DNA from: Pseudoalteromonas rubra
Lineage (GTDB): Bacteria; Pseudomonadota; Gammaproteobacteria; Enterobacterales; Alteromonadaceae
Direction: 5' to 3'
DNA length: 64,000 nucleotides
Assembly: GCF_001482385.1 (NCBI RefSeq)
Contig: NZ_CP013611.1
Location: 682,001-746,000 of the forward strand
The notes beneath the pieces were generated by a model. It saw only the letters and a program-made list of their open reading frames with translations. It made no database searches and was not told the origin of the DNA. The first letter of the stretch is position 1, and every line of letters starts with the position of its first letter. Positions 1 through 64,000 of this stretch are shown piece after piece. Both the position numbers and the translations under genes were made by a program.

Positions 1-1
1 T

Positions 2-259
2 GCAGATACCCGCCCTGAAACGGCGATGACCGTCAGTTTCACTGAACAAGCCGAAGCTTTTATTAGCACCCAGAGTGATTACCCTGAGCTCAAAGCCTTT
101 ATAACCAATGTGCTCAAGCAGGACCCACGCCCGGCGTATAAGAAAAAGAAAGCAGAAACACAGAGTTATGGTATGAACCTGTATGACTTCAACATTCGCT
201 GGATGGTCGACGGGGAGCACAACCAGGTGCTGGAAGTGACTCATTTCCAGCCGGATTGA
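2..259 (+). CDS. trmO: TrmO (tRNA m6t6A37 methyltransferase), C-terminal part
   Basis: This is the last 85 codons of an ORF that is open to the left edge of the window and ends at TGA 257-259. The fragment carries the QDPRPAY motif typical of the C-terminal domain of the TsaA/YaeB/TrmO family. TrmO N6-methylates the threonylcarbamoyl-adenosine at position 37 of some tRNAs, using S-adenosylmethionine. An in-frame ATG at 26 lies inside the domain and is not the true start. In E. coli the orthologue also lies just upstream of proS, which supports the call. The N-terminal methyltransferase domain is outside the window. Confidence 0.85.
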   Translation, partial: ADTRPETAMTVSFTEQAEAFISTQSDYPELKAFITNVLKQDPRPAYKKKKAETQSYGMNLYDFNIRWMVDGEHNQVLEVTHFQPD

Positions 260-417
260 GCAAAAACTCCTCAGCCATTGGAACAGTCGCTTTTTCACGA
301 TAAATAAAGCTTTTTAAGCGGTTTTAGCGCTGTTAAACTAACCCGACAAGAATACTACAACAACGTAGGGTTGCGTGGTCGATTGGCCGCAGCAATCTTC
401 ATTTGAACGGAACAAGT

Positions 418-2142
418 ATGCGTACCAGTCAATATATTTTAGCGACTCAAAAAGAGACGCCTGCAGATGCAGAAGTGATCAGCCACCAGCTGATGTTACG
501 TGCGGGCATGATCCGCAAGTTAGCCTCAGGTTTGTACACCTGGTTACCCTCCGGCCTGAAAGTGCTTCGTAAAGTAGAGAACATCGTACGCGAAGAGATG
601 GATAAAGCCGGTGCCATCGAAATGCTGATGCCCATCATCCAGCCTGCGGATCTGTGGCAGGAGTCTGGCCGCTGGGAACAATTCGGTCCAGAACTGCTGC
701 GCATCAATGACAGACATAACCGTCCATTTGCGCTGGGTCCGACACACGAAGAAGTGATCACTGATCTGGTACGTCGTGAAGTCAGCAGCTATAAACAGCT
801 ACCCCTGACTTTGTACCAGGTTCAGACTAAAGTACGCGATGAAGTGCGCCCTCGTTTTGGTGTGATGCGCGCGCGTGAATTTACGATGAAAGATGCCTAC
901 TCCTTCCATCTGGATGAAGCATGTCTGGAAAAAACCTATCAAGTAATGCACCAAGCTTATTGTAACATCTTCGAGCGCCTGGGACTGGATTACCGCCCGG
1001 TTATCGCAGATACCGGCTCTATTGGTGGCAGCGTATCTCATGAATTCCATGTGCTTGCTGAATCTGGCGAAGATGCCATTGCGTTCAGCACAGACAGTGA
1101 TTATGCCGCTAACATCGAAAAGGCCGAAGCCATTGCGCCTTCTGAGTCTCGCCCTGAGCCTTCGAAAGAACTGAATACTTTCGATACGCCTGAAGCAAAC
1201 ACCATTGCCGAACTGAAAGAAAAGCACGGTGTTAAACCACACCGCGGTGTTAAAACACTGATCGTCTACGGTGCACCTGACGAAGAAGGCCAGCGTGGTC
1301 TGGTTGCTCTGATCTTGCGTGGCGACCATGAGCTGAATGAGCTCAAAGCAGAAAAACTGCCACTGATAGACGCTCCGCTGGAAATGGCCAAAGAAGAAGA
1401 CATAGTTGCAGCCATTGGCGCTAAGCCTGGTTCACTGGGCCCGGTTGGTCTGAACATGCCGGTTATCGTTGATCGCAGCGCTGCGGTTATGGCCGATTTC
1501 GTCGCAGGTGCAAACCAAAATGGCGTGCACTACAGCGGCATCAACTGGGATCGTGATGTCTCAGATTACACAGTTGCTGACCTTCGCAATGTGGTTGAAG
1601 GCGATCCAAGCCCGTGTGGTAAAGGCACGCTGCAAATCAAACGCGGCATTGAAGTGGGTCACATTTTCCAGCTGGGAACTAAGTACTCAGAAGCCATGAG
1701 CGCCGGTGTATTAGGTGAAAGCGGTAAAAACCAAGTGATGACCATGGGTTGCTACGGGATTGGTGTATCACGTATTGTCGCTGCTGCGATTGAGCAGAAC
1801 AATGACGATTACGGGATCAAGTGGCCTCAGGCTATTGCTCCATTCGAGCTTGCTATCGTACCGATGAACATGCACAAATCTCATCGTATTCCGGATATTG
1901 CTCAGAAGTTCTATACCGAGCTGCAAGCGGCTGGCGTTGAAGTGTTATTCGATGACCGCAAAGAGCGTCCGGGTGTGATGTTTAATGACATGGAATTACT
2001 TGGTGTGCCATACACGCTCGTGATTGGTGAACGCAACCTGGATAACAATCAGGTTGAACTGAAAAACCGCCGTACAGGTGAAAAACTCATGCTGGACATC
2101 GATTCTGCGGTAGCAGAAATTGCCAAAGCCTTGAGTAAATAA
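418..2142 (+). CDS. proS: Prolyl-tRNA synthetase (bacterial type with editing domain)
   Basis: A 574-residue class II aminoacyl-tRNA synthetase that charges tRNA-Pro in the cytoplasm. The protein is collinear with E. coli ProS throughout: the N-terminal [18 protein letters not shown] block, the motif 2 region near [16 protein letters not shown], a central YbaK-like editing insertion around residues 220-400 that removes mischarged alanine, and the C-terminal anticodon-binding domain ending in [16 protein letters not shown] chose ATG 418 because family members begin MRTSQY. An in-frame TTG at 403 would add five residues without family support. A hairpin terminator follows at 2151. Confidence 0.97.
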
Positions 2143-2150
2143 ACCTTCAG

Positions 2151-2185
2151 ACAGAGCGCAGATGGCTGCGCTCTGTATCTTTCTT
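2151..2185 (+). terminator. Rho-independent-type hairpin after proS
   Basis: A perfect 10-bp inverted repeat (ACAGAGCGCA at 2151-2160 and its complement at 2167-2176) with a 6-nt loop. A moderately T-rich stretch follows, so termination is likely but not ideal. Confidence 0.7.
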
Positions 2186-2265
2186 TGCTGTCATAATAGC
2201 TTCTCTTAACTGCCCTGATTTTGTCATCCGCCGTCTCTAACTTAGGGTTTATTACGCTCGAGAAC

Positions 2266-3072
2266 ATGGCTATGACACAAACCTACTATCCAACAATTTG
2301 GATCTCCGATGTTCACCTCGGCTATAAAGACTGCAAAGCCGACTTTCTGCTGGACTTTCTTAACAGTACTCGTTGCGATACCTTATATTTGGTTGGCGAC
2401 ATCGTTGATCTTTGGTCTTTAAAACGTCAGTTCTTTTGGCATCCAAGTCATTATCAGGTGCTGGAGTGTATTCAGCGCAAAGCCGAAAATGGTACCCGGG
2501 TTATCTATATCCCCGGAAACCATGACGAAACCTTTCGCAATTATGTGGGTAAAACGCTGTTTCACGTCGAAGTGCACAAAACATACGTGCATACTACGTC
2601 AGCGGGTAAACGGTTCTTACTTTTACATGGCGATGACTTTGATTCCGCAACTCGATACAACAAACTGATCAGCATTATCGGCGACGCGGCCTATGACTTT
2701 TTGCTATTTCTCAATCGCTGGACTAACCGGATCCGAAGATTATACGGCGGTCATTACTGGTCTTTAGCATCCTGGCTCAAAAACCGTGTGCACAAAGCCC
2801 GTGAAGCCATACATGCCTTTGAACAAGCCGCTGTACACGAAGCCAAAAAGCACGGTGTCGATGGCATCATTTGCGGCCATATTCATCAACCAAGAATCTC
2901 GGTTATGGATGGTATCGTGTATTGTAACGATGGTGACTGGATTGAAAATTGCACAGCGCTGGTTGAAAATGAGCAAGGCCGCATTGAGCTGTTGCATTGG
3001 TCAGATATTAAGAAAGTACTGACTGTCGTTGAGCCTGAAGCCAGTTCGCCACAAGATGTGAAGGCCGCCTAA
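2266..3072 (+). CDS. LpxH-type UDP-2,3-diacylglucosamine diphosphatase / calcineurin-like metallophosphoesterase
   Basis: A 268-residue calcineurin-fold metallophosphoesterase of the UDP-2,3-diacylglucosamine diphosphatase group. The metal-binding motifs appear in order: SDVHLG near the N-terminus, LVGDIVDLW, PGNHDE, LLLHGDDFD and ICGHIHQP. In lipid A synthesis this family hydrolyses UDP-2,3-diacylglucosamine to lipid X. The protein is longer than E. coli LpxH (240 aa) and belongs to the subfamily starting with SDVHLG, so the exact substrate is inferred. I chose ATG 2266 over an upstream in-frame TTG at 2221; ATG 2272 is also possible. It is monocistronic and ends at a long hairpin. Confidence 0.8.
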   Translation: MAMTQTYYPTIWISDVHLGYKDCKADFLLDFLNSTRCDTLYLVGDIVDLWSLKRQFFWHPSHYQVLECIQRKAENGTRVIYIPGNHDETFRNYVGKTLFHVEVHKTYVHTTSAGKRFLLLHGDDFDSATRYNKLISIIGDAAYDFLLFLNRWTNRIRRLYGGHYWSLASWLKNRVHKAREAIHAFEQAAVHEAKKHGVDGIICGHIHQPRISVMDGIVYCNDGDWIENCTALVENEQGRIELLHWSDIKKVLTVVEPEASSPQDVKAA

Positions 3073-3076
3073 GCAG

Positions 3077-3118
3077 CTAGCATGGTAAAAGTCTACTTTT
3101 ATCCATGCTAGTTTATTG
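3077..3118 (+). terminator. Long hairpin terminator after the metallophosphoesterase
   Basis: CTAGCATGG at 3077-3085 pairs with CCATGCTAG at 3103-3111, and complementary A/T stretches extend the stem inward. A T-rich tail (TTTATTGTTT) follows on the plus strand. It separates this gene from the converging natB. Confidence 0.75.
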
Positions 3119-3120
3119 TT

Positions 3121-4329
3121 TCATCTGAATAACACCTCTTCGCGGCTAAACCAGCGCACACAGCATGCCAACAGCGCGGCTGCAAGCAGGATGGAAGCCA
3201 GGAAAATCATGCCCACGGCCTGATAGTCTACCGTTCCTTTGACAATTTCTTTAATCGCCAGCGCCACATTGGTGATGGGGATCCAGGCAGTTTTGGCATT
3301 TAACGTCATGTTAGGTAAAACAGACACCACTATGGGCACAAACACCAACATGCTCAAAGGCCCCATATAATTTTGCGCCTCTTTGAAGCTACGCGCATAT
3401 ATCGATATCGCCAGTACTAAAGATGACAACATCATCGCTACAGGCAACAGTAACGCGAAAATGAGCAAAAAATCCCATTGGGTCACACTCGCAAATGCAC
3501 TCAGGATAGGGTCAAGCGCCCCAAAACCGCTGGCTAACCCAATCCAGATGGACATACTGGACACAGTTACCAGTGCGCAGGCTATAGAACTGAGCAGTAT
3601 AGTGAGAAACTTACCCAAAACCAACTGAGTACGAGTCAATGGTGTCAGCAACAAAGTTTCCAGTGTACCCCGCTCTTTCTCACCAGCCCCGAGGTCAATA
3701 GCTGGGTAACTGGCTCCCATTAGTACCAAAGGGATCAGCATATAAGGGATAAAAGCACCGATTTTCTCGCCTATATTTTCTCGCCGATCAGCGGTGTCCA
3801 CTTTTTCCATCAGCACCGGCTGAAGCATCGCGTCTTGCTTGTCAGTGTCCACACCGAGCTCATTGAGCGCTTGCTCCGTCAGTTTGGCTGAATAGGTATC
3901 AATAACCTTTTTTATCCTGCTATAAATGTAATTGATCGACTGAGCATCATTAAACACCACCTGAAACCGGCTCTGTTCGCCCTGAGCTAACTGTTTGTCT
4001 GGCACCGCCGGGATATAGATACCCACATCGATAATGCCCTGCCTGACCGCATCACGTAATGCAGAGACACTGTCAAGCTGAGCCTCTCCTTCGTATCGTT
4101 TAAAACTGCGGTGGTAGAACAAGGTGTCTGAAAAAGCAGGTGCGTAGTCTTCGTTGACTACAAAATAGGTATGGACTTTTTGCTCTGCTTCGAGCGCCGC
4201 CTTAGACGTTAAAAAAGCCACAAAAGCGAATAAAACAGGAAAGATTACAATGGGCAACGCAATCACAAAGAACAGGGTTTTTCTGTCCCTAAGCAGCTCT
4301 CTGAGTTCCTTGAACATGACCTCAAACAT
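3121..4329 (-). CDS. natB: ABC-2 type transporter permease, NatB-like
   Basis: A 402-residue membrane protein with one N-terminal transmembrane helix, a large extracytoplasmic domain (about residues 40-200) and several C-terminal helices. This is the ABC-2/NatB topology. NatB pairs with the NatA ATPase in Na+ export systems, but substrates of proteobacterial homologues are mostly unproven. The start at 4329 is preceded by GGGAGG six bases upstream. The longer ORF from 4347 would overlap natA further and ignore that ribosome binding site. The true start lies 7 nt inside the natA 3' end, which suggests translational coupling. Confidence 0.8.
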   Translation of the reverse strand: MFEVMFKELRELLRDRKTLFFVIALPIVIFPVLFAFVAFLTSKAALEAEQKVHTYFVVNEDYAPAFSDTLFYHRSFKRYEGEAQLDSVSALRDAVRQGIIDVGIYIPAVPDKQLAQGEQSRFQVVFNDAQSINYIYSRIKKVIDTYSAKLTEQALNELGVDTDKQDAMLQPVLMEKVDTADRRENIGEKIGAFIPYMLIPLVLMGASYPAIDLGAGEKERGTLETLLLTPLTRTQLVLGKFLTILLSSIACALVTVSSMSIWIGLASGFGALDPILSAFASVTQWDFLLIFALLLPVAMMLSSLVLAISIYARSFKEAQNYMGPLSMLVFVPIVVSVLPNMTLNAKTAWIPITNVALAIKEIVKGTVDYQAVGMIFLASILLAAALLACCVRWFSREEVLFR

Positions 4330-5107
4330 CTTGTGCCTCCCGAACAATGTTTAAAAACGCCTGGTTAAGCTCCCGACTATTCCCTTGCTCACGAAACGTC
4401 GCCAGATCTCCGTCAAAGCAACTGACTCCTTTATCAATCACGCACACCCGATCGCACAACATATCCACTTCATCCAGATGGTGAGTAGAAAAAATGACCG
4501 GCGTGCCCTGCTCTTTTAGCTGCCTGATAAAAGTCAGCACGGTTTGCTTGGTCATGATGTCCAGGCCTGTTGTCGGCTCGTCCAAAACAACCACTTGGGG
4601 TTCGTGCACCACGGCTCTGGCGATATTGGTTTTTTGTTTCATTCCGGTTGACAGGCTCTCAGCTCGCTTATCAAGAAATGAGGTCATATCGAGTGTCTCA
4701 TACAACAACTCACAACGAGCTTTCAATGGCTTGCCTTTAAGCCCGTGTAATCTGGCAAAGTACTCGACATTTTCTTGCGCACTCAGTCGCCCATATAAAC
4801 CTGTTGTGCCAGACAAAAAACCAATACTACGCCGGCCGTGAAGCGGTTTTTTAACGATATCCTGTCCACCGACAAAGATTGCACCACTATCAGGTGTAAG
4901 CGCAGTAGATAGCATTCTGAGGGTGGTGGTTTTGCCGGCACCATTGGGTCCAAGTAACCCAAGTACCTCCGCCTGCTGACATTGAAACGAGACAGACTCG
5001 ACAGAATGAAAGTAACCATCGCGTTCTCGAGGATCGCCACTGGTTTTATTTTTGTTGTGCTCCTTGCTGAGCTTGAAGCGTTTTTTTAAACCTTCAACCT
5101 GTATCAC
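4322..5107 (-). CDS. natA: ABC transporter ATP-binding protein, NatA-like
   Basis: A 261-residue ABC ATPase. The Walker A GPNGAGKT is at residues 53-60, followed by an ABC signature LSTGMKQK and a Walker B ending VVVLDEPTTGLD, then an H-loop in FSTHHLDE. It would energise the NatB permease encoded directly downstream. The first about 35 residues contain an insertion relative to typical NatA before the Walker A. The start codon is GTG (5105-5107), overlapping the TGA of the upstream DUF3025 gene as GTGA, so all three genes probably form one translationally coupled unit. The substrate is not visible from sequence. Confidence 0.88.
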   Translation of the reverse strand: MIQVEGLKKRFKLSKEHNKNKTSGDPRERDGYFHSVESVSFQCQQAEVLGLLGPNGAGKTTTLRMLSTALTPDSGAIFVGGQDIVKKPLHGRRSIGFLSGTTGLYGRLSAQENVEYFARLHGLKGKPLKARCELLYETLDMTSFLDKRAESLSTGMKQKTNIARAVVHEPQVVVLDEPTTGLDIMTKQTVLTFIRQLKEQGTPVIFSTHHLDEVDMLCDRVCVIDKGVSCFDGDLATFREQGNSRELNQAFLNIVREAQDV

Positions 5108-5967
5108 TGAGTATCCTTTTTCTTAACCGGCTGCCGTTTGGGGCGAAAGTAGTCGGTATCACTGTAAAAAGCCAGATCCTGTTGCCCCTGATACCATTGT
5201 GGGATCCCAAGCAAGGGTAATGGCGACATCTGTTGGTTATTATCCAACAGCCCTTGACGCTCTATCATATTAACCAGTTTCTGGTCCAAATGGCGATACT
5301 GAAGTTGCAAAGGCAGATGATAAAAGGCTTCATCAACTTCGACACAAACCACTTTACCCGTTAAACCGATAAAGGGCTTGGTCAGCATTTCATAATTCGC
5401 ATGACCAAAGGTAAATGGCAACAGATTATGATGCCACATCGCACCATATTCATAGAAAATCTCCTGCCACTGATGCGCTCTTAACGCACTTTGCCAGCTC
5501 AGGTCAGGTACCGCGAGCACGACACCACATTCGTCAAACAGCGTCAGGGCATTGCGCTTTTTACTGCGTTGCTTCAGGCCGTGCTCTGCGATTTCCTGCA
5601 TATGCAAACGGTTGAGCAAAGACTTAGTTTGTGGAAACAGGCACCAAATCAGGGCACCAAAAAAGTCGTGCCAGTTGTTCTCACGGGTCGGAATACGATG
5701 CGTATGCGCAATGATCTCTTCGTAGTACAAAGTTTCGCTTTCCAGCTCACTGTTTGGTGTAAACACAATGTTGCGGGTTTGCGTGCTGTCTTTTTGTTCA
5801 TTCAGCCAAGTGAAAGATGGCCAGTCCGAATGATGACTGAGTGCAAACAACTCTTCTAAATGCTCAAATGGCGCCTGATTGAACAGGTCTGCATGCCAGT
5901 GTTCTGGCGCGGTAAATTTATTCATATTGCCGTTTTGTCTTTCTCTGGCATAGTTCAAAGCCGCCAT
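5104..5967 (-). CDS. DUF3025 family protein
   Basis: A 287-residue protein resembling the gammaproteobacterial DUF3025 family, of unknown function. No signal peptide or transmembrane segment is evident. The LTGKVVCVEVDEAFYHLPL segment and the GIPQWYQGQQ motif near the end are the most distinctive parts. ATG 5967 has GAGG four bases upstream. An alternative ATG at 5925 (MNKFTAPEHW) lacks a clear ribosome binding site but would give a more conventional N-terminus. Its stop codon overlaps the natA start as GTGA, so it is the first gene of a natAB operon. Confidence 0.7.
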   Translation of the reverse strand: MAALNYARERQNGNMNKFTAPEHWHADLFNQAPFEHLEELFALSHHSDWPSFTWLNEQKDSTQTRNIVFTPNSELESETLYYEEIIAHTHRIPTRENNWHDFFGALIWCLFPQTKSLLNRLHMQEIAEHGLKQRSKKRNALTLFDECGVVLAVPDLSWQSALRAHQWQEIFYEYGAMWHHNLLPFTFGHANYEMLTKPFIGLTGKVVCVEVDEAFYHLPLQLQYRHLDQKLVNMIERQGLLDNNQQMSPLPLLGIPQWYQGQQDLAFYSDTDYFRPKRQPVKKKDTQ

Positions 5968-6107
5968 TTTACCTCAGCGCGCCCCCTTATCCCAGTCGAC
6001 TCTGTTCAGTAAATGCACAAACCCGTCAATTGTCGCCAAAAGTCGAAATATCAATACAAATGACGTTATACTAACGGCGTATAACAACAAGCGAAGATAA
6101 TAACACT

Positions 6108-7739
6108 ATGAAACTAAAACTAGCGCTAAGCGCACTTTCTGTTGCTGTGTTAGCTGGCTGTATGGCAACACAAACTAATCAGCCTGGCGACGTAAATGCC
6201 GCTTATAACAGCATTAATGCAGAACAACTGGCCGGACATATCAAAACCCTGGCCTCTGATGAGTTTGGCGGTCGGGCACCGTCAACAAAAGGTGAAGAAC
6301 TGACTCTGGCTTACTTGAAAAAGCATTTCACTGCCCTTGGCTTCCAGCCGGGCAATGGCGACAGCTTCTTCCAGGAAGTGCCTCTGGTCTCAATTGAAGC
6401 CGATCCAAAGATGACGCTGAGCATTGGTGGAAAAGACTACGAATACAAGAAAGACATGGTAATGGGCACGGGTCGCATCAGTAAACTGGAATCTATTAAA
6501 GACTCTGAGCTGGTCTTTGTCGGCTATGGTGTGAATGCCCCCGAGTATAACTGGAATGATTATGAAGGCCTGGATGTGCGCGGAAAAACGGTTGTCATGT
6601 TGGTCAATGATCCGGGCTTTGCACGCAAAGATCCAGCTCTTTTCACCGGCGAAGCCATGACCTACTATGGACGCTGGACCTACAAATATGAAGAGGCAAG
6701 CCGTCAGGGTGCCGCTGGTGCGATTATCGTTCACGAAACAGCACCTGCCTCTTACCCGTGGAGTGTTGTTGAAAACTCCTGGAGTGGTCCTCAGTTTGGC
6801 TTCCAAAAAGAAAACAACAATATGGACCGTGTCGCGGTAGAAGGCTGGGTTACAAGTGACGTTGCCAAAGAGTTGTTTGCAAAAGCCGGCCTGGACTTCG
6901 CACAGGCGAAAGAAAAAGCCGCTGCTGGCGCGTATCACGTCGATATGGGTGATTTGACCGCTTCTGTAACCGTGAAAAGCAAGATCAGTACGTCAACGTC
7001 TTATAACTTCATCGCGACTTTGCCTGGCGCAAAACACAGTGATGAGCACATCATCTACTCTGCTCACTGGGACCACTTAGGCACTGATCCTAACCGTAAA
7101 GGCGATAAGATCTATAATGGCGCGCACGATAATGCAACCGGTACAGGTGGTATGATCGAAGTGGCAGAAGCGTTCAGCAAACTCCCCGTGAAACCAGACC
7201 GCTCTATTACTTTCCTGGCGGTTACCGCGGAAGAACAAGGTCTTTTAGGCTCCAAGTTCTATGCAGCGAACCCTGTGATTGCAGCCGACAAAACAGTTGC
7301 TAACATCAATATGGACAGCCTGAACCTACTTGGTAAAGTGAAAGACATCAGCGTCGTAGGTATTGGCAAATCATCGCTAGATGAGATGCTGGAAACGGCT
7401 GCTAAAGAGCAAGACCGCGTTGTTTCTGGCGATCCGCGCCCGGCGGCTGGCGGCTACTACCGTTCAGATCACTTTGCCTTCGCTAACATGGGTGTACCGG
7501 CAATGTACGCTGGTGGTGGTACAGAAGCGCGTGATGAAGCCACGGCACAATACCGTAAGCGCATGAGTCTGGTTTTACGTGGTTGTTATCACCAACCGTG
7601 TGACCGTTACCGCGATGAGTGGGATTTGAGCGGAGCTGTACAGGATCTCCAATTGTTCTTCCAGGTCGGTTATGACATTTCACAACAAAGTGAGTGGCCA
7701 ACCTGGAAAGCAACCTCGGAGTTCCAACGCAACAAATAA
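6108..7739 (+). CDS. M28 family zinc metallopeptidase, lipoprotein
   Basis: A 543-residue secreted lipoprotein aminopeptidase. The N-terminus is a lipoprotein signal with lipobox LAGC (Cys about residue 18). A PA-type insert occupies about residues 130-290. The M28 zinc ligands follow: His in AHWDHLG (about 320), Asp in HDNATG (about 340), the Glu-Glu pair in TAEEQG (about 374), Asp in NMDSLN (about 402) and His in SDHFAF (about 454). All ligands are present, so it should be active, probably trimming peptides at the envelope. It is transcribed alone and ends at a hairpin at 7776. Confidence 0.9.
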   Translation: MKLKLALSALSVAVLAGCMATQTNQPGDVNAAYNSINAEQLAGHIKTLASDEFGGRAPSTKGEELTLAYLKKHFTALGFQPGNGDSFFQEVPLVSIEADPKMTLSIGGKDYEYKKDMVMGTGRISKLESIKDSELVFVGYGVNAPEYNWNDYEGLDVRGKTVVMLVNDPGFARKDPALFTGEAMTYYGRWTYKYEEASRQGAAGAIIVHETAPASYPWSVVENSWSGPQFGFQKENNNMDRVAVEGWVTSDVAKELFAKAGLDFAQAKEKAAAGAYHVDMGDLTASVTVKSKISTSTSYNFIATLPGAKHSDEHIIYSAHWDHLGTDPNRKGDKIYNGAHDNATGTGGMIEVAEAFSKLPVKPDRSITFLAVTAEEQGLLGSKFYAANPVIAADKTVANINMDSLNLLGKVKDISVVGIGKSSLDEMLETAAKEQDRVVSGDPRPAAGGYYRSDHFAFANMGVPAMYAGGGTEARDEATAQYRKRMSLVLRGCYHQPCDRYRDEWDLSGAVQDLQLFFQVGYDISQQSEWPTWKATSEFQRNK

Positions 7740-7775
7740 ATACAAATGATATTGATTTTCATTTGATAACATTTT

Positions 7776-7811
7776 AAAGTGCAACTGTGTTTTTAACCGG
7801 TTGCACTTTTT
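7776..7811 (+). terminator. Terminator hairpin abutting the next start codon
   Basis: AAAGTGCAAC at 7776-7785 pairs with GTTGCACTTT at 7800-7809, followed by TT. It is placed to terminate the M28 gene. Its last bases lie directly against the ATG at 7812, so it would also sequester the translation initiation region of the following gene if both are on one transcript. Confidence 0.75.
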
Positions 7812-8978
7812 ATGCTCTCACAATCTTACTCTGTCACAACCAGAGGTAAATCAGCACTCTCCTCCTTTATAGCCAACAAGCGATTACTGCTTCCTTTGTT
7901 GATCTGCCTGGCGATTCTTTTTGAGCCATTACGTGAACTGACTATCGGAACGCTTGCCGATGCGTTTTTTCAGGTAAGCGTATTTGTTGCCGGCACACTC
8001 GCAATTTATTACTTTCTGGTCGACCGACTGCCACAACTAGAACTCAGCTACCTCAAAGCAAAATCCCCGGCACTGGAAATTTCTATGGCCGCAGTATTGG
8101 GTGCTCTGCCAGGCTGCGGTGGTGCCATTATAGTGGTTACTCAGTTCACAAAAGGCCAGGCAAGCTTTGCTTCAGTGGTCGCCGTGCTGACAGCAACCAT
8201 GGGAGATGCGGCTTTTTTGCTTCTGGCTAAAAAACCAATTGAGGGACTTACAATCATCACTCTGGGTATTGGTGTAGGGATAATCAGTGGTTTGGTCGTT
8301 AATCTGCTACACAAACCCGGGTTTTGCCAGCCGGATTCTCAGAATAAAAACATGATTGAATGTAAAGCGCCGTCAAGTGCTATCCGTTTCAGTGAACCTG
8401 TATGGCGCTGGGCACTTGTGCCCTGCCTTGTGATAGCTTTACTTATCGCATTTAACACGGATTTAGGCATACTAACACAGCCAGTTGAACTGGCAGGTGC
8501 AGTACTTGCCCTGTTCGCACTCACTATCTGGGCATTGTCTTCTAAAGGCCAAAGCTATCGGGAAGTCACCGCCGAGGACGATGAACAAGATCCCCCTTCT
8601 AAGCTTGCCAAGGTGATCCACGATACGCACTTTGTCACAGCCTGGGTAGTCGCCAGCTTTATGCTCTATGAGCTGTCTGTCGCTCTCTTTGGCTTAGATT
8701 TGGCCGCCTGGTTTTCTCAATACGCCGTTTTCGCCCCACTTATCGCGATTGCCATAGGCATGTTACCAGGCTGTGGTCCTCAGATAGTGGTAACCAGTTT
8801 ATATATTCAGGGAGTTTTACCCTTTAGTGCGCTGGCGGCCAATGCTGTGGCGAACGATGGAGACGCATTATTCCCGGCTATGGCACTCGCCCCCAGTGCT
8901 GCGGTCATGGCCACACTCTACTCAGCCATACCGGCACTTTTTGTGGGTTATGGGCTATATTACTTTGCCAGCTTGTAA
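7812..8978 (+). CDS. Putative manganese / heavy-metal exporter (ArsP_2-like, about 10 TM)
   Basis: A 388-residue, very hydrophobic protein with about ten predicted transmembrane helices in two halves. Each half carries a related motif: LPGCGGAIIVVTQF (about residue 100) and LPGCGPQIVVTSLY (about 318). This internal duplication, with conserved Cys and Gly, is characteristic of the family annotated as putative manganese transporter / 10TM heavy-metal exporter. A short acidic cytoplasmic loop (AEDDEQDPP) separates the halves. The start at 7812 lacks a ribosome binding site and sits against a terminator hairpin, so the true start could be downstream. Metal specificity is inferred from family only. 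Confidence 0.75.
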   Translation: MLSQSYSVTTRGKSALSSFIANKRLLLPLLICLAILFEPLRELTIGTLADAFFQVSVFVAGTLAIYYFLVDRLPQLELSYLKAKSPALEISMAAVLGALPGCGGAIIVVTQFTKGQASFASVVAVLTATMGDAAFLLLAKKPIEGLTIITLGIGVGIISGLVVNLLHKPGFCQPDSQNKNMIECKAPSSAIRFSEPVWRWALVPCLVIALLIAFNTDLGILTQPVELAGAVLALFALTIWALSSKGQSYREVTAEDDEQDPPSKLAKVIHDTHFVTAWVVASFMLYELSVALFGLDLAAWFSQYAVFAPLIAIAIGMLPGCGPQIVVTSLYIQGVLPFSALAANAVANDGDALFPAMALAPSAAVMATLYSAIPALFVGYGLYYFASL

Positions 8979-9386
8979 TTACTCGCGCCTTGCCCATTAG
9001 ATTTGATAGACGGCACCCTGTGGTGCCTTGTCGAACGTATGCTCCCAAAGATCCCTGTCCTTTGCCTTGACTTAATGCAATCTCAGCGCCGCTGGGTTGG
9101 CATTCAATGCATATAGCCTTTACCCCTACTCCAACACTTCGGTTCATTGCTCTCTAGACGACTCCACAATCATGGTAATGAACTGCCTTATAACTTACAC
9201 GCAAATTTACCCTAGTTTTGGCTATCATGGCTTCAGATCACAGGTGTATTGTAGACACTTTGCCCTGTTAACAGCGGTAAAGAGCGTTATGAAATTAACG
9301 CAGAGTAATACCTAGTCTAAACACGCTATTTTGAGGTCAATAAGGTGCAACGATACAAGAAGAGGTTAGTAGAAGGTCTTAACTAC
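8979..9386. other. Intergenic stretch without a supportable gene
   Basis: About 400 bp between the metal exporter and the rmf terminator. A short hairpin (GGCACC at 9012-9017 with GGTGCC at 9022-9027) lies 33 bp after the exporter stop and may act as a weak terminator. Short ORFs here have no ribosome binding sites or recognisable domains. I see nothing else. Confidence 0.5.
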
Positions 9387-9416
9387 AAAAAAACAAAGCC
9401 CCATCGGAGGGGCTTT
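9387..9416 (-). terminator. rmf terminator
   Basis: On the minus strand, AAGCCCC and GGGGCTT arms (9395-9402 and 9409-9416) enclose a short loop and are followed by a run of T (9381-9393 read in complement). This is a strong Rho-independent terminator for rmf. Confidence 0.85.
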
Positions 9417-9450
9417 CGACCTTGCTTAGTCATTAGATATTTATAGGAAT

Positions 9451-9621
9451 TTAGGTTTTGTACATGTTGCGGTTATCAATGGCTTCTCGCCAACCCCCCA
9501 ACCATTCTGATCTGTGCTCTATTTGCTGATATGGACATAAATCTTTGGACCGACCCGCTAAACCTGCTTTGAATCCCTGGGCATGTGCTCTTTCTAAACG
9601 GTCTCTTTTCTGTCTCTTCAT
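9451..9621 (-). CDS. rmf: Ribosome modulation factor
   Basis: A 56-residue basic protein nearly identical in pattern to E. coli RMF: MKRQKRDRLERAH at the start, AGRSK followed by CPYQ, and the WLGGWREA core. RMF binds the 30S subunit in stationary phase and promotes 100S ribosome dimers (hibernation). I chose the ATG at 9621 because it matches the family N-terminus and has GAGG nine bases upstream; the ORF could extend five codons to 9636. It is monocistronic, with its own terminator and about 500 bp of AT-rich upstream DNA. Confidence 0.96.
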   Translation of the reverse strand: MKRQKRDRLERAHAQGFKAGLAGRSKDLCPYQQIEHRSEWLGGWREAIDNRNMYKT

Positions 9622-10097
9622 AGGTAAATTCCTCACCTTTCATATTTTTCGAGTTGCTTTCGTCTTAACGACATCCACATTTAATAAATAGTTAATAAAT
9701 TCGTAAATATCAATCCGTACGAAACACGACAGGGTCCTCTGTACGCTTTGATTCAGTGCTTCGCCGCAGGCTGCCTAGCAGCCGATAGCTCGAATTTCAT
9801 CTAACTACTAACATTTTTACTATTGCATATGGTTAAACAACGGCCGACTGTGAACGCGCTTTTTCGCCAGACACACGTCGACTAATTCAGGATTGGCCAA
9901 ACCTTCAAAAACAATAAATCATATATCGTTTTCACATGCAACAAGCGAACGATGACTAGCAAGTAACAAACATGGGGAAAGGGAAAATTAATGCAGCAAA
10001 CGAGAAAGCAAATTAAAAAACAATCTGACCAAGGTAAAATATTAGATTATTCATTAATAAATTGACGTAAAAAAACATTCATTAATTTGTAATAAAA
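9622..10097. other. AT-rich upstream region of rmf
   Basis: A 476-bp stretch with no ORF of interest. The part closest to rmf (9650-9720) is very AT-rich and likely holds the rmf promoter. A GC-richer block at about 9725-9800 could be part of a leader or small RNA, but I found no convincing hairpin-plus-T-run to delimit one. Confidence 0.4.
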
Positions 10098-10117
10098 AAG
10101 ACCGCTAGAATGCGGCC
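10092..10117 (-). terminator. serS operon terminator
   Basis: On the minus strand GGCCGC, a 6-nt loop and GCGGTC form a 6-bp stem with one G-T pair (10100-10117), followed by a run of six T (10094-10099). It ends the ftsK-lolA-rarA-crcB-serS transcript. Confidence 0.8.
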
Positions 10118-10139
10118 TTAGATCAACACGTTAAGCGCT

Positions 10140-11432
<1,293 letters not shown>

Positions 11433-11440
11433 TTATTCTT

Positions 11441-11827
11441 TTAACCTTTTTGCATGACTAAGCACAGGCCTATCCAGGCCATGAAAATACACATCACGAC
11501 ATTCAACACTATATTCAGTACCATTTTCATTATCTGGCCTTGCTGAAGTAACAGCAAAGAATCCATAGAAAAGGTAGAAAATGTCGTTAAAGCACCCAAG
11601 AAGCCAATCCCGACCAAACTTTTAGCCGGAGATACTTCAATGATCTGCTTATCAATTAATCCGTAGAGAATGCCCATCAACAGTGAACCCAGAATATTAA
11701 CGGTCAACGTACCAAAAGGGAATCCCTTACCCAAGAGTTTTAAGGTGATATCACTAATAAAAAAGCGCAGGCAGGCGCCAAATGCGCCACCGGTTGCAAT
11801 CATCAGGTAAGTTTTAATCAAATCCAT
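11441..11827 (-). CDS. crcB: Fluoride channel CrcB/Fluc
   Basis: A 128-residue, four-helix membrane protein of the Fluc/CrcB family, which forms dual-topology dimers that export fluoride. Family signatures are visible: [10 protein letters not shown] near the N-terminus, TLTVNILGS with the conserved Asn, and [13 protein letters not shown], which includes the Phe-box region. Its ATG shares one base with the TGA of rarA (TGATG), so it is translated by coupling within the ftsK-lolA-rarA-crcB-serS run. No fluoride riboswitch lies nearby, which fits expression as part of a housekeeping operon. Confidence 0.93.
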
Positions 11828-13179
11828 CAGTGATTATCTTCGTCTTGATAGCGTTTCTGAACACTTTGTTCATTCAAAGAACGCAAGTAACGGAGTTTTT
11901 CGGAAATTTGTTTTTCTAACCCTCTGTCACAGGGCTCATAGTAGCGACGCTGCTGTATCTCCGCTGGAAAGTAACATTCACCGGCGGCAAACGCCCCCGG
12001 TTCATTGTGTGCATATCGATACTCCTCACCAAAGCCGAGTTCTTTCATCAGCTTGGTGGGTGCATTACGCAGGTGCTCTGGCACCGGGAAGTCAGGATCG
12101 CTGGCGGCATCCTGCTTAGCCTGATTGAACGCCATGTAGACGGCATTACTTTTAGCCGAACTGGCCAGATAAATCGTTGCCTGCGCTATGGCCCGCTCTC
12201 CTTCGCTGGGGCCAACCCGGTGATAAATATCCCAGGCATTCAACGCCACTTGCATGGCACGAGGATCGGCATTGCCTATGTCTTCGGTCGCAATTGCCAG
12301 TAACCGTCTGGCTACATAGAGTGGATCGCCACCACCGGCAAGGATCCGACAATACCAGTACAACGCGGCATCCGGGTCGCTGCCCCGCACAGATTTATGA
12401 AATGCCGAGATCAGGTCGTAATAAATATCGCCACCCTTATCGTATTTCGCAAGGTGCGACGGTAAGACTTGTTTTAGCACTGCTTCATCGATTAACACTT
12501 GCCCTTCACCATTGGCACCCAGATCAGTGGCTTGCTCAAGCAGATTGAGCGCTTTTCTGGCATCGCCATCCGCAGCACGAGACAATGCATCTATCACGGC
12601 ATCATCCAGTGTAATTTGCAGGCTTCCAAGCTCGCTGTCCTGCGCCAGTGCCTGACGCAATACCTGAGTAAGCTCGTCAAGGCTAAGCGGCTTTAGCGTA
12701 TAAACGCGCGCACGGGATAAAATCGCATTGTTCAGGGCAAATGAAGGGTTCTCAGTGGTCGCGCCGATAAAGATAAAAGTGCCGTCCTCGATATGTGGCA
12801 AGAAGGCATCCTGCTGTGACTTATTGAATCGATGAACTTCATCGACAAACAAAATCGTGCGAGTGCTACTTTGACTCAGACGATTCTTCGCATCGAGCAC
12901 TTGCTCACGGATCTCCTTCACACCTGCTGTAACCGCAGATAATTTGCACAGTTGTGCATTGGCATGGTGTGCGATGATCTCAGCAAGCGTGGTTTTACCC
13001 ACGCCGGGAGGCCCCCACAAAATCAAGCTATGGCAACGCCCCTGAGCAATGGCCCGACGCAACGGACTGTCAGCACCAAGAATATGACTTTGACCAATAT
13101 AGCCATCTAAGTTGGACGGGCGCATTCTCGCCGCCAAAGGCCTGACATCGGGCGCAAAATCAAAACCCAGGTTAGTCAC
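11827..13179 (-). CDS. rarA: Replication-associated recombination protein A (RarA/MgsA), AAA+ ATPase
   Basis: A 450-residue AAA+ ATPase related to clamp loaders (WRNIP1/Mgs1). The Walker A is GPPGVGKTT (about residue 55), Walker B is [10 protein letters not shown], and sensor 1 is in [11 protein letters not shown]. The C-terminal MgsA domain includes [20 protein letters not shown]. RarA acts at stalled replication forks. The start is GTG at 13177-13179, lying 8 nt inside the 3' end of lolA. The stop overlaps the crcB start. The protein has the usual family length. Confidence 0.95.
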
Positions 13180-13825
13180 TTTGTGTCTGGTCGTCGACGA
13201 CCACCCCTTCAGGGATCACAAACTTAAATTGGTCGGCATCCACCGGACCATTTATCTGCGCATCGCTGAACTTAAAGCTGGAAATCTGACCTGAAGAATC
13301 TGTGACGTTCAACTGGCCAATTTTCAGACCGCTGTCAGCAAACAAAACATCCAACCGCTCCACCTGAGCACCGGATTGAATAGGCTCGATACGATAGCCG
13401 CCAGAAATTTCTGACACCTGATACTTCTGCCATTGCTTTGGGTCTTGTGTCGTCAGCAACACAAATGGCGTTGTATCTATCAGACCAAGTGTATTAAGGA
13501 TAGTTGCTTGCTCAGCAAAGCTGTCAAAATAAACCGTACGAAGCCCATCTGAAACCAGCAAAGTTTCATCGGGCTCATTCTGTTGCCAGCGTATTTTAGC
13601 GGGATATTGCAGTACTATTTCACCCTTACCGGATTGGATAAGGTGTCCGTCCTGATCAATCACACTTTGCTCAAACTCGGCCCGGAAGCTCTCCAGTGCT
13701 TTTAACTTATCTTTCAAAGACTGTGCAGCAACACTCTCTGTTTGCGCTTCATTCGCTTGTGTTGCATATACTGCCGGATTAGCCCCGACTATACATAAAG
13801 CCAGAATAAGTGGTTGTAACTTCAT
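13172..13825 (-). CDS. lolA: Outer-membrane lipoprotein carrier protein LolA
   Basis: A 217-residue periplasmic chaperone that carries lipoproteins from LolCDE to LolB. It has an N-terminal Sec signal peptide (cleavage likely near VYATQA) and the LolA core with FRAEFEQ, then [21 protein letters not shown] followed by YFDSF. The C-terminal part has [19 protein letters not shown]. Its start overlaps the ftsK stop by one base (TAATG), and its stop lies inside rarA, so ftsK-lolA-rarA are tightly coupled. Confidence 0.95.
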
Positions 13826-16494
13826 TAATTCGCTCCACCTTTAGGCACCAGTACTTCTCTGGCACCATTGTGCCCTGGCGCACTCACGACGCCGGACATT
13901 TCCATTTGTTCAACCAGGCGAGCCGCGCGGTTATAACCTACGCGTAACTTACGCTGAACGCTAGACACAGAAACCTTACCAGTTTCAATGACAAACGCCA
14001 CAGCTTCATCGTAGAGTGGATCTGACTCCTCGTCTTCCCCCTCACTTGCCTCACCTGGCAGTAAAATATCTTCTGTGGCTTCACCACACAATATGTCATC
14101 GATATAGTTGGGTTTACCACGGACTTTCCAGTCACTGACGACCGCATGCACCTCATGATCATCAACAAATGCGCCATGAACACGTATCGGTACACTGGTG
14201 CCTGGTGGTAGATACAACATGTCACCCATACCCAACAGGTTTTCAGCACCTTGTTGGTCCAGTATGGTACGCGAGTCGATTTTACTCGATACCTGGAACG
14301 CCATTCGGGTTGGAATATTGGCCTTGATCAGGCCAGTAATCACATCCACCGAAGGGCGCTGCGTCGCTAGCACAAGGTGGATCCCTGCTGCACGCGCTTT
14401 TTGCGCGATACGGGCAATTAACTCTTCCACTTTTTTGCCCACAATCATCATCATGTCGGCAAATTCATCGATCACAACAACAATACTCGGCAGCTTATCC
14501 AGCTCTTCGGGTTCGTCTGCCATGCCGTCCGTGTCTTTGAACAAGGGATCCAGAATTGGATAGCCGGCTTCTTTTGCATCCAGGATCTTCTGGTTGTAGC
14601 CCTTCAGATTTCGTACGCCAAGCGCTGACATCAGCTTGTAACGACGTTCCATTTCGCCCACACACCAACGCAACGCATTGGCTGCTTCTTTCATGTCCGT
14701 GACCACTTCACACAATAAATGCGGAATGCCCTCATACACCGATAATTCAAGCATTTTAGGGTCAATCATAATCATGCGTACGTCTTCAGGTGGCGATTTG
14801 TACAACAAGCTTAAGATCATAACATTAACGCCGACTGACTTACCTGATCCAGTTGTACCGGCGACAAGTAAGTGAGGCATTTTGGCCAAATCGGCCACCA
14901 CCGGCTGCCCGGCAATGTCTTTGCCCAGTACCATCGTCAGTGGCGAAGCATTCTGCTCAAACTTAGGGGCGTTTATCACCTCTGATAAACGCACGATTTC
15001 TCGATTTTTATTTGGTAGTTCCAGACCCACAAAAGTCTTGCCCGGAATAACTTCAACCACACGCACACTAACAGCTGACAGAGAACGCGCCAAATCTTTT
15101 GCAAGGCCTGTGATCTTAGCGACTTTAATCCCTGGCGCCAGATCCAGCTCAAAGCGCGTAACAACCGGGCCCGGATAAACCCCCATAACCTTAGCCTGAA
15201 TATTGAAATCCAATAGTTTTGACTCAACTAGACGAGATACTGCTTCGAGCTCTTCTTCGGAGATCGGGTTTTTCGCTTTATCTGGTCTGTCTAACAAATC
15301 GAGTGACGGCAAAGGATCTTTCGGAGGTTCAGCTTCCAATAAAGCTTCAAATTGCTCTTTGGCGCTTGGTGGTGGCTGATAACCCGATGTAGGCTTTTCT
15401 TTAGGTTTTAATGGCCGTGCGGGTGATACCACTTTGGTTTCAACGGGCGCAGGTGTATCGTCCAGTGCATTCAGCGCCGCTACCGTATCAAACGCTTCAT
15501 CGTCGACCGCAGAGAAATTGATTTCCTGCTCAAGAATGTCATCCAGTTCATCGAACACACTGGGTGCTACGGCGATGTCATCGTCATTAGCCAGCGCTAA
15601 ATCGCTTGCCTCAGAGTGACGTATCTCAGGCTCAGGCAAAGACGCAGGTTTTGCGCCAAACAACTTATCTTTCAGCTTTTGGGGCTTACTCTTGTTGGAC
15701 TGTTGTAGGGCATCCGAAACATGCTCGACCGTATCAGACGTTGTGGCCTCAACCCCATCTTCAATGATATGCTCAATGGGTTCGACTTCAACTTGCGCAG
15801 CTGCTTGATTGTGCTCTGTACTTTCGACCGGCGCAGCATCGTTCAGCAGATCAGCGTCTTTGCTATCTTCATTACCATCATTTAGTGTGACAGCTGCCTT
15901 GGGTTCGCTACGATGTTTTATTTTGGCGAAACACCATTTACAGAATGCAACTACTTTCTCGCCAATATAGTCGACAAATTCAACCCAGGATACCCCTGTC
16001 AACAGTGTCAGGCCCGCAAAGAAAAAGCATAATAATAAGATTGTGGTTCCTGTAAAGTTAAATGCAGGCATCATGGCACTGGCGACCACATCCCCCACTA
16101 CCCCACCGGAAGAAAAGCTATAAATATCGTCAAAATTGATGCTGCTGATGGCGCTAGCTGATGTGATAAACAAAGTTCCGCCTATCAGTCTCAGTCCCAA
16201 AGTTGTGTAGTCTAGCTGCAGTAGTTTGTGTGGTTTTTTGAACAACAGATAGCCAAACAACTGAATGACTGCCGGCACTAAAAATGCCAGCCAGCCAAAA
16301 CTGAGTAATAAAATATCAGCAACCCAGGCACCAGCTGCACCTGTGATATTGTTTACCTTGATAAACTCGCCTGTTTGCGTCCAGGCTGGGTCTGCCGGGT
16401 CAAAACTGATAAGTGCGCACAGCGTAAATATCGCTGCCGCGGTGCTGACGATCAGGCCAGTCTCCAGCAGGCGCTGAATACCATTTAAGCGCAT
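13825..16494 (-). CDS. ftsK: DNA translocase FtsK
   Basis: An 889-residue septal DNA pump for chromosome dimer resolution and terminus segregation. The N-terminus has four to five transmembrane helices (to about residue 190), followed by a low-complexity acidic/proline linker (about 195-410) and then the RecA-like motor with Walker A GTTGSGKS and Walker B in [12 protein letters not shown]. The C-terminal winged-helix gamma domain ([22 protein letters not shown]) binds KOPS sequences and activates XerD. The linker is much shorter than in E. coli FtsK (1329 aa). I chose ATG 16494; the ORF runs to 16575 but that extension would overlap lrp. Confidence 0.95.
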
Positions 16495-16562
16495 TATGTA
16501 ATACCTAAATACTGTTTCGTTAATTCTAACATGACTTTTTGCACACCTTAGCAAGAATTTCC

Positions 16563-17042
16563 CTAGGGTGCACAAGGTTTTATCACTTCGCCTTGCTCCC
16601 CTTTTACTTCTTCCATTACAACATAGGTACGACTTTCACTAATGCTGGGTAATTTTAAAAGTATCTCACCTAAAACGCCGCGATACTCAGACATATCCGT
16701 TACCCGGGTTTTTAACAGGTAGTCAAAGTTACCTGACACAAGGTGACATTCGATAATTTCATCATGTTGCTTTACAGCCTGATTAAACTGATCGAATACA
16801 TCAGGCGAATTTTTATTGACGGTGACCTCAACGAATACCAACAAGCCCTGACCCAGTTTCACCGGGTCAACAACGGCCTTATATCCTTTTATATAGCCTT
16901 CGCGTTCAAGTTTTTTTACCCGCTCCAGACAAGGCGTAGCGCTCAGCCCTATTCGTCTGGCTAATTCTACATTAGAAATTCGTCCGTCTTTTTGCAGTTC
17001 AACTAAAATCTTTCTATCGGTTCTGTCTAACTGAGTATGCAT
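16563..17042 (-). CDS. lrp: Leucine-responsive regulatory protein (Lrp)
   Basis: A 159-residue Lrp/AsnC transcription factor. The N-terminal helix-turn-helix spans [32 protein letters not shown]. The C-terminal RAM domain (about residues 65-150) binds amino acids, with [18 protein letters not shown] typical of true Lrp. It is divergent from ald across 138 bp; Lrp-type proteins commonly activate alanine dehydrogenase genes, so this intergenic region probably contains its sites. It lies upstream of ftsK, as in many gammaproteobacteria. Confidence 0.94.
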
Positions 17043-17180
17043 GATAAGTTTTATATCCTGAATATTTACTTAATACAGTATTATCAACTAATCATTATAC
17101 TAAAAAAGGTAGGACATACTAGCAAACCATATCTATAATGGTCGAAAATTTTACCCCGTTCTTAATTGAGGCGAATTGTT

Positions 17181-18302
17181 ATGATTATTGGTGTACCTAA
17201 AGAGATAAAAAACCACGAGTACCGTGTTGGTATGGTTCCAGCGAGTGTTCGTGAACTGATTAATCACGGCCACCAGGTAATAGTTGAAACAAATGCAGGT
17301 ATCGGCATTGGTTTCACTGACGAAGATTATGTTCAGGTTGGTGCAGAAATCCGTGACACAGCGGCACAGGTTTTCGAGCAAGCTGACATGATCGTTAAAG
17401 TAAAAGAGCCACAGGCTGTTGAGCGCGCAATGCTACGTGAAGACCAAATTCTATTCACTTACTTGCACCTTGCACCTGATTTGCCTCAGACAGAAGATCT
17501 GGTTAAGAGCGGCGCAATCTGTATCGCATACGAAACGGTTACTGACAACCGTGGTGGTTTACCATTATTAGCACCTATGTCAGAAGTTGCTGGTCGTATG
17601 TCAATCCAGGCAGGTGCGCAGGCACTTGAAAAGTCAAACCTGGGTCGCGGCATGCTATTAGGTGGCGTACCAGGTGTTGAACCAGCGAAAGTTGTTGTGA
17701 TCGGTGGTGGTATGGTTGGCCGTAACGCAGCACAAATGGCTGTTGGTATGGGTGCTGACGTAACAATCCTTGATCGTAACATCGACGTTCTGCGTAGCCT
17801 AAACGCACAGTTTGGCAGCCAGGCTAAAGTTATCTACTCAACAGTTGATGCGCTAGAGAAGCACGTTGTTGAAGCCGACCTAGTGATCGGTGGTGTTCTA
17901 ATTCCAGGCGCAGCTGCTCCTAAATTAGTTACAGCTGAGCACATCAAAGCAATGAAGCCTGGTGCAGCAATCGTTGACGTTGCTATCGACCAGGGTGGTT
18001 GTATCGCAACTTCTAAAGCAACAACACACGCAGAACCAACTTACATCGTTGACGATGTTGTTCACTATTGTGTAGCAAACATGCCAGGCGCAGTACCACG
18101 CACTTCTACGTTTGCTTTGAACAACGCAACACTGCCTTACATCATCAAGCTTGCAAACCAGGGCTACAAAGAGGCGCTATTGTCTGACGAGCACTTCCTG
18201 AATGGTCTGAACGTTATTAAGGGTCAGATCACATGTAAAGAAGTCGCTGAAGGCTTTAATATGGAATACGTTGAAGCACGTGCAGCGCTTGCCAACGCAT
18301 AA
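17181..18302 (+). CDS. ald: Alanine dehydrogenase
   Basis: A 373-residue NAD-dependent enzyme that interconverts L-alanine and pyruvate plus ammonia. The N-terminal catalytic domain has IGVPKEIKNHEYRVGMVP, and the substrate region follows. The Rossmann fold shows VVVIGGGMVGRNAAQMA, and the later IVDVAIDQGGC block is typical of the family. The start ATG 17181 matches family N-termini and has GAGGCG upstream; the in-frame TTG at 17166 is unlikely. It is divergent from lrp and followed by a strong terminator. Codon use is strongly biased, which suggests high expression. Confidence 0.96.
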   Translation: MIIGVPKEIKNHEYRVGMVPASVRELINHGHQVIVETNAGIGIGFTDEDYVQVGAEIRDTAAQVFEQADMIVKVKEPQAVERAMLREDQILFTYLHLAPDLPQTEDLVKSGAICIAYETVTDNRGGLPLLAPMSEVAGRMSIQAGAQALEKSNLGRGMLLGGVPGVEPAKVVVIGGGMVGRNAAQMAVGMGADVTILDRNIDVLRSLNAQFGSQAKVIYSTVDALEKHVVEADLVIGGVLIPGAAAPKLVTAEHIKAMKPGAAIVDVAIDQGGCIATSKATTHAEPTYIVDDVVHYCVANMPGAVPRTSTFALNNATLPYIIKLANQGYKEALLSDEHFLNGLNVIKGQITCKEVAEGFNMEYVEARAALANA

Positions 18303-18321
18303 TTAAACACTTGGTGTTTAC

Positions 18322-18356
18322 AAAGCCTCGCTTATGCGGGGCTTTTTGCTTTTTTT
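18322..18356 (+). terminator. ald terminator
   Basis: AAAGCCTCGC (18322-18331) pairs with GCGGGGCTTT (18336-18345), with one G-T pair, and T-rich sequence follows to 18356. Strong Rho-independent terminator. A small palindrome (AACACTTGGTGTT) lies just upstream. Confidence 0.85.
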
Positions 18357-18438
18357 ACTCCAGGTGCGAAGAGAGTTGCCTGTACCGCTTTTTATTGTCT
18401 ATCTTTTTATAATAGTCAGGTAGTAAAGGTAGCGTTAC

Positions 18439-19275
18439 ATGGCCATATCTCTCACCCAGCAAGAAAAACTCATTTTAAAAACGGTCAATATTCCTCCAAG
18501 ACCACAAGCACTGTTGCAGTTTTCAGAAGAAGCTAAGCTCCAGGAACCCAACATCACCAAAATTTCAGATATATTACAAAGCGATGTGGCGATCAGTGCT
18601 GCTATTTTACAGGTGGTGAATTCAGCCGCCTTTCGTCGCAGCCGCGAAATTGACTCCATTGAACAAGCTGTCATGGTCCTGGGTTTAAAGCGGCTCATTC
18701 CGTTAGTTAAAGCTGTGGCTTTAAAGTCCTCGGTTGATTTACCTGCTGCACTAAGTGATTTCTGGGAAACGCAATCCGATATTGGTCAACATGCTTCTGC
18801 CATTTGTAACCGCCTTAACCGGCCTGCACTGGCAAATCACGCGTACATGCTTGGTTTATTCCATGGTGTTGGGATCCCCATTTTATGCCAGCACTTTGAT
18901 GACTATCAGAACGTGCTGGATAAAGCACAGACAGACGGCTGGACCGAAGCCAGTCAATTTGAGTTTGCCCAGTATCACACCAGCCATGGCACCATAGGTG
19001 CGTTGCTCGCTCAACAGTGGCGCCTGCCAAAAATCGTGATTAACGTTATTTACTACCAACATGACGTAGACGGTATACTCACGTCCGGGGAGTTGGATAG
19101 CATTGGTAATGACCTGCTGTCTATTTTAAAAATCGCCCGCCATAAATCCTATTTAGCAACAACCCCAGTAAGTGAACAGAATCCGGAGTGGCAAGTGATC
19201 AAAGACGATGTCATGGATTATCTGGATATTTCTGACGAAGAGCTCGACGAGTTGTGGGGTGAATCATCAGAGTAG
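18439..19275 (+). CDS. HDOD domain protein
   Basis: A 278-residue cytoplasmic protein made of one HDOD domain. Recognisable segments are IPPRPQALLQFSEEA, SDILQSDVAISAAILQVVNSAAF (helical core) and SIEQAVMVLGLKRLIPLV. HDOD proteins are HD-related signalling scaffolds, often tied to second messengers or chemotaxis, but no biochemical role can be assigned. The ending is unusually acidic (SDEELDELWGESSE). It stands just upstream of a chemoreceptor gene, though 171 bp separates them and no operon is evident. Confidence 0.85.
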   Translation: MAISLTQQEKLILKTVNIPPRPQALLQFSEEAKLQEPNITKISDILQSDVAISAAILQVVNSAAFRRSREIDSIEQAVMVLGLKRLIPLVKAVALKSSVDLPAALSDFWETQSDIGQHASAICNRLNRPALANHAYMLGLFHGVGIPILCQHFDDYQNVLDKAQTDGWTEASQFEFAQYHTSHGTIGALLAQQWRLPKIVINVIYYQHDVDGILTSGELDSIGNDLLSILKIARHKSYLATTPVSEQNPEWQVIKDDVMDYLDISDEELDELWGESSE

Positions 19276-19446
19276 AGATAATCCACAGCCAGCACCTACA
19301 AATAGGCACACGATAGGCCAAGATAATTAACCACAGCAGATCTGTTGCGGATCCGCTCAAAACTAATAAAAACTGCATTTAAATGCCTAAATAATTGAAA
19401 GTTTCCCTCAATGATTTACCTTTATAAAGGGAAGCAGTTAGGAGAT

Positions 19447-21321
19447 ATGCCTGTGAAGTTCAAATTTAAGGTAATAGCCGTTTCAGCCTCAGTGCTCTTT
19501 CTGGCCCTGTTATTACTATCACTTAAACAGTATTTTTTACTGAAAGATAATTTACAACAACAAGTCAATGATAGTGTAGGAGAAATCATTCAGGGGATCA
19601 GTAACACTGTGACCTCGCAGATGCAAGGTGCCATTAATTTGGCGGTACTGACCACCGGGCTGGTGGAACAAAGCGATTCACTTAAACAAGCCCTGCCCTT
19701 GATCTCGCAACCAAAATTAAAAGAAACATTTCTGTTGATTGGCTATGGTGAAGATGCTACCGGAAACTATGTTGCAAGCGATCCAGGGTGGGATCCAGGA
19801 CCAACCTGGGATCCTCGAGTGCGTCCATGGTTTGCCGGTGCTAAACAGGCTAATCAACTGATTGTGACTGCACCTTATGCCGATTCAGTGAGTAAAGAAA
19901 TTGTGGTATCTGTCGGCACACCCGTTAAAAAAGGCAGCCGCTTCCATGGCGCTATCTTCTTTGATGTCAGTCTCGCCAAACTCGGTAATATGATCAATTC
20001 TTTTGAACTATTTGACTCCGGCTTTGCGTTTATGGTGAGTAAAGATGGCACCATTATTTCGCACCCGGATACCAAGTTAAATGGCCAGCAAGCAAGTAAA
20101 TTTTTAGGTCGGACCCAGGTGTCTCAAACAGTGCAAGAAATCAGTATGAATAACCGCACCTATTTGATCACCTTTAAGGACGTCGAAGGTTTGGACTGGT
20201 ATGTGGGTGTCGCACTCGAAAAAGACAAGGTATTTGCTGCTGTCAATACGATGGCTCAGGATGCCACTTTGTTCTCACTCATCGCGGTAATTGCAGCCAT
20301 TGTTGTATTATCCTTGGTTATTAACTTGCTTCTTAAGCCCCTTGAAGACATCAATGTTGCGATGGCTAACATTGCCCAGGGGCACGCTGATTTGACAGTT
20401 CGCCTTGAGGCCTCTAACGAGCCCGAGTTTGCATCACTGGCTGAAAACTTCAACCGCTTTACTTCCCGGCTGCAAACGCTCATTGCCGATATTCAGCAGC
20501 TTGGACACGAGGTATTGGAAGATGCCCGACAAACTTCGACAGGGGCCAATCAGGCCACCATGGCCATAGAGCAGCAGCTTAACGCACTCAATACTTTAAC
20601 GACTGCCACAGCGAACATGTCAAGCACAGAACAACAAGTTGCAAACACAGCACAACAGGCAGCCGACGCTATTCAAAACACCGACAACCTCGCCAGCAAC
20701 GGAGAAACCATAGTGGCAGAATCAACCGACGCCATTACGGATTTATCGGCACAAATCAAACGCGCTGTGGATGTTGTCGCTGAACTCGAAGTATCGTCTT
20801 CAGGCATAGAGCAGATATTATCCGTCATCAATGGGATTGCCGAGCAAACCAACTTGTTAGCGCTCAACGCTGCAATTGAAGCCGCACGGGCTGGCGAATC
20901 TGGTCGTGGTTTTGCGGTGGTTGCCGACGAAGTAAGAACCCTGGCACAACGCACACAAGAAGCAACAACCGAAATCAAAGCCATGATAGATCAGCTGCAA
21001 AGCGGTGCTCAAAGTGCGGTTGGTGTTATGAACCAAAGTCAGACCATAGTTGAAAAATCGGTCAGCAAAGCCAATGACACCCGGGAAGCACTGGACGCTA
21101 TTCGTCAGTCTATTGCCAGCATTGTCGATTTAAATGTCAGTATCGCTAATATGATCAGCGAGCAGAAACACGTAGTAGAAGAAGTCAATAACAATGCTTC
21201 TCAAATCCGTAACCTGTCTGACACTGTGTTTGATGAAGCCAAAGCAGTTGATCACACAATGCAGTCTCAGGTAGAAAAAATTGCTAAGCAGGAAAATATG
21301 TTAGAACAGTTCAGAGTGTAA
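19447..21321 (+). CDS. Methyl-accepting chemotaxis protein, dCache-type
   Basis: A 624-residue chemoreceptor. A first transmembrane helix (about residues 8-28) precedes a periplasmic dCache-like sensor of about 250 residues with DPRVRPWF and [12 protein letters not shown] motifs. A second helix (about 275-297), a HAMP domain and a long MCP signalling coiled coil follow, with the hairpin tip [19 protein letters not shown] and [16 protein letters not shown]. The start ATG 19447 has TTAGGAG just upstream; an in-frame ATG at 19411 lacks this. The dCache motifs suggest amino-acid or organic-acid sensing. The C-terminus has no CheR-binding pentapeptide. Confidence 0.93.
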
Positions 21322-21339
21322 ACTTGCCACTGATGTAAC

Positions 21340-21368
21340 ACTAGCGAGTGAGGTTAAAACTCGCTAGT
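21340..21368. repeat. Perfect 10-bp inverted repeat after the MCP gene
   Basis: ACTAGCGAGT at 21340-21349 and its complement at 21359-21368 with a 9-nt spacer. No T-run follows, so it could be a Rho-assisted terminator, an mRNA-stabilising hairpin or a protein site. Confidence 0.5.
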
Positions 21369-21406
21369 ATATGGATATAAAGACAGTATAAGTAGCAATT
21401 CGGCAC

Positions 21407-22000
21407 ATGCATAGCGACCTTAAAGACACTTTCGAGCAATATTTTCAGATTGCCGAATCTAACCAGATTAACCTGTACCCTGTTGACGCCAACATGGTGC
21501 CCAAAAGTCAGGCTCAACTAGAAGCTGCCATTCCGCCTCTGTTCAGACTCGCAAACGAAATTAATGAACTGGACCTAAACGCGCTTAGACCACTGCGAAA
21601 CCTGGGTGATGTCGCCAGCGATCTGGCTGCGTATCTGCAAGCACAGTCACGTAAAATCGACCTGATCATGAGTCATATTCTGGCCACGGAACAACCTGAA
21701 GATGAACTACTCAGATGTGACAGTTATGGTGGTGGTGGCATCATAGCCACACTAGAACAAGACTACGACCTTGGCCAGAATTTCAGAACCAAAGTATTCT
21801 TACAACATGAAGCCAGCGCCATATTTTGTTATGCCCGGGTGATTGACAAAGAAGCGCTTGATTCGGGCTTTCGTTATACCCTGGCCTTCACTCAAATTCG
21901 CGATAACGATCAGGAACTGTTGGTTCGCGCCAGCTTGCATGCCCAAACCCGGCAGCTAAAAAAGCGTCAGTCACCTGACGAAAATGAACAAAATAGCTGA
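21407..22000 (+). CDS. PilZ-like protein, uncertain
   Basis: A 197-residue cytoplasmic protein. The first half is helical (about residues 1-95) and the second half is predicted beta-rich, with RCDSYGGGG near residue 105 resembling the second c-di-GMP-binding motif of PilZ domains (D/N-x-S-x-x-G). The upstream RxxxR motif is replaced or diverged. I therefore call it PilZ-like with reservation; it may be a non-binding PilZ protein. The stop codon lies inside a perfect hairpin (21997-22015). It precedes aguA by 54 bp and could be co-transcribed. Confidence 0.5.
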   Translation: MHSDLKDTFEQYFQIAESNQINLYPVDANMVPKSQAQLEAAIPPLFRLANEINELDLNALRPLRNLGDVASDLAAYLQAQSRKIDLIMSHILATEQPEDELLRCDSYGGGGIIATLEQDYDLGQNFRTKVFLQHEASAIFCYARVIDKEALDSGFRYTLAFTQIRDNDQELLVRASLHAQTRQLKKRQSPDENEQNS

Positions 22001-22015
22001 CAGCTAAGCTGTCAG
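21997..22015 (+). repeat. Hairpin overlapping a stop codon
   Basis: CTGACAGC (21997-22004) and GCTGTCAG (22008-22015) form an 8-bp stem with a 3-nt loop. The arm contains the TGA of the PilZ-like gene. It may attenuate read-through into aguA. Confidence 0.5.
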
Positions 22016-22054
22016 TGCTAAACTAGTCGTCTACTATTTTTGATTGATTACACC

Positions 22055-23098
22055 ATGAGTTTTACACTTTTACCCGAGTGGGCAACACAAGACGCCGTGA
22101 TGCTCACCTGGCCACATCAAAATACTGACTGGGCAGACATATTACCCCAGGTTGAACCCGTTTATATCGCCTTGTGTCAGCAGATCACTCAAGTTGAGAA
22201 GGTCGTTATTGTTGCGAACAATGTCGAGCTGAAAGCACATATAAAACAGAAGCTAACAGAAGCAGATGTCGACATGACACAAATTGTGTTCGTGGATGCC
22301 CCCTGTAACGATACCTGGGCGCGTGATCATGGACCACTGACTACGCAAGACGCGTCAGGTCGACTCTCCATAAAAGACTTCACCTTTAATGGTTGGGGTA
22401 ACAAGTTTGCAGCTGAGCTTGACAATCAGATTAATGCGCACCTGCACGCTAAGGTGGTTAATCCCCAAAATCACTATGAAGCTATTGACCTGGTGCTTGA
22501 AGGCGGTGGGATTGAAATCGACGAAGCTGGCACTTTGTTAACCACGTCTGAGTGCTTGCTTAACCCAAATCGTAATCCGCACCTGACTAAAACCGAGCTA
22601 GAGCAAAAACTGAGCGAGATTTTAGGTGCCAAACAGTTTCTCTGGGTAGACCATGGCTTCCTGGCCGGTGATGATACCGACAGTCACATTGATACACTGG
22701 TCCGCTTTGCCCCTAATAATACGTTGGTGTACGTCAGCTGCGACGATCCAAAAGATGCGCATTATGAAGCCCTCAGTGCGATGGAGACACAACTGAAGTC
22801 ATTCCGTACGCCACAAGGCCAGCCATATAACCTGATCGCCCTGCCCTGGCCTAAAGCCGTATTCAATGATGAAGGCGAGCGTTTGCCGGCCACATACGCA
22901 AATTATCTGATCATCAACGATACCGTTTTGATGCCGCTTTACGGCGATGACAACGACGCCCGCGCACTGACTCAATTGCAAAGCGCACACCCGGAGCGCA
23001 CCGTCATTGGCATTGACTGCCTGCCTATTATTCATCAGTTTGGCAGCCTCCACTGTATCACAATGCAGCTACCCGCCGGATTTTTAAAACAGGACTAA
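22055..23098 (+). CDS. aguA: Agmatine deiminase
   Basis: A 347-residue enzyme of the guanidino-group-modifying (PPAD) superfamily, converting agmatine to N-carbamoylputrescine and ammonia. Substrate and catalytic segments are visible: WARDHGP (Asp/His), the GGGIE block, DDTDSHIDTLVRF (catalytic His and Asp) and the C-terminal Cys in SLHCITMQLP. I chose ATG 22055; the ORF begins at a TTG (22040). It lies 5 bp upstream of aguB, so the two form the agmatine branch of putrescine synthesis. Confidence 0.92.
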   Translation: MSFTLLPEWATQDAVMLTWPHQNTDWADILPQVEPVYIALCQQITQVEKVVIVANNVELKAHIKQKLTEADVDMTQIVFVDAPCNDTWARDHGPLTTQDASGRLSIKDFTFNGWGNKFAAELDNQINAHLHAKVVNPQNHYEAIDLVLEGGGIEIDEAGTLLTTSECLLNPNRNPHLTKTELEQKLSEILGAKQFLWVDHGFLAGDDTDSHIDTLVRFAPNNTLVYVSCDDPKDAHYEALSAMETQLKSFRTPQGQPYNLIALPWPKAVFNDEGERLPATYANYLIINDTVLMPLYGDDNDARALTQLQSAHPERTVIGIDCLPIIHQFGSLHCITMQLPAGFLKQD

Positions 23099-23103
23099 TT
23101 TTA

Positions 23104-23994
23104 ATGAGTAACAACACGTTGAAAGTCGCACTGGTTCAGCACAGTAATAGCGCCGATTTACAAAACAACCTGGATAAGTCCATTGCCGGGATCCGCGATG
23201 CAGCGGCTCAGGGCGCGAAACTCGTGGTATTACAAGAGCTGCACCGCAGCCTGTATTTTTGTCAGACTGAAGACACCGACCTGTTTGACCTGGCTGAGAC
23301 TATTCCGGGCCCAAGCAGCGATGTATTTTGTCAGCTTGCCAAAGAGCTAAACCTGGTAATTGTCGCTTCGCTTTTCGAAAAACGTGCAACCGGCTTGTAT
23401 CACAATACAGCAGTTGTCTTTGAAACCGATGGCAGTATTGCCGGTCAGTATCGAAAAATGCACATTCCTGACGATCCGGGCTTTTATGAAAAATTCTATT
23501 TTACACCAGGCGACATGGGCTTTTCGCCTATCCAAACCTCTGTAGGTAAACTGGGTGTATTGGTATGTTGGGATCAATGGTTCCCGGAAGGCGCGCGCTT
23601 AATGGCCATGGCCGGTGCTGATATGCTGATTTACCCGACTGCAATAGGTTGGGACCCTCGCGACGAGCAGGACGAACAAATTCGTCAGCGCGACGCCTGG
23701 ATGATCGCACAACGCGCCCATGCCGTATCTAACGGTTTGCCCGTTTTAAGTGTTAACCGTGTTGGCCACGAAGCCGACCCAAGCGGCCAAAGTGAAGGGA
23801 TCCAGTTCTGGGGTAACTCCTTTGTCGCAGGGCCACAGGGCGAGCTACTAGCACATGGCAGCGAATCTGAAGAACAACTTTTGGTGGTTGAACTTGATCA
23901 GAGCCGCAGTGAGTCCGTCAGACGAATTTGGCCATACCTGAGAGATCGTCGTATCGACCACTATCAGGACCTATGCAAAATTTACCGGGATTAA
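23104..23994 (+). CDS. aguB: N-carbamoylputrescine amidase
   Basis: A 296-residue carbon-nitrogen hydrolase that releases putrescine, CO2 and ammonia from N-carbamoylputrescine. The nitrilase catalytic triad is visible: Glu in VVLQELHRS (about residue 44), Lys in YRKMHIPDD (about 118) and Cys in GVLVCWDQWFPE (about 155). It follows aguA after 5 bp and is certainly co-transcribed. Together they bypass ornithine decarboxylase. The length and the residues around the triad match plant and bacterial AguB. Confidence 0.95.
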   Translation: MSNNTLKVALVQHSNSADLQNNLDKSIAGIRDAAAQGAKLVVLQELHRSLYFCQTEDTDLFDLAETIPGPSSDVFCQLAKELNLVIVASLFEKRATGLYHNTAVVFETDGSIAGQYRKMHIPDDPGFYEKFYFTPGDMGFSPIQTSVGKLGVLVCWDQWFPEGARLMAMAGADMLIYPTAIGWDPRDEQDEQIRQRDAWMIAQRAHAVSNGLPVLSVNRVGHEADPSGQSEGIQFWGNSFVAGPQGELLAHGSESEEQLLVVELDQSRSESVRRIWPYLRDRRIDHYQDLCKIYRD

Positions 23995-24109
23995 TCTATC
24001 CCAAAACGGCCTCGACATGGCGTCAGGCCGCTTTGCTTTATTATCGCTAAGCGCGAGTCGAATTACATTAAGTGCAATAAAAACAACATGCAGTAACAGG
24101 AGTATATGA

Positions 24110-27100
24110 ATGGCAACAGCGCAGTGGAACAAACTTCCCTGGGTCAAATCGCAAAAGGATAAAATCCATTGGGGCCAGCTGGTCGGTAGCAGTATGTCCA
24201 TTGCCATCAGTGAAGGCGTCAGACAACATGATGCATTGGTTGTGGTGGTGACACCTGATACGCCAAGCGCATTGCGCCTTGAGACTGAGTTAGGTTACTT
24301 ACTGGGTGAAGACAAAGTTCATGTTTTCCCCGACTGGGAAACCTTACCCTACGATCACTTTTCACCCCATCAGGATATCATTTCGCAGCGCCTTGCCAGC
24401 CTGAATTCCCTGCGTCATCAGCATCAGGGCGTATTATTACTGCCTGTGTCCACGTTAATGTTGCGCACTGCACCACCTGAATTTATTTATGGCAGTGCCT
24501 TACAGTTTAAGGTTGGCGACTCACTGGATGCGCAAAAGCTCAAAGAAACGCTGGCTCAGGCCGGATACCGTAACGTACAGCAAGTGATGGAACACGGCGA
24601 ATTCGCTGTCAGAGGCTCTATTATCGACCTGTTTCCAATGGGCAGCACCACGCCATTCCGGCTCGACTTTTTCGATGACGAACTGGACAGCATTCGACTC
24701 TTTGATATTGAGACGCAGCGCTCCAGCGAACAGATAAAGTCCATCGATTTATTACCCGCTCATGAGTTCCCAACCAACGACGAAGACATTGAACGTTTTC
24801 GTATTGCATATCGGGAAACCTTTGGTGCGAGCAGCGAACAAGACTCCGTTTATATGCAGGTAACCAGGGGCAACTGGCCTGCCGGTATTGAGTATTACCT
24901 GCCGCTATTTTACGAAGAAATTGCGACCATATTTGATTACCTCCCAGAACAAGCCGTGTTTATGCACCTGGGTGACATCGAACAGGCTGCCTCTGAGTTC
25001 TGGCTGGACGTCAATAATCGCTATGAAAACCGACGAGTTGACCCACTACGACCCCTGCTAGAACCAGTGCGCCTTTATCAAAACGTCGAAACCCTGTTTG
25101 AAGGGTTTTCGCGTTACCCCAGAATTCGCCTGAGTGAAGCAAGCCTGGGCACCAAGGCCGGGCATACCAATCTCAGCGCCAGTCTGGTGACTGATGTTCG
25201 TGTTGACCATAAACAGACTGACCCCTTTAAGCCACTGCTGGATTACATTACCGTACAGAAAAAGAATAAAGGCCGGGTGTTATTCAGTGTTGAGTCGGAT
25301 GGTCGCCGCGAATCTCTGATGACCTTACTCAAACCAAGTGGCCTGAAACTCAAAGAATTTGATAATTTTGCTCATTTCGCCAGTGCGCGCAACGATGTAG
25401 GCCTGATCGTCAGTCCGCTTGAGCGCTCTGTCATGCTCGACGGAAACAAGCCTTTAAGTATTCTGACTGAGCAAGAATTGCTGGGTATTAAAGTTTCACA
25501 GCGCCGCCGTCGTAAACACAAATACGATCAAGGCCAGGATGCACTTATACGCAACCTGGCAGAGCTCAAAGAAGGCCAGCCAATTGTCCACCTGGACCAT
25601 GGTGTCGGTCGATACCTTGGCCTGCAAACCATTGATGCCGCCGGTGTTGCCACAGAGTTTGTGACCATCATCTATGCCAATGATGCCAAGCTCTATGTGC
25701 CCGTATCTGCACTACACATGCTAAGCCGATATTCCGGAGGCGAAGAAGCCTCAGCTCCGTTGCATAAACTCGGCTCAGACGTCTGGGAAAAAGCCAAACG
25801 CCGCGCCGCCGAAAAAGTCCGAGATGTTGCTGCAGAGCTGCTGGACATCTACGCTAAGCGTCAAAGCAAGCCAGGTCATTTATTCAAACTCGACGGCCAG
25901 GCCTATCGCGAATTCAGCGATACTTTCCCGTTCGAAGAGACAGACGACCAACGTAACGCCATTGACGCCGTACTGGGAGATATGCAAACCCCACTTGCAA
26001 TGGATCGGTTGGTGTGTGGTGACGTTGGTTTTGGTAAAACAGAAGTGGCCATGCGAGCAGCCTTTGTTGCGATAAATGACAACAAACAAGTTGCCGTGCT
26101 GGTGCCCACTACTTTGCTGGCACAGCAGCACTATGAGAACTTCCGCGACCGCTTTGCCTCCTTGCCCATTGAGGTTGGCGTATTATCCCGCTTTAACAGC
26201 ACGAAAGAGCAAAAAGACACCCTCGACAAGCTTGAAAACGGCCAGCTTGATATTGTGATCGGCACCCACAAGCTGCTGCAACAAAGCATCAAGTATAGAG
26301 ACCTGGGCTTATTGATTGTCGACGAAGAGCACCGCTTCGGGGTAAGACAAAAAGAAAAGATCAAACAACTGCGCGCCGACGTAGACATACTCACGCTAAC
26401 AGCGACGCCCATTCCACGAACCCTGAATATGGCCATGAGTGGCATGCGTGACCTGTCTATTATTGCTACGCCACCCGCAAAACGCCTGGCAGTGAAGACC
26501 TTTGTGCAGGAGCGCAACGATGAGGTGATCCGCGAAGCCATTCTGCGGGAAATTAAACGGGGTGGTCAGGTGTACTTCTTACACAATAATGTCGAAACCA
26601 TAGATAAAACGGCAGCCGACATTGCTGCACTGGTGCCTGAGGCCAGCATTGCCATCGCACATGGCCAGATGCGTGAAAAAGAACTCGAACAACTGATGAG
26701 TGACTTTTATCATCAGAAACACAATGTGCTGGTGTGTACCACCATCATAGAAACCGGTATAGATATTCCGTCTGCTAATACCATCATCATGGACCGTGCC
26801 GACAAACTGGGTCTGGCACAGATGCACCAGTTACGTGGTCGGGTTGGTCGTAGCCACCATCAGGCTTATGCCTACTTGCTGACCCGCAACAGCCAAACGC
26901 TGACCAAAGATGCCGTGAAACGGCTTCAGGCCATCGAATCACTTGAAGACCTCGGCGCCGGTTTTGCCTTGGCGACGCACGATTTGGAGATCCGGGGCGC
27001 AGGTGAACTACTGGGTGACGAACAGAGCGGTCAGATCCAGACCGTGGGCTTTACCCTCTACATGGAAATGCTTGAGCAGGCTGTACAAGCGCTCAAAGAC

Positions 27101-27583
27101 GGTAAAGAGCCAACCCTGGAGAATCTGCTACAACAGCAAAGCGATGTGGACCTGAAAATTCCAGCGCTGCTGCCTGATGATTACATCCATGATGTGAACA
27201 TGCGCCTGAGTATGTACAAGCGTATTGCCAGCGCCAATGATGAAGACACGCAGGACGAGCTGAAGGTCGAGCTGATTGACCGCTTTGGATTACTGCCGGA
27301 TGCCGCGAAAAACCTCTTTAGCATTCAACTTTTGAAATCAAAAGCGGCTAAACTGGGGATCACCAAAGTGGAAGCCAACCAAAAAGGCGGCTACTTTGAG
27401 TTCAGTGCCAGTACCACGGTTAACCCGACATTCATCATTGCTCTGATACAAAGCAACCCGACTGTGTACCGCATGGAAGGTGCCAGCAAATTGCGCTTTA
27501 ATATCGAAGAGAAAAATGGTCAGGAACGTTTAAAACTGGTAAATGCAATGATTGACGACTTTCAGAAAAAGGCGGTGGCATGA
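24110..27583 (+). CDS. mfd: Transcription-repair coupling factor Mfd
   Basis: A 1157-residue superfamily 2 translocase that removes stalled RNA polymerase at lesions and recruits UvrA. The N-terminal UvrB-like module precedes the RNA-polymerase-interacting domain (about residues 480-550). The motor follows, with Walker A GDVGFGKTEVA, DEEH box, TATPIPRTL, and TRG motif in QLRGRVGRSHHQAYAYLL. The C-terminal inhibitory domain is complete. ATG 24110 has AGGAG upstream. The stop overlaps the start of csiV (ATGA), showing coupling. Confidence 0.97.
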   Translation: MATAQWNKLPWVKSQKDKIHWGQLVGSSMSIAISEGVRQHDALVVVVTPDTPSALRLETELGYLLGEDKVHVFPDWETLPYDHFSPHQDIISQRLASLNSLRHQHQGVLLLPVSTLMLRTAPPEFIYGSALQFKVGDSLDAQKLKETLAQAGYRNVQQVMEHGEFAVRGSIIDLFPMGSTTPFRLDFFDDELDSIRLFDIETQRSSEQIKSIDLLPAHEFPTNDEDIERFRIAYRETFGASSEQDSVYMQVTRGNWPAGIEYYLPLFYEEIATIFDYLPEQAVFMHLGDIEQAASEFWLDVNNRYENRRVDPLRPLLEPVRLYQNVETLFEGFSRYPRIRLSEASLGTKAGHTNLSASLVTDVRVDHKQTDPFKPLLDYITVQKKNKGRVLFSVESDGRRESLMTLLKPSGLKLKEFDNFAHFASARNDVGLIVSPLERSVMLDGNKPLSILTEQELLGIKVSQRRRRKHKYDQGQDALIRNLAELKEGQPIVHLDHGVGRYLGLQTIDAAGVATEFVTIIYANDAKLYVPVSALHMLSRYSGGEEASAPLHKLGSDVWEKAKRRAAEKVRDVAAELLDIYAKRQSKPGHLFKLDGQAYREFSDTFPFEETDDQRNAIDAVLGDMQTPLAMDRLVCGDVGFGKTEVAMRAAFVAINDNKQVAVLVPTTLLAQQHYENFRDRFASLPIEVGVLSRFNSTKEQKDTLDKLENGQLDIVIGTHKLLQQSIKYRDLGLLIVDEEHRFGVRQKEKIKQLRADVDILTLTATPIPRTLNMAMSGMRDLSIIATPPAKRLAVKTFVQERNDEVIREAILREIKRGGQVYFLHNNVETIDKTAADIAALVPEASIAIAHGQMREKELEQLMSDFYHQKHNVLVCTTIIETGIDIPSANTIIMDRADKLGLAQMHQLRGRVGRSHHQAYAYLLTRNSQTLTKDAVKRLQAIESLEDLGAGFALATHDLEIRGAGELLGDEQSGQIQTVGFTLYMEMLEQAVQALKDGKEPTLENLLQQQSDVDLKIPALLPDDYIHDVNMRLSMYKRIASANDEDTQDELKVELIDRFGLLPDAAKNLFSIQLLKSKAAKLGITKVEANQKGGYFEFSASTTVNPTFIIALIQSNPTVYRMEGASKLRFNIEEKNGQERLKLVNAMIDDFQKKAVA

Positions 27584-28425
27584 TAAGGACAGCCCTTTCC
27601 CTGACATTACTGAGCGCTGCGCTATTGGCCTCTGCTTCGGCCAGCGCAAAACGCTGGTATGAAGTTGAGCTGATCGCCTTCGCTCAGCAGGATAACGAGC
27701 AACTGCAAGAGGATTTTACAATTGAAAATCCCGAGCTGAATTTAAACCGAACACTGGACCTGCTCACTAAAGGCTACAACAGTGCCGGCCAGCAGGCTTG
27801 TCTCAATGGTGACAGTCGTTTTGATCCGCGCCCGGTTACCAGCCGCTTTGTGCAGCAAGATGCGTCCTGGCACTGCGCCGATGGCGTAGACTATATGGCA
27901 CAGTATCAACAACTCCCGCTAACGCCCCACGCAGAGCCACAGGACCATAAGCAAAACATTTACTTGCTCAACGAGGAGCAGCTTAAGTTTGACAGCGTGC
28001 TCAATAAGTTAAAAAAGAAAGGGCTGAAGCCAATTCTGCACACTGGCTGGCGCTTTCCCGACCAAAGTAAAAAGCGCGCACCAAACATACTCGTATATGG
28101 TGGACAAAAGTTCGAGCAACCCGCCAGCTATGTGGCCCGTTTAGGTGCCCCGGACGATGGCTTTATCAGCCTGCTGGGCGAACCTAAACAGGTTGCGCAA
28201 AAGGAACAAGATCCGACACTGTGGCAGCTACAGGGTTGGATGAAAATCCACATACGGCATTATTTATATGTTACCAGTAACTTTGACTATCATTACAAAA
28301 GTGATGAAGGCGACCTACAAAGCGCCAGAATGTCTCAGTTTACCCGGGTATACAGCGGCGACATTCATTATTTAGATCATCCCAAAATGGGGATCATCTT
28401 CCAAATCAGAAAATACAGACACTGA
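27580..28425 (+). CDS. csiV: CsiV-family periplasmic protein
   Basis: A 281-residue exported protein with a clear signal peptide (cleavage near ASASA-KRW) and the RWYEVELIAFAQ motif that opens the CsiV family. In Vibrio cholerae CsiV binds peptidoglycan and is needed for LpoA-dependent activation of PBP1A; its gene also follows mfd. The function here is inferred from that family and position. Its ATG overlaps the mfd stop codon. A small lipoprotein gene starts 11 bp downstream. Confidence 0.75.
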   Translation: MIRTALSLTLLSAALLASASASAKRWYEVELIAFAQQDNEQLQEDFTIENPELNLNRTLDLLTKGYNSAGQQACLNGDSRFDPRPVTSRFVQQDASWHCADGVDYMAQYQQLPLTPHAEPQDHKQNIYLLNEEQLKFDSVLNKLKKKGLKPILHTGWRFPDQSKKRAPNILVYGGQKFEQPASYVARLGAPDDGFISLLGEPKQVAQKEQDPTLWQLQGWMKIHIRHYLYVTSNFDYHYKSDEGDLQSARMSQFTRVYSGDIHYLDHPKMGIIFQIRKYRH

Positions 28426-28436
28426 CGGAAACTACT

Positions 28437-28685
28437 ATGAAAAAAATTTTAACCCTGACTCTGCTCCTCGGCCTGGCTGCCTGCTCTAAAGTAAGCATGG
28501 AAAACTACGACAAGATCGAAGTGGGTATGGACAAAACTGAGCTGGAACAAATTCTGGGATCTGCGGATCAGTGCGAAGAAAAAACCCTACACACTAACTG
28601 CACCTGGGGCAACGATAACAAGCACATAAAAGTGACTTTAGTTTCGGATAAAGTGACGTTGTACAGCAAAAAAGGGCTGGAATAA
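28437..28685 (+). CDS. Small lipoprotein, DUF3862-like
   Basis: An 82-residue lipoprotein. The signal peptide ends with lipobox LAAC (Cys at residue 16). The mature part has a YDKIEVGMDKTELEQILG segment typical of BamE/SmpA-like and DUF3862 lipoproteins, and two Cys (CEE and NCTW) that could form a disulphide. It follows csiV by 11 bp, is probably co-transcribed with mfd-csiV, and is followed by a perfect terminator hairpin. Function unknown; cell-envelope location is likely. Confidence 0.75.
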   Translation: MKKILTLTLLLGLAACSKVSMENYDKIEVGMDKTELEQILGSADQCEEKTLHTNCTWGNDNKHIKVTLVSDKVTLYSKKGLE

Positions 28686-28692
28686 TACTCGC

Positions 28693-28742
28693 AGGCAAAC
28701 AGGTTTCCTTACCTGTTTGCCTCTTATATTTGCATTTTTTCA
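28693..28742 (+). terminator. Terminator of the mfd-csiV transcript
   Basis: A perfect 12-bp stem (AGGCAAACAGGT at 28693-28704 with its complement at 28711-28722), a 6-nt loop and a T-rich tail to 28742. It marks the left border of the accessory island. Confidence 0.85.
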
Positions 28743-28868
28743 CAGCTCGCCTCCTCTCCTTTAAACCCCCTAATTATTTGAGCACAACCATTCCCCTTTA
28801 AATTGAGCATTTGTTGCTCACTTAGGATTGACAATAGGTACACAGACATGTTTTGATACTTCACGAAA

Positions 28869-28886
28869 TATATTGAATACAATATA
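28869..28886. promoter_or_regulatory. Perfect palindrome upstream of the small GG-peptide gene
   Basis: TATATTG, a 4-nt spacer and CAATATA form a perfect 7-bp-arm inverted repeat that ends only three bases before the AAGGAG ribosome binding site. A -35-like TTGACA lies about 40 bp upstream. The layout suggests a repressor operator or a structure blocking initiation. No regulator is visible next to it. Confidence 0.5.
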
Positions 28887-28900
28887 CTTAAGGAGAAAAC

Positions 28901-29068
28901 ATGAACCATTTAAATCTTAAAACGAAGAAACTCAAAAATTTGACCAGCAACGAAACGCTTGCCAAACAAGCAACACGATTTATCGCGGGCGGCAGTTCAC
29001 ATACGAATGTGTGCATTAACTCTGTACAACAATGCAGAACCGATGGTACCGACGGTATGCCTGGTTAA
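28901..29068 (+). CDS. Small peptide with double-glycine leader motif (RiPP or bacteriocin-like precursor, candidate)
   Basis: A 55-residue ORF with a strong ribosome binding site (AAGGAG, 5-base spacing). Residues 1-29 are Lys/Asn/Leu-rich (NLKTKKLKNLT), like the leader of Gly-Gly precursor peptides, and are followed by Ala-Gly-Gly at 29-31. The remaining 24 residues contain two Cys (38 and 45), are rich in Ser/Thr/Asn and end in Met-Pro-Gly. No modifying enzyme or peptidase-ABC exporter is in the window; a decayed RND/HlyD-type locus lies 270 bp downstream on the other strand. Peptides with this leader pattern are known in marine gammaproteobacteria as predicted precursors. The product is inferred. 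Confidence 0.55.
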   Translation: MNHLNLKTKKLKNLTSNETLAKQATRFIAGGSSHTNVCINSVQQCRTDGTDGMPG

Positions 29069-29340
29069 CAGCTACAAGTAAGAGCGCCCCCGTGTGCTCT
29101 TTCCAATCCTGCATATAAAAAATAACAGACTAACGATTTATATTCCCTTTAAACTAAATAACACATCTGCACCAATCATAGGGGCCCCTACGTAGACCAA
29201 GTTGATTCGCTCGTTGATTAAGGATGAGAAAAGCTGGGCTCAAGCCTAAACCGACAGCGACCGATACCAAACGGTAAATGCCGGCCAATGTCTGTAACCA
29301 TTTTCTTGAGCGACAGAACGATATAGTTTAGTGGGGTAAA
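29069..29340. other. Non-coding stretch between the small peptide and the RND relic
   Basis: A weak hairpin (AAGAGC at 29080-29085 with GCTCTT at 29096-29101, then TTCC) may terminate the peptide gene. A 10-bp palindrome (AGGGGCCCCT) lies near 29180. I recognise no protein fragment here. Confidence 0.4.
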
Positions 29341-29943
29341 TTAATAGGGTTTACTGTGTGTTTTGTAAAATAGCAAATAAAACACAGGTAGAAGAACCAT
29401 AGTTAAAATTGTGCCAAATGAAAGACCAGCCATAGCGACGCCTGACATGCCAGGCAAAATATCAATGCCTGGAGGTGGATCCATGATTAATCTGACATTA
29501 TATGTTCTGGTTGTTTGAGACGCTTCGCTGCTAACCTCTTTAATACGTGCCGGAATTTCAATGTCCGGAAAAGCATCAAATACGACTCTAGGTTTTTTTA
29601 CATATGGCAAGTTCGAAATATGGTTTTCCGAAATGCTGATGTCCATCTCCATTTTTGATATATCAACCAATCGGAAGGTTGGACTATTAGCATTGATATC
29701 CTGGTAATTTTCCACATAGCGTTGAACCACTACACCATCGAATGGTGCTTTTAGCGTTGCGTAGCTAAGCCTGTCCTCAGCGGCATTTAATTGGGCCATC
29801 GCAACGGCATAACTCGCCTTCGCACTATTGTAGGCTGTATGACGAAGGTCAACGGTTGAATGACTCACAGCGCCTGGTTTTCTTTGCTGAATACGAGTAA
29901 CTCGATCATATTCTATTAAAGCATTATCATCGTTAGATGATAG
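29341..29943 (-). pseudogene. Relic: RND periplasmic adaptor fused to the C-terminus of an RND pump
   Basis: The reading frame is open from the TGA at 29944-29946 to the stop at 29341. Residues up to about 165 are the middle and C-terminal part of an HlyD/RND membrane-fusion protein: coiled-coil arm, LKAPFDGVVVQRYVENYQDI lipoyl half, and a beta-barrel ending in ILPGMSG. The frame then switches without a stop to AGLSFGTILTMVLLPVFYLLF, which is the last transmembrane helix of an RND (AcrB-type) permease. The adaptor N-terminus with signal peptide, and nearly all of the pump, are missing. This is what one large in-frame deletion of an efflux operon would leave. A GTG at 29868 is unlikely to yield a useful product. 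Confidence 0.8.
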
Positions 29944-30483
29944 TCACGAACTGACAAAGGCGGCATACTCATCAAAGTAACCTGCCTCTTCACTCAACGG
30001 ACAAAACGCGAAGATGGCAATAGCACCACCTCTGACTTTTCGAAACCCGTAATGCTTCAACAAACGCTGACATGCTAAATTATTGTGCTGAACCTTGCCC
30101 AATACGAGTGACACCTCACGGCCGGGCACCAGTATATCCAATGCATTCAAAGCCGCGCTGAGTGCCTCAGAGGCCAGACCCAAGCGCCAAAACAGCGGAG
30201 CGAGCTCAATTCCCAGGTGAATGTGCTTTGTATTGACGTCGTAATCGTACAACCCCAGCGTGCCTATGAATTCACCGTCGTATTCTATGGCAAAGCGCCC
30301 GCCTCGCCCTTCGTAGAATTCTTCAAGATCAGCCTGCAACATCGCCCTGACTTCTGGCTGGGTCAGCTTATCGCCATAATCATTATACTGGCTTACCAAG
30401 GGGTCGTTTAGCAGCGCCACCAGCGCCGGTACATCACGATAATTCACCGGCCTTAGCAGCAATCTGGGTGTCTTAATTTGCAT
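29944..30483 (-). CDS. GNAT family N-acetyltransferase (RimJ/RimL-like)
   Basis: A 179-residue acetyltransferase. The start IKTPRLLLRPVNYRDVPALVALLNDP matches RimJ/RimL-type GNATs, followed by RFAIEYDGEFIGTLGLYDYD. The acetyl-CoA-binding motif A is LAPLFWRLGLASEALSAAL (the usual Q/RxxGxG/A is present as RLGLA), and LACQRLLKHYGFRKV gives the C-terminal motif B. The substrate is unknown. Its stop codon is in frame with, and directly precedes, the RND relic, so it may have been joined to it by deletion. The N-terminus has no competing start. Confidence 0.85.
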   Translation of the reverse strand: MQIKTPRLLLRPVNYRDVPALVALLNDPLVSQYNDYGDKLTQPEVRAMLQADLEEFYEGRGGRFAIEYDGEFIGTLGLYDYDVNTKHIHLGIELAPLFWRLGLASEALSAALNALDILVPGREVSLVLGKVQHNNLACQRLLKHYGFRKVRGGAIAIFAFCPLSEEAGYFDEYAAFVSS

Positions 30484-30583
30484 CAGGTTCCATCATCTAA
30501 AAGCTTTCAATAAAGCCCTCTCTTTTTCGCTAAATTAGTATAAACTATCGGGCCTTAAGTAACAGCCGTCAGGAGTCGTTAAG

Positions 30584-30787
30584 ATGAGCGAAGAGTATAT
30601 TGTCATTCCCCCCACCACTAAAGTATGGTGCCCGGAAAAAGGCGAAGGCTGGACACTGACCGGGATAACCGGCATTGAAGAAAACACTTCAGTAATGTTC
30701 AGCGGCGTGCGTTACACTATTCCGGCGCAGAAGATTGTAGAAGAATTACTGCCAAATTATCAGGCAAGAGAGAAAGAGCAAGGGTGA
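30584..30787 (+). CDS. Small conserved-looking protein, unknown function
   Basis: A 67-residue acidic protein, starting MSEEYIVIPPTTKVWCPEKGEGW. It has a good ribosome binding site (GGAG eight bases before ATG) and predicted small beta fold (VMFSGVRYTIPAQKI), but no family I can name. Its stop codon sits in a perfect 9-bp hairpin (30783-30804). It is divergent from the GNAT gene and converges with the cluster to its right. Confidence 0.6.
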   Translation: MSEEYIVIPPTTKVWCPEKGEGWTLTGITGIEENTSVMFSGVRYTIPAQKIVEELLPNYQAREKEQG

Positions 30788-30804
30788 GCTCATCAGCTCA
30801 CCCG
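30783..30804. terminator. Hairpin between converging genes
   Basis: GGGTGAGCT, a 4-nt loop and AGCTCACCC form a 9-bp stem that includes the stop codon of the 67-residue protein. No T-run follows on either strand, so termination is uncertain. Confidence 0.4.
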
Positions 30805-30850
30805 CACAATATTAACTAAGAAAGGTACGCCACTACCATACCGAATATCT

Positions 30851-31195
30851 TCATTCTGTATAACTGGTAATTCTCATTAATCTGATTTCCGTACCTTCGT
30901 ATACAACGCGACGATTTTCTTTCAGTATGTCCAGACAGAAAGTAGCTGTGATGTGATTTTCGCCCGATAAAATGCGCGCATAAAGCCCTGTAGGTAACGC
31001 CTCCGGGCTTGGTCCTTCTCCCGCTTCTTCTACACCATATATATTGCCATCCGCTGTACCCGATATCCTTAAGCTCGGAGGGTGTCCGTTCCAAACCGAT
31101 AATGTACCAGATACATTTTTACAGGGGTTTGCTTCTACCGATGCAGATTGACAGAGCGCACACATAAGTGCCAGAAGGTAGAGTTTTTTACGCAT
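30851..31195 (-). CDS. Exported protein of unknown function
   Basis: A 114-residue protein with a Sec signal peptide (MRKKLYLLALMCALCQSASVEA) and two conserved-looking Cys (NPCKN and TFCLD) in a beta-rich mature domain of about 90 residues. I do not recognise the family. I chose ATG 31195; ATG 31210 would overlap the upstream gene by 8 nt. It is the last member of a minus-strand cluster that runs from about 32213. Confidence 0.55.
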   Translation of the reverse strand: MRKKLYLLALMCALCQSASVEANPCKNVSGTLSVWNGHPPSLRISGTADGNIYGVEEAGEGPSPEALPTGLYARILSGENHITATFCLDILKENRRVVYEGTEIRLMRITSYTE

Positions 31196-31202
31196 TAATG
31201 TG

Positions 31203-31640
31203 CTAAACATAAAATCGAACTTTGATTTTCCTGAAGAACCATATGCAAAGGTAGCTAAACAGAAACACGACCGCGCTATAGGCCGCTGCAAGATAAGGCG
31301 TTAACAAGTAGCCAACCACATTTCTACCGCCATCAGCAACTCGCATCTTTCTTGCTTTTATTTCCTCTTCAGTCCAGGTTGACTCTTCAACAAGACTGAT
31401 GGAACCGTTTCTATCTCTGTCTAATTGTACAACTATTAAATCCAGCTGAGAATTTAGGTTATACAAAGGCACCACAATAACGAGGTACATCAGTACAACG
31501 CTGAGCACATACTTAGTCAAAATCGGCAAAGGTTTTCGACTGAAGCCTTTAATGAAAAGCATGATCATCGGCAATACTAAAAAAATCAGATAGCCTACCA
31601 TTCTCAATAAAACAGCAGTTTCTACACTCATGCTAATCAT
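31203..31640 (-). CDS. Membrane protein with an EF-hand loop
   Basis: A 145-residue protein with two N-terminal transmembrane helices (about residues 12-30 and 43-61) and a C-terminal hydrophobic region (about 108-136) that could span twice. The loop contains DRDRNGSISLVE at residues 74-85, a textbook 12-residue EF-hand calcium-binding loop (Asp1, Asp3, Asn5, Gly6, Ile8, Glu12). A single EF-hand between membrane helices suggests calcium sensing or simple calcium-dependent folding; function unknown. It sits in the same minus-strand cluster as the neighbouring exported proteins. Confidence 0.6.
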   Translation of the reverse strand: MISMSVETAVLLRMVGYLIFLVLPMIMLFIKGFSRKPLPILTKYVLSVVLMYLVIVVPLYNLNSQLDLIVVQLDRDRNGSISLVEESTWTEEEIKARKMRVADGGRNVVGYLLTPYLAAAYSAVVFLFSYLCIWFFRKIKVRFYV

Positions 31641-31669
31641 AATAGACCTACAGCTAACCCCCTCACTAG

Positions 31670-31798
31670 TTAACTATTTTCATCGACGATTTGAGACATA
31701 CCGCCAGCCATAATTTCTTCCTCAAATTCATACCTATCGCGCTCTTTGCAAGATAACTCTACCAGGTTCACAACAGGGATTCCGAGCTTGACGATCAT
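31670..31798 (-). CDS. Unlisted 42-residue ORF coupled to its upstream neighbour
   Basis: ATG 31796-31798 overlaps the TGA of the upstream ORF as ATGA, and the frame runs 42 codons to TAA at 31670. The product has a hydrophobic start (MIVKLGIPVVNLVEL) and an acidic second half (YEFEEEIMAGG). It is too short to assign. The stop-start overlap and its place inside a closely spaced minus-strand cluster are the only evidence that it is translated. Confidence 0.4.
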   Translation of the reverse strand: MIVKLGIPVVNLVELSCKERDRYEFEEEIMAGGMSQIVDENS

Positions 31799-32213
31799 CC
31801 TTTATATTTCCCTTGGCATATAAATGTGATTGCCTCTTGAGATATTGCAGTAGTTACGCTTTGCAAGTAGGCATCATCTTCATTTGAAGGGAGCCTGAGA
31901 ACAACCGCCGCGCCAGGGTTTATACAACGCCCAATATACTTATCGGCATATTCGTAGTTAAAATAAACAGGCTGATACTCTAACACACGTGTTTCTTTTT
32001 CAGGAAAGTGAAAATTAAGATAGTCAAATCTTCCCTGTGGCTCAGGTGAGAAAACGCCTGATTTAACCATCTGATTAACAACCTCTTGCCCCTCTACCGG
32101 ACTTTCTTCAAGATACGTTAGCTCTATTATTAAAGAAGCCTCGATACTGATTTCTCTTTGGCTGTATGACAGAGCTGACCAGAGGGCACAACTAACAAAC
32201 GTGTAAGCTTCAT
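31795..32213 (-). pseudogene. Exported protein gene with probable frameshift in its signal peptide
   Basis: The listed 91-codon frame starting at 32070 is open upstream for about 48 more codons (ALWSALSYSQREISIEASLI) without a start. A signal-peptide-like start, MKLTRLLVV, lies in another frame from ATG 32211-32213. The whole stretch is 419 bp, one base short of a whole number of codons. A one-base deletion near 32180-32205 would explain this. The C-terminal part (FNYEYADKYIGRCINPGAAVVLRLPSNEDD) is of unknown family. It could still be expressed from a downstream start, or the read could contain an error. Confidence 0.45.
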
Positions 32214-32277
32214 CTTAACTGCAAAGCGCTTAAAGCAAGATCGAAAATATTTCATTCCTTTTCACCCAAACCAAAAA

Positions 32278-32682
32278 CTATTGCTCGTGAGTAGCGCTTT
32301 TATAATCTGGCCCGATAAAATCCCACTCAGCAACCGGAACTTTTACCAGCATTACCGAGTCCTGGCCAAAACGGCGGGCATATAAAGACGCCAGCATCTT
32401 GGCCTTTTCAACGCCCTGCTCGTCCACAATCACGGTCACCACTTTCGAGCGCTCTGGTTTACCTTTGTAGTAACCTATCGAATCGACAACATTAAAACCA
32501 TCAAACGCCTTTACTATCTCATCGTTTTGAAACGCCTGCCATTGCTCTAGCGACACCCCACCACCACCTGGCAATGACAGACCAAAGAACAGCCTGAGCC
32601 GATAGACTTCGTCTGCATAGGCGTGGGAAGTACTGAGCAGCAGAGTAAGTAATATCAAACGATTTGCGAATTTTACGACCAT
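32278..32682 (-). CDS. DUF3574-like exported protein
   Basis: A 134-residue protein with a signal peptide (cleavage after AYA-DEVYR) and a mature domain resembling DUF3574: LFFGLSLPGGGGVSLEQWQAF, FDGFNVVDSIGYYKGKPERSKVVTVIVDE and YARRFGQDSVMLVKVPV. The family is exported and of unknown function. A ribosome binding site (AAGGA) precedes ATG 32682. It is separated from the next minus-strand cluster (about 32213) by 65 bp. Confidence 0.6.
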   Translation of the reverse strand: MVVKFANRLILLTLLLSTSHAYADEVYRLRLFFGLSLPGGGGVSLEQWQAFQNDEIVKAFDGFNVVDSIGYYKGKPERSKVVTVIVDEQGVEKAKMLASLYARRFGQDSVMLVKVPVAEWDFIGPDYKSATHEQ

Positions 32683-32822
32683 GCATTTTCCTTATTGAAT
32701 ACGCGAAAATTAAATTGGTGACCAACATCCCTTAAAGCTGAGTCATTAGTGGTTCTTTGCTTTACACGATTCAAATTGACTTGAGGAACAAAGAGCTGGC
32801 TGACCAAACAATATGGTAACTA

Positions 32823-33167
32823 TTATTCTCTCACCCAACCAACACTTAACACATAGCGGCTGCCTAGCGTAACTTTACTCACGGCATGGGCTTCTATGTC
32901 GGGTCTGAACAGTTTAATCCTTGTCCAGTTTACAAGGGTATTTTGGCAGATAAACTCTCCACCTTGTTTAGCGTGTTTAAGGATAATATTGAGCCGGTAG
33001 TGTTTGCCAGAATCGACCTGATCCACATGCTGTTTAATTTCACTGCCCGCCGGGAAATGGATCAGGTAACAGTCGAATTTAATGGGCCAGATTGCGCCGC
33101 ATAACAGCATTTTATCGTAGCCCGAGTCTTGTCTTCCCGCTTCCCAGCGCCATAACTTATTCAACAT
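32823..33167 (-). CDS. 2-oxoglutarate/Fe(II) dioxygenase-like protein
   Basis: A 114-residue short double-stranded beta-helix protein. The iron-binding facial triad is visible: His47 and Asp49 in KQHVDQV, and His94 in EAHAVSKV, with Arg104 (GSRYVLSVGWVR) placed to bind 2-oxoglutarate. The domain is shorter than most prolyl-hydroxylase-like members and starts close to the active core. ATG 33167 is preferred over the ORF start at 33263. Substrate unknown. It follows a chemoreceptor relic directly. Confidence 0.65.
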   Translation of the reverse strand: MLNKLWRWEAGRQDSGYDKMLLCGAIWPIKFDCYLIHFPAGSEIKQHVDQVDSGKHYRLNIILKHAKQGGEFICQNTLVNWTRIKLFRPDIEAHAVSKVTLGSRYVLSVGWVRE

Positions 33168-33219
33168 ACCTGCACTCTCTTGACGCCTGCGCAGAGATCG
33201 TCTTGCTGAAACTGCGCCT

Positions 33220-33402
33220 TTAGTCGATTTTAAAATTGTCCATCGTGCGTTGCAGTGTATCACTGTTTAGTTTCATGTCATCAAAGAGTTTTTTCAGTGC
33301 CTGAGCGGTTCTAAGTTCTTCATTTGCCGCATCTAATACCGCAGTGGTATTACTGGAGATATCCTGTGCAACCACAGACTGCTGCTGTGCCGTCGTGGCG
33401 AC
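33220..33402 (-). pseudogene. Relic: C-terminal tail of a methyl-accepting chemotaxis protein
   Basis: From GTC at 33400-33402 to TAA at 33220-33222 the minus strand reads about 60 residues: IATT-like ATTAQQQSVVAQDISSN, LDAANEELRTAQALKKL and a final TMDNFKID. This is the end of a chemoreceptor signalling domain. No start codon, sensor or HAMP remains; the frame runs straight into the stop codon of the DUF7661-like gene. It is a deletion remnant. Confidence 0.75.
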
Positions 33403-33408
33403 GCCCCC

Positions 33409-33627
33409 TTACCCAAGCGATATCACCCTGGGATAGGCTTCTGAAGAGCGTTCGTGATAAATATCATCAAGATATAGGGCCAGTTCGGATTCACACAGCT
33501 CAGGTGGGATCACGACATCATATACTCTGGCGCGCATGCCCGCGTCAGAATCATTAAACAGCTGCCATTGTGCCCCAACCCGGCTTACTGACATGCGTTT
33601 GCCAAATACATTAAACCTGATTGTCAT
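33409..33627 (-). CDS. DUF7661-like small protein
   Basis: A 72-residue protein starting MTIRFNVFGKRMSV, with RVYDVVIPPELCESELALYLDDIYHE in the second half. The FNVFGRxxxV start and the DIVIP...ELxxYLxDxxHE block resemble a family of about 70-residue proteins annotated DUF7661, of unknown function. ATG 33627 is the family start; the ORF extends to 33660. It sits between a chemoreceptor relic and a broken rof gene. Confidence 0.6.
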   Translation of the reverse strand: MTIRFNVFGKRMSVSRVGAQWQLFNDSDAGMRARVYDVVIPPELCESELALYLDDIYHERSSEAYPRVISLG

Positions 33628-33695
33628 CCATACTCCCAAAAATAAAACAAAGCATAACAAGCAGTTTTTACTATTTGGCCAGGAAAGTCGACAGG

Positions 33696-33941
33696 CTAGC
33701 TAAAGTACTTTTCATTAAAGTGTGGATTGGTAATATTGGTTGTCAATTTGGTGATTTGGGTCAGTTGCACTAGGCTGGTTTGGTCCCCCACACTCAGCTT
33801 TAAACACTCATTCTTGTGCGTATCACGGCACAAGTCCAGGGCCACACCTGAGAGCTATTCACCGCTGCGCAGATTGATAGTCACCGAATAGTGAAACAGG
33901 CAAACAATCTCAAAATAGTCGTAGTCGCTACAACTGATCAC
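33696..33941 (-). pseudogene. rof-like gene (Rho-binding antiterminator family) with an internal amber codon
   Basis: Reading from GTG 33939-33941, which has AGGAG nine bases upstream, gives ISCSDYDYFEIVCLFHYSV and LRSGE, then TAG (codon 29, at 33855-33857), then LSGVALDLCRDTHKNECLKL and a further about 33 codons to TAG at 33696. The pattern matches E. coli Rof (INCDDYDNLELAC and DGEKLQAKASDLV). Rof binds Rho and inhibits termination. The nonsense codon falls where the family has Lys or Gln. Downstream codons remain in frame, so the mutation looks recent or the codon is read through. Confidence 0.7.
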
Positions 33942-33945
33942 GCGC

Positions 33946-34380
33946 TTATGCTCCTGTTTCAAGTTTGCCCATGACTATCCTGTTTACTGAGTGAAGTCGG
34001 AACAAGTTTGACGCCGTAATGACATCTTCCACTGTCGCGTCTGGTGATATATACAACCAAACACTTTGTGTTGAATCCTCTACACGTAACTTATCTATTA
34101 ATTCACCGAGCCTACGAACTTCTGCCAGAGGATAACTGATCTTTTCATACATAAAGTATAGATGGCCACTCGCTAATAGTTGCACTTTAATCGCTCTGTC
34201 GTGCGCACAACGGTAGTGGCAATGGTTGATTGCCTTTCCTTGAATAACAGGCACAGCCTGAATAGGTGTTTCTCGAGGAATAACAAACAGTAGTAACAGC
34301 AGGGCCAAACTCAGACCCGCGTAACTCAGTATAGAAAATACCGAGTTATCGCTGCGGTGCTGTTGACGCAAGCGGGTCAC
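33946..34380 (-). CDS. ExbD/TolR-like membrane protein coupled to bioD
   Basis: A 144-residue protein with one N-terminal transmembrane helix (about residues 18-36) and a periplasmic domain (about 45-144) with VQLLASGHLYFMYEKISYPLAEV and VWLYISPDATVEDVITASNL, resembling the beta-alpha layout of ExbD/TolR. The conserved N-terminal Asp in the ExbD helix is not evident, so a proton-driven function is doubtful. Its GTG start overlaps the bioD stop as GTGA, so it is translated with the biotin operon. No ExbB/TolQ partner is present. Confidence 0.5.
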   Translation of the reverse strand: MTRLRQQHRSDNSVFSILSYAGLSLALLLLLFVIPRETPIQAVPVIQGKAINHCHYRCAHDRAIKVQLLASGHLYFMYEKISYPLAEVRRLGELIDKLRVEDSTQSVWLYISPDATVEDVITASNLFRLHSVNRIVMGKLETGA

Positions 34381-35072
34381 GCATTTGCGCTGTGCTGAAG
34401 GCCCAATAAATCGAGCAAAGCACTGTGAATTTGCAATTTAGGTGTCCCTTCGCTATACGGCGTTACCCCAAGCATAGGTGCATTTAATCGTTGTTTTAAG
34501 GTCTCCAGATTAGCTTCATATTCCTGCATGGCAGGATCAACCTGGTTGGCCACCCACCCTACACAGTTCAAACCGGATGCACTAATGGCTTGCTCGGTCA
34601 AAAATGCATGGTTCAGACAACCCAGTTTCATACCAACAACCAGGATCACAGGCAGTTGCTCCTGTTTAATCCAGTCGTACAAGAATTGAGTGTCGTTGAT
34701 AGGTAACGCCCAGCCACCGGCGCCTTCAACAAGCGTATACTCTGCACCTAAGGTACTTAACTCACGATATTTTTCACTCAATGCCTCACAGCTAATGGTC
34801 ACCCCGGCACGCTGCGCAGCGATATGAGGTGCAATAGGTGGCTCAAAACAAAATGGATTGATCTGCTCATATTTGCCGTGCACAGAAGCCGCTTCCATGA
34901 GACTCAGCGCATCTTCGTTCACAAGCTGGCCAAAGGCTTCTTCAGCGCCTGCTGCAAGCGGTTTAAAGCCGAGCGCTTTCTTGCCTCTTTGCGCCAATAA
35001 TTTAAGCAGCAGCGAAGACACATGGGTTTTGCCCACTTCAGTGTCTGTACCAGTGATAAAGAATGCACTCAT
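34377..35072 (-). CDS. bioD: Dethiobiotin synthetase
   Basis: A 231-residue ATP-dependent carboxylase that closes the ureido ring of dethiobiotin from 7,8-diaminopelargonate and CO2. The P-loop GTDTEVGKTHVSS is at residues 8-20, and VEGAGGWALPIN gives the second conserved block. It is fourth in bioB-bioF-bioC-bioD. Its ATG overlaps the bioC stop (ATGA), and its own stop overlaps the ExbD-like gene. Confidence 0.96.
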   Translation of the reverse strand: MSAFFITGTDTEVGKTHVSSLLLKLLAQRGKKALGFKPLAAGAEEAFGQLVNEDALSLMEAASVHGKYEQINPFCFEPPIAPHIAAQRAGVTISCEALSEKYRELSTLGAEYTLVEGAGGWALPINDTQFLYDWIKQEQLPVILVVGMKLGCLNHAFLTEQAISASGLNCVGWVANQVDPAMQEYEANLETLKQRLNAPMLGVTPYSEGTPKLQIHSALLDLLGLQHSANA

Positions 35073-35824
35073 AATTTAGTTAGCTCCATTAAGGCGACCT
35101 GATAACTCAACTGTGCCCGACCATTAGAAAGCGGGTACCCTGCCAATAATTTACGATATTGTGCTTTCCCCAGCAAGCCACGACGCTGGCCTTCATGCTG
35201 TAATTGGTTGGCGCCAATCGCCTTTACTGATTTAAAGGCCGCCTGAGCCGTGCTAAAGGTTTCTTTCAGACACATCAATTCAGCATCATCAATGTCAAAC
35301 CCTGCGTCATCGGCGTATGTCAGTAGCGCATCAAATGGGGTAAAGCGATTAACATGACAGTGCGCGTCTACGCTTTGCCAGGCCTGCTGTATTTCATACA
35401 AAGAGCCATCGGCTACAATACTCAGGTAGGCTTTCCCCCCGGGCCTTAAAATCCGCTTTAGTTCTGTAAATAACGTAGCGTGATCCTGACTCCATTGAAT
35501 CGCAAAATTACTAAAAATAGCATCAACGCTGTTATCCGCGAGCGGCAAACTGTCCATATCCGCACAGATTTTAAGTGCGCCTTCAGGGCCTTGCCCTAAC
35601 ATACCAGCGCTCAAATCCAATGCTACTAATTGCGCACAACGCTGACTTAACGCGTCGTAATGCTGCATGGGACCTGCGCCTAAGTCTAAAATTCTGTTAC
35701 ATCGCTGAGTGATTTTCTTAAGTAAGATCTCTGCGGCCTGTTGCTGAACATTCGCATGCTGCACGTAAACCTGAGATGCACGCGAAAAACGCGAGGCAAC
35801 CTGTGCTTTTACTGAAACACTCAT
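35069..35824 (-). CDS. bioC: Malonyl-ACP O-methyltransferase BioC
   Basis: A 251-residue class I SAM methyltransferase that methylates malonyl-ACP to disguise it as a fatty-acid primer for pimelate synthesis. The SAM-binding motif is RILDLGAGPMQH (about residue 44), and SNFAIQW and ILRPGGKAYLSI follow in order as in BioC. Start and stop both overlap neighbours (ATGA), showing strict coupling in the bio operon. A matching BioH-type esterase is not in the window. Confidence 0.93.
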   Translation of the reverse strand: MSVSVKAQVASRFSRASQVYVQHANVQQQAAEILLKKITQRCNRILDLGAGPMQHYDALSQRCAQLVALDLSAGMLGQGPEGALKICADMDSLPLADNSVDAIFSNFAIQWSQDHATLFTELKRILRPGGKAYLSIVADGSLYEIQQAWQSVDAHCHVNRFTPFDALLTYADDAGFDIDDAELMCLKETFSTAQAAFKSVKAIGANQLQHEGQRRGLLGKAQYRKLLAGYPLSNGRAQLSYQVALMELTKL

Positions 35825-36954
35825 ATCGCCTCCTTAAGTGCATTGAGCAAGGTATCTATGTCTGCTGAGGAGTGCGCCGCAGTCAGGGTGATACGTAACC
35901 GGGCTGCATTTTGCGGTACTGTCGGTGGCCGGATGGCAGTCAACCATATTCCCTGCGCTTTCAATTGCCGTTGGGCTGCAAGCGCGTTATCTGCCGAGCC
36001 AAGCACGACAGGCTGTATGGCCGTTGTCGATGGCAGAACCGGAATACCCAGTTGCGCTGCTGTTTGAGTGAAATAGACAATGTTATCTTTTAATGCTGCT
36101 CTTTGTGAGCTGGCACTGCGTAACTTAGCAAACTGCTTTATTGCAAGTTCTGTCAGCATTGGTGACATTGCCGTGGAGTAAATGTATTCGCGGCTGAATT
36201 GCAATAAATACTGCTGCACGCGCTGACTACATAACACCGCAGCGCCCTGACAAGCCATCGCTTTACCAAAGGTGATCACCAACAACTCTGGTTTAACACC
36301 ACCGTCGATACTGCCAAGCCCGTTATCACCCACCACGCCCAGTGCGTGGGCATCGTCAACCATCAGCCAGGCATTGTGCGTCTTTGCAAGCTGAGCGATA
36401 TCCACCAAAGGCGCGCAATCACCGTCCATAGAGAATACACCTTCAGTCACGATCAGTTTGTTTTTTGCTTTAGACTTTTCCAGTCGCGCACGCAAATGAG
36501 TGACATCGTTGTGATTGAACCGCGTCAGCTTGGCCTGACTGTGTAAAGCACCATCCAGCAAGCTGGCATGATTAAGCTTGTCCTGAAACAACTCAGATTC
36601 ACGCCCTACAGCAGGATCATTAAATAGCGCCTGGATCACGCTGGTATTCGCAGCAAAACCACTGGCGAACAGCAATGCCCTGTCGTAACCAAAAGCATCA
36701 CACAACTGTGCCTCAAAAGCCGAGTGGACTGATTGAAACCCCGTCACCAGCGCCGAGCTGCGACTGCCAGGTTGTGCCGTCAGACTTAACGTTTCATCGG
36801 CCAGCGCAAGATAATCATTGCTGGCAAAATTCAGGTAAGCTTCGCCGTCGACTTCGATTTCACGGGCTGACACTTTGCCTATACACTGACGATGGCGCAC
36901 TAAAGACGCCGCAGCCCGGGTTTGAAGGGCTGCATCGATGAACTCAAAAGCCAT
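35821..36954 (-). CDS. bioF: 8-amino-7-oxononanoate synthase
   Basis: A 377-residue PLP enzyme of the alpha-oxoamine synthase family that condenses pimeloyl-ACP with alanine. Features in order: NFASNDYLALA near residue 42, VTGFQSVH, the aspartate in LMVDDAHALGVVGDNGLG and the PLP lysine in ITFGKAMACQGAAVL (about residue 233). It begins immediately after bioB (no intergenic bases) and overlaps bioC by 4 nt. Confidence 0.96.
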   Translation of the reverse strand: MAFEFIDAALQTRAAASLVRHRQCIGKVSAREIEVDGEAYLNFASNDYLALADETLSLTAQPGSRSSALVTGFQSVHSAFEAQLCDAFGYDRALLFASGFAANTSVIQALFNDPAVGRESELFQDKLNHASLLDGALHSQAKLTRFNHNDVTHLRARLEKSKAKNKLIVTEGVFSMDGDCAPLVDIAQLAKTHNAWLMVDDAHALGVVGDNGLGSIDGGVKPELLVITFGKAMACQGAAVLCSQRVQQYLLQFSREYIYSTAMSPMLTELAIKQFAKLRSASSQRAALKDNIVYFTQTAAQLGIPVLPSTTAIQPVVLGSADNALAAQRQLKAQGIWLTAIRPPTVPQNAARLRITLTAAHSSADIDTLLNALKEAI

Positions 36955-37998
36955 TTAGTTGGCTTCGTAGAACAATTCAGACGTTGCTTTATCTGCAATT
37001 GCAGAATTCAGAGACGCTTCATAGGCCTCATCTGAGTAATCCTGACGTTTCTCCGGTTGCATGCCTAGCTTTTTGAGCAGGTTCATATCTGCATCGGCTT
37101 CCGGGTTTTCTGTGGTAAGTAGCTTATCGCCGTAGAAAATCGAGTTTGCACCGGCAAAGAAACACATAGACTGCATTTGCTCGTTCATTGCTGTACGACC
37201 CGCAGATAAACGCACATAGCTGTACGGCATCATAATACGTGCAACCGCAATGGTACGGATAAACTCAAAATGGTCCAAATCATCAACGTCTTCAAGGGGG
37301 GTGCCAGCCACTTTAACCAGCATGTTAATTGGCACACTTTCTGGTTGTTTAGGCAGATTCGCCAGCTGCATAAGCAGACCGTAACGGTCAGAGGCTTGCT
37401 CGCCCATACCCACAATCCCGCCCGAACAGACTTTCATACCGGCATCGCGGACGTGGTCGAGTGTATCCAGACGGTCCTGATAAGTACGTGTAGTAATGAT
37501 CTGTTCATAATACTCAGGTGACGTGTCCAGGTTGTGGTTATAGTAATCTAAGCCTGCTTCTCTGAGCGCATGTGCTTTATCATTATCCAGTTTACCCAGC
37601 GTCATACATGTCTCAAGGCCCAGCTCTCTGACCTCACGCACCATCTTTTCAATATAAGGCATGTCGCGATCTTTTGGATCAGACCAAGCAGCACCCATAC
37701 AAAAACGCGTTGCGCCCTTTTCTTTGGCCACCTTGGCTTGCGCAACCACTTTTTCGACTTCCATCAGGCGTTCACGTTCCAGATCGGTTTTATAGTGGCC
37801 TGACTGAGGACAATATTTACAATCTTCCGGACAAGCGCCTGTTTTAATAGACAAGAGTGTAGAGATCTGTACTTCATTGGGATTAAAGTTTTTTCTGTGG
37901 ATGCTCGCGGCATGAAACAATAGATCGTTGAATGGCATTTCAAATAGTGCTTTAACTTCTTTATGCGTCCAATCGTGACGTACTGTGCCCAATTCCAT
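36955..37998 (-). CDS. bioB: Biotin synthase (radical SAM)
   Basis: A 347-residue radical SAM enzyme that inserts sulfur into dethiobiotin. The radical SAM cluster motif CPEDCKYC is present (about residues 55-62), as are the conserved ASIHRKNF start and the [10 protein letters not shown] block with [10 protein letters not shown]. Arg in VRLSAGR, a ligand of the auxiliary [2Fe-2S] cluster, is present. It heads the minus-strand bioBFCD operon and is divergent from bioA across the BirA-operator-like region. Confidence 0.97.
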
Positions 37999-38057
37999 AA
38001 TTATTCTCTTCTTTTGACTGACATTTTTTAGTCAGTTGTTATGACGGTGATTGGCTT

Positions 38058-38085
38058 AGTCTACTTCTTGCTTTACCATTGTCAA
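38058..38085 (-). promoter_or_regulatory. bioB promoter
   Basis: On the minus strand a consensus -35 TTGACA (38080-38085), a 16-bp spacer and TAGACT as -10 (38058-38063). The -35 overlaps the left half of the BirA-operator-like site, so bound repressor would block it. Confidence 0.6.
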
Positions 38086-38112
38086 CACAGACCACTTAAG
38101 CAAGGTTTACAA
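38079..38112. promoter_or_regulatory. BirA operator-like site between bioB and bioA
   Basis: TTGTCAACA (38079-38087), 16 bp, then GGTTTACAA (38104-38112). The known BirA operator is TTGTAAACC, 16 bp, GGTTTACAA; here the right arm is perfect and the left arm matches seven of nine. Placement between divergent bioB and bioA is as in Enterobacteria. BirA loaded with biotinyl-AMP would repress both directions. Confidence 0.75.
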
Positions 38113-39402
38113 GTGAGCAATAATAACACAATTGATTTAGCCTTTGATAAAGCACATATCTGGCATCCCTATACCTCCATGCTGGATCCGCTGCCCGTTT
38201 ATCCGGCCAGTCATACACAAGGTAATCGCATTCATCTGGAGACTGGCGAAGAATTGATTGATGGTATGGCATCCTGGTGGAGTGCTATTCATGGCTATAA
38301 TCACCCTGATATTGTGACAGCAATCACTGAACAAGCAGGCAAGATGAGTCACGTAATGTTTGGCGGACTTACGCACGCTCCGGCTGTTGAGTTATGCAAA
38401 AAGCTGGTAGCAATGACCCCTGAGCCACTGAACAAGGTGTTTCTGGCTGACAGCGGCTCGGTCAGTGTTGAGGTGGCAATTAAAATGGCCCTGCAATACT
38501 GGCTAAGCAAAGGGCATACGCGCAAAACTAAACTCATGACCGCCCAAAAAGGGTATCATGGTGATACCTTTGCCGCCATGAGCGTATGCGATCCGGTCAA
38601 TTCCATGCACAGTATGTATCAGGGCTTTCTGCCGGAGCATATTTTCGTGCCAGCACCATCCGGGCGCTTCAATAATCAAGCCTGCGAAAAAGAGTTACAG
38701 CAGCTCGAAACGTCGTTTGAGGCCCATCATCAGGATGTCGCAGCATTTATCATTGAACCAATAGTGCAAAACGCCGGTGGCATGAACTTCTATCATCCGG
38801 ACTACCTGAAAAAGCTCCGTACACTGTGCGACAAGTATGATGTTTTGCTGATCCTCGACGAAATAGCCACTGGTTTTGGCCGCACCGGAAAATTGTTCGC
38901 CTGTGAGCACGCCGACATCAGTCCAGATATTCTCTGCCTGGGTAAAGCCCTGACCGGTGGCACAATGACACTGTCCGCAACCCTTACCACCGATGAAATA
39001 GCCGTTGGGATCAGCCAGGGCGAAGCCAAAGTACTGATGCATGGCCCTACTTTTATGGGTAACCCACTGGCCTGTGCTGCCGCTAATGCCAGCCTGTCAC
39101 TATTGCAAAGCAATGTCTGGCAACAGCAAGTGCAGCGTCTGGAGCAAAGTTTACGGATGCTTGAACGATGCAAAGCGCTGGATGCCGTGCAGGATGTCAG
39201 AGTGCTCGGCGCAATTGGTGTTGTTGAATTAAACCGTACAATTGACGTAGCGAGAATACAGCGTTTCTTTATCGAAAAAGGCTTATGGATCCGCCCGTTT
39301 GGTAAACTAATTTATCTCATGCCCCCCTATATCACATCAGATGAAGATATTGCACACCTGGCAGGCGGCATCTATCAGGCCATCGAACAGGACGCGTATT
39401 AA
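38113..39402 (+). CDS. bioA: Adenosylmethionine-8-amino-7-oxononanoate aminotransferase
   Basis: A 429-residue PLP aminotransferase (DAPA synthase) that uses SAM as amino donor. Matching blocks: IWHPYTSMLDP at the start, SWWSAIHGYNHPDI, QKGYHGDTFAAMSVCDP, and the PLP lysine in CLGKALTGG (about residue 278). I chose GTG 38113, directly after the operator; the ORF runs back to ATG 38041 but the extra 24 residues do not look like BioA. The only Shine-Dalgarno match (AAGG) lies inside the right operator arm, so repressor binding and initiation sites overlap. Confidence 0.9.
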   Translation: MSNNNTIDLAFDKAHIWHPYTSMLDPLPVYPASHTQGNRIHLETGEELIDGMASWWSAIHGYNHPDIVTAITEQAGKMSHVMFGGLTHAPAVELCKKLVAMTPEPLNKVFLADSGSVSVEVAIKMALQYWLSKGHTRKTKLMTAQKGYHGDTFAAMSVCDPVNSMHSMYQGFLPEHIFVPAPSGRFNNQACEKELQQLETSFEAHHQDVAAFIIEPIVQNAGGMNFYHPDYLKKLRTLCDKYDVLLILDEIATGFGRTGKLFACEHADISPDILCLGKALTGGTMTLSATLTTDEIAVGISQGEAKVLMHGPTFMGNPLACAAANASLSLLQSNVWQQQVQRLEQSLRMLERCKALDAVQDVRVLGAIGVVELNRTIDVARIQRFFIEKGLWIRPFGKLIYLMPPYITSDEDIAHLAGGIYQAIEQDAY

Positions 39403-39575
39403 TTCAAGCCCACACCGCAATAAAGTTCGACAAATAATGCAAAGTTGGTAAATTTTTTGCCAATTTTGCAATTATTTACGATATTTCATCGATTGTACCT
39501 GAAATCATTTCACGGCTTTGTTAGACTAGGCGACTTTGATTGTAAATTCCGAATAAAGTCGAGAATCGAGCTACT

Positions 39576-40913
39576 ATGCAACAAACCGTCAAATTGCAGC
39601 CAGCTGAAGCTTATCAGCCGCCCCGCTTTACTGTTTATCAACACCGTCAGATTGATAAAATTGAGCAACTTGAAAAACTGCCTGAGCACCTGCGCTTCCA
39701 GATGAAGGTGGTTGCAAACGTTTTCCCTTTCCGCGTTAATAACTATGTTATTGAAGAACTCATTGACTGGGACAAGGTGCCCAATGATCCCGTTTTCCAG
39801 CTTACTTTCCCGCAGCGTGGTATGCTGGACGATGAGTCTTATGAAGAAATGGCAGCGCTGCTAAAGCGCGAGCATACGCCAGAAGAAGTCTTCGAGCTGT
39901 CGACTAAACTAAGACAAAAGCTCAACCCGCACCCGGCCGGTCAGATGGACAAAAACGTCCCGACCTTTGACGGAGAGCGTGTAGAAGGCATTCAGCACAA
40001 GTATAAAGAAACCGTCTTGTTCTTCCCGGCACAGGGCCAGTACTGTCACTCTTATTGTACTTTCTGTTTCCGTTGGGCACAGTTCGTAGGTAAAGCAACA
40101 CGCTTTAACAACAACGATGAAGAGCTGCTGCACAGCTACCTGGAAGAGCATACCGAAGTCACCGATCTTCTTATGACAGGTGGCGACCCAATGGTAATGC
40201 GTACAGTAAAACTGCGTAAGTACCTAGAAGCGCTAAAAGAGCCGCGCTTTGATCACATTCGTACTATCCGTATTGGGACCAAATCTCTGACTTTCTGGCC
40301 ATTCCGTTATGTCACAGATCCAGACGCACAAGATTTATTGGCACTGCTCAAAGAGCTGGTTGATGCCGGAAAGCATGTGTCAATCATGGCACACGTTAAC
40401 CACAAGCAAGAACTGCGCACTGACATTGCCAAAGAAGCGATTAAGCTGCTGCGCAAAACGGGTGCCCAGATCCGGACGCAGGCCCCGCTACTTAACCACC
40501 TCAACACCGACCCTGAAATGTGGTCTGAGATGTGGAAAGAGCAAACTCAGATGGGCATGATCCCATACTACATGTTTATTGAGCGTGACACCGGCGCCAA
40601 GCGCTACTTTGAGTTGCCGTTGTATAGGACCTGGGAAATTTTCCGTGATGCTTATAAAGAAGTTTCGGGTGTGAGCCGCACGGTGCGCGGACCTTCTATG
40701 AGTGCGGGTCCAGGTAAAGTCGAGGTCTCAGGAGTGACTGAAATCAACGGTGAGAAAGTATTCGTGTTGCGTTTCATTCAGGCACGTAACCCAGATTGGG
40801 TGCAAAGACCTTTCTTTGCCAAATATGATGAAGAAGCGACCTGGCTGGACGGCCTCAAGCCGGCATTTGGCGAAGAGAAGTTCTTCTGGCAGGACGAATA
40901 CGACGCCATGTAA
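39576..40913 (+). CDS. KamA-family radical SAM protein (lysine 2,3-aminomutase-like)
   Basis: A 445-residue radical SAM enzyme. The cluster motif is CHSYCTFC (C-x3-C-x2-C, about residues 153-160), with the SAM-binding GGDP in LMTGGDPMVMR. It also has PLP-type features of lysine aminomutases. It is longer than EpmB (342 aa) and is the KamA-family type seen in Alteromonadales and Bacteroidetes. The substrate, lysine or a lysine residue, is inferred. The neighbour bioA is on the same strand 173 bp upstream; no operon is shown. A strong terminator follows. Confidence 0.85.
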   Translation: MQQTVKLQPAEAYQPPRFTVYQHRQIDKIEQLEKLPEHLRFQMKVVANVFPFRVNNYVIEELIDWDKVPNDPVFQLTFPQRGMLDDESYEEMAALLKREHTPEEVFELSTKLRQKLNPHPAGQMDKNVPTFDGERVEGIQHKYKETVLFFPAQGQYCHSYCTFCFRWAQFVGKATRFNNNDEELLHSYLEEHTEVTDLLMTGGDPMVMRTVKLRKYLEALKEPRFDHIRTIRIGTKSLTFWPFRYVTDPDAQDLLALLKELVDAGKHVSIMAHVNHKQELRTDIAKEAIKLLRKTGAQIRTQAPLLNHLNTDPEMWSEMWKEQTQMGMIPYYMFIERDTGAKRYFELPLYRTWEIFRDAYKEVSGVSRTVRGPSMSAGPGKVEVSGVTEINGEKVFVLRFIQARNPDWVQRPFFAKYDEEATWLDGLKPAFGEEKFFWQDEYDAM

Positions 40914-40926
40914 GGCATCAATGCAT

Positions 40927-40957
40927 AAAAAAGCCGACATTCATGTCGGCTTTTTTT
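40927..40957. terminator. Bidirectional terminator between the KamA gene and a minus-strand gene
   Basis: A-run, GCCGACA, 4-nt loop, TGTCGGC and T-run give a strong hairpin usable from both strands. The minus-strand P-loop gene ends at 40982. Confidence 0.88.
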
Positions 40958-40981
40958 TATTTGGTAAACCACTGTTTATGT

Positions 40982-41416
40982 TTACCATTCAAACATATAC
41001 GCCATTTTGCTAATGGTTCTCAAAGCGACGCCATGTGTGTTGCGCTTGGCATACAAATGCTGCATCGACTTATCTTTAACTTCACCAACAATCACTTCTT
41101 TAACTTGATATCCCATCGCCTGTGCGGCACTGGCATAGGCCACAAACTCCCAGCGTTTGATATTGGGGTTATCAGCTATCACCAGCGGGATCCCCTCAGC
41201 CAGCGCATTGATAAAGCGTGCCAGGTTCAGATTATGATATTCCGGTAACCTGAACTTCTCAAAATGGTACTCGCCTTGCTCATTATGAAAGTAATCATCT
41301 GTTGCACAAATGACAAATTGTGTCTCGTCACCCGCCACCAGCTCGTCTGCCAGCGCATAGGCGTAATGTGTTTTCCCAGAGCCAGGTAATCCCCGTAATA
41401 TAAATGCCTGTTTCAT
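40982..41416 (-). CDS. Small P-loop ATPase / kinase-like protein (N4BP2-like AAA)
   Basis: A 144-residue protein with Walker A GLPGSGKTHYA at residues 9-19 and an ATDDYF motif (about 43), as in the N4BP2/polynucleotide-kinase-like AAA family. The second half has IADNPNIKRWEF and a RNTHGV segment that could hold a lid arginine. It is probably a nucleotide- or nucleic-acid-phosphorylating enzyme, but no substrate is known. It is short and stands alone between convergent and divergent neighbours. Confidence 0.7.
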   Translation of the reverse strand: MKQAFILRGLPGSGKTHYAYALADELVAGDETQFVICATDDYFHNEQGEYHFEKFRLPEYHNLNLARFINALAEGIPLVIADNPNIKRWEFVAYASAAQAMGYQVKEVIVGEVKDKSMQHLYAKRNTHGVALRTISKMAYMFEW

Positions 41417-41777
41417 CTATTGAACGACTTATATCCAGTTTTTCTTAGTAGTAGAGTGACATAATGCCATAATTTTCGCATTTAAGTAATTCATCGAGTA
41501 CCTGCAAGCTGTTTTTTAGTATCAAATCACCAAACCACTCTCTATCTCCAGGAAGGAACGGATCAAATGGTCAATTATCGAGCTTGCATTCCCTTTCAGT
41601 TGCTATTAGATGTAAAAAAGCCCAAAGAAATTACCCTACTCTGGCATTTGATGGTTTTTTTATGTGTCTATCGCAGGTAAGATACGACATAGCTGACTGC
41701 GCAAAAAGCGTGGTCATGGCAGTGAGTTAAACAACACACGCAACAGACTAATTATAAATAATCATTTTGGAGTAAAG
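41417..41777. other. Upstream region of asnS with a possible protein relic
   Basis: A 361-bp gap. On the minus strand 41445-41570 reads 41 residues (DPFLPGDREWFGDLILKN and ELLKCENYGIMSLYY) after a TGA and with no start; it looks like the end of a decayed protein. The part next to asnS presumably holds its promoter, with GGAG seven bases before ATG. I see no riboswitch or T-box. Confidence 0.35.
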
Positions 41778-43175
41778 ATGAGCCACACAGCGATAACGGA
41801 GCTACTAGCAGGCACCGTTGCGGTAGACAGCCAGGTTACTGTAAAAGGCTGGATCCGTACACGACGCGATTCAAAAGCGGGTATTTCATTCCTAGCCGTC
41901 CATGACGGTTCTTGTTTCGATCCTATTCAAGCCGTAGTCCCTAATTCGCTTAATAATTATGAAGAAGTGACTCGTCTTACCGCAGGCTGCTCTGTAGCCG
42001 TTACCGGCGTTCTGGTAGCCTCTGAAGGTCAGGGCCAGGCATTTGAAATTCAGGCTAACAAAGTTGAAGTACTGGGTTGGGTTGAAAATCCGGATACCTA
42101 TCCAATGGCCGCTAAGCGTCATAGTATCGAGTATCTTCGCGAGCATGCTCACCTGCGTCCGCGCACTAACGTAATTGGTGCGGTTACCCGTGTTCGTAAC
42201 TGCTTGTCACAGGCTATCCACCGTTTCTTCCACGAGCGTGGCTACATGTGGATCAGCACGCCTATCATCACAGCAAGCGACTGTGAAGGTGCCGGTGAAA
42301 TGTTCCGGGTTTCTACACTGGATATGCAAAACCTGCCACGTACTGACAAAGGTGATATTGATTACAGCGAAGACTTCTTCGGTAAAGAAGCGTTTCTGAC
42401 TGTATCTGGTCAGCTAAACGGTGAAACCTATGCCAGCGCAATGTCAAAGATTTATACTTTCGGCCCAACATTCCGTGCTGAAAACTCCAATACATCGCGC
42501 CACCTGGCTGAGTTCTGGATGGTTGAGCCAGAGGTTGCTTTTGCCGATCTGGACGACATCGCTGCCCTTGCTGAAGATATGCTCAAATATGCCTTTAAGG
42601 CCGTATTGGATGAGCGCCGTGATGACATGGAGTTCTTTGCCCAGCGTATCGAAAAACAGGCTATTACACGTCTTGAGTCATTCATCGACAAAGACTTTGC
42701 ACAGGTTGACTATACCGATGCTATCGAGATCCTGAAAAACTGTGGTAAGAAGTTTGAATTCCCGGTTGACTGGGGCGTTGATCTGCAATCGGAGCACGAA
42801 CGTTACCTGGCTGAAGAACACTTTAATGCACCAGTCGTTATCAAGAACTACCCGCGTGATATTAAAGCCTTCTACATGCGTCAAAATGAAGACGGAAAAA
42901 CCGTTGCGGCGATGGACGTTGTAGCACCGGGTATTGGCGAGATCATTGGTGGCTCTCAGCGTGAAGAGCGCCTTGATGTTCTGGACCAACGCCTTGAAGA
43001 AATGGGCCTGGATAAAGAAGATTACAGCTGGTACCGCGACCTGCGTAAGTACGGCACAGTGCCACACTCGGGCTTTGGTCTGGGTTTTGAGCGTTTAGTT
43101 GCTTACGTAACAGGTATGGGCAACGTCCGTGACGTTATCGCCTTCCCGCGCACAAAAGGCAGTGCAACCTACTAA
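41778..43175 (+). CDS. asnS: Asparaginyl-tRNA synthetase
   Basis: A 465-residue class IIb synthetase that charges tRNA-Asn directly. The N-terminal OB-fold (about residues 15-105) has [25 protein letters not shown]. The core has [21 protein letters not shown] (motif 2) and [29 protein letters not shown] (motif 3) at the C-terminus. The length is the same as E. coli AsnS. It is monocistronic with a strong terminator. Confidence 0.97.
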
Positions 43176-43189
43176 TCTTATTGAGTGTT

Positions 43190-43214
43190 AAAAAGCCCCT
43201 TCCGGGGCTTTTTC
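43190..43214. terminator. Bidirectional terminator between asnS and the chitinase
   Basis: AAAAAGCCCC (43190-43199), 4-nt loop, GGGGCTTTTT (43204-43213). It can serve asnS on the plus strand and the chitinase on the minus strand, whose stop is at 43229. Confidence 0.88.
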
Positions 43215-43228
43215 ATGTCAGCTGAACC

Positions 43229-44449
43229 TTATCGGGCTGCCACATAATTCTGACATGCACCCAATTCGGTATATCTGTGTGCATGACCTTCCGTCATGGG
43301 TGCAACACCATGTAATGGACCACCATTAACACGCCAGTTTTTCCCTTCAAAACTCACAACATCCCCTGTTTGATACACACTGGGGTATGGTTGCCAAGCG
43401 TCACTGCAAGGCTGACACTTAGGTAGCACCTCACCAATGGCATCTAACAACTTATTCTTGTCTCCGCGTGCGTCCTGATGGAGCTCCCAGATAAAAATGC
43501 CGGGATAGCCATTGTCGGCAACAAATTGCGACTTTGTGCGGACCAATTCAAGGGTTTCCCAAAAGTGCAGATAATTATCCATTTCATAGAATCCTGCGTT
43601 GTAGTCCACACCTAACCCGTCAACAAAGGTTTCTACAATCTCACGCGCTGTGTACGTTACCACCGGGCCACTGACGCCATCAGGGAATGATTTGTTATAA
43701 AAAGGGATCCCCAGACTGGTTTTACTCACGTCGTACTTAGTGATCATGCTCTGGCTCCATTGCGCAGGATTCACCAGACCATCATGGATATACGACCAGG
43801 CTGCGTGATGGTTTTTCGGTGAGCCACCCCAGCCTCCGGTGTAGTCGTAGGCCATAAAGCGAATATAATCGGCATGCTCATCCAGATCTGGATGAAAATT
43901 AATGCCAGACCAACCACCAGCCTGAACATCTACGCTCACTTCAAGGTGTGCGGGTAATGCAGCTCTGAGGTCTTTGACCAGATTAAGCAAATAACCACTC
44001 TCAACCGGGTTTGGCTGGTTGTAGGTACTCCAGTCTTCCCAGTCGACATCGATACCGTCCAGGTTGTGTAGCTCAGCGTAAGCAACCAGGTTTTTTACCA
44101 GGTTCGCTCGCGCCTGTTCGTCCATTGACAGGAAGTCAACCCCGGCACCGCCGACTGAAATCATTACACCAGTATTGTTAGCGTGCGCGTGTGCCACAAT
44201 GTCATCAATATAGCGGTCGGCCTCAAGCGTGTTCAGCGTACCATCGGCATTAGGATAGGCAAATGCCACTATAATATGAGTGAGTTTATCAGTGGCCAGA
44301 TCCTGAACATCCAGCTGACCACCCGCAGGGTAATCCCAGGTGGAGTAAAAGCCTTCCACCCTTGGGCAAAATGAATCTTGTGCCCAGGCCGTCTGCATTG
44401 ACAGACCAGATATAGCCACAGCTAAAGTTAGACAGGTTTTCTTAAACAT
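43229..44449 (-). CDS. Secreted GH18 chitinase with C-terminal chitin-binding module
   Basis: A 406-residue exported enzyme: signal peptide to about residue 24 (SMQTAWAQ), then a GH18 barrel with the catalytic DGIDVDWED (Asp-x-x-Asp-x-Asp-x-Glu, about residues 137-145), and conserved MAYDYTGGWG. A short C-terminal part (AWQPYPSVYQTGDVVSFEGKNW) resembles CBM5/12 chitin-binding modules. It should degrade chitin outside the cell, a common carbon source for marine bacteria. ATG 44449 has GGAG six bases upstream; the ORF start at 44461 is four codons earlier. Confidence 0.92.
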   Translation of the reverse strand: MFKKTCLTLAVAISGLSMQTAWAQDSFCPRVEGFYSTWDYPAGGQLDVQDLATDKLTHIIVAFAYPNADGTLNTLEADRYIDDIVAHAHANNTGVMISVGGAGVDFLSMDEQARANLVKNLVAYAELHNLDGIDVDWEDWSTYNQPNPVESGYLLNLVKDLRAALPAHLEVSVDVQAGGWSGINFHPDLDEHADYIRFMAYDYTGGWGGSPKNHHAAWSYIHDGLVNPAQWSQSMITKYDVSKTSLGIPFYNKSFPDGVSGPVVTYTAREIVETFVDGLGVDYNAGFYEMDNYLHFWETLELVRTKSQFVADNGYPGIFIWELHQDARGDKNKLLDAIGEVLPKCQPCSDAWQPYPSVYQTGDVVSFEGKNWRVNGGPLHGVAPMTEGHAHRYTELGACQNYVAAR

Positions 44450-44596
44450 AACGTGCTCCATGTTGTATAAATATCAAACACAACAAATATCACGTTAACA
44501 AAAAATTTAAAAATGAAGATTTATAATAATGCCTTATGCCCGGGCGCGTACTGCTACGCATTTTAGCGCGCCCTTGTCAGTGTAATACTCAATTAT

Positions 44597-44894
44597 TCAC
44601 TTACTCTTTGAATAAAAGTTCGCAAAAATGTAATCCCGCTCTTTGATACTTTCGTGGCAGCTGGCACACACTTTTTGTATCGCACTCTCCGTACCTTTAC
44701 CCGCTAGCAGTACTTTCCCTTGCCTATCGAACTGCACATATTCCCAATCACCGTGCTTAGGCGAGTAGCCTGGCTGACGTTTAATCATCATAGTGATTGT
44801 CAAAGCTTCATGGGGCGACCCCGACTGAGAAGAGAAATTCTCTTTCAAAACAATCGTGCCCGGTGAATAGGACGTAAAGTGAATTAGTTCCGAC
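44597..44894 (-). pseudogene. Truncated cytochrome P460 gene
   Basis: The minus strand encodes the last about 98 residues of a cytochrome P460 protein: SELIHFTSYSPGTIVLKENF, MMIKRQPGYSPKHGDWEYVQF and the haem motif CASCH (Cys-x-x-Cys-His) near the C-terminus. P460 proteins bind a Lys-crosslinked c-type haem and occur with nitrogen-oxide or hydroxylamine chemistry. The N-terminal half and signal peptide are gone: the frame runs into the inverted repeat of the IS481-type element. The TTG at 44848 is not a credible start. No N-terminal half is seen on the far side of the element, so a larger deletion took it. Confidence 0.75.
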
Positions 44895-45957
44895 CAGACC
44901 TGACATTTCGATTTGAAAAATTGAGAGTTACCCGTTTTGATAAAGGTGTCTAATCTTTGTTCAAAACAACTAAGGAGTAACTCTCATATTACATACTAAC
45001 AATCCAATCATTAAACACATAGCTGGCTTGCTCAATCTGGCTGAAGAGCTTGGAAACGTACCTAAAGCCTGCAAAATGATGGGAGTTTCGCGAGATACGC
45101 TTTATCGCTATCAAGAGCTCATAGATGAAGGCCGTATTGATGCACTCATCGATAAATCGCGCAGAAAACCAAACCTGAAGAACCGTTTAGATGAAGAGAC
45201 TGAAAAAGCAGTTTGAATTTCCAGATCACGGGCAGGTCAGAGCCAGCAATGAGTTAAGAAAACAAGGCGTGTTTGTTTCTGCCCGAGGGGTCTCGGTCAG
45301 TTTGGTTGCACCATGACTTGGAAAACTTTAAAAAGCGTTTGAAAACGCTAGAAGCTAAGGTCACGCAAGAAGGTATTATTCTCACGGAGTCCCAAGTGAC
45401 AGCCCTTGCGAAGAAAAAGCAGGATGATGAAGCCTGTGGAGAAATTGAAACAGAACACCCCGGATATCTTGGGTCACAGGATACTTTTTATGTCGGAAGC
45501 CTAAAGGGGGTTGGCCGTATTTATCAACAAACTTTTTTGATACATACTGCAAAGTCGTGTTTGCAAAGCTCTACACCACTAAAACGCCGATTACAGCAGC
45601 GGATCTATTGAACGACAGAGTTCTGCCTTACTTTAAGTTGCATGAGCTGCCTTTGCTAAGGATCCTCACTGACCGCGGAAATAAGTACTGTGGCAAGGTC
45701 AAGCACCATGACTATCAGTTTTATCAGGTGACATTTCGCAAAAAACTATATAGCTCTCTGGAAAAGCTTCAAAAGGACCTGGACGAGTGGATAAATTACT
45801 ACAATAATGACCGAACTGATCAAGGAAAAAAATGCTGTGGCAGAACGCCAATTGAAACATTATTAGATGGGCAATCGCTCTGGGCTGGAAAGAATTTAGC
45901 CTAAATCTGGACTGACAATCACCGATTGAAAAACGGGTAACTTTCAGGTCAAGTCTG
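44895..45957 (+). mobile_element. Degenerate IS481-family insertion sequence (about 1.06 kb)
   Basis: The ends carry imperfect inverted repeats: CAGACCTGAC at 44895 and its near-complement at 45948-45957, with a second shared block GTTACCCGTTTT at both ends (44928-44940 and about 45931-45942). The left block is separated from the tip by about 16 extra bases. Size and transposase type fit IS481. No target duplication is evident. The element lies between the truncated P460 gene and a small exported protein. Confidence 0.75.
44986..45904 (+). pseudogene. IS481-family transposase, inactivated
   Basis: The protein is spread over three frames. Frame 1 starts at ATA 44986 (family members, from memory, begin with ATG there) and reads LHTNNPIIKH, then an HTH segment (NVPKACKMMGVSRDTLYRYQEL) to a TGA at 45214. 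A second frame gives EFPDHGQVRASNELRKQG, and a third gives VWLHHDLENFKKRL to GVGRIYQQTF. The next frame gives DTYCKVV and ILTDRGNKYCGKV. The family segment that holds the third catalytic acidic residue (the E of DDE) is missing between DYQ and FYQVTF (about 45720), probably by recombination between two TATCAG copies. At least three frameshifts and one deletion make it inactive. Confidence 0.8.
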
Positions 45958-46042
45958 AGATAGTAAACCTAATGCAGTATCTCACAAGGTCTTGTATTGA
46001 TTGTGGATACTGCTCAAAAAAGCGTAAAAGAAGCTACACGCT

Positions 46043-46351
46043 TTAATCATATATCTTCATGTTTACTAGCTTATAAGCATTTCTGTAAGGGTAACCCGTC
46101 TGACAGTCACCAGCACCATTGGCCCAAACCTTCTTTCCGGACATTTGTGCTGCCAGTAGCATAGAAAACAGCGCCTTTTCATACTCAGAATTTAGCGGCA
46201 GATAGTAACGTGAACCACAACTAGAGTTTGGTTTGCTAAAATCAACTAAAATGGTGTTGTTAGCGCCTGACAGCGTAACGGTACCAGACGTTTCCTTAGA
46301 AGCGAGTACAAGGTTAGGTAAGAGCAAAAGTAGTAGCAATAGTTTTTTCAT
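46043..46351 (-). CDS. Small exported protein, unknown function
   Basis: A 102-residue protein with a leucine-rich signal peptide (MKKLLLLLLLLPNLVLASKE). The mature part, about 84 residues, has two Cys (NSSCGSRYYLPLNSEYEKAL and GDCQTGYPYRNAY) that could form a disulphide, and a predicted beta-rich fold. I know no family. It sits 58 bp downstream of the fklB terminator in the same direction and next to the dead IS element. Confidence 0.55.
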   Translation of the reverse strand: MKKLLLLLLLLPNLVLASKETSGTVTLSGANNTILVDFSKPNSSCGSRYYLPLNSEYEKALFSMLLAAQMSGKKVWANGAGDCQTGYPYRNAYKLVNMKIYD

Positions 46352-46376
46352 GGTTATCTCTTTTAAATATAAAAGA

Positions 46377-46396
46377 GGCTGCTAAACTAAGCAGCC
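46377..46396 (-). terminator. fklB terminator
   Basis: GGCTGCT and AGCAGCC (46377-46383 and 46390-46396) form a 7-bp stem; the minus-strand tail reads TCTTTTATATTT. Moderate Rho-independent terminator. Confidence 0.75.
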
Positions 46397-46408
46397 TTAG
46401 TACTGAAA

Positions 46409-47026
46409 TTAAAGAACTTCCAGTAATTCAACATCAAAAATCAGAGTTGAGAATGGTGCAATTGAAGCACCTGCACCGCGCTCACCATAAGCAAGGTCAT
46501 GCGGTACGTATAAACGCCACTTAGAGCCAACAGGCATTAGCTGTAGTGCTTCAGTCCAGCCTTTAATTACGCCGTTTACCGGGAATTCAGCTGGCTGACC
46601 ACGCTCGTAAGAGCTGTCAAATACAGTGCCATTGATCAGTGTGCCATGGTAGTGAACACGAACTGTAGAATCAGCAGCTGGCTTGTCGCCCTCACCGGTT
46701 TCGATTACTTCGTACTGCAGACCAGACTCAGTTACAGTGATTTCTGCGCGCTTTGCATTTTCTTCCAGGAATGCAGTGCCTTCAGCAGCCAGTACTTTGG
46801 CTTCTTCATCACGACGCTTTTGAATTTCTGCATTGATTTTTTCGAATGCAGCCTGGATCTCAGGGATTTCTACACGGAATGCTTCACCGGCGTAGGCATC
46901 TTTCATGCCTTCGAATACCGAGTTCAGGTTCAAACCTTCAAATGGGTTAGACTTAAGCTGTTCACCCATTTGTAAACCAATACCATAACTTGCCTTTTCA
47001 GCATCTGTGTTGAATAAATCTGACAT
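46409..47026 (-). CDS. fklB: FKBP-type peptidyl-prolyl isomerase (FKBP22 / FklB)
   Basis: A 205-residue dimeric PPIase of the FklB type. The N-terminal helical dimerisation domain (about residues 1-90) has ASYGIGLQMGEQL; the C-terminal FKBP domain has VHYHGTLINGTVFDSSYERGQPAEFPVNGVIKGW and the YGERGAGASIAPFSTLIFDVELL ending, with the active-site aromatic and Asp residues conserved. No signal peptide, so it acts in the cytoplasm. A terminator follows directly. Confidence 0.93.
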   Translation of the reverse strand: MSDLFNTDAEKASYGIGLQMGEQLKSNPFEGLNLNSVFEGMKDAYAGEAFRVEIPEIQAAFEKINAEIQKRRDEEAKVLAAEGTAFLEENAKRAEITVTESGLQYEVIETGEGDKPAADSTVRVHYHGTLINGTVFDSSYERGQPAEFPVNGVIKGWTEALQLMPVGSKWRLYVPHDLAYGERGAGASIAPFSTLIFDVELLEVL

Positions 47027-47114
47027 ATTAGATCCACTTATTTATCAGTTTAAAAGAAGCGGCAGTGTATCACAGCGTACTGATGACTAACAGGGAGGTG
47101 AATAACTTTATAAA

Positions 47115-47134
47115 ACAGCGCGCAAAGGCGCTGT
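47115..47134 (-). terminator. Terminator of the membrane-protein gene at 47194
   Basis: ACAGCGC and GCGCTGT form a 7-bp stem with a 6-nt loop; the minus-strand tail reads TTTTAT. Confidence 0.65.
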
Positions 47135-47193
47135 CAGTCAATTCAGTGGAAAAGCCACACTTACCATGCATCCTCAAAGCTTGATTGGATAGC

Positions 47194-47571
47194 CTAGTCT
47201 TGCTGGGCTTTATCTTGGTTTTTAAGCTTAAACTCTCTGACGATGAAAGTGGCAAACGGTAAGCTCAATGTCAAACCAATAATTAATTCGTTGCTGTAGC
47301 CTGCCAGCCGCTCTGTAAAATAACAACCAAAACCGACAACCCCAAACGCAGCAATCACCACACTGGCAATCATAGGCAGCAACTTTTCGTACTTGGTGAT
47401 GATATGGCCGACTAACAAATTAAAAGCGAAGGTATATAGCAAAGTAATCCAGATACTGGGGTACGTTTGCCCGTCAATTGCCAGCACCAATGCAGCCTGC
47501 AAGCCGCTCAAATAGAAAAAACTGAAGATCACCCATAACGAACTATGAATAACAACCTGTTTAGTCATCAC
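47194..47571 (-). CDS. Inner-membrane protein, unknown function
   Basis: A 125-residue protein with about four transmembrane helices (near residues 8-30, 38-58, 64-84 and 88-110) and a charged C-terminus (REFKLKNQDKAQQD). No family is recognised. It lies just downstream of the tRNA-Ser terminator on the same strand. Codon usage is like its neighbours, so it is probably a native gene. Confidence 0.6.
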   Translation of the reverse strand: MMTKQVVIHSSLWVIFSFFYLSGLQAALVLAIDGQTYPSIWITLLYTFAFNLLVGHIITKYEKLLPMIASVVIAAFGVVGFGCYFTERLAGYSNELIIGLTLSLPFATFIVREFKLKNQDKAQQD

Positions 47572-47584
47572 TGCCTCCGAACGA

Positions 47585-47610
47585 AAAAAACCGCCGTATA
47601 GGCGGTTTTG
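47585..47610 (-). terminator. tRNA-Ser terminator
   Basis: On the minus strand AACCGCC, a 5-nt loop and GGCGGTT form a 7-bp stem followed by a T-run. It ends the tRNA transcript. Confidence 0.8.
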
Positions 47611-47619
47611 GGAATGAGG

Positions 47620-47710
47620 TGGCGGAGAGATAGGGATTTGAACCCTAGATACGCTATTAACGTATGCCGGTTTTCAAGACCGGTGCTTTCAACCACTCAG
47701 CCATCTCTCC
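47620..47710 (-). tRNA. tRNA-Ser (anticodon UGA)
   Basis: The minus strand folds into a type II tRNA: acceptor arm GGAGAGA with TCTCTCC, a D-arm with GCTGAGTGGTTGAAAGC, anticodon stem CCGGT around loop CTTGAAA (anticodon TGA), a long variable arm (CATACG...CGTATC) typical of Ser, and a T-arm with GGGTTCAAATCCC. Discriminator G and a templated CCA are present (47620-47622), so the mature 3' end is encoded. Confidence 0.95.
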
Positions 47711-47841
47711 GTTGTTGGCGCGAATTCTAAGGTGCTGAGATAAAAAAGTAAAGTCCTAATTCAGTTTTTTGCAAAACTCGCATGCCAAACGATCACTTTT
47801 CATACACCCAAAGAGGTGTCAGCAGTATTATTGAGCACTCA

Positions 47842-48213
47842 TTAATAGTATTGCTTTGGTCTTCTCGCAACCCAAGCACCTATGATGCTTAACCCAACAC
47901 ACATTAGTATTACCAATGCCATGTCAACAATACCCTGTGTCAAGTCTATCACCGGGTAAAGATGCTCCAACAATAAGGGGATCACTGACATAACAGCAAC
48001 GCAACTGAGCACTTTAAACGCTCGACTAAAATCAAAGCGCCGACTATAGTTCATCCAGCTGGTTAAAACGAGCAGAAAACAAGCAGGTGATAACAGTGCC
48101 AGCCAAACTTCACTGATGTGAGGCAGCATGATACCTGTTGAAATACACCCTAATACACCCCAAACAATCCAGGTCCACCAATTCTCCCGCTCTTTTAAAA
48201 ATAGATTGCCCAT
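47842..48213 (-). CDS. Membrane protein, unknown function
   Basis: A 123-residue hydrophobic protein with about four transmembrane segments (residues 14-30, 35-52, 66-84 and 93-113), starting MGNLFLKERENWWTWIVWG. No family is recognised. It is a single gene upstream of the tRNA-Ser promoter region. The C-terminus is basic (ARRPKQYY). Confidence 0.5.
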   Translation of the reverse strand: MGNLFLKERENWWTWIVWGVLGCISTGIMLPHISEVWLALLSPACFLLVLTSWMNYSRRFDFSRAFKVLSCVAVMSVIPLLLEHLYPVIDLTQGIVDMALVILMCVGLSIIGAWVARRPKQYY

Positions 48214-48397
48214 TACTATTCTTCTTATAATTGTGTTCTGAGACTGCCAGACACTAGCCTAACAAAGAATCAGGTCACAAAACAACCGCAGGACGAATAA
48301 TTAGTGCACTAAGCTTCCTATTTAACAACGGATATCATTTTATCGGTCCGTGGACGCAACTAAGCGATGTATCTATTTCGTTTCATGCACAAATAAC

Positions 48398-48835
48398 TCA
48401 CTCACCGATATCTTCATTCCATAAATCCGGACGGGCTTTAATAAACTCATTCATCATATTGATACATTCAGCGTCCTGACGAATTTCGAGTTTAACGCCA
48501 TGCTCTGCAAGCAAGGTCTCGCTCCCCATAAAGTTCTTATTTTCACCAATCACAACATGAGGAATGCCATATAACAAGATTGTTCCGGAACACATGGGGC
48601 ATGGTGACAGTGTCGTATATAAAGTGCATTCTTTATATACGGATGCACTGAGGCGCCCGGCATTTTCTAACGCATCCATTTCACCATGTAAGACAGTGCT
48701 GCCTTTCTGAACCCTCTGATTGTGGCCGCGTCCGATTATCTCACCTTTGTGAACCAGAACAGAACCGATGGGGATCCCACCTGTATCAAGCCCTTTCTTT
48801 GCTTCTTCAATGGCTGCAGCTAAAAACTTGTCCAT
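48398..48835 (-). CDS. Nucleoside/cytosine deaminase family protein
   Basis: A 145-residue zinc deaminase of the CDA fold, close to yeast cytosine deaminase Fcy1. The zinc site is visible: His in VLHGEMDALEN (HGE instead of the usual HAE) with the catalytic Glu, and the two Cys in SPCPMCSG. The C-terminal IRPDLWNEDIGE-like tail is typical of Fcy1-type proteins. The start at 48835 has GGAG seven bases upstream. It could be a cytosine or guanine deaminase used in pyrimidine or purine salvage. Confidence 0.82.
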   Translation of the reverse strand: MDKFLAAAIEEAKKGLDTGGIPIGSVLVHKGEIIGRGHNQRVQKGSTVLHGEMDALENAGRLSASVYKECTLYTTLSPCPMCSGTILLYGIPHVVIGENKNFMGSETLLAEHGVKLEIRQDAECINMMNEFIKARPDLWNEDIGE

Positions 48836-49128
48836 CATTGTACTCCTGATGTTGGCCATACCAATCCGCATACATCACGATGTCAGTCTAAAAAACCTGT
48901 CGCTTTGATGCCACACGCTGTGGCCAGCGGTTTGCGCTCGCCGAGACCGTTGTTCTCCATAAACGACTGGCCATGCATCTAACTCGTTCGGTCATATCCA
49001 GATTGCTGTTACTCGGTTTAAAAACTGTGTAGCTAACACAGTATTAATTAAATTAGCACGCAATTGAGGATAAAATAAGAATGTTCTAGTCCAGACTAAT
49101 CCCCGTAATTGTTAGGCTGGTATGCCAG

Positions 49129-49542
49129 TTACCTTGGAGTCTGGTATCTATACGCTTGGTTAAGCTGCTGAGCTTGAAAATCATCTATTACACCCTGTTT
49201 ATTCAATACTGCAATGATTGAACCCGGCTTACGAGCCAGGGTAATAGCGATTTTATCAATCTCTACGCTCCCTTTATATTGCTCAAGTACCTGCTTTATA
49301 TCTTCGTCAGACCAGGGCAAGCCATAATTCTCGGGCAACCCTTTATCCAGGTTATCCTGCTGCTTTTGAGCCAGGGTTTTCTTTACCTTTTTCTGTTTTG
49401 GCTGCCATTGCAAAGACTGAAAAAGGGCTCTGATCACATCGGGGTGGTTGTAAGGCGACTGTGCTGGCAGGATTTCTCCTGTGATAGGGTCAATGCCATT
49501 GGCGAGGCCATACACTATATTGGCAACTTGTTGCTGGTCCAT
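49129..49542 (-). CDS. Putative SANT/Myb-like helix-turn-helix protein, unknown function
   Basis: A 137-residue protein. The N-terminal part (QQVANIVYGLANGIDPITGEILP) looks conserved, the centre is basic, and the C-terminal PWSDEDIKQVLEQYK, IDKIAITLARKPGSIIAVLNKQG segment resembles a SANT/Myb-like helix-turn-helix (Trp, acidic pair and a basic recognition helix). It occurs in several marine gammaproteobacteria by memory, but no function is known. Single gene, unlike its neighbours in orientation only by chance. Confidence 0.6.
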   Translation of the reverse strand: MDQQQVANIVYGLANGIDPITGEILPAQSPYNHPDVIRALFQSLQWQPKQKKVKKTLAQKQQDNLDKGLPENYGLPWSDEDIKQVLEQYKGSVEIDKIAITLARKPGSIIAVLNKQGVIDDFQAQQLNQAYRYQTPR

Positions 49543-49764
49543 ATCTGCTCCTTGATTATAAAAAACAACAATACGTCAACTTTTTGTAACAATATGAGTG
49601 TAGCAGGTATGTTTAAGTAAGGCTGTTTTTTCCCCAATTTGTAGCAACCCAAAAGGGTGTAGAGACGAAAAGTGAGAGTAGAAAGTATTACTGCAACCGA
49701 GTCCAATTAGTTAAGGCTGCGAGACCAGCTAGCAGGCACAAGCTGGTCTGAAATGCGACAAGGT

Positions 49765-50478
49765 TTACAAACCTTTAATTGATTCGTTGATAGCACTCAG
49801 GGCCTGAACTGGATCAGCAGCCTGAGTGATAGGCCGGCCAACAACAAGATAATCACTGCCTGACTTTATCGCCAATTCTGGCGTCATGATCCGCTTCTGA
49901 TCTCCTGCATCACTGCCAGCAGGTCTTATTCCTGGAGTTACTAAACAAAAGTCACTGCCTAACTCGGTCTTAAGTGTTTGCGCTTCCTGTGCTGAGCATA
50001 CTACGCCATCGAGGCCTGACTCTTTAGCAAGCTTCGCCAAATAAACCACCTGCTCCTGAGGGGTCTTATCTACACCGAGTTTGCTCAATTGTGCCTGATC
50101 CATACTGGTCAACACAGTAACCGCAATCAGCAGAGGGGCTTTATCACCGTAGGCTTCCAGTGCTTGTTTAGCTTTGCTCATCATTTCAGTACCACCGCTG
50201 GCGTGCACATTGACCATCCACACACCTAACTCTGCAGCAGCTGTGACCGCCTTCGCAACTGTATTTGGAATGTCGTGAAACTTCAAATCAAGAAACACGT
50301 CAAACCCTTTGTCAATAAGCTTAGAGACAAACTGAGGGCCGAAATAGGTAAACATTTCCTTTCCGACTTTTAAACGACATTCATCAGGAGAAAGCTGGGA
50401 TACAAACGCCAGCGCAGCAGCTTCATTGTCGTAATCCAGTGCAATTAGCACCTTTTTCATTTCTGTGTTTGACATAGT
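49765..50478 (-). CDS. pyrF: Orotidine 5'-phosphate decarboxylase
   Basis: A 237-residue TIM-barrel enzyme that makes UMP. The catalytic [10 protein letters not shown] motif (Lys and Asp pair, about residue 65) is present, along with the C-terminal [19 protein letters not shown] and VGRPIT motifs. I chose ATG 50478 ([10 protein letters not shown]) because the ORF extension to 50553 has no family support. It follows lapB by 32 bp, as in E. coli, and is probably co-transcribed with lapA-lapB. Confidence 0.95.
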
Positions 50479-50510
50479 TGATCTATTTCGCCTTATAAAA
50501 TATCGATGTT

Positions 50511-51674
50511 TTAATACCCGTCCACACCCTGGCTTGGCAAAATGGATTCCCAAGACTTACAGGAGGGACATAACCAATAAAGTTTGTGACTGGTAAACCC
50601 ACAATTGCGGCACTGGTAGTCTGGCTTTGTTTCAACGTAGGCAGATACCAGATTGTCGACTTCATTTAATACCGACTGAAACTTATCCTGCCTGGTCGCG
50701 AGTAACTTTAATAGAAAACTGAAGCCCCTAATTGAAGGTTCTCGCTTCAAACTGTCGGTAAGATAATCTACTGCTTGCTGAGTATGCCCTGCTTCCACTA
50801 AGCCCTCACAATGCTTTATTTTTACCAGCACCCCACTGGTTTTCAGTAAATCATTAACTAGCATATGAAATTCATGCTCGATGTTGAGACGTTGATAGCA
50901 TACGTGCAAGTCTTGCAACACTAGCGGGATGGCACAGGGAAACTGTGAAACCAGCTTACGCCAGTAGTAAATAGCTTTGACATTATCTGCTTTTCCAAGC
51001 GCATCATGCCCTAGCTCATAGAGCGGCCTGATCGTTGTTCTCGGCAATTTAAGTGCGCGCTCAAGGTAATCAGTCAGATAATCTTCAGAGTCTTGTTCAG
51101 CTGTCTGGTTTTCTAATGCGGCTTCACAATAAAAGTTAGCAATTGCAGCGCAGTAAATCTGTTCAGTAAATAGCTCGGCGTGACTCTCATACATATTCAC
51201 GCCCTTTTTCCATTCCCGGGTTTGCGAATAAAGCTGTATGATGGGCGTCAAAGCCTCTTCATAATCCGCTTTAACCAACTCGACCAAATGCTCCTCTGCA
51301 CTGTCCAGTAAACCCGCCATAATGTAATCTTCGGCGAGCGCTAATTTACAGGATTGAATAATCTGCATGTCCAGACTTGGTTGTTTTAGAAGCAGTTCAT
51401 GGATCCGGATAGCTCGGTCGAGCTCACCTCTTTTGCGGAATAAGGTGGCGAGTATGAGGTAGTGTTCAACAGAATCAGCACTCACCTCTAGTAACTTAAT
51501 CAGGTGTTCAAGGCCCTGATCTTCTTCTCTATCTAAAAGAAACTTTAACCCTTTGCTGTATTCTGAGGTAATTTTCCGATTTTGTTCATGGGCTTGATTT
51601 TTAGCACTGTTTTTCCCCATGACATAGCCATAAGCAGCTGCTACCGGAAGCAATAGGAAAAGTAACTCAATCAT
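50511..51674 (-). CDS. lapB: Lipopolysaccharide assembly protein LapB (YciM)
   Basis: A 387-residue membrane-anchored TPR protein. An N-terminal helix ([20 protein letters not shown]) anchors it; about nine TPR units follow, and a C-terminal rubredoxin-like zinc site has CRNCGF and CPSCKSW. LapB binds FtsH and controls LpxC turnover, so it sets LPS synthesis. It overlaps lapA by 4 nt, and pyrF follows. Confidence 0.94.
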
Positions 51675-51934
51675 CTACTGCTTTGCGCTTGTATCGATTG
51701 ATTAACTCTCTGCTGTTGGCGAATTTGCCTCTTTAACTGTGTTATCTTGCCAATGCTCAGTAACAGCCCTAACACTAAACCAAATACAACACATAAGCTT
51801 ATTAAACTGGCCAACGGTACCTCTGAACTGGCGATGATATAGTCAACTTTTACTATGGCTGGATTTTGAGTACCCAACACAAAAGCGATTATCACCAGTA
51901 TCAAAAATAATCCTTTTCTTACTACCTGGATCAA
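51671..51934 (-). CDS. lapA: LapA (YciS)
   Basis: An 87-residue protein with two N-terminal transmembrane helices (about residues 8-28 and 41-63, with LVIIAFVLGTQN and LISLCVVFGLVLGLLL) and a basic cytoplasmic coiled segment. LapA works with LapB in LPS assembly control. It overlaps lapB (ATGA) and follows ihfB by 15 bp on the same strand. The size matches the family. Confidence 0.9.
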   Translation of the reverse strand: MIQVVRKGLFLILVIIAFVLGTQNPAIVKVDYIIASSEVPLASLISLCVVFGLVLGLLLSIGKITQLKRQIRQQQRVNQSIQAQSSR

Positions 51935-51949
51935 ACGTTACCTCATTAA

Positions 51950-52240
51950 TCAGTTTTCTAGACTGGCGTTCACGCGGTCACGAAGCTCTTTACCAGGCTT
52001 AAAGTGAGGTACGTACTTCCCATCCAACTCAACGGTTTCACCTGTTTTCGGGTTACGACCAGTACGAGGTGAGCGATAGTGGAGAGAAAAGCTGCCAAAG
52101 CCGCGGATTTCGATACGATCTGAGCTTGAAAGTGAACCTGCCATCTGCTCTAAAATCTCTTTTACCGCATTCTCAACGTCTTTGACTGGGACGTGAATAT
52201 GTTGCTCAGCAAGTTTTTCGATTAGTTCTGACTTTGTCAT
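51950..52240 (-). CDS. ihfB: Integration host factor subunit beta
   Basis: A 96-residue DNA-bending protein of the HU/IHF family, which dimerises with IhfA. It begins [13 protein letters not shown] and has the beta-arm [20 protein letters not shown] with the conserved Pro at the tip that intercalates into DNA. It follows rpsA as in E. coli. A hairpin (52262-52283) between them lets expression be uncoupled. Confidence 0.96.
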
Positions 52241-52257
52241 AGCGTTTCCTTTAGATA

Positions 52258-52283
52258 AAAAAGAAGGGCAAAAGTGCCCTTCT
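52258..52283 (-). terminator. Hairpin between rpsA and ihfB
   Basis: AGAAGGGCA and TGCCCTTCT (52262-52270 and 52275-52283) form a 9-bp stem with a 4-nt loop and a minus-strand T-run. It should terminate most rpsA transcripts, with some read-through to ihfB. Confidence 0.8.
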
Positions 52284-52298
52284 ATTCAAGACTGAATA

Positions 52299-53966
52299 TT
52301 AGTCTTTTTGAGCGTTTTTGAAAGCTGCAGCCATTGCATTTTCAAATGCTGGCTCTTCTTTCTTCAGCTTCTCAAGCGCTTCTTTCTCTTCAGCTTCGAA
52401 GATAGCTTTAACAGATAGGCTGATAGTACGGTTCTTACGATCAACACCTACAAATTTAGCTTCGATTTCGTCGCCTGCAGAAACAACGCTAGTTGCGTCT
52501 TCGATGCGCTCTTGTGCGATGTCAGCAACACGGATGTAGCCTTCAACGCCTTCGATAAGCTCAACAGTTGCGCCTTTCGCGTCAACGTCTGTCACTTTAC
52601 CTTTAACAATAGCACCTTTTTTGTTTGCGTCTAGGTAGTTATTGAAAGGATCAGCTTCGATTTGCTTAACGCCTAATGAGATACGCTCACGCTCTGGGTC
52701 AACCTGAAGAACGATTGCAGAGATCTCGTCGCCTTTCTTGTATTCACGTACAGCTTCTTCGCCAGGCGTGTTCCAAGAAATGTCAGACAGGTGTACAAGA
52801 CCGTCGATACCACCGTCAAGACCGATGAAGATACCGAAATCAGTGATAGACTTGATCTTACCAGTAACTTGGTCGCCTTTGTTCTGTAGACGAGCAAATT
52901 CCTGCCAAGGGTTAGCTTTACACTGCTTAAGACCTAGAGAAATACGACGACGCTCTTCGTCGATTTCAAGAACCATAACTTCAACAGTGTCACCTAGTGA
53001 AACAACTTTTGAAGGGTGGATGTTCTTGTTAGTCCAGTCCATTTCAGATACGTGTACCAGACCTTCTACGCCTTCTTCGATTTCAACGAAACAACCGTAG
53101 TCAGTTAGGTTAGTAACACGACCAGTTAGCTTAGCGCCTTCTGGGTAACGACCAGCGATAGCTGCCCAAGGATCTTCGCCAAGTTGCTTAAGACCTAGAG
53201 AAACACGAGTCTTCTCTTTGTCGAACTTAAGTACTTTAACTGCGATCTCGTCACCAACATTTACGATTTCACTTGGGTGCTTAACGCGCTTCCAAGCCAT
53301 GTCAGTGATGTGAAGTAGGCCGTCAACACCGCCCAGATCTACGAATGCACCGTAGTCTGTAAGGTTCTTAACGATACCTTTAACTTCTTGACCTTCAACA
53401 AGGTTAGCCAGCAGCTCTTCACGCTCTTGTGAGTTTTCAGACTCAATAACAGCACGACGAGAAACAACTACGTTGTTACGCTTCTGGTCAAGCTTGATAA
53501 CTTTGAACTCAAGCTCTTTACCTTCAAGGTGTGTTGTGTCGCGTACTGGACGAACGTCAACAAGTGAACCAGGTAGGAATGCACGGATTGAATCAACTTC
53601 AACAGTGAAACCACCTTTAACTTTACCGTTGATGATACCAACAACAGTTTCTTGTTCTTCACAAGCTTTCTCAAGGCGGATCCAAGCTTCGTGACGCTTC
53701 GCTTTCTCACGAGAAAGGATAGTTTCACCGAAACCATCTTCGATTGCGTCAAGTGCCACATCTACTTCGTCGCCAACAGCAACTTCTAGTTCACCAGCAG
53801 CATTTTTGAATTGCTCTGCAGGGATTGCACTTTCAGACTTAAGGCCAGCATCAACAAGAACAATGTTGTTCTCGATTGAGATAACAGTACCTTTAACGAT
53901 AGAGCCTTGCTCTGCTTCAAAACCCTTTAGGCTTTCTTCAAATAACTGCGCAAAATTTTCTGACAT
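52299..53966 (-). CDS. rpsA: 30S ribosomal protein S1
   Basis: A 555-residue protein with six S1/OB repeats (about residues 20-87, 105-171, 192-260, 277-347, 364-434 and 451-520). Typical phrases are [37 protein letters not shown] and [20 protein letters not shown]. It delivers mRNA to the 30S subunit. The whole length matches E. coli S1 (557 aa). A strong codon bias toward frequently used codons is seen, as expected of an abundant protein. A promoter and leader lie in the 94-bp gap after cmk. Confidence 0.98.
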
Positions 53967-54060
53967 ACTAAATACGTCTCATAAATAAACATTCCAATTA
54001 GCAACCATGCTGCATGGGGTGGTTGATATAACGTCGGCCTCCTGCCAACGCAGTAAAAAT

Positions 54061-54768
54061 CTAGTTTGATGCAGGTAACTTGCCAGCAACAATGGTGTCC
54101 TGAACTAAAGCCGTGACTTTCGCAAACACCTGTTCCGCATCTAATTTCGTTGTATCGAGCACGATAGCATCGTCTGCCGGCACCAAAGGCGCGACCTCAC
54201 GGTTCATATCTCGATCATCGCGAGCTTCAATCTCGCTTAAAAGACCATCTAGTGTAACATCCAGCCCTTTATCCTTCAACTCCAGATAACGACGTCTTGC
54301 ACGTTCTTGCGCGCTGGCTGTTAAATAAATTTTTAGTTCAGCTTGCGGGAAAACAACCGTTCCCATATCTCTGCCATCCGCGATCAGGCCTCTTTCGCTA
54401 CGGAAAGCCCTCTGGCGACGCAATAAAGCTTCTCGAACCCGAGGCAATGCAGCGATTTTAGACGCTGCAGCACCGACCTCTTCGTTACGGATCGTGTGGG
54501 TGACATCCTCCCCCTCAAGGATCACTCTGATTTTTTTCGTCTCACCGTCTATCGGAAACTGAACGTCCAAATTTGCGGCGAGAGGCACTAAAGCCTCTTC
54601 ATTATCGAGTGCAATATGATGATGAATAGCAGCCAAAGACAAAACGCGATAAATTGCGCCGCTATCCAACACGTCCCAATCAAGCTTTTCAGCTAATAAA
54701 CGACAAACCGTTCCTTTGCCCGAGCCGCTTGGGCCGTCTACGGTGATTACTGGCATGACAGCCTGCAT
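54061..54768 (-). CDS. cmk: Cytidylate kinase
   Basis: A 235-residue bacterial CMP kinase. The P-loop [11 protein letters not shown] is at residues 12-22, and the NMP-binding region has [32 protein letters not shown] with the conserved Arg and Asp. It phosphorylates CMP and dCMP. The order aroA-cmk-rpsA-ihfB matches the E. coli layout. The protein is a few residues longer than E. coli Cmk (227 aa). Confidence 0.96.
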
Positions 54769-54982
54769 TTAAACCTCCCGAAATGCACACCAAAAATTAA
54801 CTGCAGTATTATACGCAAGTTTGCTGAATAGATCCTTATTGACATGTAACTTTTTGTTTGGTTGAAAATTTACGCAGGAACCAGGCAGGAACTTAAAGGG
54901 CAGACAGCTAGACTAATCAAGCGCTGCGTGCCCTTAACGAATTACGTAGCTCGATAGGAAACTCCACTCGAGCTAGCAGCCA

Positions 54983-56260
54983 TTACTGACTGACGGAAGA
55001 AAGAACGTCGAAGTAAGTCGGGAAGGTTTTTGCGGTACAGCCAGGGTCATTAATGATCACGTCGACACCACCCACAGCTACCATAGAAAAACACATCGCA
55101 ATACGGTGATCATTATAGGTATCGATCTCCGCCAGGTTGAAAGTCTCAGGCGGAGTAATTTCGATGAAATCATGCCCCTCTGTCACCTCTGCACCTACTT
55201 TTTTAAGCTCCGTTGCCATGGCATACAGGCGATCAGTTTCTTTAACACGCCAGTTGTAGATATTACGAATAACCGTTTTACCTTTTGCAAACAAAGCAAC
55301 AGTTGCCAGTGTCATCGCGGCATCCGGAATGGCGTTGGCGTCAATATCAACCCCGTTTAGCTCACCCTTACGGACAACAAGCTTTTCATCATGCCAGTCA
55401 ATATCGGCACCCACCTGCTCCATCACAGAAGCAAAACCAATGTCGCCCTGGACACTCTTACGTCCGACACCATTAATTTCAATCTCACCGCCCGCTATGG
55501 CTGCTGCGGCAATAAAATAGGAAGCCGATGAGGCATCACCTTCAACCATAATGCTGCCAGGGGAAACGTACCCTTGCTGACCTTTAACATGAAATACCTG
55601 ATAGTTATCATGACTAACAGACACACCAAACTGCGCCATAACACCGAGTGTAATATCAATATAAGGCTTGGAAACCAACTCCCCTTTTATGCGGATTGTG
55701 CTGTCTTTAACAAACAAAGGGGCAGCCATCAGCAATGCGGTTAAAAACTGGCTTGATATACTGCCGTCAATTTCTACTTCGCCCCCCTCGATTGCGTCAC
55801 CATTAATCTGTAACGGTGGATAGTCCTTATTTTTTAGATATTTAATATCTGCGCCCAACGCATGTAGCGCATCAACCAGATGGCCGATGGGTCGTTCTTC
55901 CATTCTGGGTTCGCCAATCAGGGTAAATTGACCCTGACTTGCTGCTAGTACTGCGGTTAGTGGTCTGAAAGCTGTACCAGCATTACCCAGAAACAACGCT
56001 TCCGATGGTGTTTTAAAGCGCCCACCTTGGCCATAAACATGGGCTGACGTTTTGTCTTCGTTCAACTCAACTTTTACGCCCATTTCTGCAAGCGCAAGTA
56101 ACATATGGCGAATATCATCACTATCGAGCAAGTTATTCACTTGCGTAACACCATCGCACAACGCGGCCAGCAATAACACGCGATTCGACAAGCTTTTCGA
56201 GCCCGGCAGCGTGACACTGCCATTGATTTTATCTATGGCGCTTAATCTAAGCTGTTCCAT
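54983..56260 (-). CDS. aroA: 3-phosphoshikimate 1-carboxyvinyltransferase (EPSP synthase, class I)
   Basis: A 425-residue two-domain enzyme of the shikimate pathway. Phosphate-binding [10 protein letters not shown] and the active-site [15 protein letters not shown] (with the class I Gly in NAGTA) are present. [10 protein letters not shown] with the catalytic Glu/Asp region and [10 protein letters not shown] end the protein. It overlaps serC by one base (TAATG), as in many gammaproteobacteria where serC-aroA forms a mixed-function operon. Confidence 0.97.
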
Positions 56261-57342
56261 TAGCTGTTCTCCTTGGCAAACTTATCCATGAAAGCTATCA
56301 ATGCTTTAATGCCTTCAATGGGCATGGCATTGTAAATACTGGCACGCATGCCACCTACGAAGCGGTGACCTTCTAAAGCGATCAAGCCATTGTCCTCGGC
56401 TTGTGCCAAAAACTGCTCGTTAAGAGATTCATCGTGTAGCCAAAACGGTACGTTCATCAAAGAACGACAGTGTTTAGCCACCTTGTTGAGGTAGAATGAG
56501 GAACCATCTATGTAATCATATAAAAGCGCGGCTTTTTCTTTGTTATGTGCTTCCATAGCTTTAACGCCACCAATTGATTCAAGATACTTGAATACTTCAG
56601 CAGCCAGGTACCAGGCAAAAGTGGGTGGCGTGTTGTACATACTCTGCTGCTTTGCTTCAATAGCGTAATCAAGGATTGCAGGCCTTGGCAGTCCTTTACG
56701 CTCAAGCAATGTCTTACGTACAATCGCAATACTCAGGCCTGACGGACCGATATTCTTCTGTGCGCCCGCATAAATTAAATCAAAGTCATCCACGTTCATT
56801 TCGCGCGACAAAATGTTTGATGACATGTCCGCAACGATTGGCGCTGTTGGGTGCTTTGGCACATCAAACAACTCAATACCATCAATGGTTTCGTTAGGAC
56901 AGTAGTGAATATATGCAGCATTTTCGGGTAAGTCCCACTGTGAGACAGGCAAGACATCAAAGGTGCCATTCTGATCCCGACGTATATCAATGGACTCAAC
57001 TTGTGTGAACTTCTGGCCTTCTTTAGTCGCCCCGCAGGACCAAATACCGTTCTCGATGTATACACCGGGCACATCGTCCTGATGCAGGTTTAACGGGACT
57101 GCGGCAAAGTGGCCACGACCACCTCCGTGCATAAACAGGACCTCGAACTCATCCGAGATATTCATCAGACGGCGCAAGCTCGCCTCGCATTCTCGCGCTA
57201 GCTCTAAAAACGGCGCAGAGCGGTGACTGATCTCCATCACAGAGACCCCTAAATTTTGCCAGTTAATAAATTCCTGTTGGGCTTTTTTCATAACAGCAGG
57301 TGGCAACATCGCAGGTCCTGCACAAAAGTTATAAACGCTCAT
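56260..57342 (-). CDS. serC: Phosphoserine aminotransferase
   Basis: A 360-residue PLP enzyme (class V) for serine and pyridoxal phosphate synthesis. The start [18 protein letters not shown] has GAGG five bases upstream, so I rejected the longer ORF from 57372. The PLP lysine is in [13 protein letters not shown] (about residue 197) and [13 protein letters not shown] occurs near the end. It stands upstream of aroA and is separated from gyrA by a terminator hairpin. Confidence 0.96.
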
Positions 57343-57450
57343 AGTTTCCTCATTCCAGTTTTTATACTGCACCAGGCAGTGTGCTTATTTATTTTTAACG
57401 GACACGCATTGTGTGATGTTGTGCGCCCAGAATATATGCGTCGGAGAATA

Positions 57451-57476
57451 AAAAAGCGGCCTAAGCCGCTTTTTTA
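57451..57476 (-). terminator. gyrA terminator
   Basis: On the minus strand AGCGGC, a 4-nt loop and GCCGCT with flanking A and T runs form a stem of at least 9 bp and T-run. It separates gyrA from serC. Confidence 0.85.
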
Positions 57477-57488
57477 TATTGAACCAGA

Positions 57489-60152
57489 TTACTCTGGTGC
57501 CTGTTCATCAGTGTCAGGCGTTTCAACAAGCTCTGCTTCCCCTTCCAGGGTGTCGTCAATTTCAATCTCTTCGATACGTTGTAAACCAACTACCTGCTCG
57601 TCGTCAACCGTTCTGATCAGGATAACACCCTGGGTGTTACGTCCAACCGTCGAGACCTCATTGACGCGGGTGCGAACCAGAGTACCACGATTAGAAATCA
57701 GCATGATCTCGTCGTTGTCCTGAACCTGTACTGCACCAACAACTCGACCGTTACGGTCTGTGACCTTGATTGAAACAACCCCTTGCGTTGCACGGCTCTT
57801 AGCCGGGTACTCTTCAAGTGGTGTACGCTTGCCGTAACCATTTTCAGTGACCGTCAGAATAGCGCCGTCATTCTTAGGTACAATCAATGACACCACTTTG
57901 ACGTCATCCGGCATCTTAATACCACGCACACCGGTTGCGGTACGACCCATAGGACGTAAGGCCAGCATTTCTTCACCCGTTTCAGGGTCAATTTTTATTT
58001 CACCGGTTTCTGAGTCGCGCAGCTTCTCATTGAAGCGTACGACTTTACCATGATCGGTGAACAACATGATGTCGTTATTACCATCTGTGATGTCCGCACC
58101 AATCAGATTATCACCGTCATTCAGATTAATGGCAATAATACCGCTTGCACGCTGACGGCTGTAGGCGGTTAATGGGGTCTTCTTCACAACGCCATTGGCC
58201 GTAGCCATCAATACAAACTTATCGTCTTCGTATTGTTTGACCGGCAATATAGTGGTGATACGTTCATCCGCTTCAAGCGGTAATAAATTTACTATCGGCT
58301 TACCACGCGCGGCACGAGATGCCAGCGGCAACTGGTACACTTTCAACCAGTACAAACGTCCTGATGTTGAGAAACACAAAATTGTATCGTGGGTATTTGC
58401 AACCAGCAGACGTTCAATAAAGTCTTCATCTTTCATCTTAGTTGCTGCTTTACCTTTACCACCACGACGCTGTGCTTCGTAATCGGACAGAGGCTGATAT
58501 TTTACATAACCTTCGTGTGACAAGGTGACAACTACGTCTTCTTCGTTGATCAGATCTTCCAGGCTAATATCATGTGCTGCTGCTGAAATCTCTGTACGGC
58601 GCTCGTCACCATAGTTTTCTTTGATCTCAGCCAATTCGTCGCGGATCACTTCCATCAGACGATCAGGTGAAGACAAAATCAAGAGTAATTCTGCAATGAG
58701 ATCCAGTAGCTCCTGATATTCGCCCAGAATCTTTTCGTGCTCCAGGCCTGTTAGCTTGTGTAAGCGTAAATCTAGAATAGCCTGGGCCTGTTGCTCAGAC
58801 AGATAGTACTGACCATCGCGGATCCCCAGCTCGGCATCGAGCCAGTCAGGACGCGCGACGTTTTCTTCACCGGCACGCTCGAGCATTGGACGAACTGAAC
58901 CCAACTCCCACGGACGAGCAGTCAATGCAGCTTTCGCTTCTGCTGGAGTCGGTGACTTACGGATAAGCTCAATGATTGGGTCAATATTGGCTAACGCAAT
59001 TGCCAGACCTTCCAGCGTGTGCGCGCGATCGCGTGCTTTGCGCAAGTCGTATACCGTACGGCGAGTTACAACTTCACGGCGGTGGACAATGAAGGCCTCA
59101 AGCATTTCTTTAAGGTTGAAACACTTCGGCTGATTGTTATCCAGCGCAACCATGTTAATACCAAACACAGTTTGTAGCTGAGTCTGAGCATACAGGTTGT
59201 TCAGTACCACTTCGCCCACTTCACCACGCTTGATCTCAATAACAATACGCATACCGTCTTTGTCAGACTCATCACGTAGTGCACTGATCCCTTCGACCTT
59301 TTTGTCTTTCACCAGCTCCGCGATTTTTTCAATCAAGCGTGCTTTGTTGACCTGATATGGGATCTCATTGACGATGATGGTTTCTTTGCCGGTTTTTTCG
59401 TCGGTTTCGATTTCAGCACGAGCACGGATATACACTTTACCACGACCGGTTTTGTACGCTTGCTCTATGCCTTTCTTACCATTGATGATGGCCGCAGTCG
59501 GGAAATCAGGTCCCGGAATATAATCAATTAGCTCATCAATCGTAATATCTGGATTTTGGATCACAGCCAGACAGCCATTGATCACTTCAGTCAGGTTATG
59601 AGGTGGGATGTTTGTCGCCATACCAACCGCGATACCCGAAGAACCATTCACCAGCAGGTTAGGTACTTTTGTCGGTAACACGTCAGGAATTTGCTCAGTG
59701 CCATCATAGTTTGGCACATAGTCTACGGTTTCTTTGTCCAGATCAGCCAGTAGCTCATGAGACATTTTTGCCATACGTACTTCGGTATAACGCATTGCCG
59801 CCGCGGAGTCACCATCGACTGAACCAAAGTTACCCTGGCCATCCACCAGCATATAACGTAGTGAAAACGGCTGAGCCATACGAACAATGGTGTCGTAAAC
59901 TGCGCTATCACCGTGTGGGTGGTATTTACCGATCACGTCGCCCACAACACGGGCTGATTTTTTATAAGGTTTGTTCCAGTCGTTACGCAACTCGTTCATC
60001 GCGAATAGCACGCGACGATGCACAGGCTTCAGGCCATCACGGACGTCTGGTAAAGCACGTCCAACGATGACGCTCATCGCGTAATCAAGATAGGAATTTT
60101 TCAATTCGTCTTCGATATTGACCGGGAGGATTTCATTGGCAAGATCAGTCAT
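57489..60152 (-). CDS. gyrA: DNA gyrase subunit A
   Basis: An 887-residue type IIA topoisomerase subunit. It is collinear with E. coli GyrA (875 aa) through [23 protein letters not shown]; the quinolone-determining residues are Ser83 and Asp87, the sensitive wild type. The active-site Tyr is in AAMRYTE. The C-terminal beta-pinwheel carries the GyrA box QRRGGKG. The acidic tail ([21 protein letters not shown]) is typical. It is transcribed alone on the minus strand and divergent from ubiG. Confidence 0.98.
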
Positions 60153-60334
60153 TTAATACCACTTTCCTTCAGAGTCTTTTCCTTTTGTGTCACACTATAG
60201 ACATCAAAAGGTTCAATTATTATTAGTTCGACTGGGGATACTATCATAGTTTCTGGGCTAATGCAGTGGCTAAATGACTCGGAAATTTCATCCAATACCG
60301 ATAGAATGCGCTCAGTTCAACGAGGAAGTTTTTT

Positions 60335-61045
60335 ATGACCGAACATCAAAATGTAGATTTAAGTGAAATTGCAAAGTTTGAAGAGATTGCTGAACGCTGG
60401 TGGGATCGCGAAGGTGAATTTAAACCGTTGCATGACATTAACCCATTACGACTAGACTTTATCAACGATCGGTGTGGCGGTTTGTTTGAGAAAAAAGTGC
60501 TCGATGTCGGTTGTGGTGGCGGTATTCTGACAGAAAGTATGGCAAAAATGGGCGCCAAAGCGCATGGTATCGACCTGGGGCAGGAACCACTGAATGTTGC
60601 TAAACTACATGCACTGGAAGCGGGTGTTGCCATTGATTACCGCAAGGTATCAGCAGAAGAATTTGCCGCACATCATAGCGCACAGTTTGATGTCGTCACT
60701 TGCATGGAAATGCTTGAGCACGTGCCCGATCCAGCTTCTATTATTGCAGCTGTTGCAAAAGCAGCAAAACCGGGTGCCGACGTGTTCTTCTCTACATTGA
60801 ACAAGACTCACAAAGCATTTTTGCTTGCCGTTGTTGCGGCTGAGCGAGTGTTGAAGATAGTACCTCCGGGCACCCACGACCACAACAAGTTCATCCGCCC
60901 CTCTACCCTGATAGGCTGGGCCGAAGCTGAAGGTTTGAAAGTGCGCCGCGCTGCCGGTATCAATTATAACCCCTTTGGTAAAACCTTTACGCTGACTAAT
61001 GACGTCAGTGTCAATTACCTCCTCCACTTTGAGAAGCTCGCATGA
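60335..61045 (+). CDS. ubiG: Ubiquinone biosynthesis O-methyltransferase
   Basis: A 236-residue class I SAM methyltransferase for both O-methylations of ubiquinone. The SAM motif is [17 protein letters not shown] (about residue 52). [26 protein letters not shown] is the family start and a membrane-binding segment lies near the end of the catalytic core. A GAGGAAG ribosome binding site precedes the ATG. It is divergent from gyrA and overlaps the following HAD phosphatase gene by 4 nt. Confidence 0.95.
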
Positions 61046-61689
61046 CACAGGCTGTAATATTTGATCTCGACGGCACCCTGCTCAATACCAGTGATGATTT
61101 GGGCGCCGCACTCAATCACGTTTTACAACAGCACGAAATGGCCGAGGTACCGCGTGCGGTATACAGTCCGGCTATTTCCAATGGTGTAAAGGCGCTGCTG
61201 GAAGTCGGCTTTGGAGAGCAGCTCAGCAAATTCGACTTTTCAGCTTTAAAGCAACAGCTGCTGGATTATTACGAACAACACATCGCTGTTCACTCTCGCT
61301 GCTTTGAAGGTATTGAAGCTTTGCTTCAAGCCTTACAGAGCAGAGAAATTAAAATTGCGATTATGACCAATAAGCCCACTTTTCTTACCCTACCCCTGCT
61401 GGCCCAGATCGGCCCGCTTAAGGGCATTGAGGTTGTGGTGTGCGGTGACACCCTGGAAGTTGCTAAACCACACCCTGAGCCACTATTACTTGCCGCTGAA
61501 CAATTGGGCGTAGATCCCATCAGATGTACCTATGTTGGAGATGCTGAACGCGACATTGCAGCGGCAAAAGCGGCAGGAATGCGGTCAGCCGCCGCCTTGT
61601 GGGGCTTCATTCCATCCCTGGAAGAGGCACAAAGTTGGTCTGCGGATCTGAATCTTACTAACCCAGAATCACTCATTTCGTATATTTAG
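61042..61689 (+). CDS. HAD-family phosphatase, Gph or MupP
   Basis: A 215-residue haloacid-dehalogenase hydrolase. Motif I is [12 protein letters not shown] (nucleophile Asp), motif II is in IMTNKP, motif III has Lys in VAKPHPEP, and motif IV is [13 protein letters not shown]. Homologues are called phosphoglycolate phosphatase (Gph) in most genomes. In Pseudomonas the gene next to ubiG is MupP, which removes phosphate from N-acetylmuramic acid 6-phosphate in cell-wall recycling. The position directly after ubiG, with overlapping ATGA, favours MupP, but substrate is not readable from sequence. Confidence 0.85.
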
Positions 61690-61713
61690 TGGCATTGAAT
61701 AAAAAATGCCACT
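61688..61713 (+). repeat. Hairpin overlapping the HAD gene stop
   Basis: AGTGGCATT (61688-61696) pairs with AATGCCACT (61705-61713). The stop codon TAG (61687-61689) runs into the left arm, and the right arm overlaps an NrdR-like box that begins at 61709. No T-run follows. Confidence 0.5.
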
Positions 61714-61724
61714 ATATGTAGTGT
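61709..61724. promoter_or_regulatory. NrdR-like box, distal
   Basis: CCACTATATGTAGTGT matches 14 of 16 bases of the NrdR box consensus ACACWATATATWGTGT. It lies about 233 bp upstream of the proximal box pair, beyond the expected range, so it may be a chance match or a DNA-looping partner. Confidence 0.4.
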
Positions 61725-61743
61725 TGTGGACTATATTGAGAAC

Positions 61744-61785
61744 AATTTTGCACAGAAAAAAAACAGTCGTGCAGTTTGCAAAATT
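61744..61785. repeat. Inverted repeat in the nrdA upstream region
   Basis: AATTTTGCA (61744-61752) and TGCAAAATT (61777-61785) are perfect 9-bp arms 24 bp apart. The region is AT-rich and could bind a regulator or fold in RNA; no known motif fits. Confidence 0.35.
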
Positions 61786-61884
61786 TTCTTAAAAAAAGAG
61801 AAAAATCGATTGTCGTGAGTTGATTTTTTTTTGCTTGCAGCCATGTTGGATAGCAGAAGGTTAGTGTTTGCTAACATAAAAATA

Positions 61885-61904
61885 TTATCCCTATGTTATC
61901 CACA
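61885..61904 (+). promoter_or_regulatory. DnaA boxes upstream of nrdA
   Basis: TTATCCACA at 61896-61904 is a perfect DnaA box. TTATCCCTA at 61885-61893 is a second, weaker copy (seven of nine bases), giving two tandem boxes 11 bp apart. In E. coli DnaA binds tandem boxes upstream of nrdA and controls its transcription, so a similar role is likely. Confidence 0.7.
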
Positions 61905-61924
61905 ATCCATAGAAAGTTGCTCTA

Positions 61925-61953
61925 TTGCAAAATAGCGATAACCCCACTATCTT
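61925..61953 (+). promoter_or_regulatory. nrdA sigma70-type promoter
   Basis: TTGCAA (61925-61930) as -35, a 17-bp spacer and TATCTT (61948-61953) as -10. The -10 lies inside the first NrdR box, and the DnaA boxes end 20 bp upstream of the -35. Confidence 0.6.
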
Positions 61954-61988
61954 GTGATCCTCTTTCTAGCGGACACCATATATAGTGG
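61942..61988. promoter_or_regulatory. Pair of NrdR boxes
   Basis: A degenerate box at 61942-61957 (11 of 16 to consensus) and a good box at 61973-61988 (ACACCATATATAGTGG, 14 of 16) have centres exactly 31 bp apart, about three helical turns, as reported for NrdR sites. NrdR senses ATP/dATP and represses nrd genes. The first box covers the -10. Confidence 0.7.
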
Positions 61989-62055
61989 TGAAATGCTAAG
62001 CAATTATGAATATGCGATGACAATTACCGCATTCCGGGGGAATACAGGCGTAGCT

Positions 62056-64000
62056 ATGAACCAACAATTATCTGTCAGTAAACGTAACGGCCGTAAAGAG
62101 CCGCTTGATTTAGATAAAATTCATCGAGTGATAAACTGGGCTGCTGAAGGCCTGAATAATGTGTCTGTTTCTCAGGTAGAGCTTAAATCTCACATTCAGT
62201 TTTATGATGGTATTCGCACCGAAGACATCCATGAAACCATCATTAAAGCCGCCGCTGATCTAATTTCGAAAGATACGCCAGACTATCAATATCTGGCTGC
62301 GCGCCTGGCAGTATTCCATTTGCGCAAAAAGGCTTACGGCCAGTTTGAGCCACCGCATTTGTACGATCATGTGACTAAACTGGTTGAAGACAAGCGCTAT
62401 GATGCAGGTTTATTGACTGATTATACTCGAGAAGAATATGAACAGCTAAACGACTACCTTGAGCATGATCGTGATATGTCGTTTAGTTACGCCGCCGTCA
62501 AACAGCTAGAAGGTAAGTACTTGGTGCAAAACCGGGTGACTGGCGAAATCTATGAGAGCGCTCAGTTCCTGTATATTCTGGTTGCAGCAAGCTTGTTCTC
62601 AGATTATCCGAAAGAAACGCGACTTGATTATATCAAGCGTTTCTACGACGCGGTTTCACAGTTTAAGATTTCACTGCCAACGCCAATTATGTCGGGTGTA
62701 CGTACACCGACTCGTCAATTCAGCTCATGCGTACTAATTGAAACGGCAGACAGCCTTGATTCTATTAACGCAACATCGTCTGCTATTGTTAAGTACGTTA
62801 GCCAACGCGCCGGGATCGGTGTCAATGCAGGTCGGATCCGTGCTCTGGGTAGCCCTATCCGCAATGGTGAAGCATTCCACACAGGCTGTATTCCATTCTA
62901 CAAGCACTTCCAAACAGCGGTGAAAAGCTGCTCTCAAGGGGGCGTTCGTGGCGGTGCTGCGACACTATTTTACCCTTTATGGCACCTGGAAGTGGAGAAC
63001 CTGCTGGTTCTGAAGAACAACCGAGGTGTTGAGGAAAACCGTGTAAGACACCTCGACTACGGTGTTCAGTTCAATAAAACGATGTACTCTCGCTTAATCA
63101 AAGACGATTACATCACTTTGTTCAGCCCGTCAGATGTACCTGGTTTGTACGACGCGTTCTTCGAAGATCAAGAAAAGTTCGAACGTCTGTATGTACAGTA
63201 TGAGCAGGATGATTCAATCCGTAAGAAGCGCATTAAAGCACTTGAGCTATTCTCTATGTTTGCTCAGGAACGCGCGAGTACTGGTCGTATTTATCTGCAA
63301 AACGTTGACCACTGTAATACGCACAGCCCGTTTGACGCAAAAGTTGCCCCTATTCGCCAGTCTAACCTGTGCCTGGAAATTGCACTGCCAACTAAGCCGC
63401 TTAGTCACGTCAATGACGAAGAAGGCGAGATTGCATTGTGTACTCTGTCTGCGTTTAACCTCGGCGCTATTAGCAGCCTGGATGAGCTTGAAGAGCTTGC
63501 TGAGCTGGCTGTTCGTGCTCTGGACAACTTGCTGGACTTCCAGGACTACCCTGTTCCAGCGGCAAAAAATGCCACCATGGGACGTCGCACCTTAGGTATC
63601 GGTGTCATCAACTTTGCTTACTATCTGGCAAAAAATGGCGTTAAATACTCAGATGGTAGCGCCAATGGTCTGACCCACAGAACGTTCGAAGCCATTCAGT
63701 ATTACCTGATGAAAGCTTCTAACAAGTTAGCTCAGGAACGTGGTGCTTGTCCTAAATTTAATGAGACAACCTACGCAAAAGGCATCATGCCTATCGATAC
63801 CTACAAAAAAGATGTAGACGGTATCTGTAACGAGCCTCTGCACCTGGACTGGGACGGATTACGTCAGGACGTAATGCAATATGGTATGCGTAACTCGACT
63901 TTGTCTGCGTTGATGCCATCTGAAACCTCTTCTCAGATCTCTAACGCAACGAATGGTATTGAGCCTCCACGCGGCCACATTAGCGTTAAGGCCAGTAAAG
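62056..64000 (+). CDS. nrdA: Ribonucleoside-diphosphate reductase class Ia, alpha subunit (5' part)
   Basis: An ORF from ATG 62056 to the window edge (648 codons of an expected about 760). It follows E. coli NrdA: N-terminal ATP cone (VSKRNGRKEPLDLDKIHRVI), active-site Cys in FSSCVLIET, the core Cys and Glu in NLCLEIALP, and CTLSAFNLG. The glycyl-free class Ia enzyme makes dNDPs using NrdB, whose gene presumably follows. The N-terminal cone mediates dATP feedback inhibition. The C-terminal tail with the redox Cys pair lies outside the window. It is preceded by DnaA and NrdR sites. Confidence 0.97.
   Translation, partial: MNQQLSVSKRNGRKEPLDLDKIHRVINWAAEGLNNVSVSQVELKSHIQFYDGIRTEDIHETIIKAAADLISKDTPDYQYLAARLAVFHLRKKAYGQFEPPHLYDHVTKLVEDKRYDAGLLTDYTREEYEQLNDYLEHDRDMSFSYAAVKQLEGKYLVQNRVTGEIYESAQFLYILVAASLFSDYPKETRLDYIKRFYDAVSQFKISLPTPIMSGVRTPTRQFSSCVLIETADSLDSINATSSAIVKYVSQRAGIGVNAGRIRALGSPIRNGEAFHTGCIPFYKHFQTAVKSCSQGGVRGGAATLFYPLWHLEVENLLVLKNNRGVEENRVRHLDYGVQFNKTMYSRLIKDDYITLFSPSDVPGLYDAFFEDQEKFERLYVQYEQDDSIRKKRIKALELFSMFAQERASTGRIYLQNVDHCNTHSPFDAKVAPIRQSNLCLEIALPTKPLSHVNDEEGEIALCTLSAFNLGAISSLDELEELAELAVRALDNLLDFQDYPVPAAKNATMGRRTLGIGVINFAYYLAKNGVKYSDGSANGLTHRTFEAIQYYLMKASNKLAQERGACPKFNETTYAKGIMPIDTYKKDVDGICNEPLHLDWDGLRQDVMQYGMRNSTLSALMPSETSSQISNATNGIEPPRGHISVKASK

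Follow-up and report, generated by a model that had tools for sequence, protein, structure and literature searches.

A probable orphan class I lanthipeptide precursor within a dispersed leader-peptide family of Pseudoalteromonas rubra

Is a 55-residue open reading frame of Pseudoalteromonas rubra, with a leader ending in Gly-Gly and no modification enzyme beside it, a genuine peptide precursor, and which machinery would then serve it? The frame lies in a stretch of 64,000 nucleotides (the window), to which all coordinates below refer unless a contig, genome or locus handle precedes them. It is argued here that the gene is real, that it belongs to a large family of scattered precursors, and that its product very probably depends on enzymes encoded far away.

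A family of scattered precursors with a common leader

The gene occupies 28901..29068 of the plus strand, stop counted, from an ATG at 28901 to a TAA at 29066-29068, and the ribosome binding site AAGGAG can be read at 28890..28895, all as originally predicted. The leader covers residues 1-31 (28901..28993) and ends in Ile-Ala-Gly-Gly; the Ala-Gly-Gly does stand at residues 29-31, and the leader length, first put at 29 residues, is corrected to an end at Gly31. The core (residues 32-55, SSHTNVCINSVQQCRTDGTDGMPG; 28994..29065) has the 24 residues and two Cys, Cys38 and Cys45, that had been described.

A search of the genome with the peptide found 19 places, its own included. The profile from alignment A1, made of 18 of these 19 peptides (L008 at C1:4179600 was left out), gave 44 matches genome-wide, 41 of them at E<=1e-3, with 38 on contig C1 and six on contig C2. 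Lys12, Leu14, Thr25 and Gly30, in the numbering of the 55-residue peptide, are invariant both in A1 (18 rows) and in the larger alignment A4 (39 rows, without C1:1370900, C1:4174659, C1:2742327 and C1:4179600). Core counts refer to 43 of the 44 peptides, the 23-aa truncated match C1:4310532 being left out and C1:4179600, which has no in-frame start codon, being retained together with three weak or irregular matches. The leader ends in Gly-Gly in 42 of the 43 and in Gly-Ala in one, so that Gly is found at -2 throughout (43/43); Thr stands at -7 in 34/43 leaders and at -6 in eight more, the latter from placement of the cut within GGG runs, where it was set after the first two Gly and is maybe one residue early.

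Databases had little to offer on the peptide itself. Neither Pfam nor NCBIfam has a matching family; NF038153 of NCBIfam gives no match to it, and weak ones to 2 of 18 family members (best E 0.0032) and to 1 of 10 further members (E 0.62). Searched alone against 5.8 billion proteins, the peptide returned its own cluster only; a plasmid DNA search gave no match, PADLOC reported nothing for the peptide or for the LanB enzyme discussed below, and the single match from Rfam, upstream of the gene and on the other strand, was at chance level (E 0.76). A chance reading frame would be short and without protein database matches, as this one is. That explanation is nevertheless refuted by a leave-one-out profile of 38 members (without the peptide itself and the four sequences missing from A4), which ranks the frame first of the 1136 in the window (E=1.5e-13; runner-up 0.15), and by orthologues that bear the marks of purifying selection; virtually no weight is left to it. 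Because of homology to the family and to orthologues, and not of database matches, the 55-residue frame is accepted as a gene, and its Gly-Gly leader as genuine. The proposed Gly-Gly-leader, RiPP-type precursor is supported. Neither the genome profile nor the leave-one-out profile finds another member in the window.

Several arrangements within the family may be recorded here. Three members lie near-tandem at L024 (G000:C1:4178168-4180020), one of them without an in-frame start codon. At L022:13094-16574 and L023:11476-16120, Cys-less or Cys-poor members are paired with a protein of 185-191 aa that has no Pfam match and with a winged-helix protein of 711 aa, perhaps as signal-receptor sets. 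Cys-less cores have THSIT stretches in common in this genome; in P. luteoviolacea and P. aurantia the common stretches read NTDTVTQ or NTDTITQ. Closest to the 55-residue peptide is the Cys-less pair of L023, at 49% and 46%, the next member being at 45%.

Orthologues and signals at a variable site

The gene order mfd - csiV - small lipoprotein - precursor is found in this genome (G000) and in G126, G033 and G041, while in G044, G061, G063, G036 and G059 other genes follow the lipoprotein gene and the precursor is absent. Since downstream content varies in this way among genomes, the site is a variable one. The gene is dispensable, because it is present at 4/9 syntenic sites and because no more than 4 of the 99 genus genomes compared have a full-length match. 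Compared with the two more distant orthologues, G033 and G041, dN/dS is ~0.07-0.08 (0.048/0.69 and 0.048/0.62), with four non-synonymous changes in the leader and three in the core; judging from these ratios, the orthologues are under purifying selection.

A former precursor, now decayed or silent and thus unexpressed or non-functional, would suit the patchy occurrence at a variable site, the broken gene of an RND adaptor that adjoins the precursor, and the differences in the ribosome binding stretch, which reads AAGAAG in G126, AAAGGGGGG in G033 and AAGGAG in G041. Against this stand the frame, intact in all four genomes, the retention of an upstream TTGACA and the low dN/dS, so that decay appears very unlikely.

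The TTGACA (28828..28833, plus strand) is common to all four orthologues and may be a -35 element; it is absent among the sites from a mechanical scan. Past the end of the preceding lipoprotein gene, a perfect hairpin of 12 bp (28693..28722, plus strand) is missing from the mechanical terminator scan, whose range started at 28700. It is a possible terminator of that gene, and the precursor may therefore form its own transcript. Past the stop codon, a further hairpin and possible terminator (29080..29101, plus strand), is absent from the mechanical scan as well; two of the three orthologues retain it, and the third has a shortened form. An RBS-like 4-mer within 20 nt precedes 39 of the 44 family matches, vs 97 of 956 plus-strand ATGs of the window.

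The perfect 7-bp-arm palindrome TATATTG-AATA-CAATATA (28869..28886) is indeed present three bases before the ribosome binding site. Its part as a functional element did not hold up: none of the three orthologues keeps it intact, and it is no commoner than expected by chance. Perfect 7-bp-arm hairpins (loop 3-8) have 60 start positions in the window, a count that long hairpins enter more than once, and 6 of 31 AT-matched 215-nt chunks contain one; the other 43 family matches have not even a 6-bp hairpin within 35 nt upstream. An operator was thus rejected, and the palindrome is judged incidental.

The broken RND adaptor gene lies at 29341-29868 of the minus strand (TIGR01730; PF16576, PF13437), and its end weakly resembles that of an RND pump (E 1.9). 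The equivalent place holds an ORF of 826 aa in G033 and one of 913 aa in G041, both RND-pump-like by eye. The original prediction had allowed for a precursor left over from a cluster deleted together with this relic; in G033 and G041 the long RND-pump-like ORF adjoins an intact orthologue and the LanB genes sit on other contigs, which speaks against both such a deletion and any part of the relic in the system.

Distant enzymes and the pattern of the cores

LanB has a single match in the genome, within a C1 operon (~2,732,138-2,740,112, minus strand) that encodes an HlyD-like protein, a C39-peptidase ABC exporter, LanC and LanB; it is located ~2.0 Mb from the precursor, and neither enzyme gene is near the latter. 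Proximity to LanB/LanC is the usual state of a class I precursor, though no part of its chemical definition. LanB (1048 aa) matches PF04738 (E=3.4e-135) and PF14028 (E=2.7e-61), and its relatives of solved structure are NisB and other lantibiotic dehydratases. LanC matches PF05147 (E=1.4e-37) and has 8byk (lanthionine synthetase C-like protein) and NisC as sequence relatives of solved structure; its WCYG and CHG stretches, which we take to be the zinc ligands, align with 8byk. The exporter, whose HlyD partner is in the operon, carries the C39 domain PF03412 (E=1.4e-35) and is related in sequence to PCAT-type bacteriocin ABC transporters of solved structure. Two C39 domains of the genome exceed the cut-off, at 127 bits in the operon vs 36 bits in an ABC protein at L025. 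The latter was rejected as the exporter on account of its weak score and of the 437-aa HlyD-like gene (by eye) that it adjoins; we regard it as a type I exporter of the ordinary sort, and the catalytic Cys of its C39 domain appears to be replaced.

On the far side of the HlyD gene, at 2-4 kb and past a glmU-like gene (by eye), there are two family matches, of which one is weak (E=0.03), and the next one is ~71 kb from the operon; 42 of the 44 matches are at least ~70 kb from the enzyme genes or on the other contig. Among neighbouring ORFs of at least 90 aa within 4 kb of the scattered precursors, no family recurs at more than 6 of the 44 matches, and some neighbour families are common to several precursors, partly since adjacent precursors see the same gene.

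In other genomes the same leader is found next to these enzymes. A leader profile built without C1:1370900, C1:4174659 and C1:2742327 has matches at E<0.02 in 31 of 79 LanB loci scanned, all 31 within the 42 loci nearest to the LanB of this genome (L166-L207). The order HlyD, C39-ABC, LanC, LanB is complete in 27 of these 42; in L194, L197, L201 and L206 the HlyD and ABC genes come after LanB, and the remaining loci are cut short, rearranged or without some part. Same-leader precursors occur near LanB in P. flavipulchra, P. phenolica, P. denitrificans, a Colwellia MAG and Thalassomonas, and in P. flavipulchra NCIMB 2033, whose LanB is 63% identical to that of P. rubra, one is placed between the C39-ABC and LanC genes. 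Paralogues beside RiPP enzymes, suggested at the outset as a check, were accordingly found in several genomes, a few kb from LanB/LanC.

Leader and LanB also go together across genomes. Both are present in 51 of 108 genus genomes and both absent from 57 (LanB E<=1e-3, leader E<=1e-4). On an Mfd tree of 81 of these genomes (36 with and 45 without LanB) LanB needs only five label changes, and therefore the 51/57 split amounts to five independent contrasts; all five agree, with a two-sided sign test of 0.0625, the minimum attainable with five. Among 119 relatives, a draw that overlaps the 108 genomes, LanB and leader occur in the same 34 and the leader in none of the 85 others. Nearly all LanB genomes have one full-length LanB, G039 and G137 having two, and G041 and G023 show extra weak matches. 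Distant Lant_dehydr_N matches of 27-31 bits are seen at G041:C10:132807-133799 and G023:C8:127215-129023, in ORFs of 875 and 824 aa. The 51 genomes hold from 1 to at least 62 precursors each (median 22), and at least 1,352 leader matches altogether, the counts being lower bounds where more candidates existed; four genomes stand at 62 or more.

In 19 named genomes searched at E<=1e-3, leader counts were 45 in P. rubra S2676, 36 in P. luteoviolacea DSM 6061, 43 in P. denitrificans, 21 in P. flavipulchra, 11 in P. peptidolytica, 25 in P. aurantia, 23 in P. phenolica, 2 in Pseudoalteromonas NBT06-2, 29 in Thalassomonas RHCl1, 3 in Shewanella abyssi, 3 in Colwellia DT_20, 1 in Colwellia TT2012, 1 in Psychrobium and 2 in Bowmanella. 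The five searched genomes whose LanB is more distant (31-33% identical), namely Chitinophaga, Hymenobacter, Aquimarina, Geothrix and a Thalassovita MAG, had a count of zero, and the leader family therefore goes with the nearer LanB group and not with every LanB.

Information on modification comes from the cores, 40/43 of which contain Cys. Of 114 core Cys, 99 are preceded by a Ser or Thr 3-6 residues to the N-terminal side, vs 52.8±5.2 when residues are shuffled within cores and 69.3±4.3 when length-scaled Ser/Thr maps are swapped between cores; 0/2000 trials of either control reach 99. On the C-terminal side there is no excess: Ser/Thr accompanies 38/114 Cys, under the shuffle mean. Every Cys has an upstream Ser/Thr of its own in 39 of the 40 Cys-bearing cores (shuffle 18.2±2.8, swap 29.2±1.9; 0/2000 each). 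The pattern recurs in the best-scoring, and thus not random, peptides of Thalassomonas (41/46 Cys; 17 of 18 listed places out of 29 matches in total, one with an internal stop left out) and P. denitrificans (58/64; best 20 of 43 matches), with 0/2000 shuffles and swaps. In the Thalassomonas set, which includes three near-copy peptides, the C-terminal side (22/46) is ordinary vs the shuffle and high vs the swap control (12/2000). Such one-sided spacing is what rings from dehydro residues to Cys would need, although it is no proof of rings. In the peptide under study both Cys have a suitably placed Ser/Thr (Thr35/Cys38 and Ser41/Cys45), which makes Thr35 (or Ser33)-Cys38 and Ser41-Cys45 candidate rings, and all of these residues are retained in the three orthologues. 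The calculated [M+H]+ of the core is 2507.071 if unmodified, 2471.050 after two dehydrations, the minimum for two rings, 2399.007 after all six, and 2505.055 with nothing but a disulphide.

Members at L327 (Thalassomonas) and L356 (P. denitrificans) have a near-identical core start, (G/A)RGPESEAFCQNTNDYWCQRP(S/T)SPLV, through either transfer or deep conservation of one product.

The peptide might instead be exported by the C39 transporter with no modification by LanB, as a microcin-like peptide or signal with at most a Cys38-Cys45 disulphide. Because LanB, LanC and the C39 exporter form one operon, co-occurrence cannot separate modification from mere export, and 3/43 family members are without Cys. 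A disulphide, however, gives no reason for the N-terminal Ser/Thr-to-Cys pattern seen in three genomes, and same-leader precursors adjoin LanB/LanC elsewhere; unmodified export is hence considered improbable.

The 55-residue peptide is very probably the orphan precursor of a class I lanthipeptide, with processing in trans, and the suggestion that it uses machinery elsewhere fits best with the distant C39-peptidase ABC exporter, LanB and LanC. Glutamylation and elimination in the LanB enzyme family are tRNA-Glu-dependent. The 31-residue leader would be recognised by the single LanB of the genome, which would glutamylate and eliminate core Ser/Thr; LanC would then join Cys38 and Cys45 to the dehydrated positions, and the C39-peptidase ABC exporter, with HlyD, would cut after Gly31 and export a 24-residue product. 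Because the leader is common to all, the dozens of scattered precursors presumably use the same LanB/LanC/C39 enzymes. The product may be an antibacterial or signalling peptide; the diverse cores and their patchy occurrence would fit antagonism and signalling alike.

Relation to known lanthipeptide systems

Heterologous production has been reported for class I lanthipeptides from this genus, namely the pseudorosins A-C from P. flavipulchra S16 (PMC12819058) and PciA from P. citrea (PMC9993889). The pseudorosins with PsfB, and PciA of P. citrea DSM 8771, share genus and LanB/LanC class with the present case; PciA is depicted within a gene cluster, whereas the P. rubra precursor is ~2 Mb from the enzymes.

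Class I LanA of Bacteroidetes, with an LxLxKx5L leader, a Gly-Gly site and a C39 protease (Walker et al., 2020, PMC7268733), agree with our family in leader type, cleavage site and enzyme class. The LxLx and Leu14 of our peptide correspond to the motif, but Thr8 occupies the position of its Lys; with other hydrophobic residues permitted for Leu, 31/43 leaders fit. The alternative leader motif known for class I is FxLD. Substrates of C39 peptidase ABC exporters carry Gly-Gly or Gly-Ala at -2/-1. Hydrophobic residues at -4, -7 and -12 are expected for the C39 protease LahT according to the review PMC10885120, and the Gly-Gly site of our peptide has Ile at -4 and Leu at -12 but Thr at -7, as has most of the family. 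Unclustered proteases are treated in PMC8960859.

A further likeness is to the prochlorosins and synechococsins, where ProcM has 29 substrates and SyncM 79 (PMC10783134): one enzyme set, dozens of precursors, one leader type, diverse cores and scatter over the genome. Those systems, however, belong to cyanobacteria and combine class II LanM with Nif11-type leaders, whereas here class I LanB and LanC go with another leader; having no Pfam or NCBIfam match, the P. rubra peptide is not of the Nif11 type. Scattered prochlorosin precursors are said in PMC7268733 to escape a search limited to seven genes, and the search of Walker et al., ending seven genes from LanC, would therefore miss scattered precursors. 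Mining of LanC neighbourhoods to this distance would miss nearly all precursors of the present genome.

Dispersed class I precursors served by one LanB were not found reported in the available portions of the open-licence literature searched. The original prediction of an undescribed element thus stands in part: leaders of this type are already known from class I lanthipeptides, while the scale and the prochlorosin-like dispersal appear new within that literature. To our knowledge, natural lanthipeptide systems with one enzyme and many substrates at such scale are known only with class II LanM. We incline, with less assurance than for the single precursor, towards a class I counterpart of the prochlorosins in pigmented-type Pseudoalteromonas and some relatives, in which one LanB/LanC/C39-exporter chassis would serve up to 60 or more single-gene precursors subject to gain and loss at variable sites, the repertoire of a strain shifting gene by gene. 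If so, it would serve peptide engineering and the question why marine bacteria maintain libraries of this kind, and a LanB/LanC pair that takes dozens of dissimilar cores would add a second, independent instance of one enzyme with many substrates.
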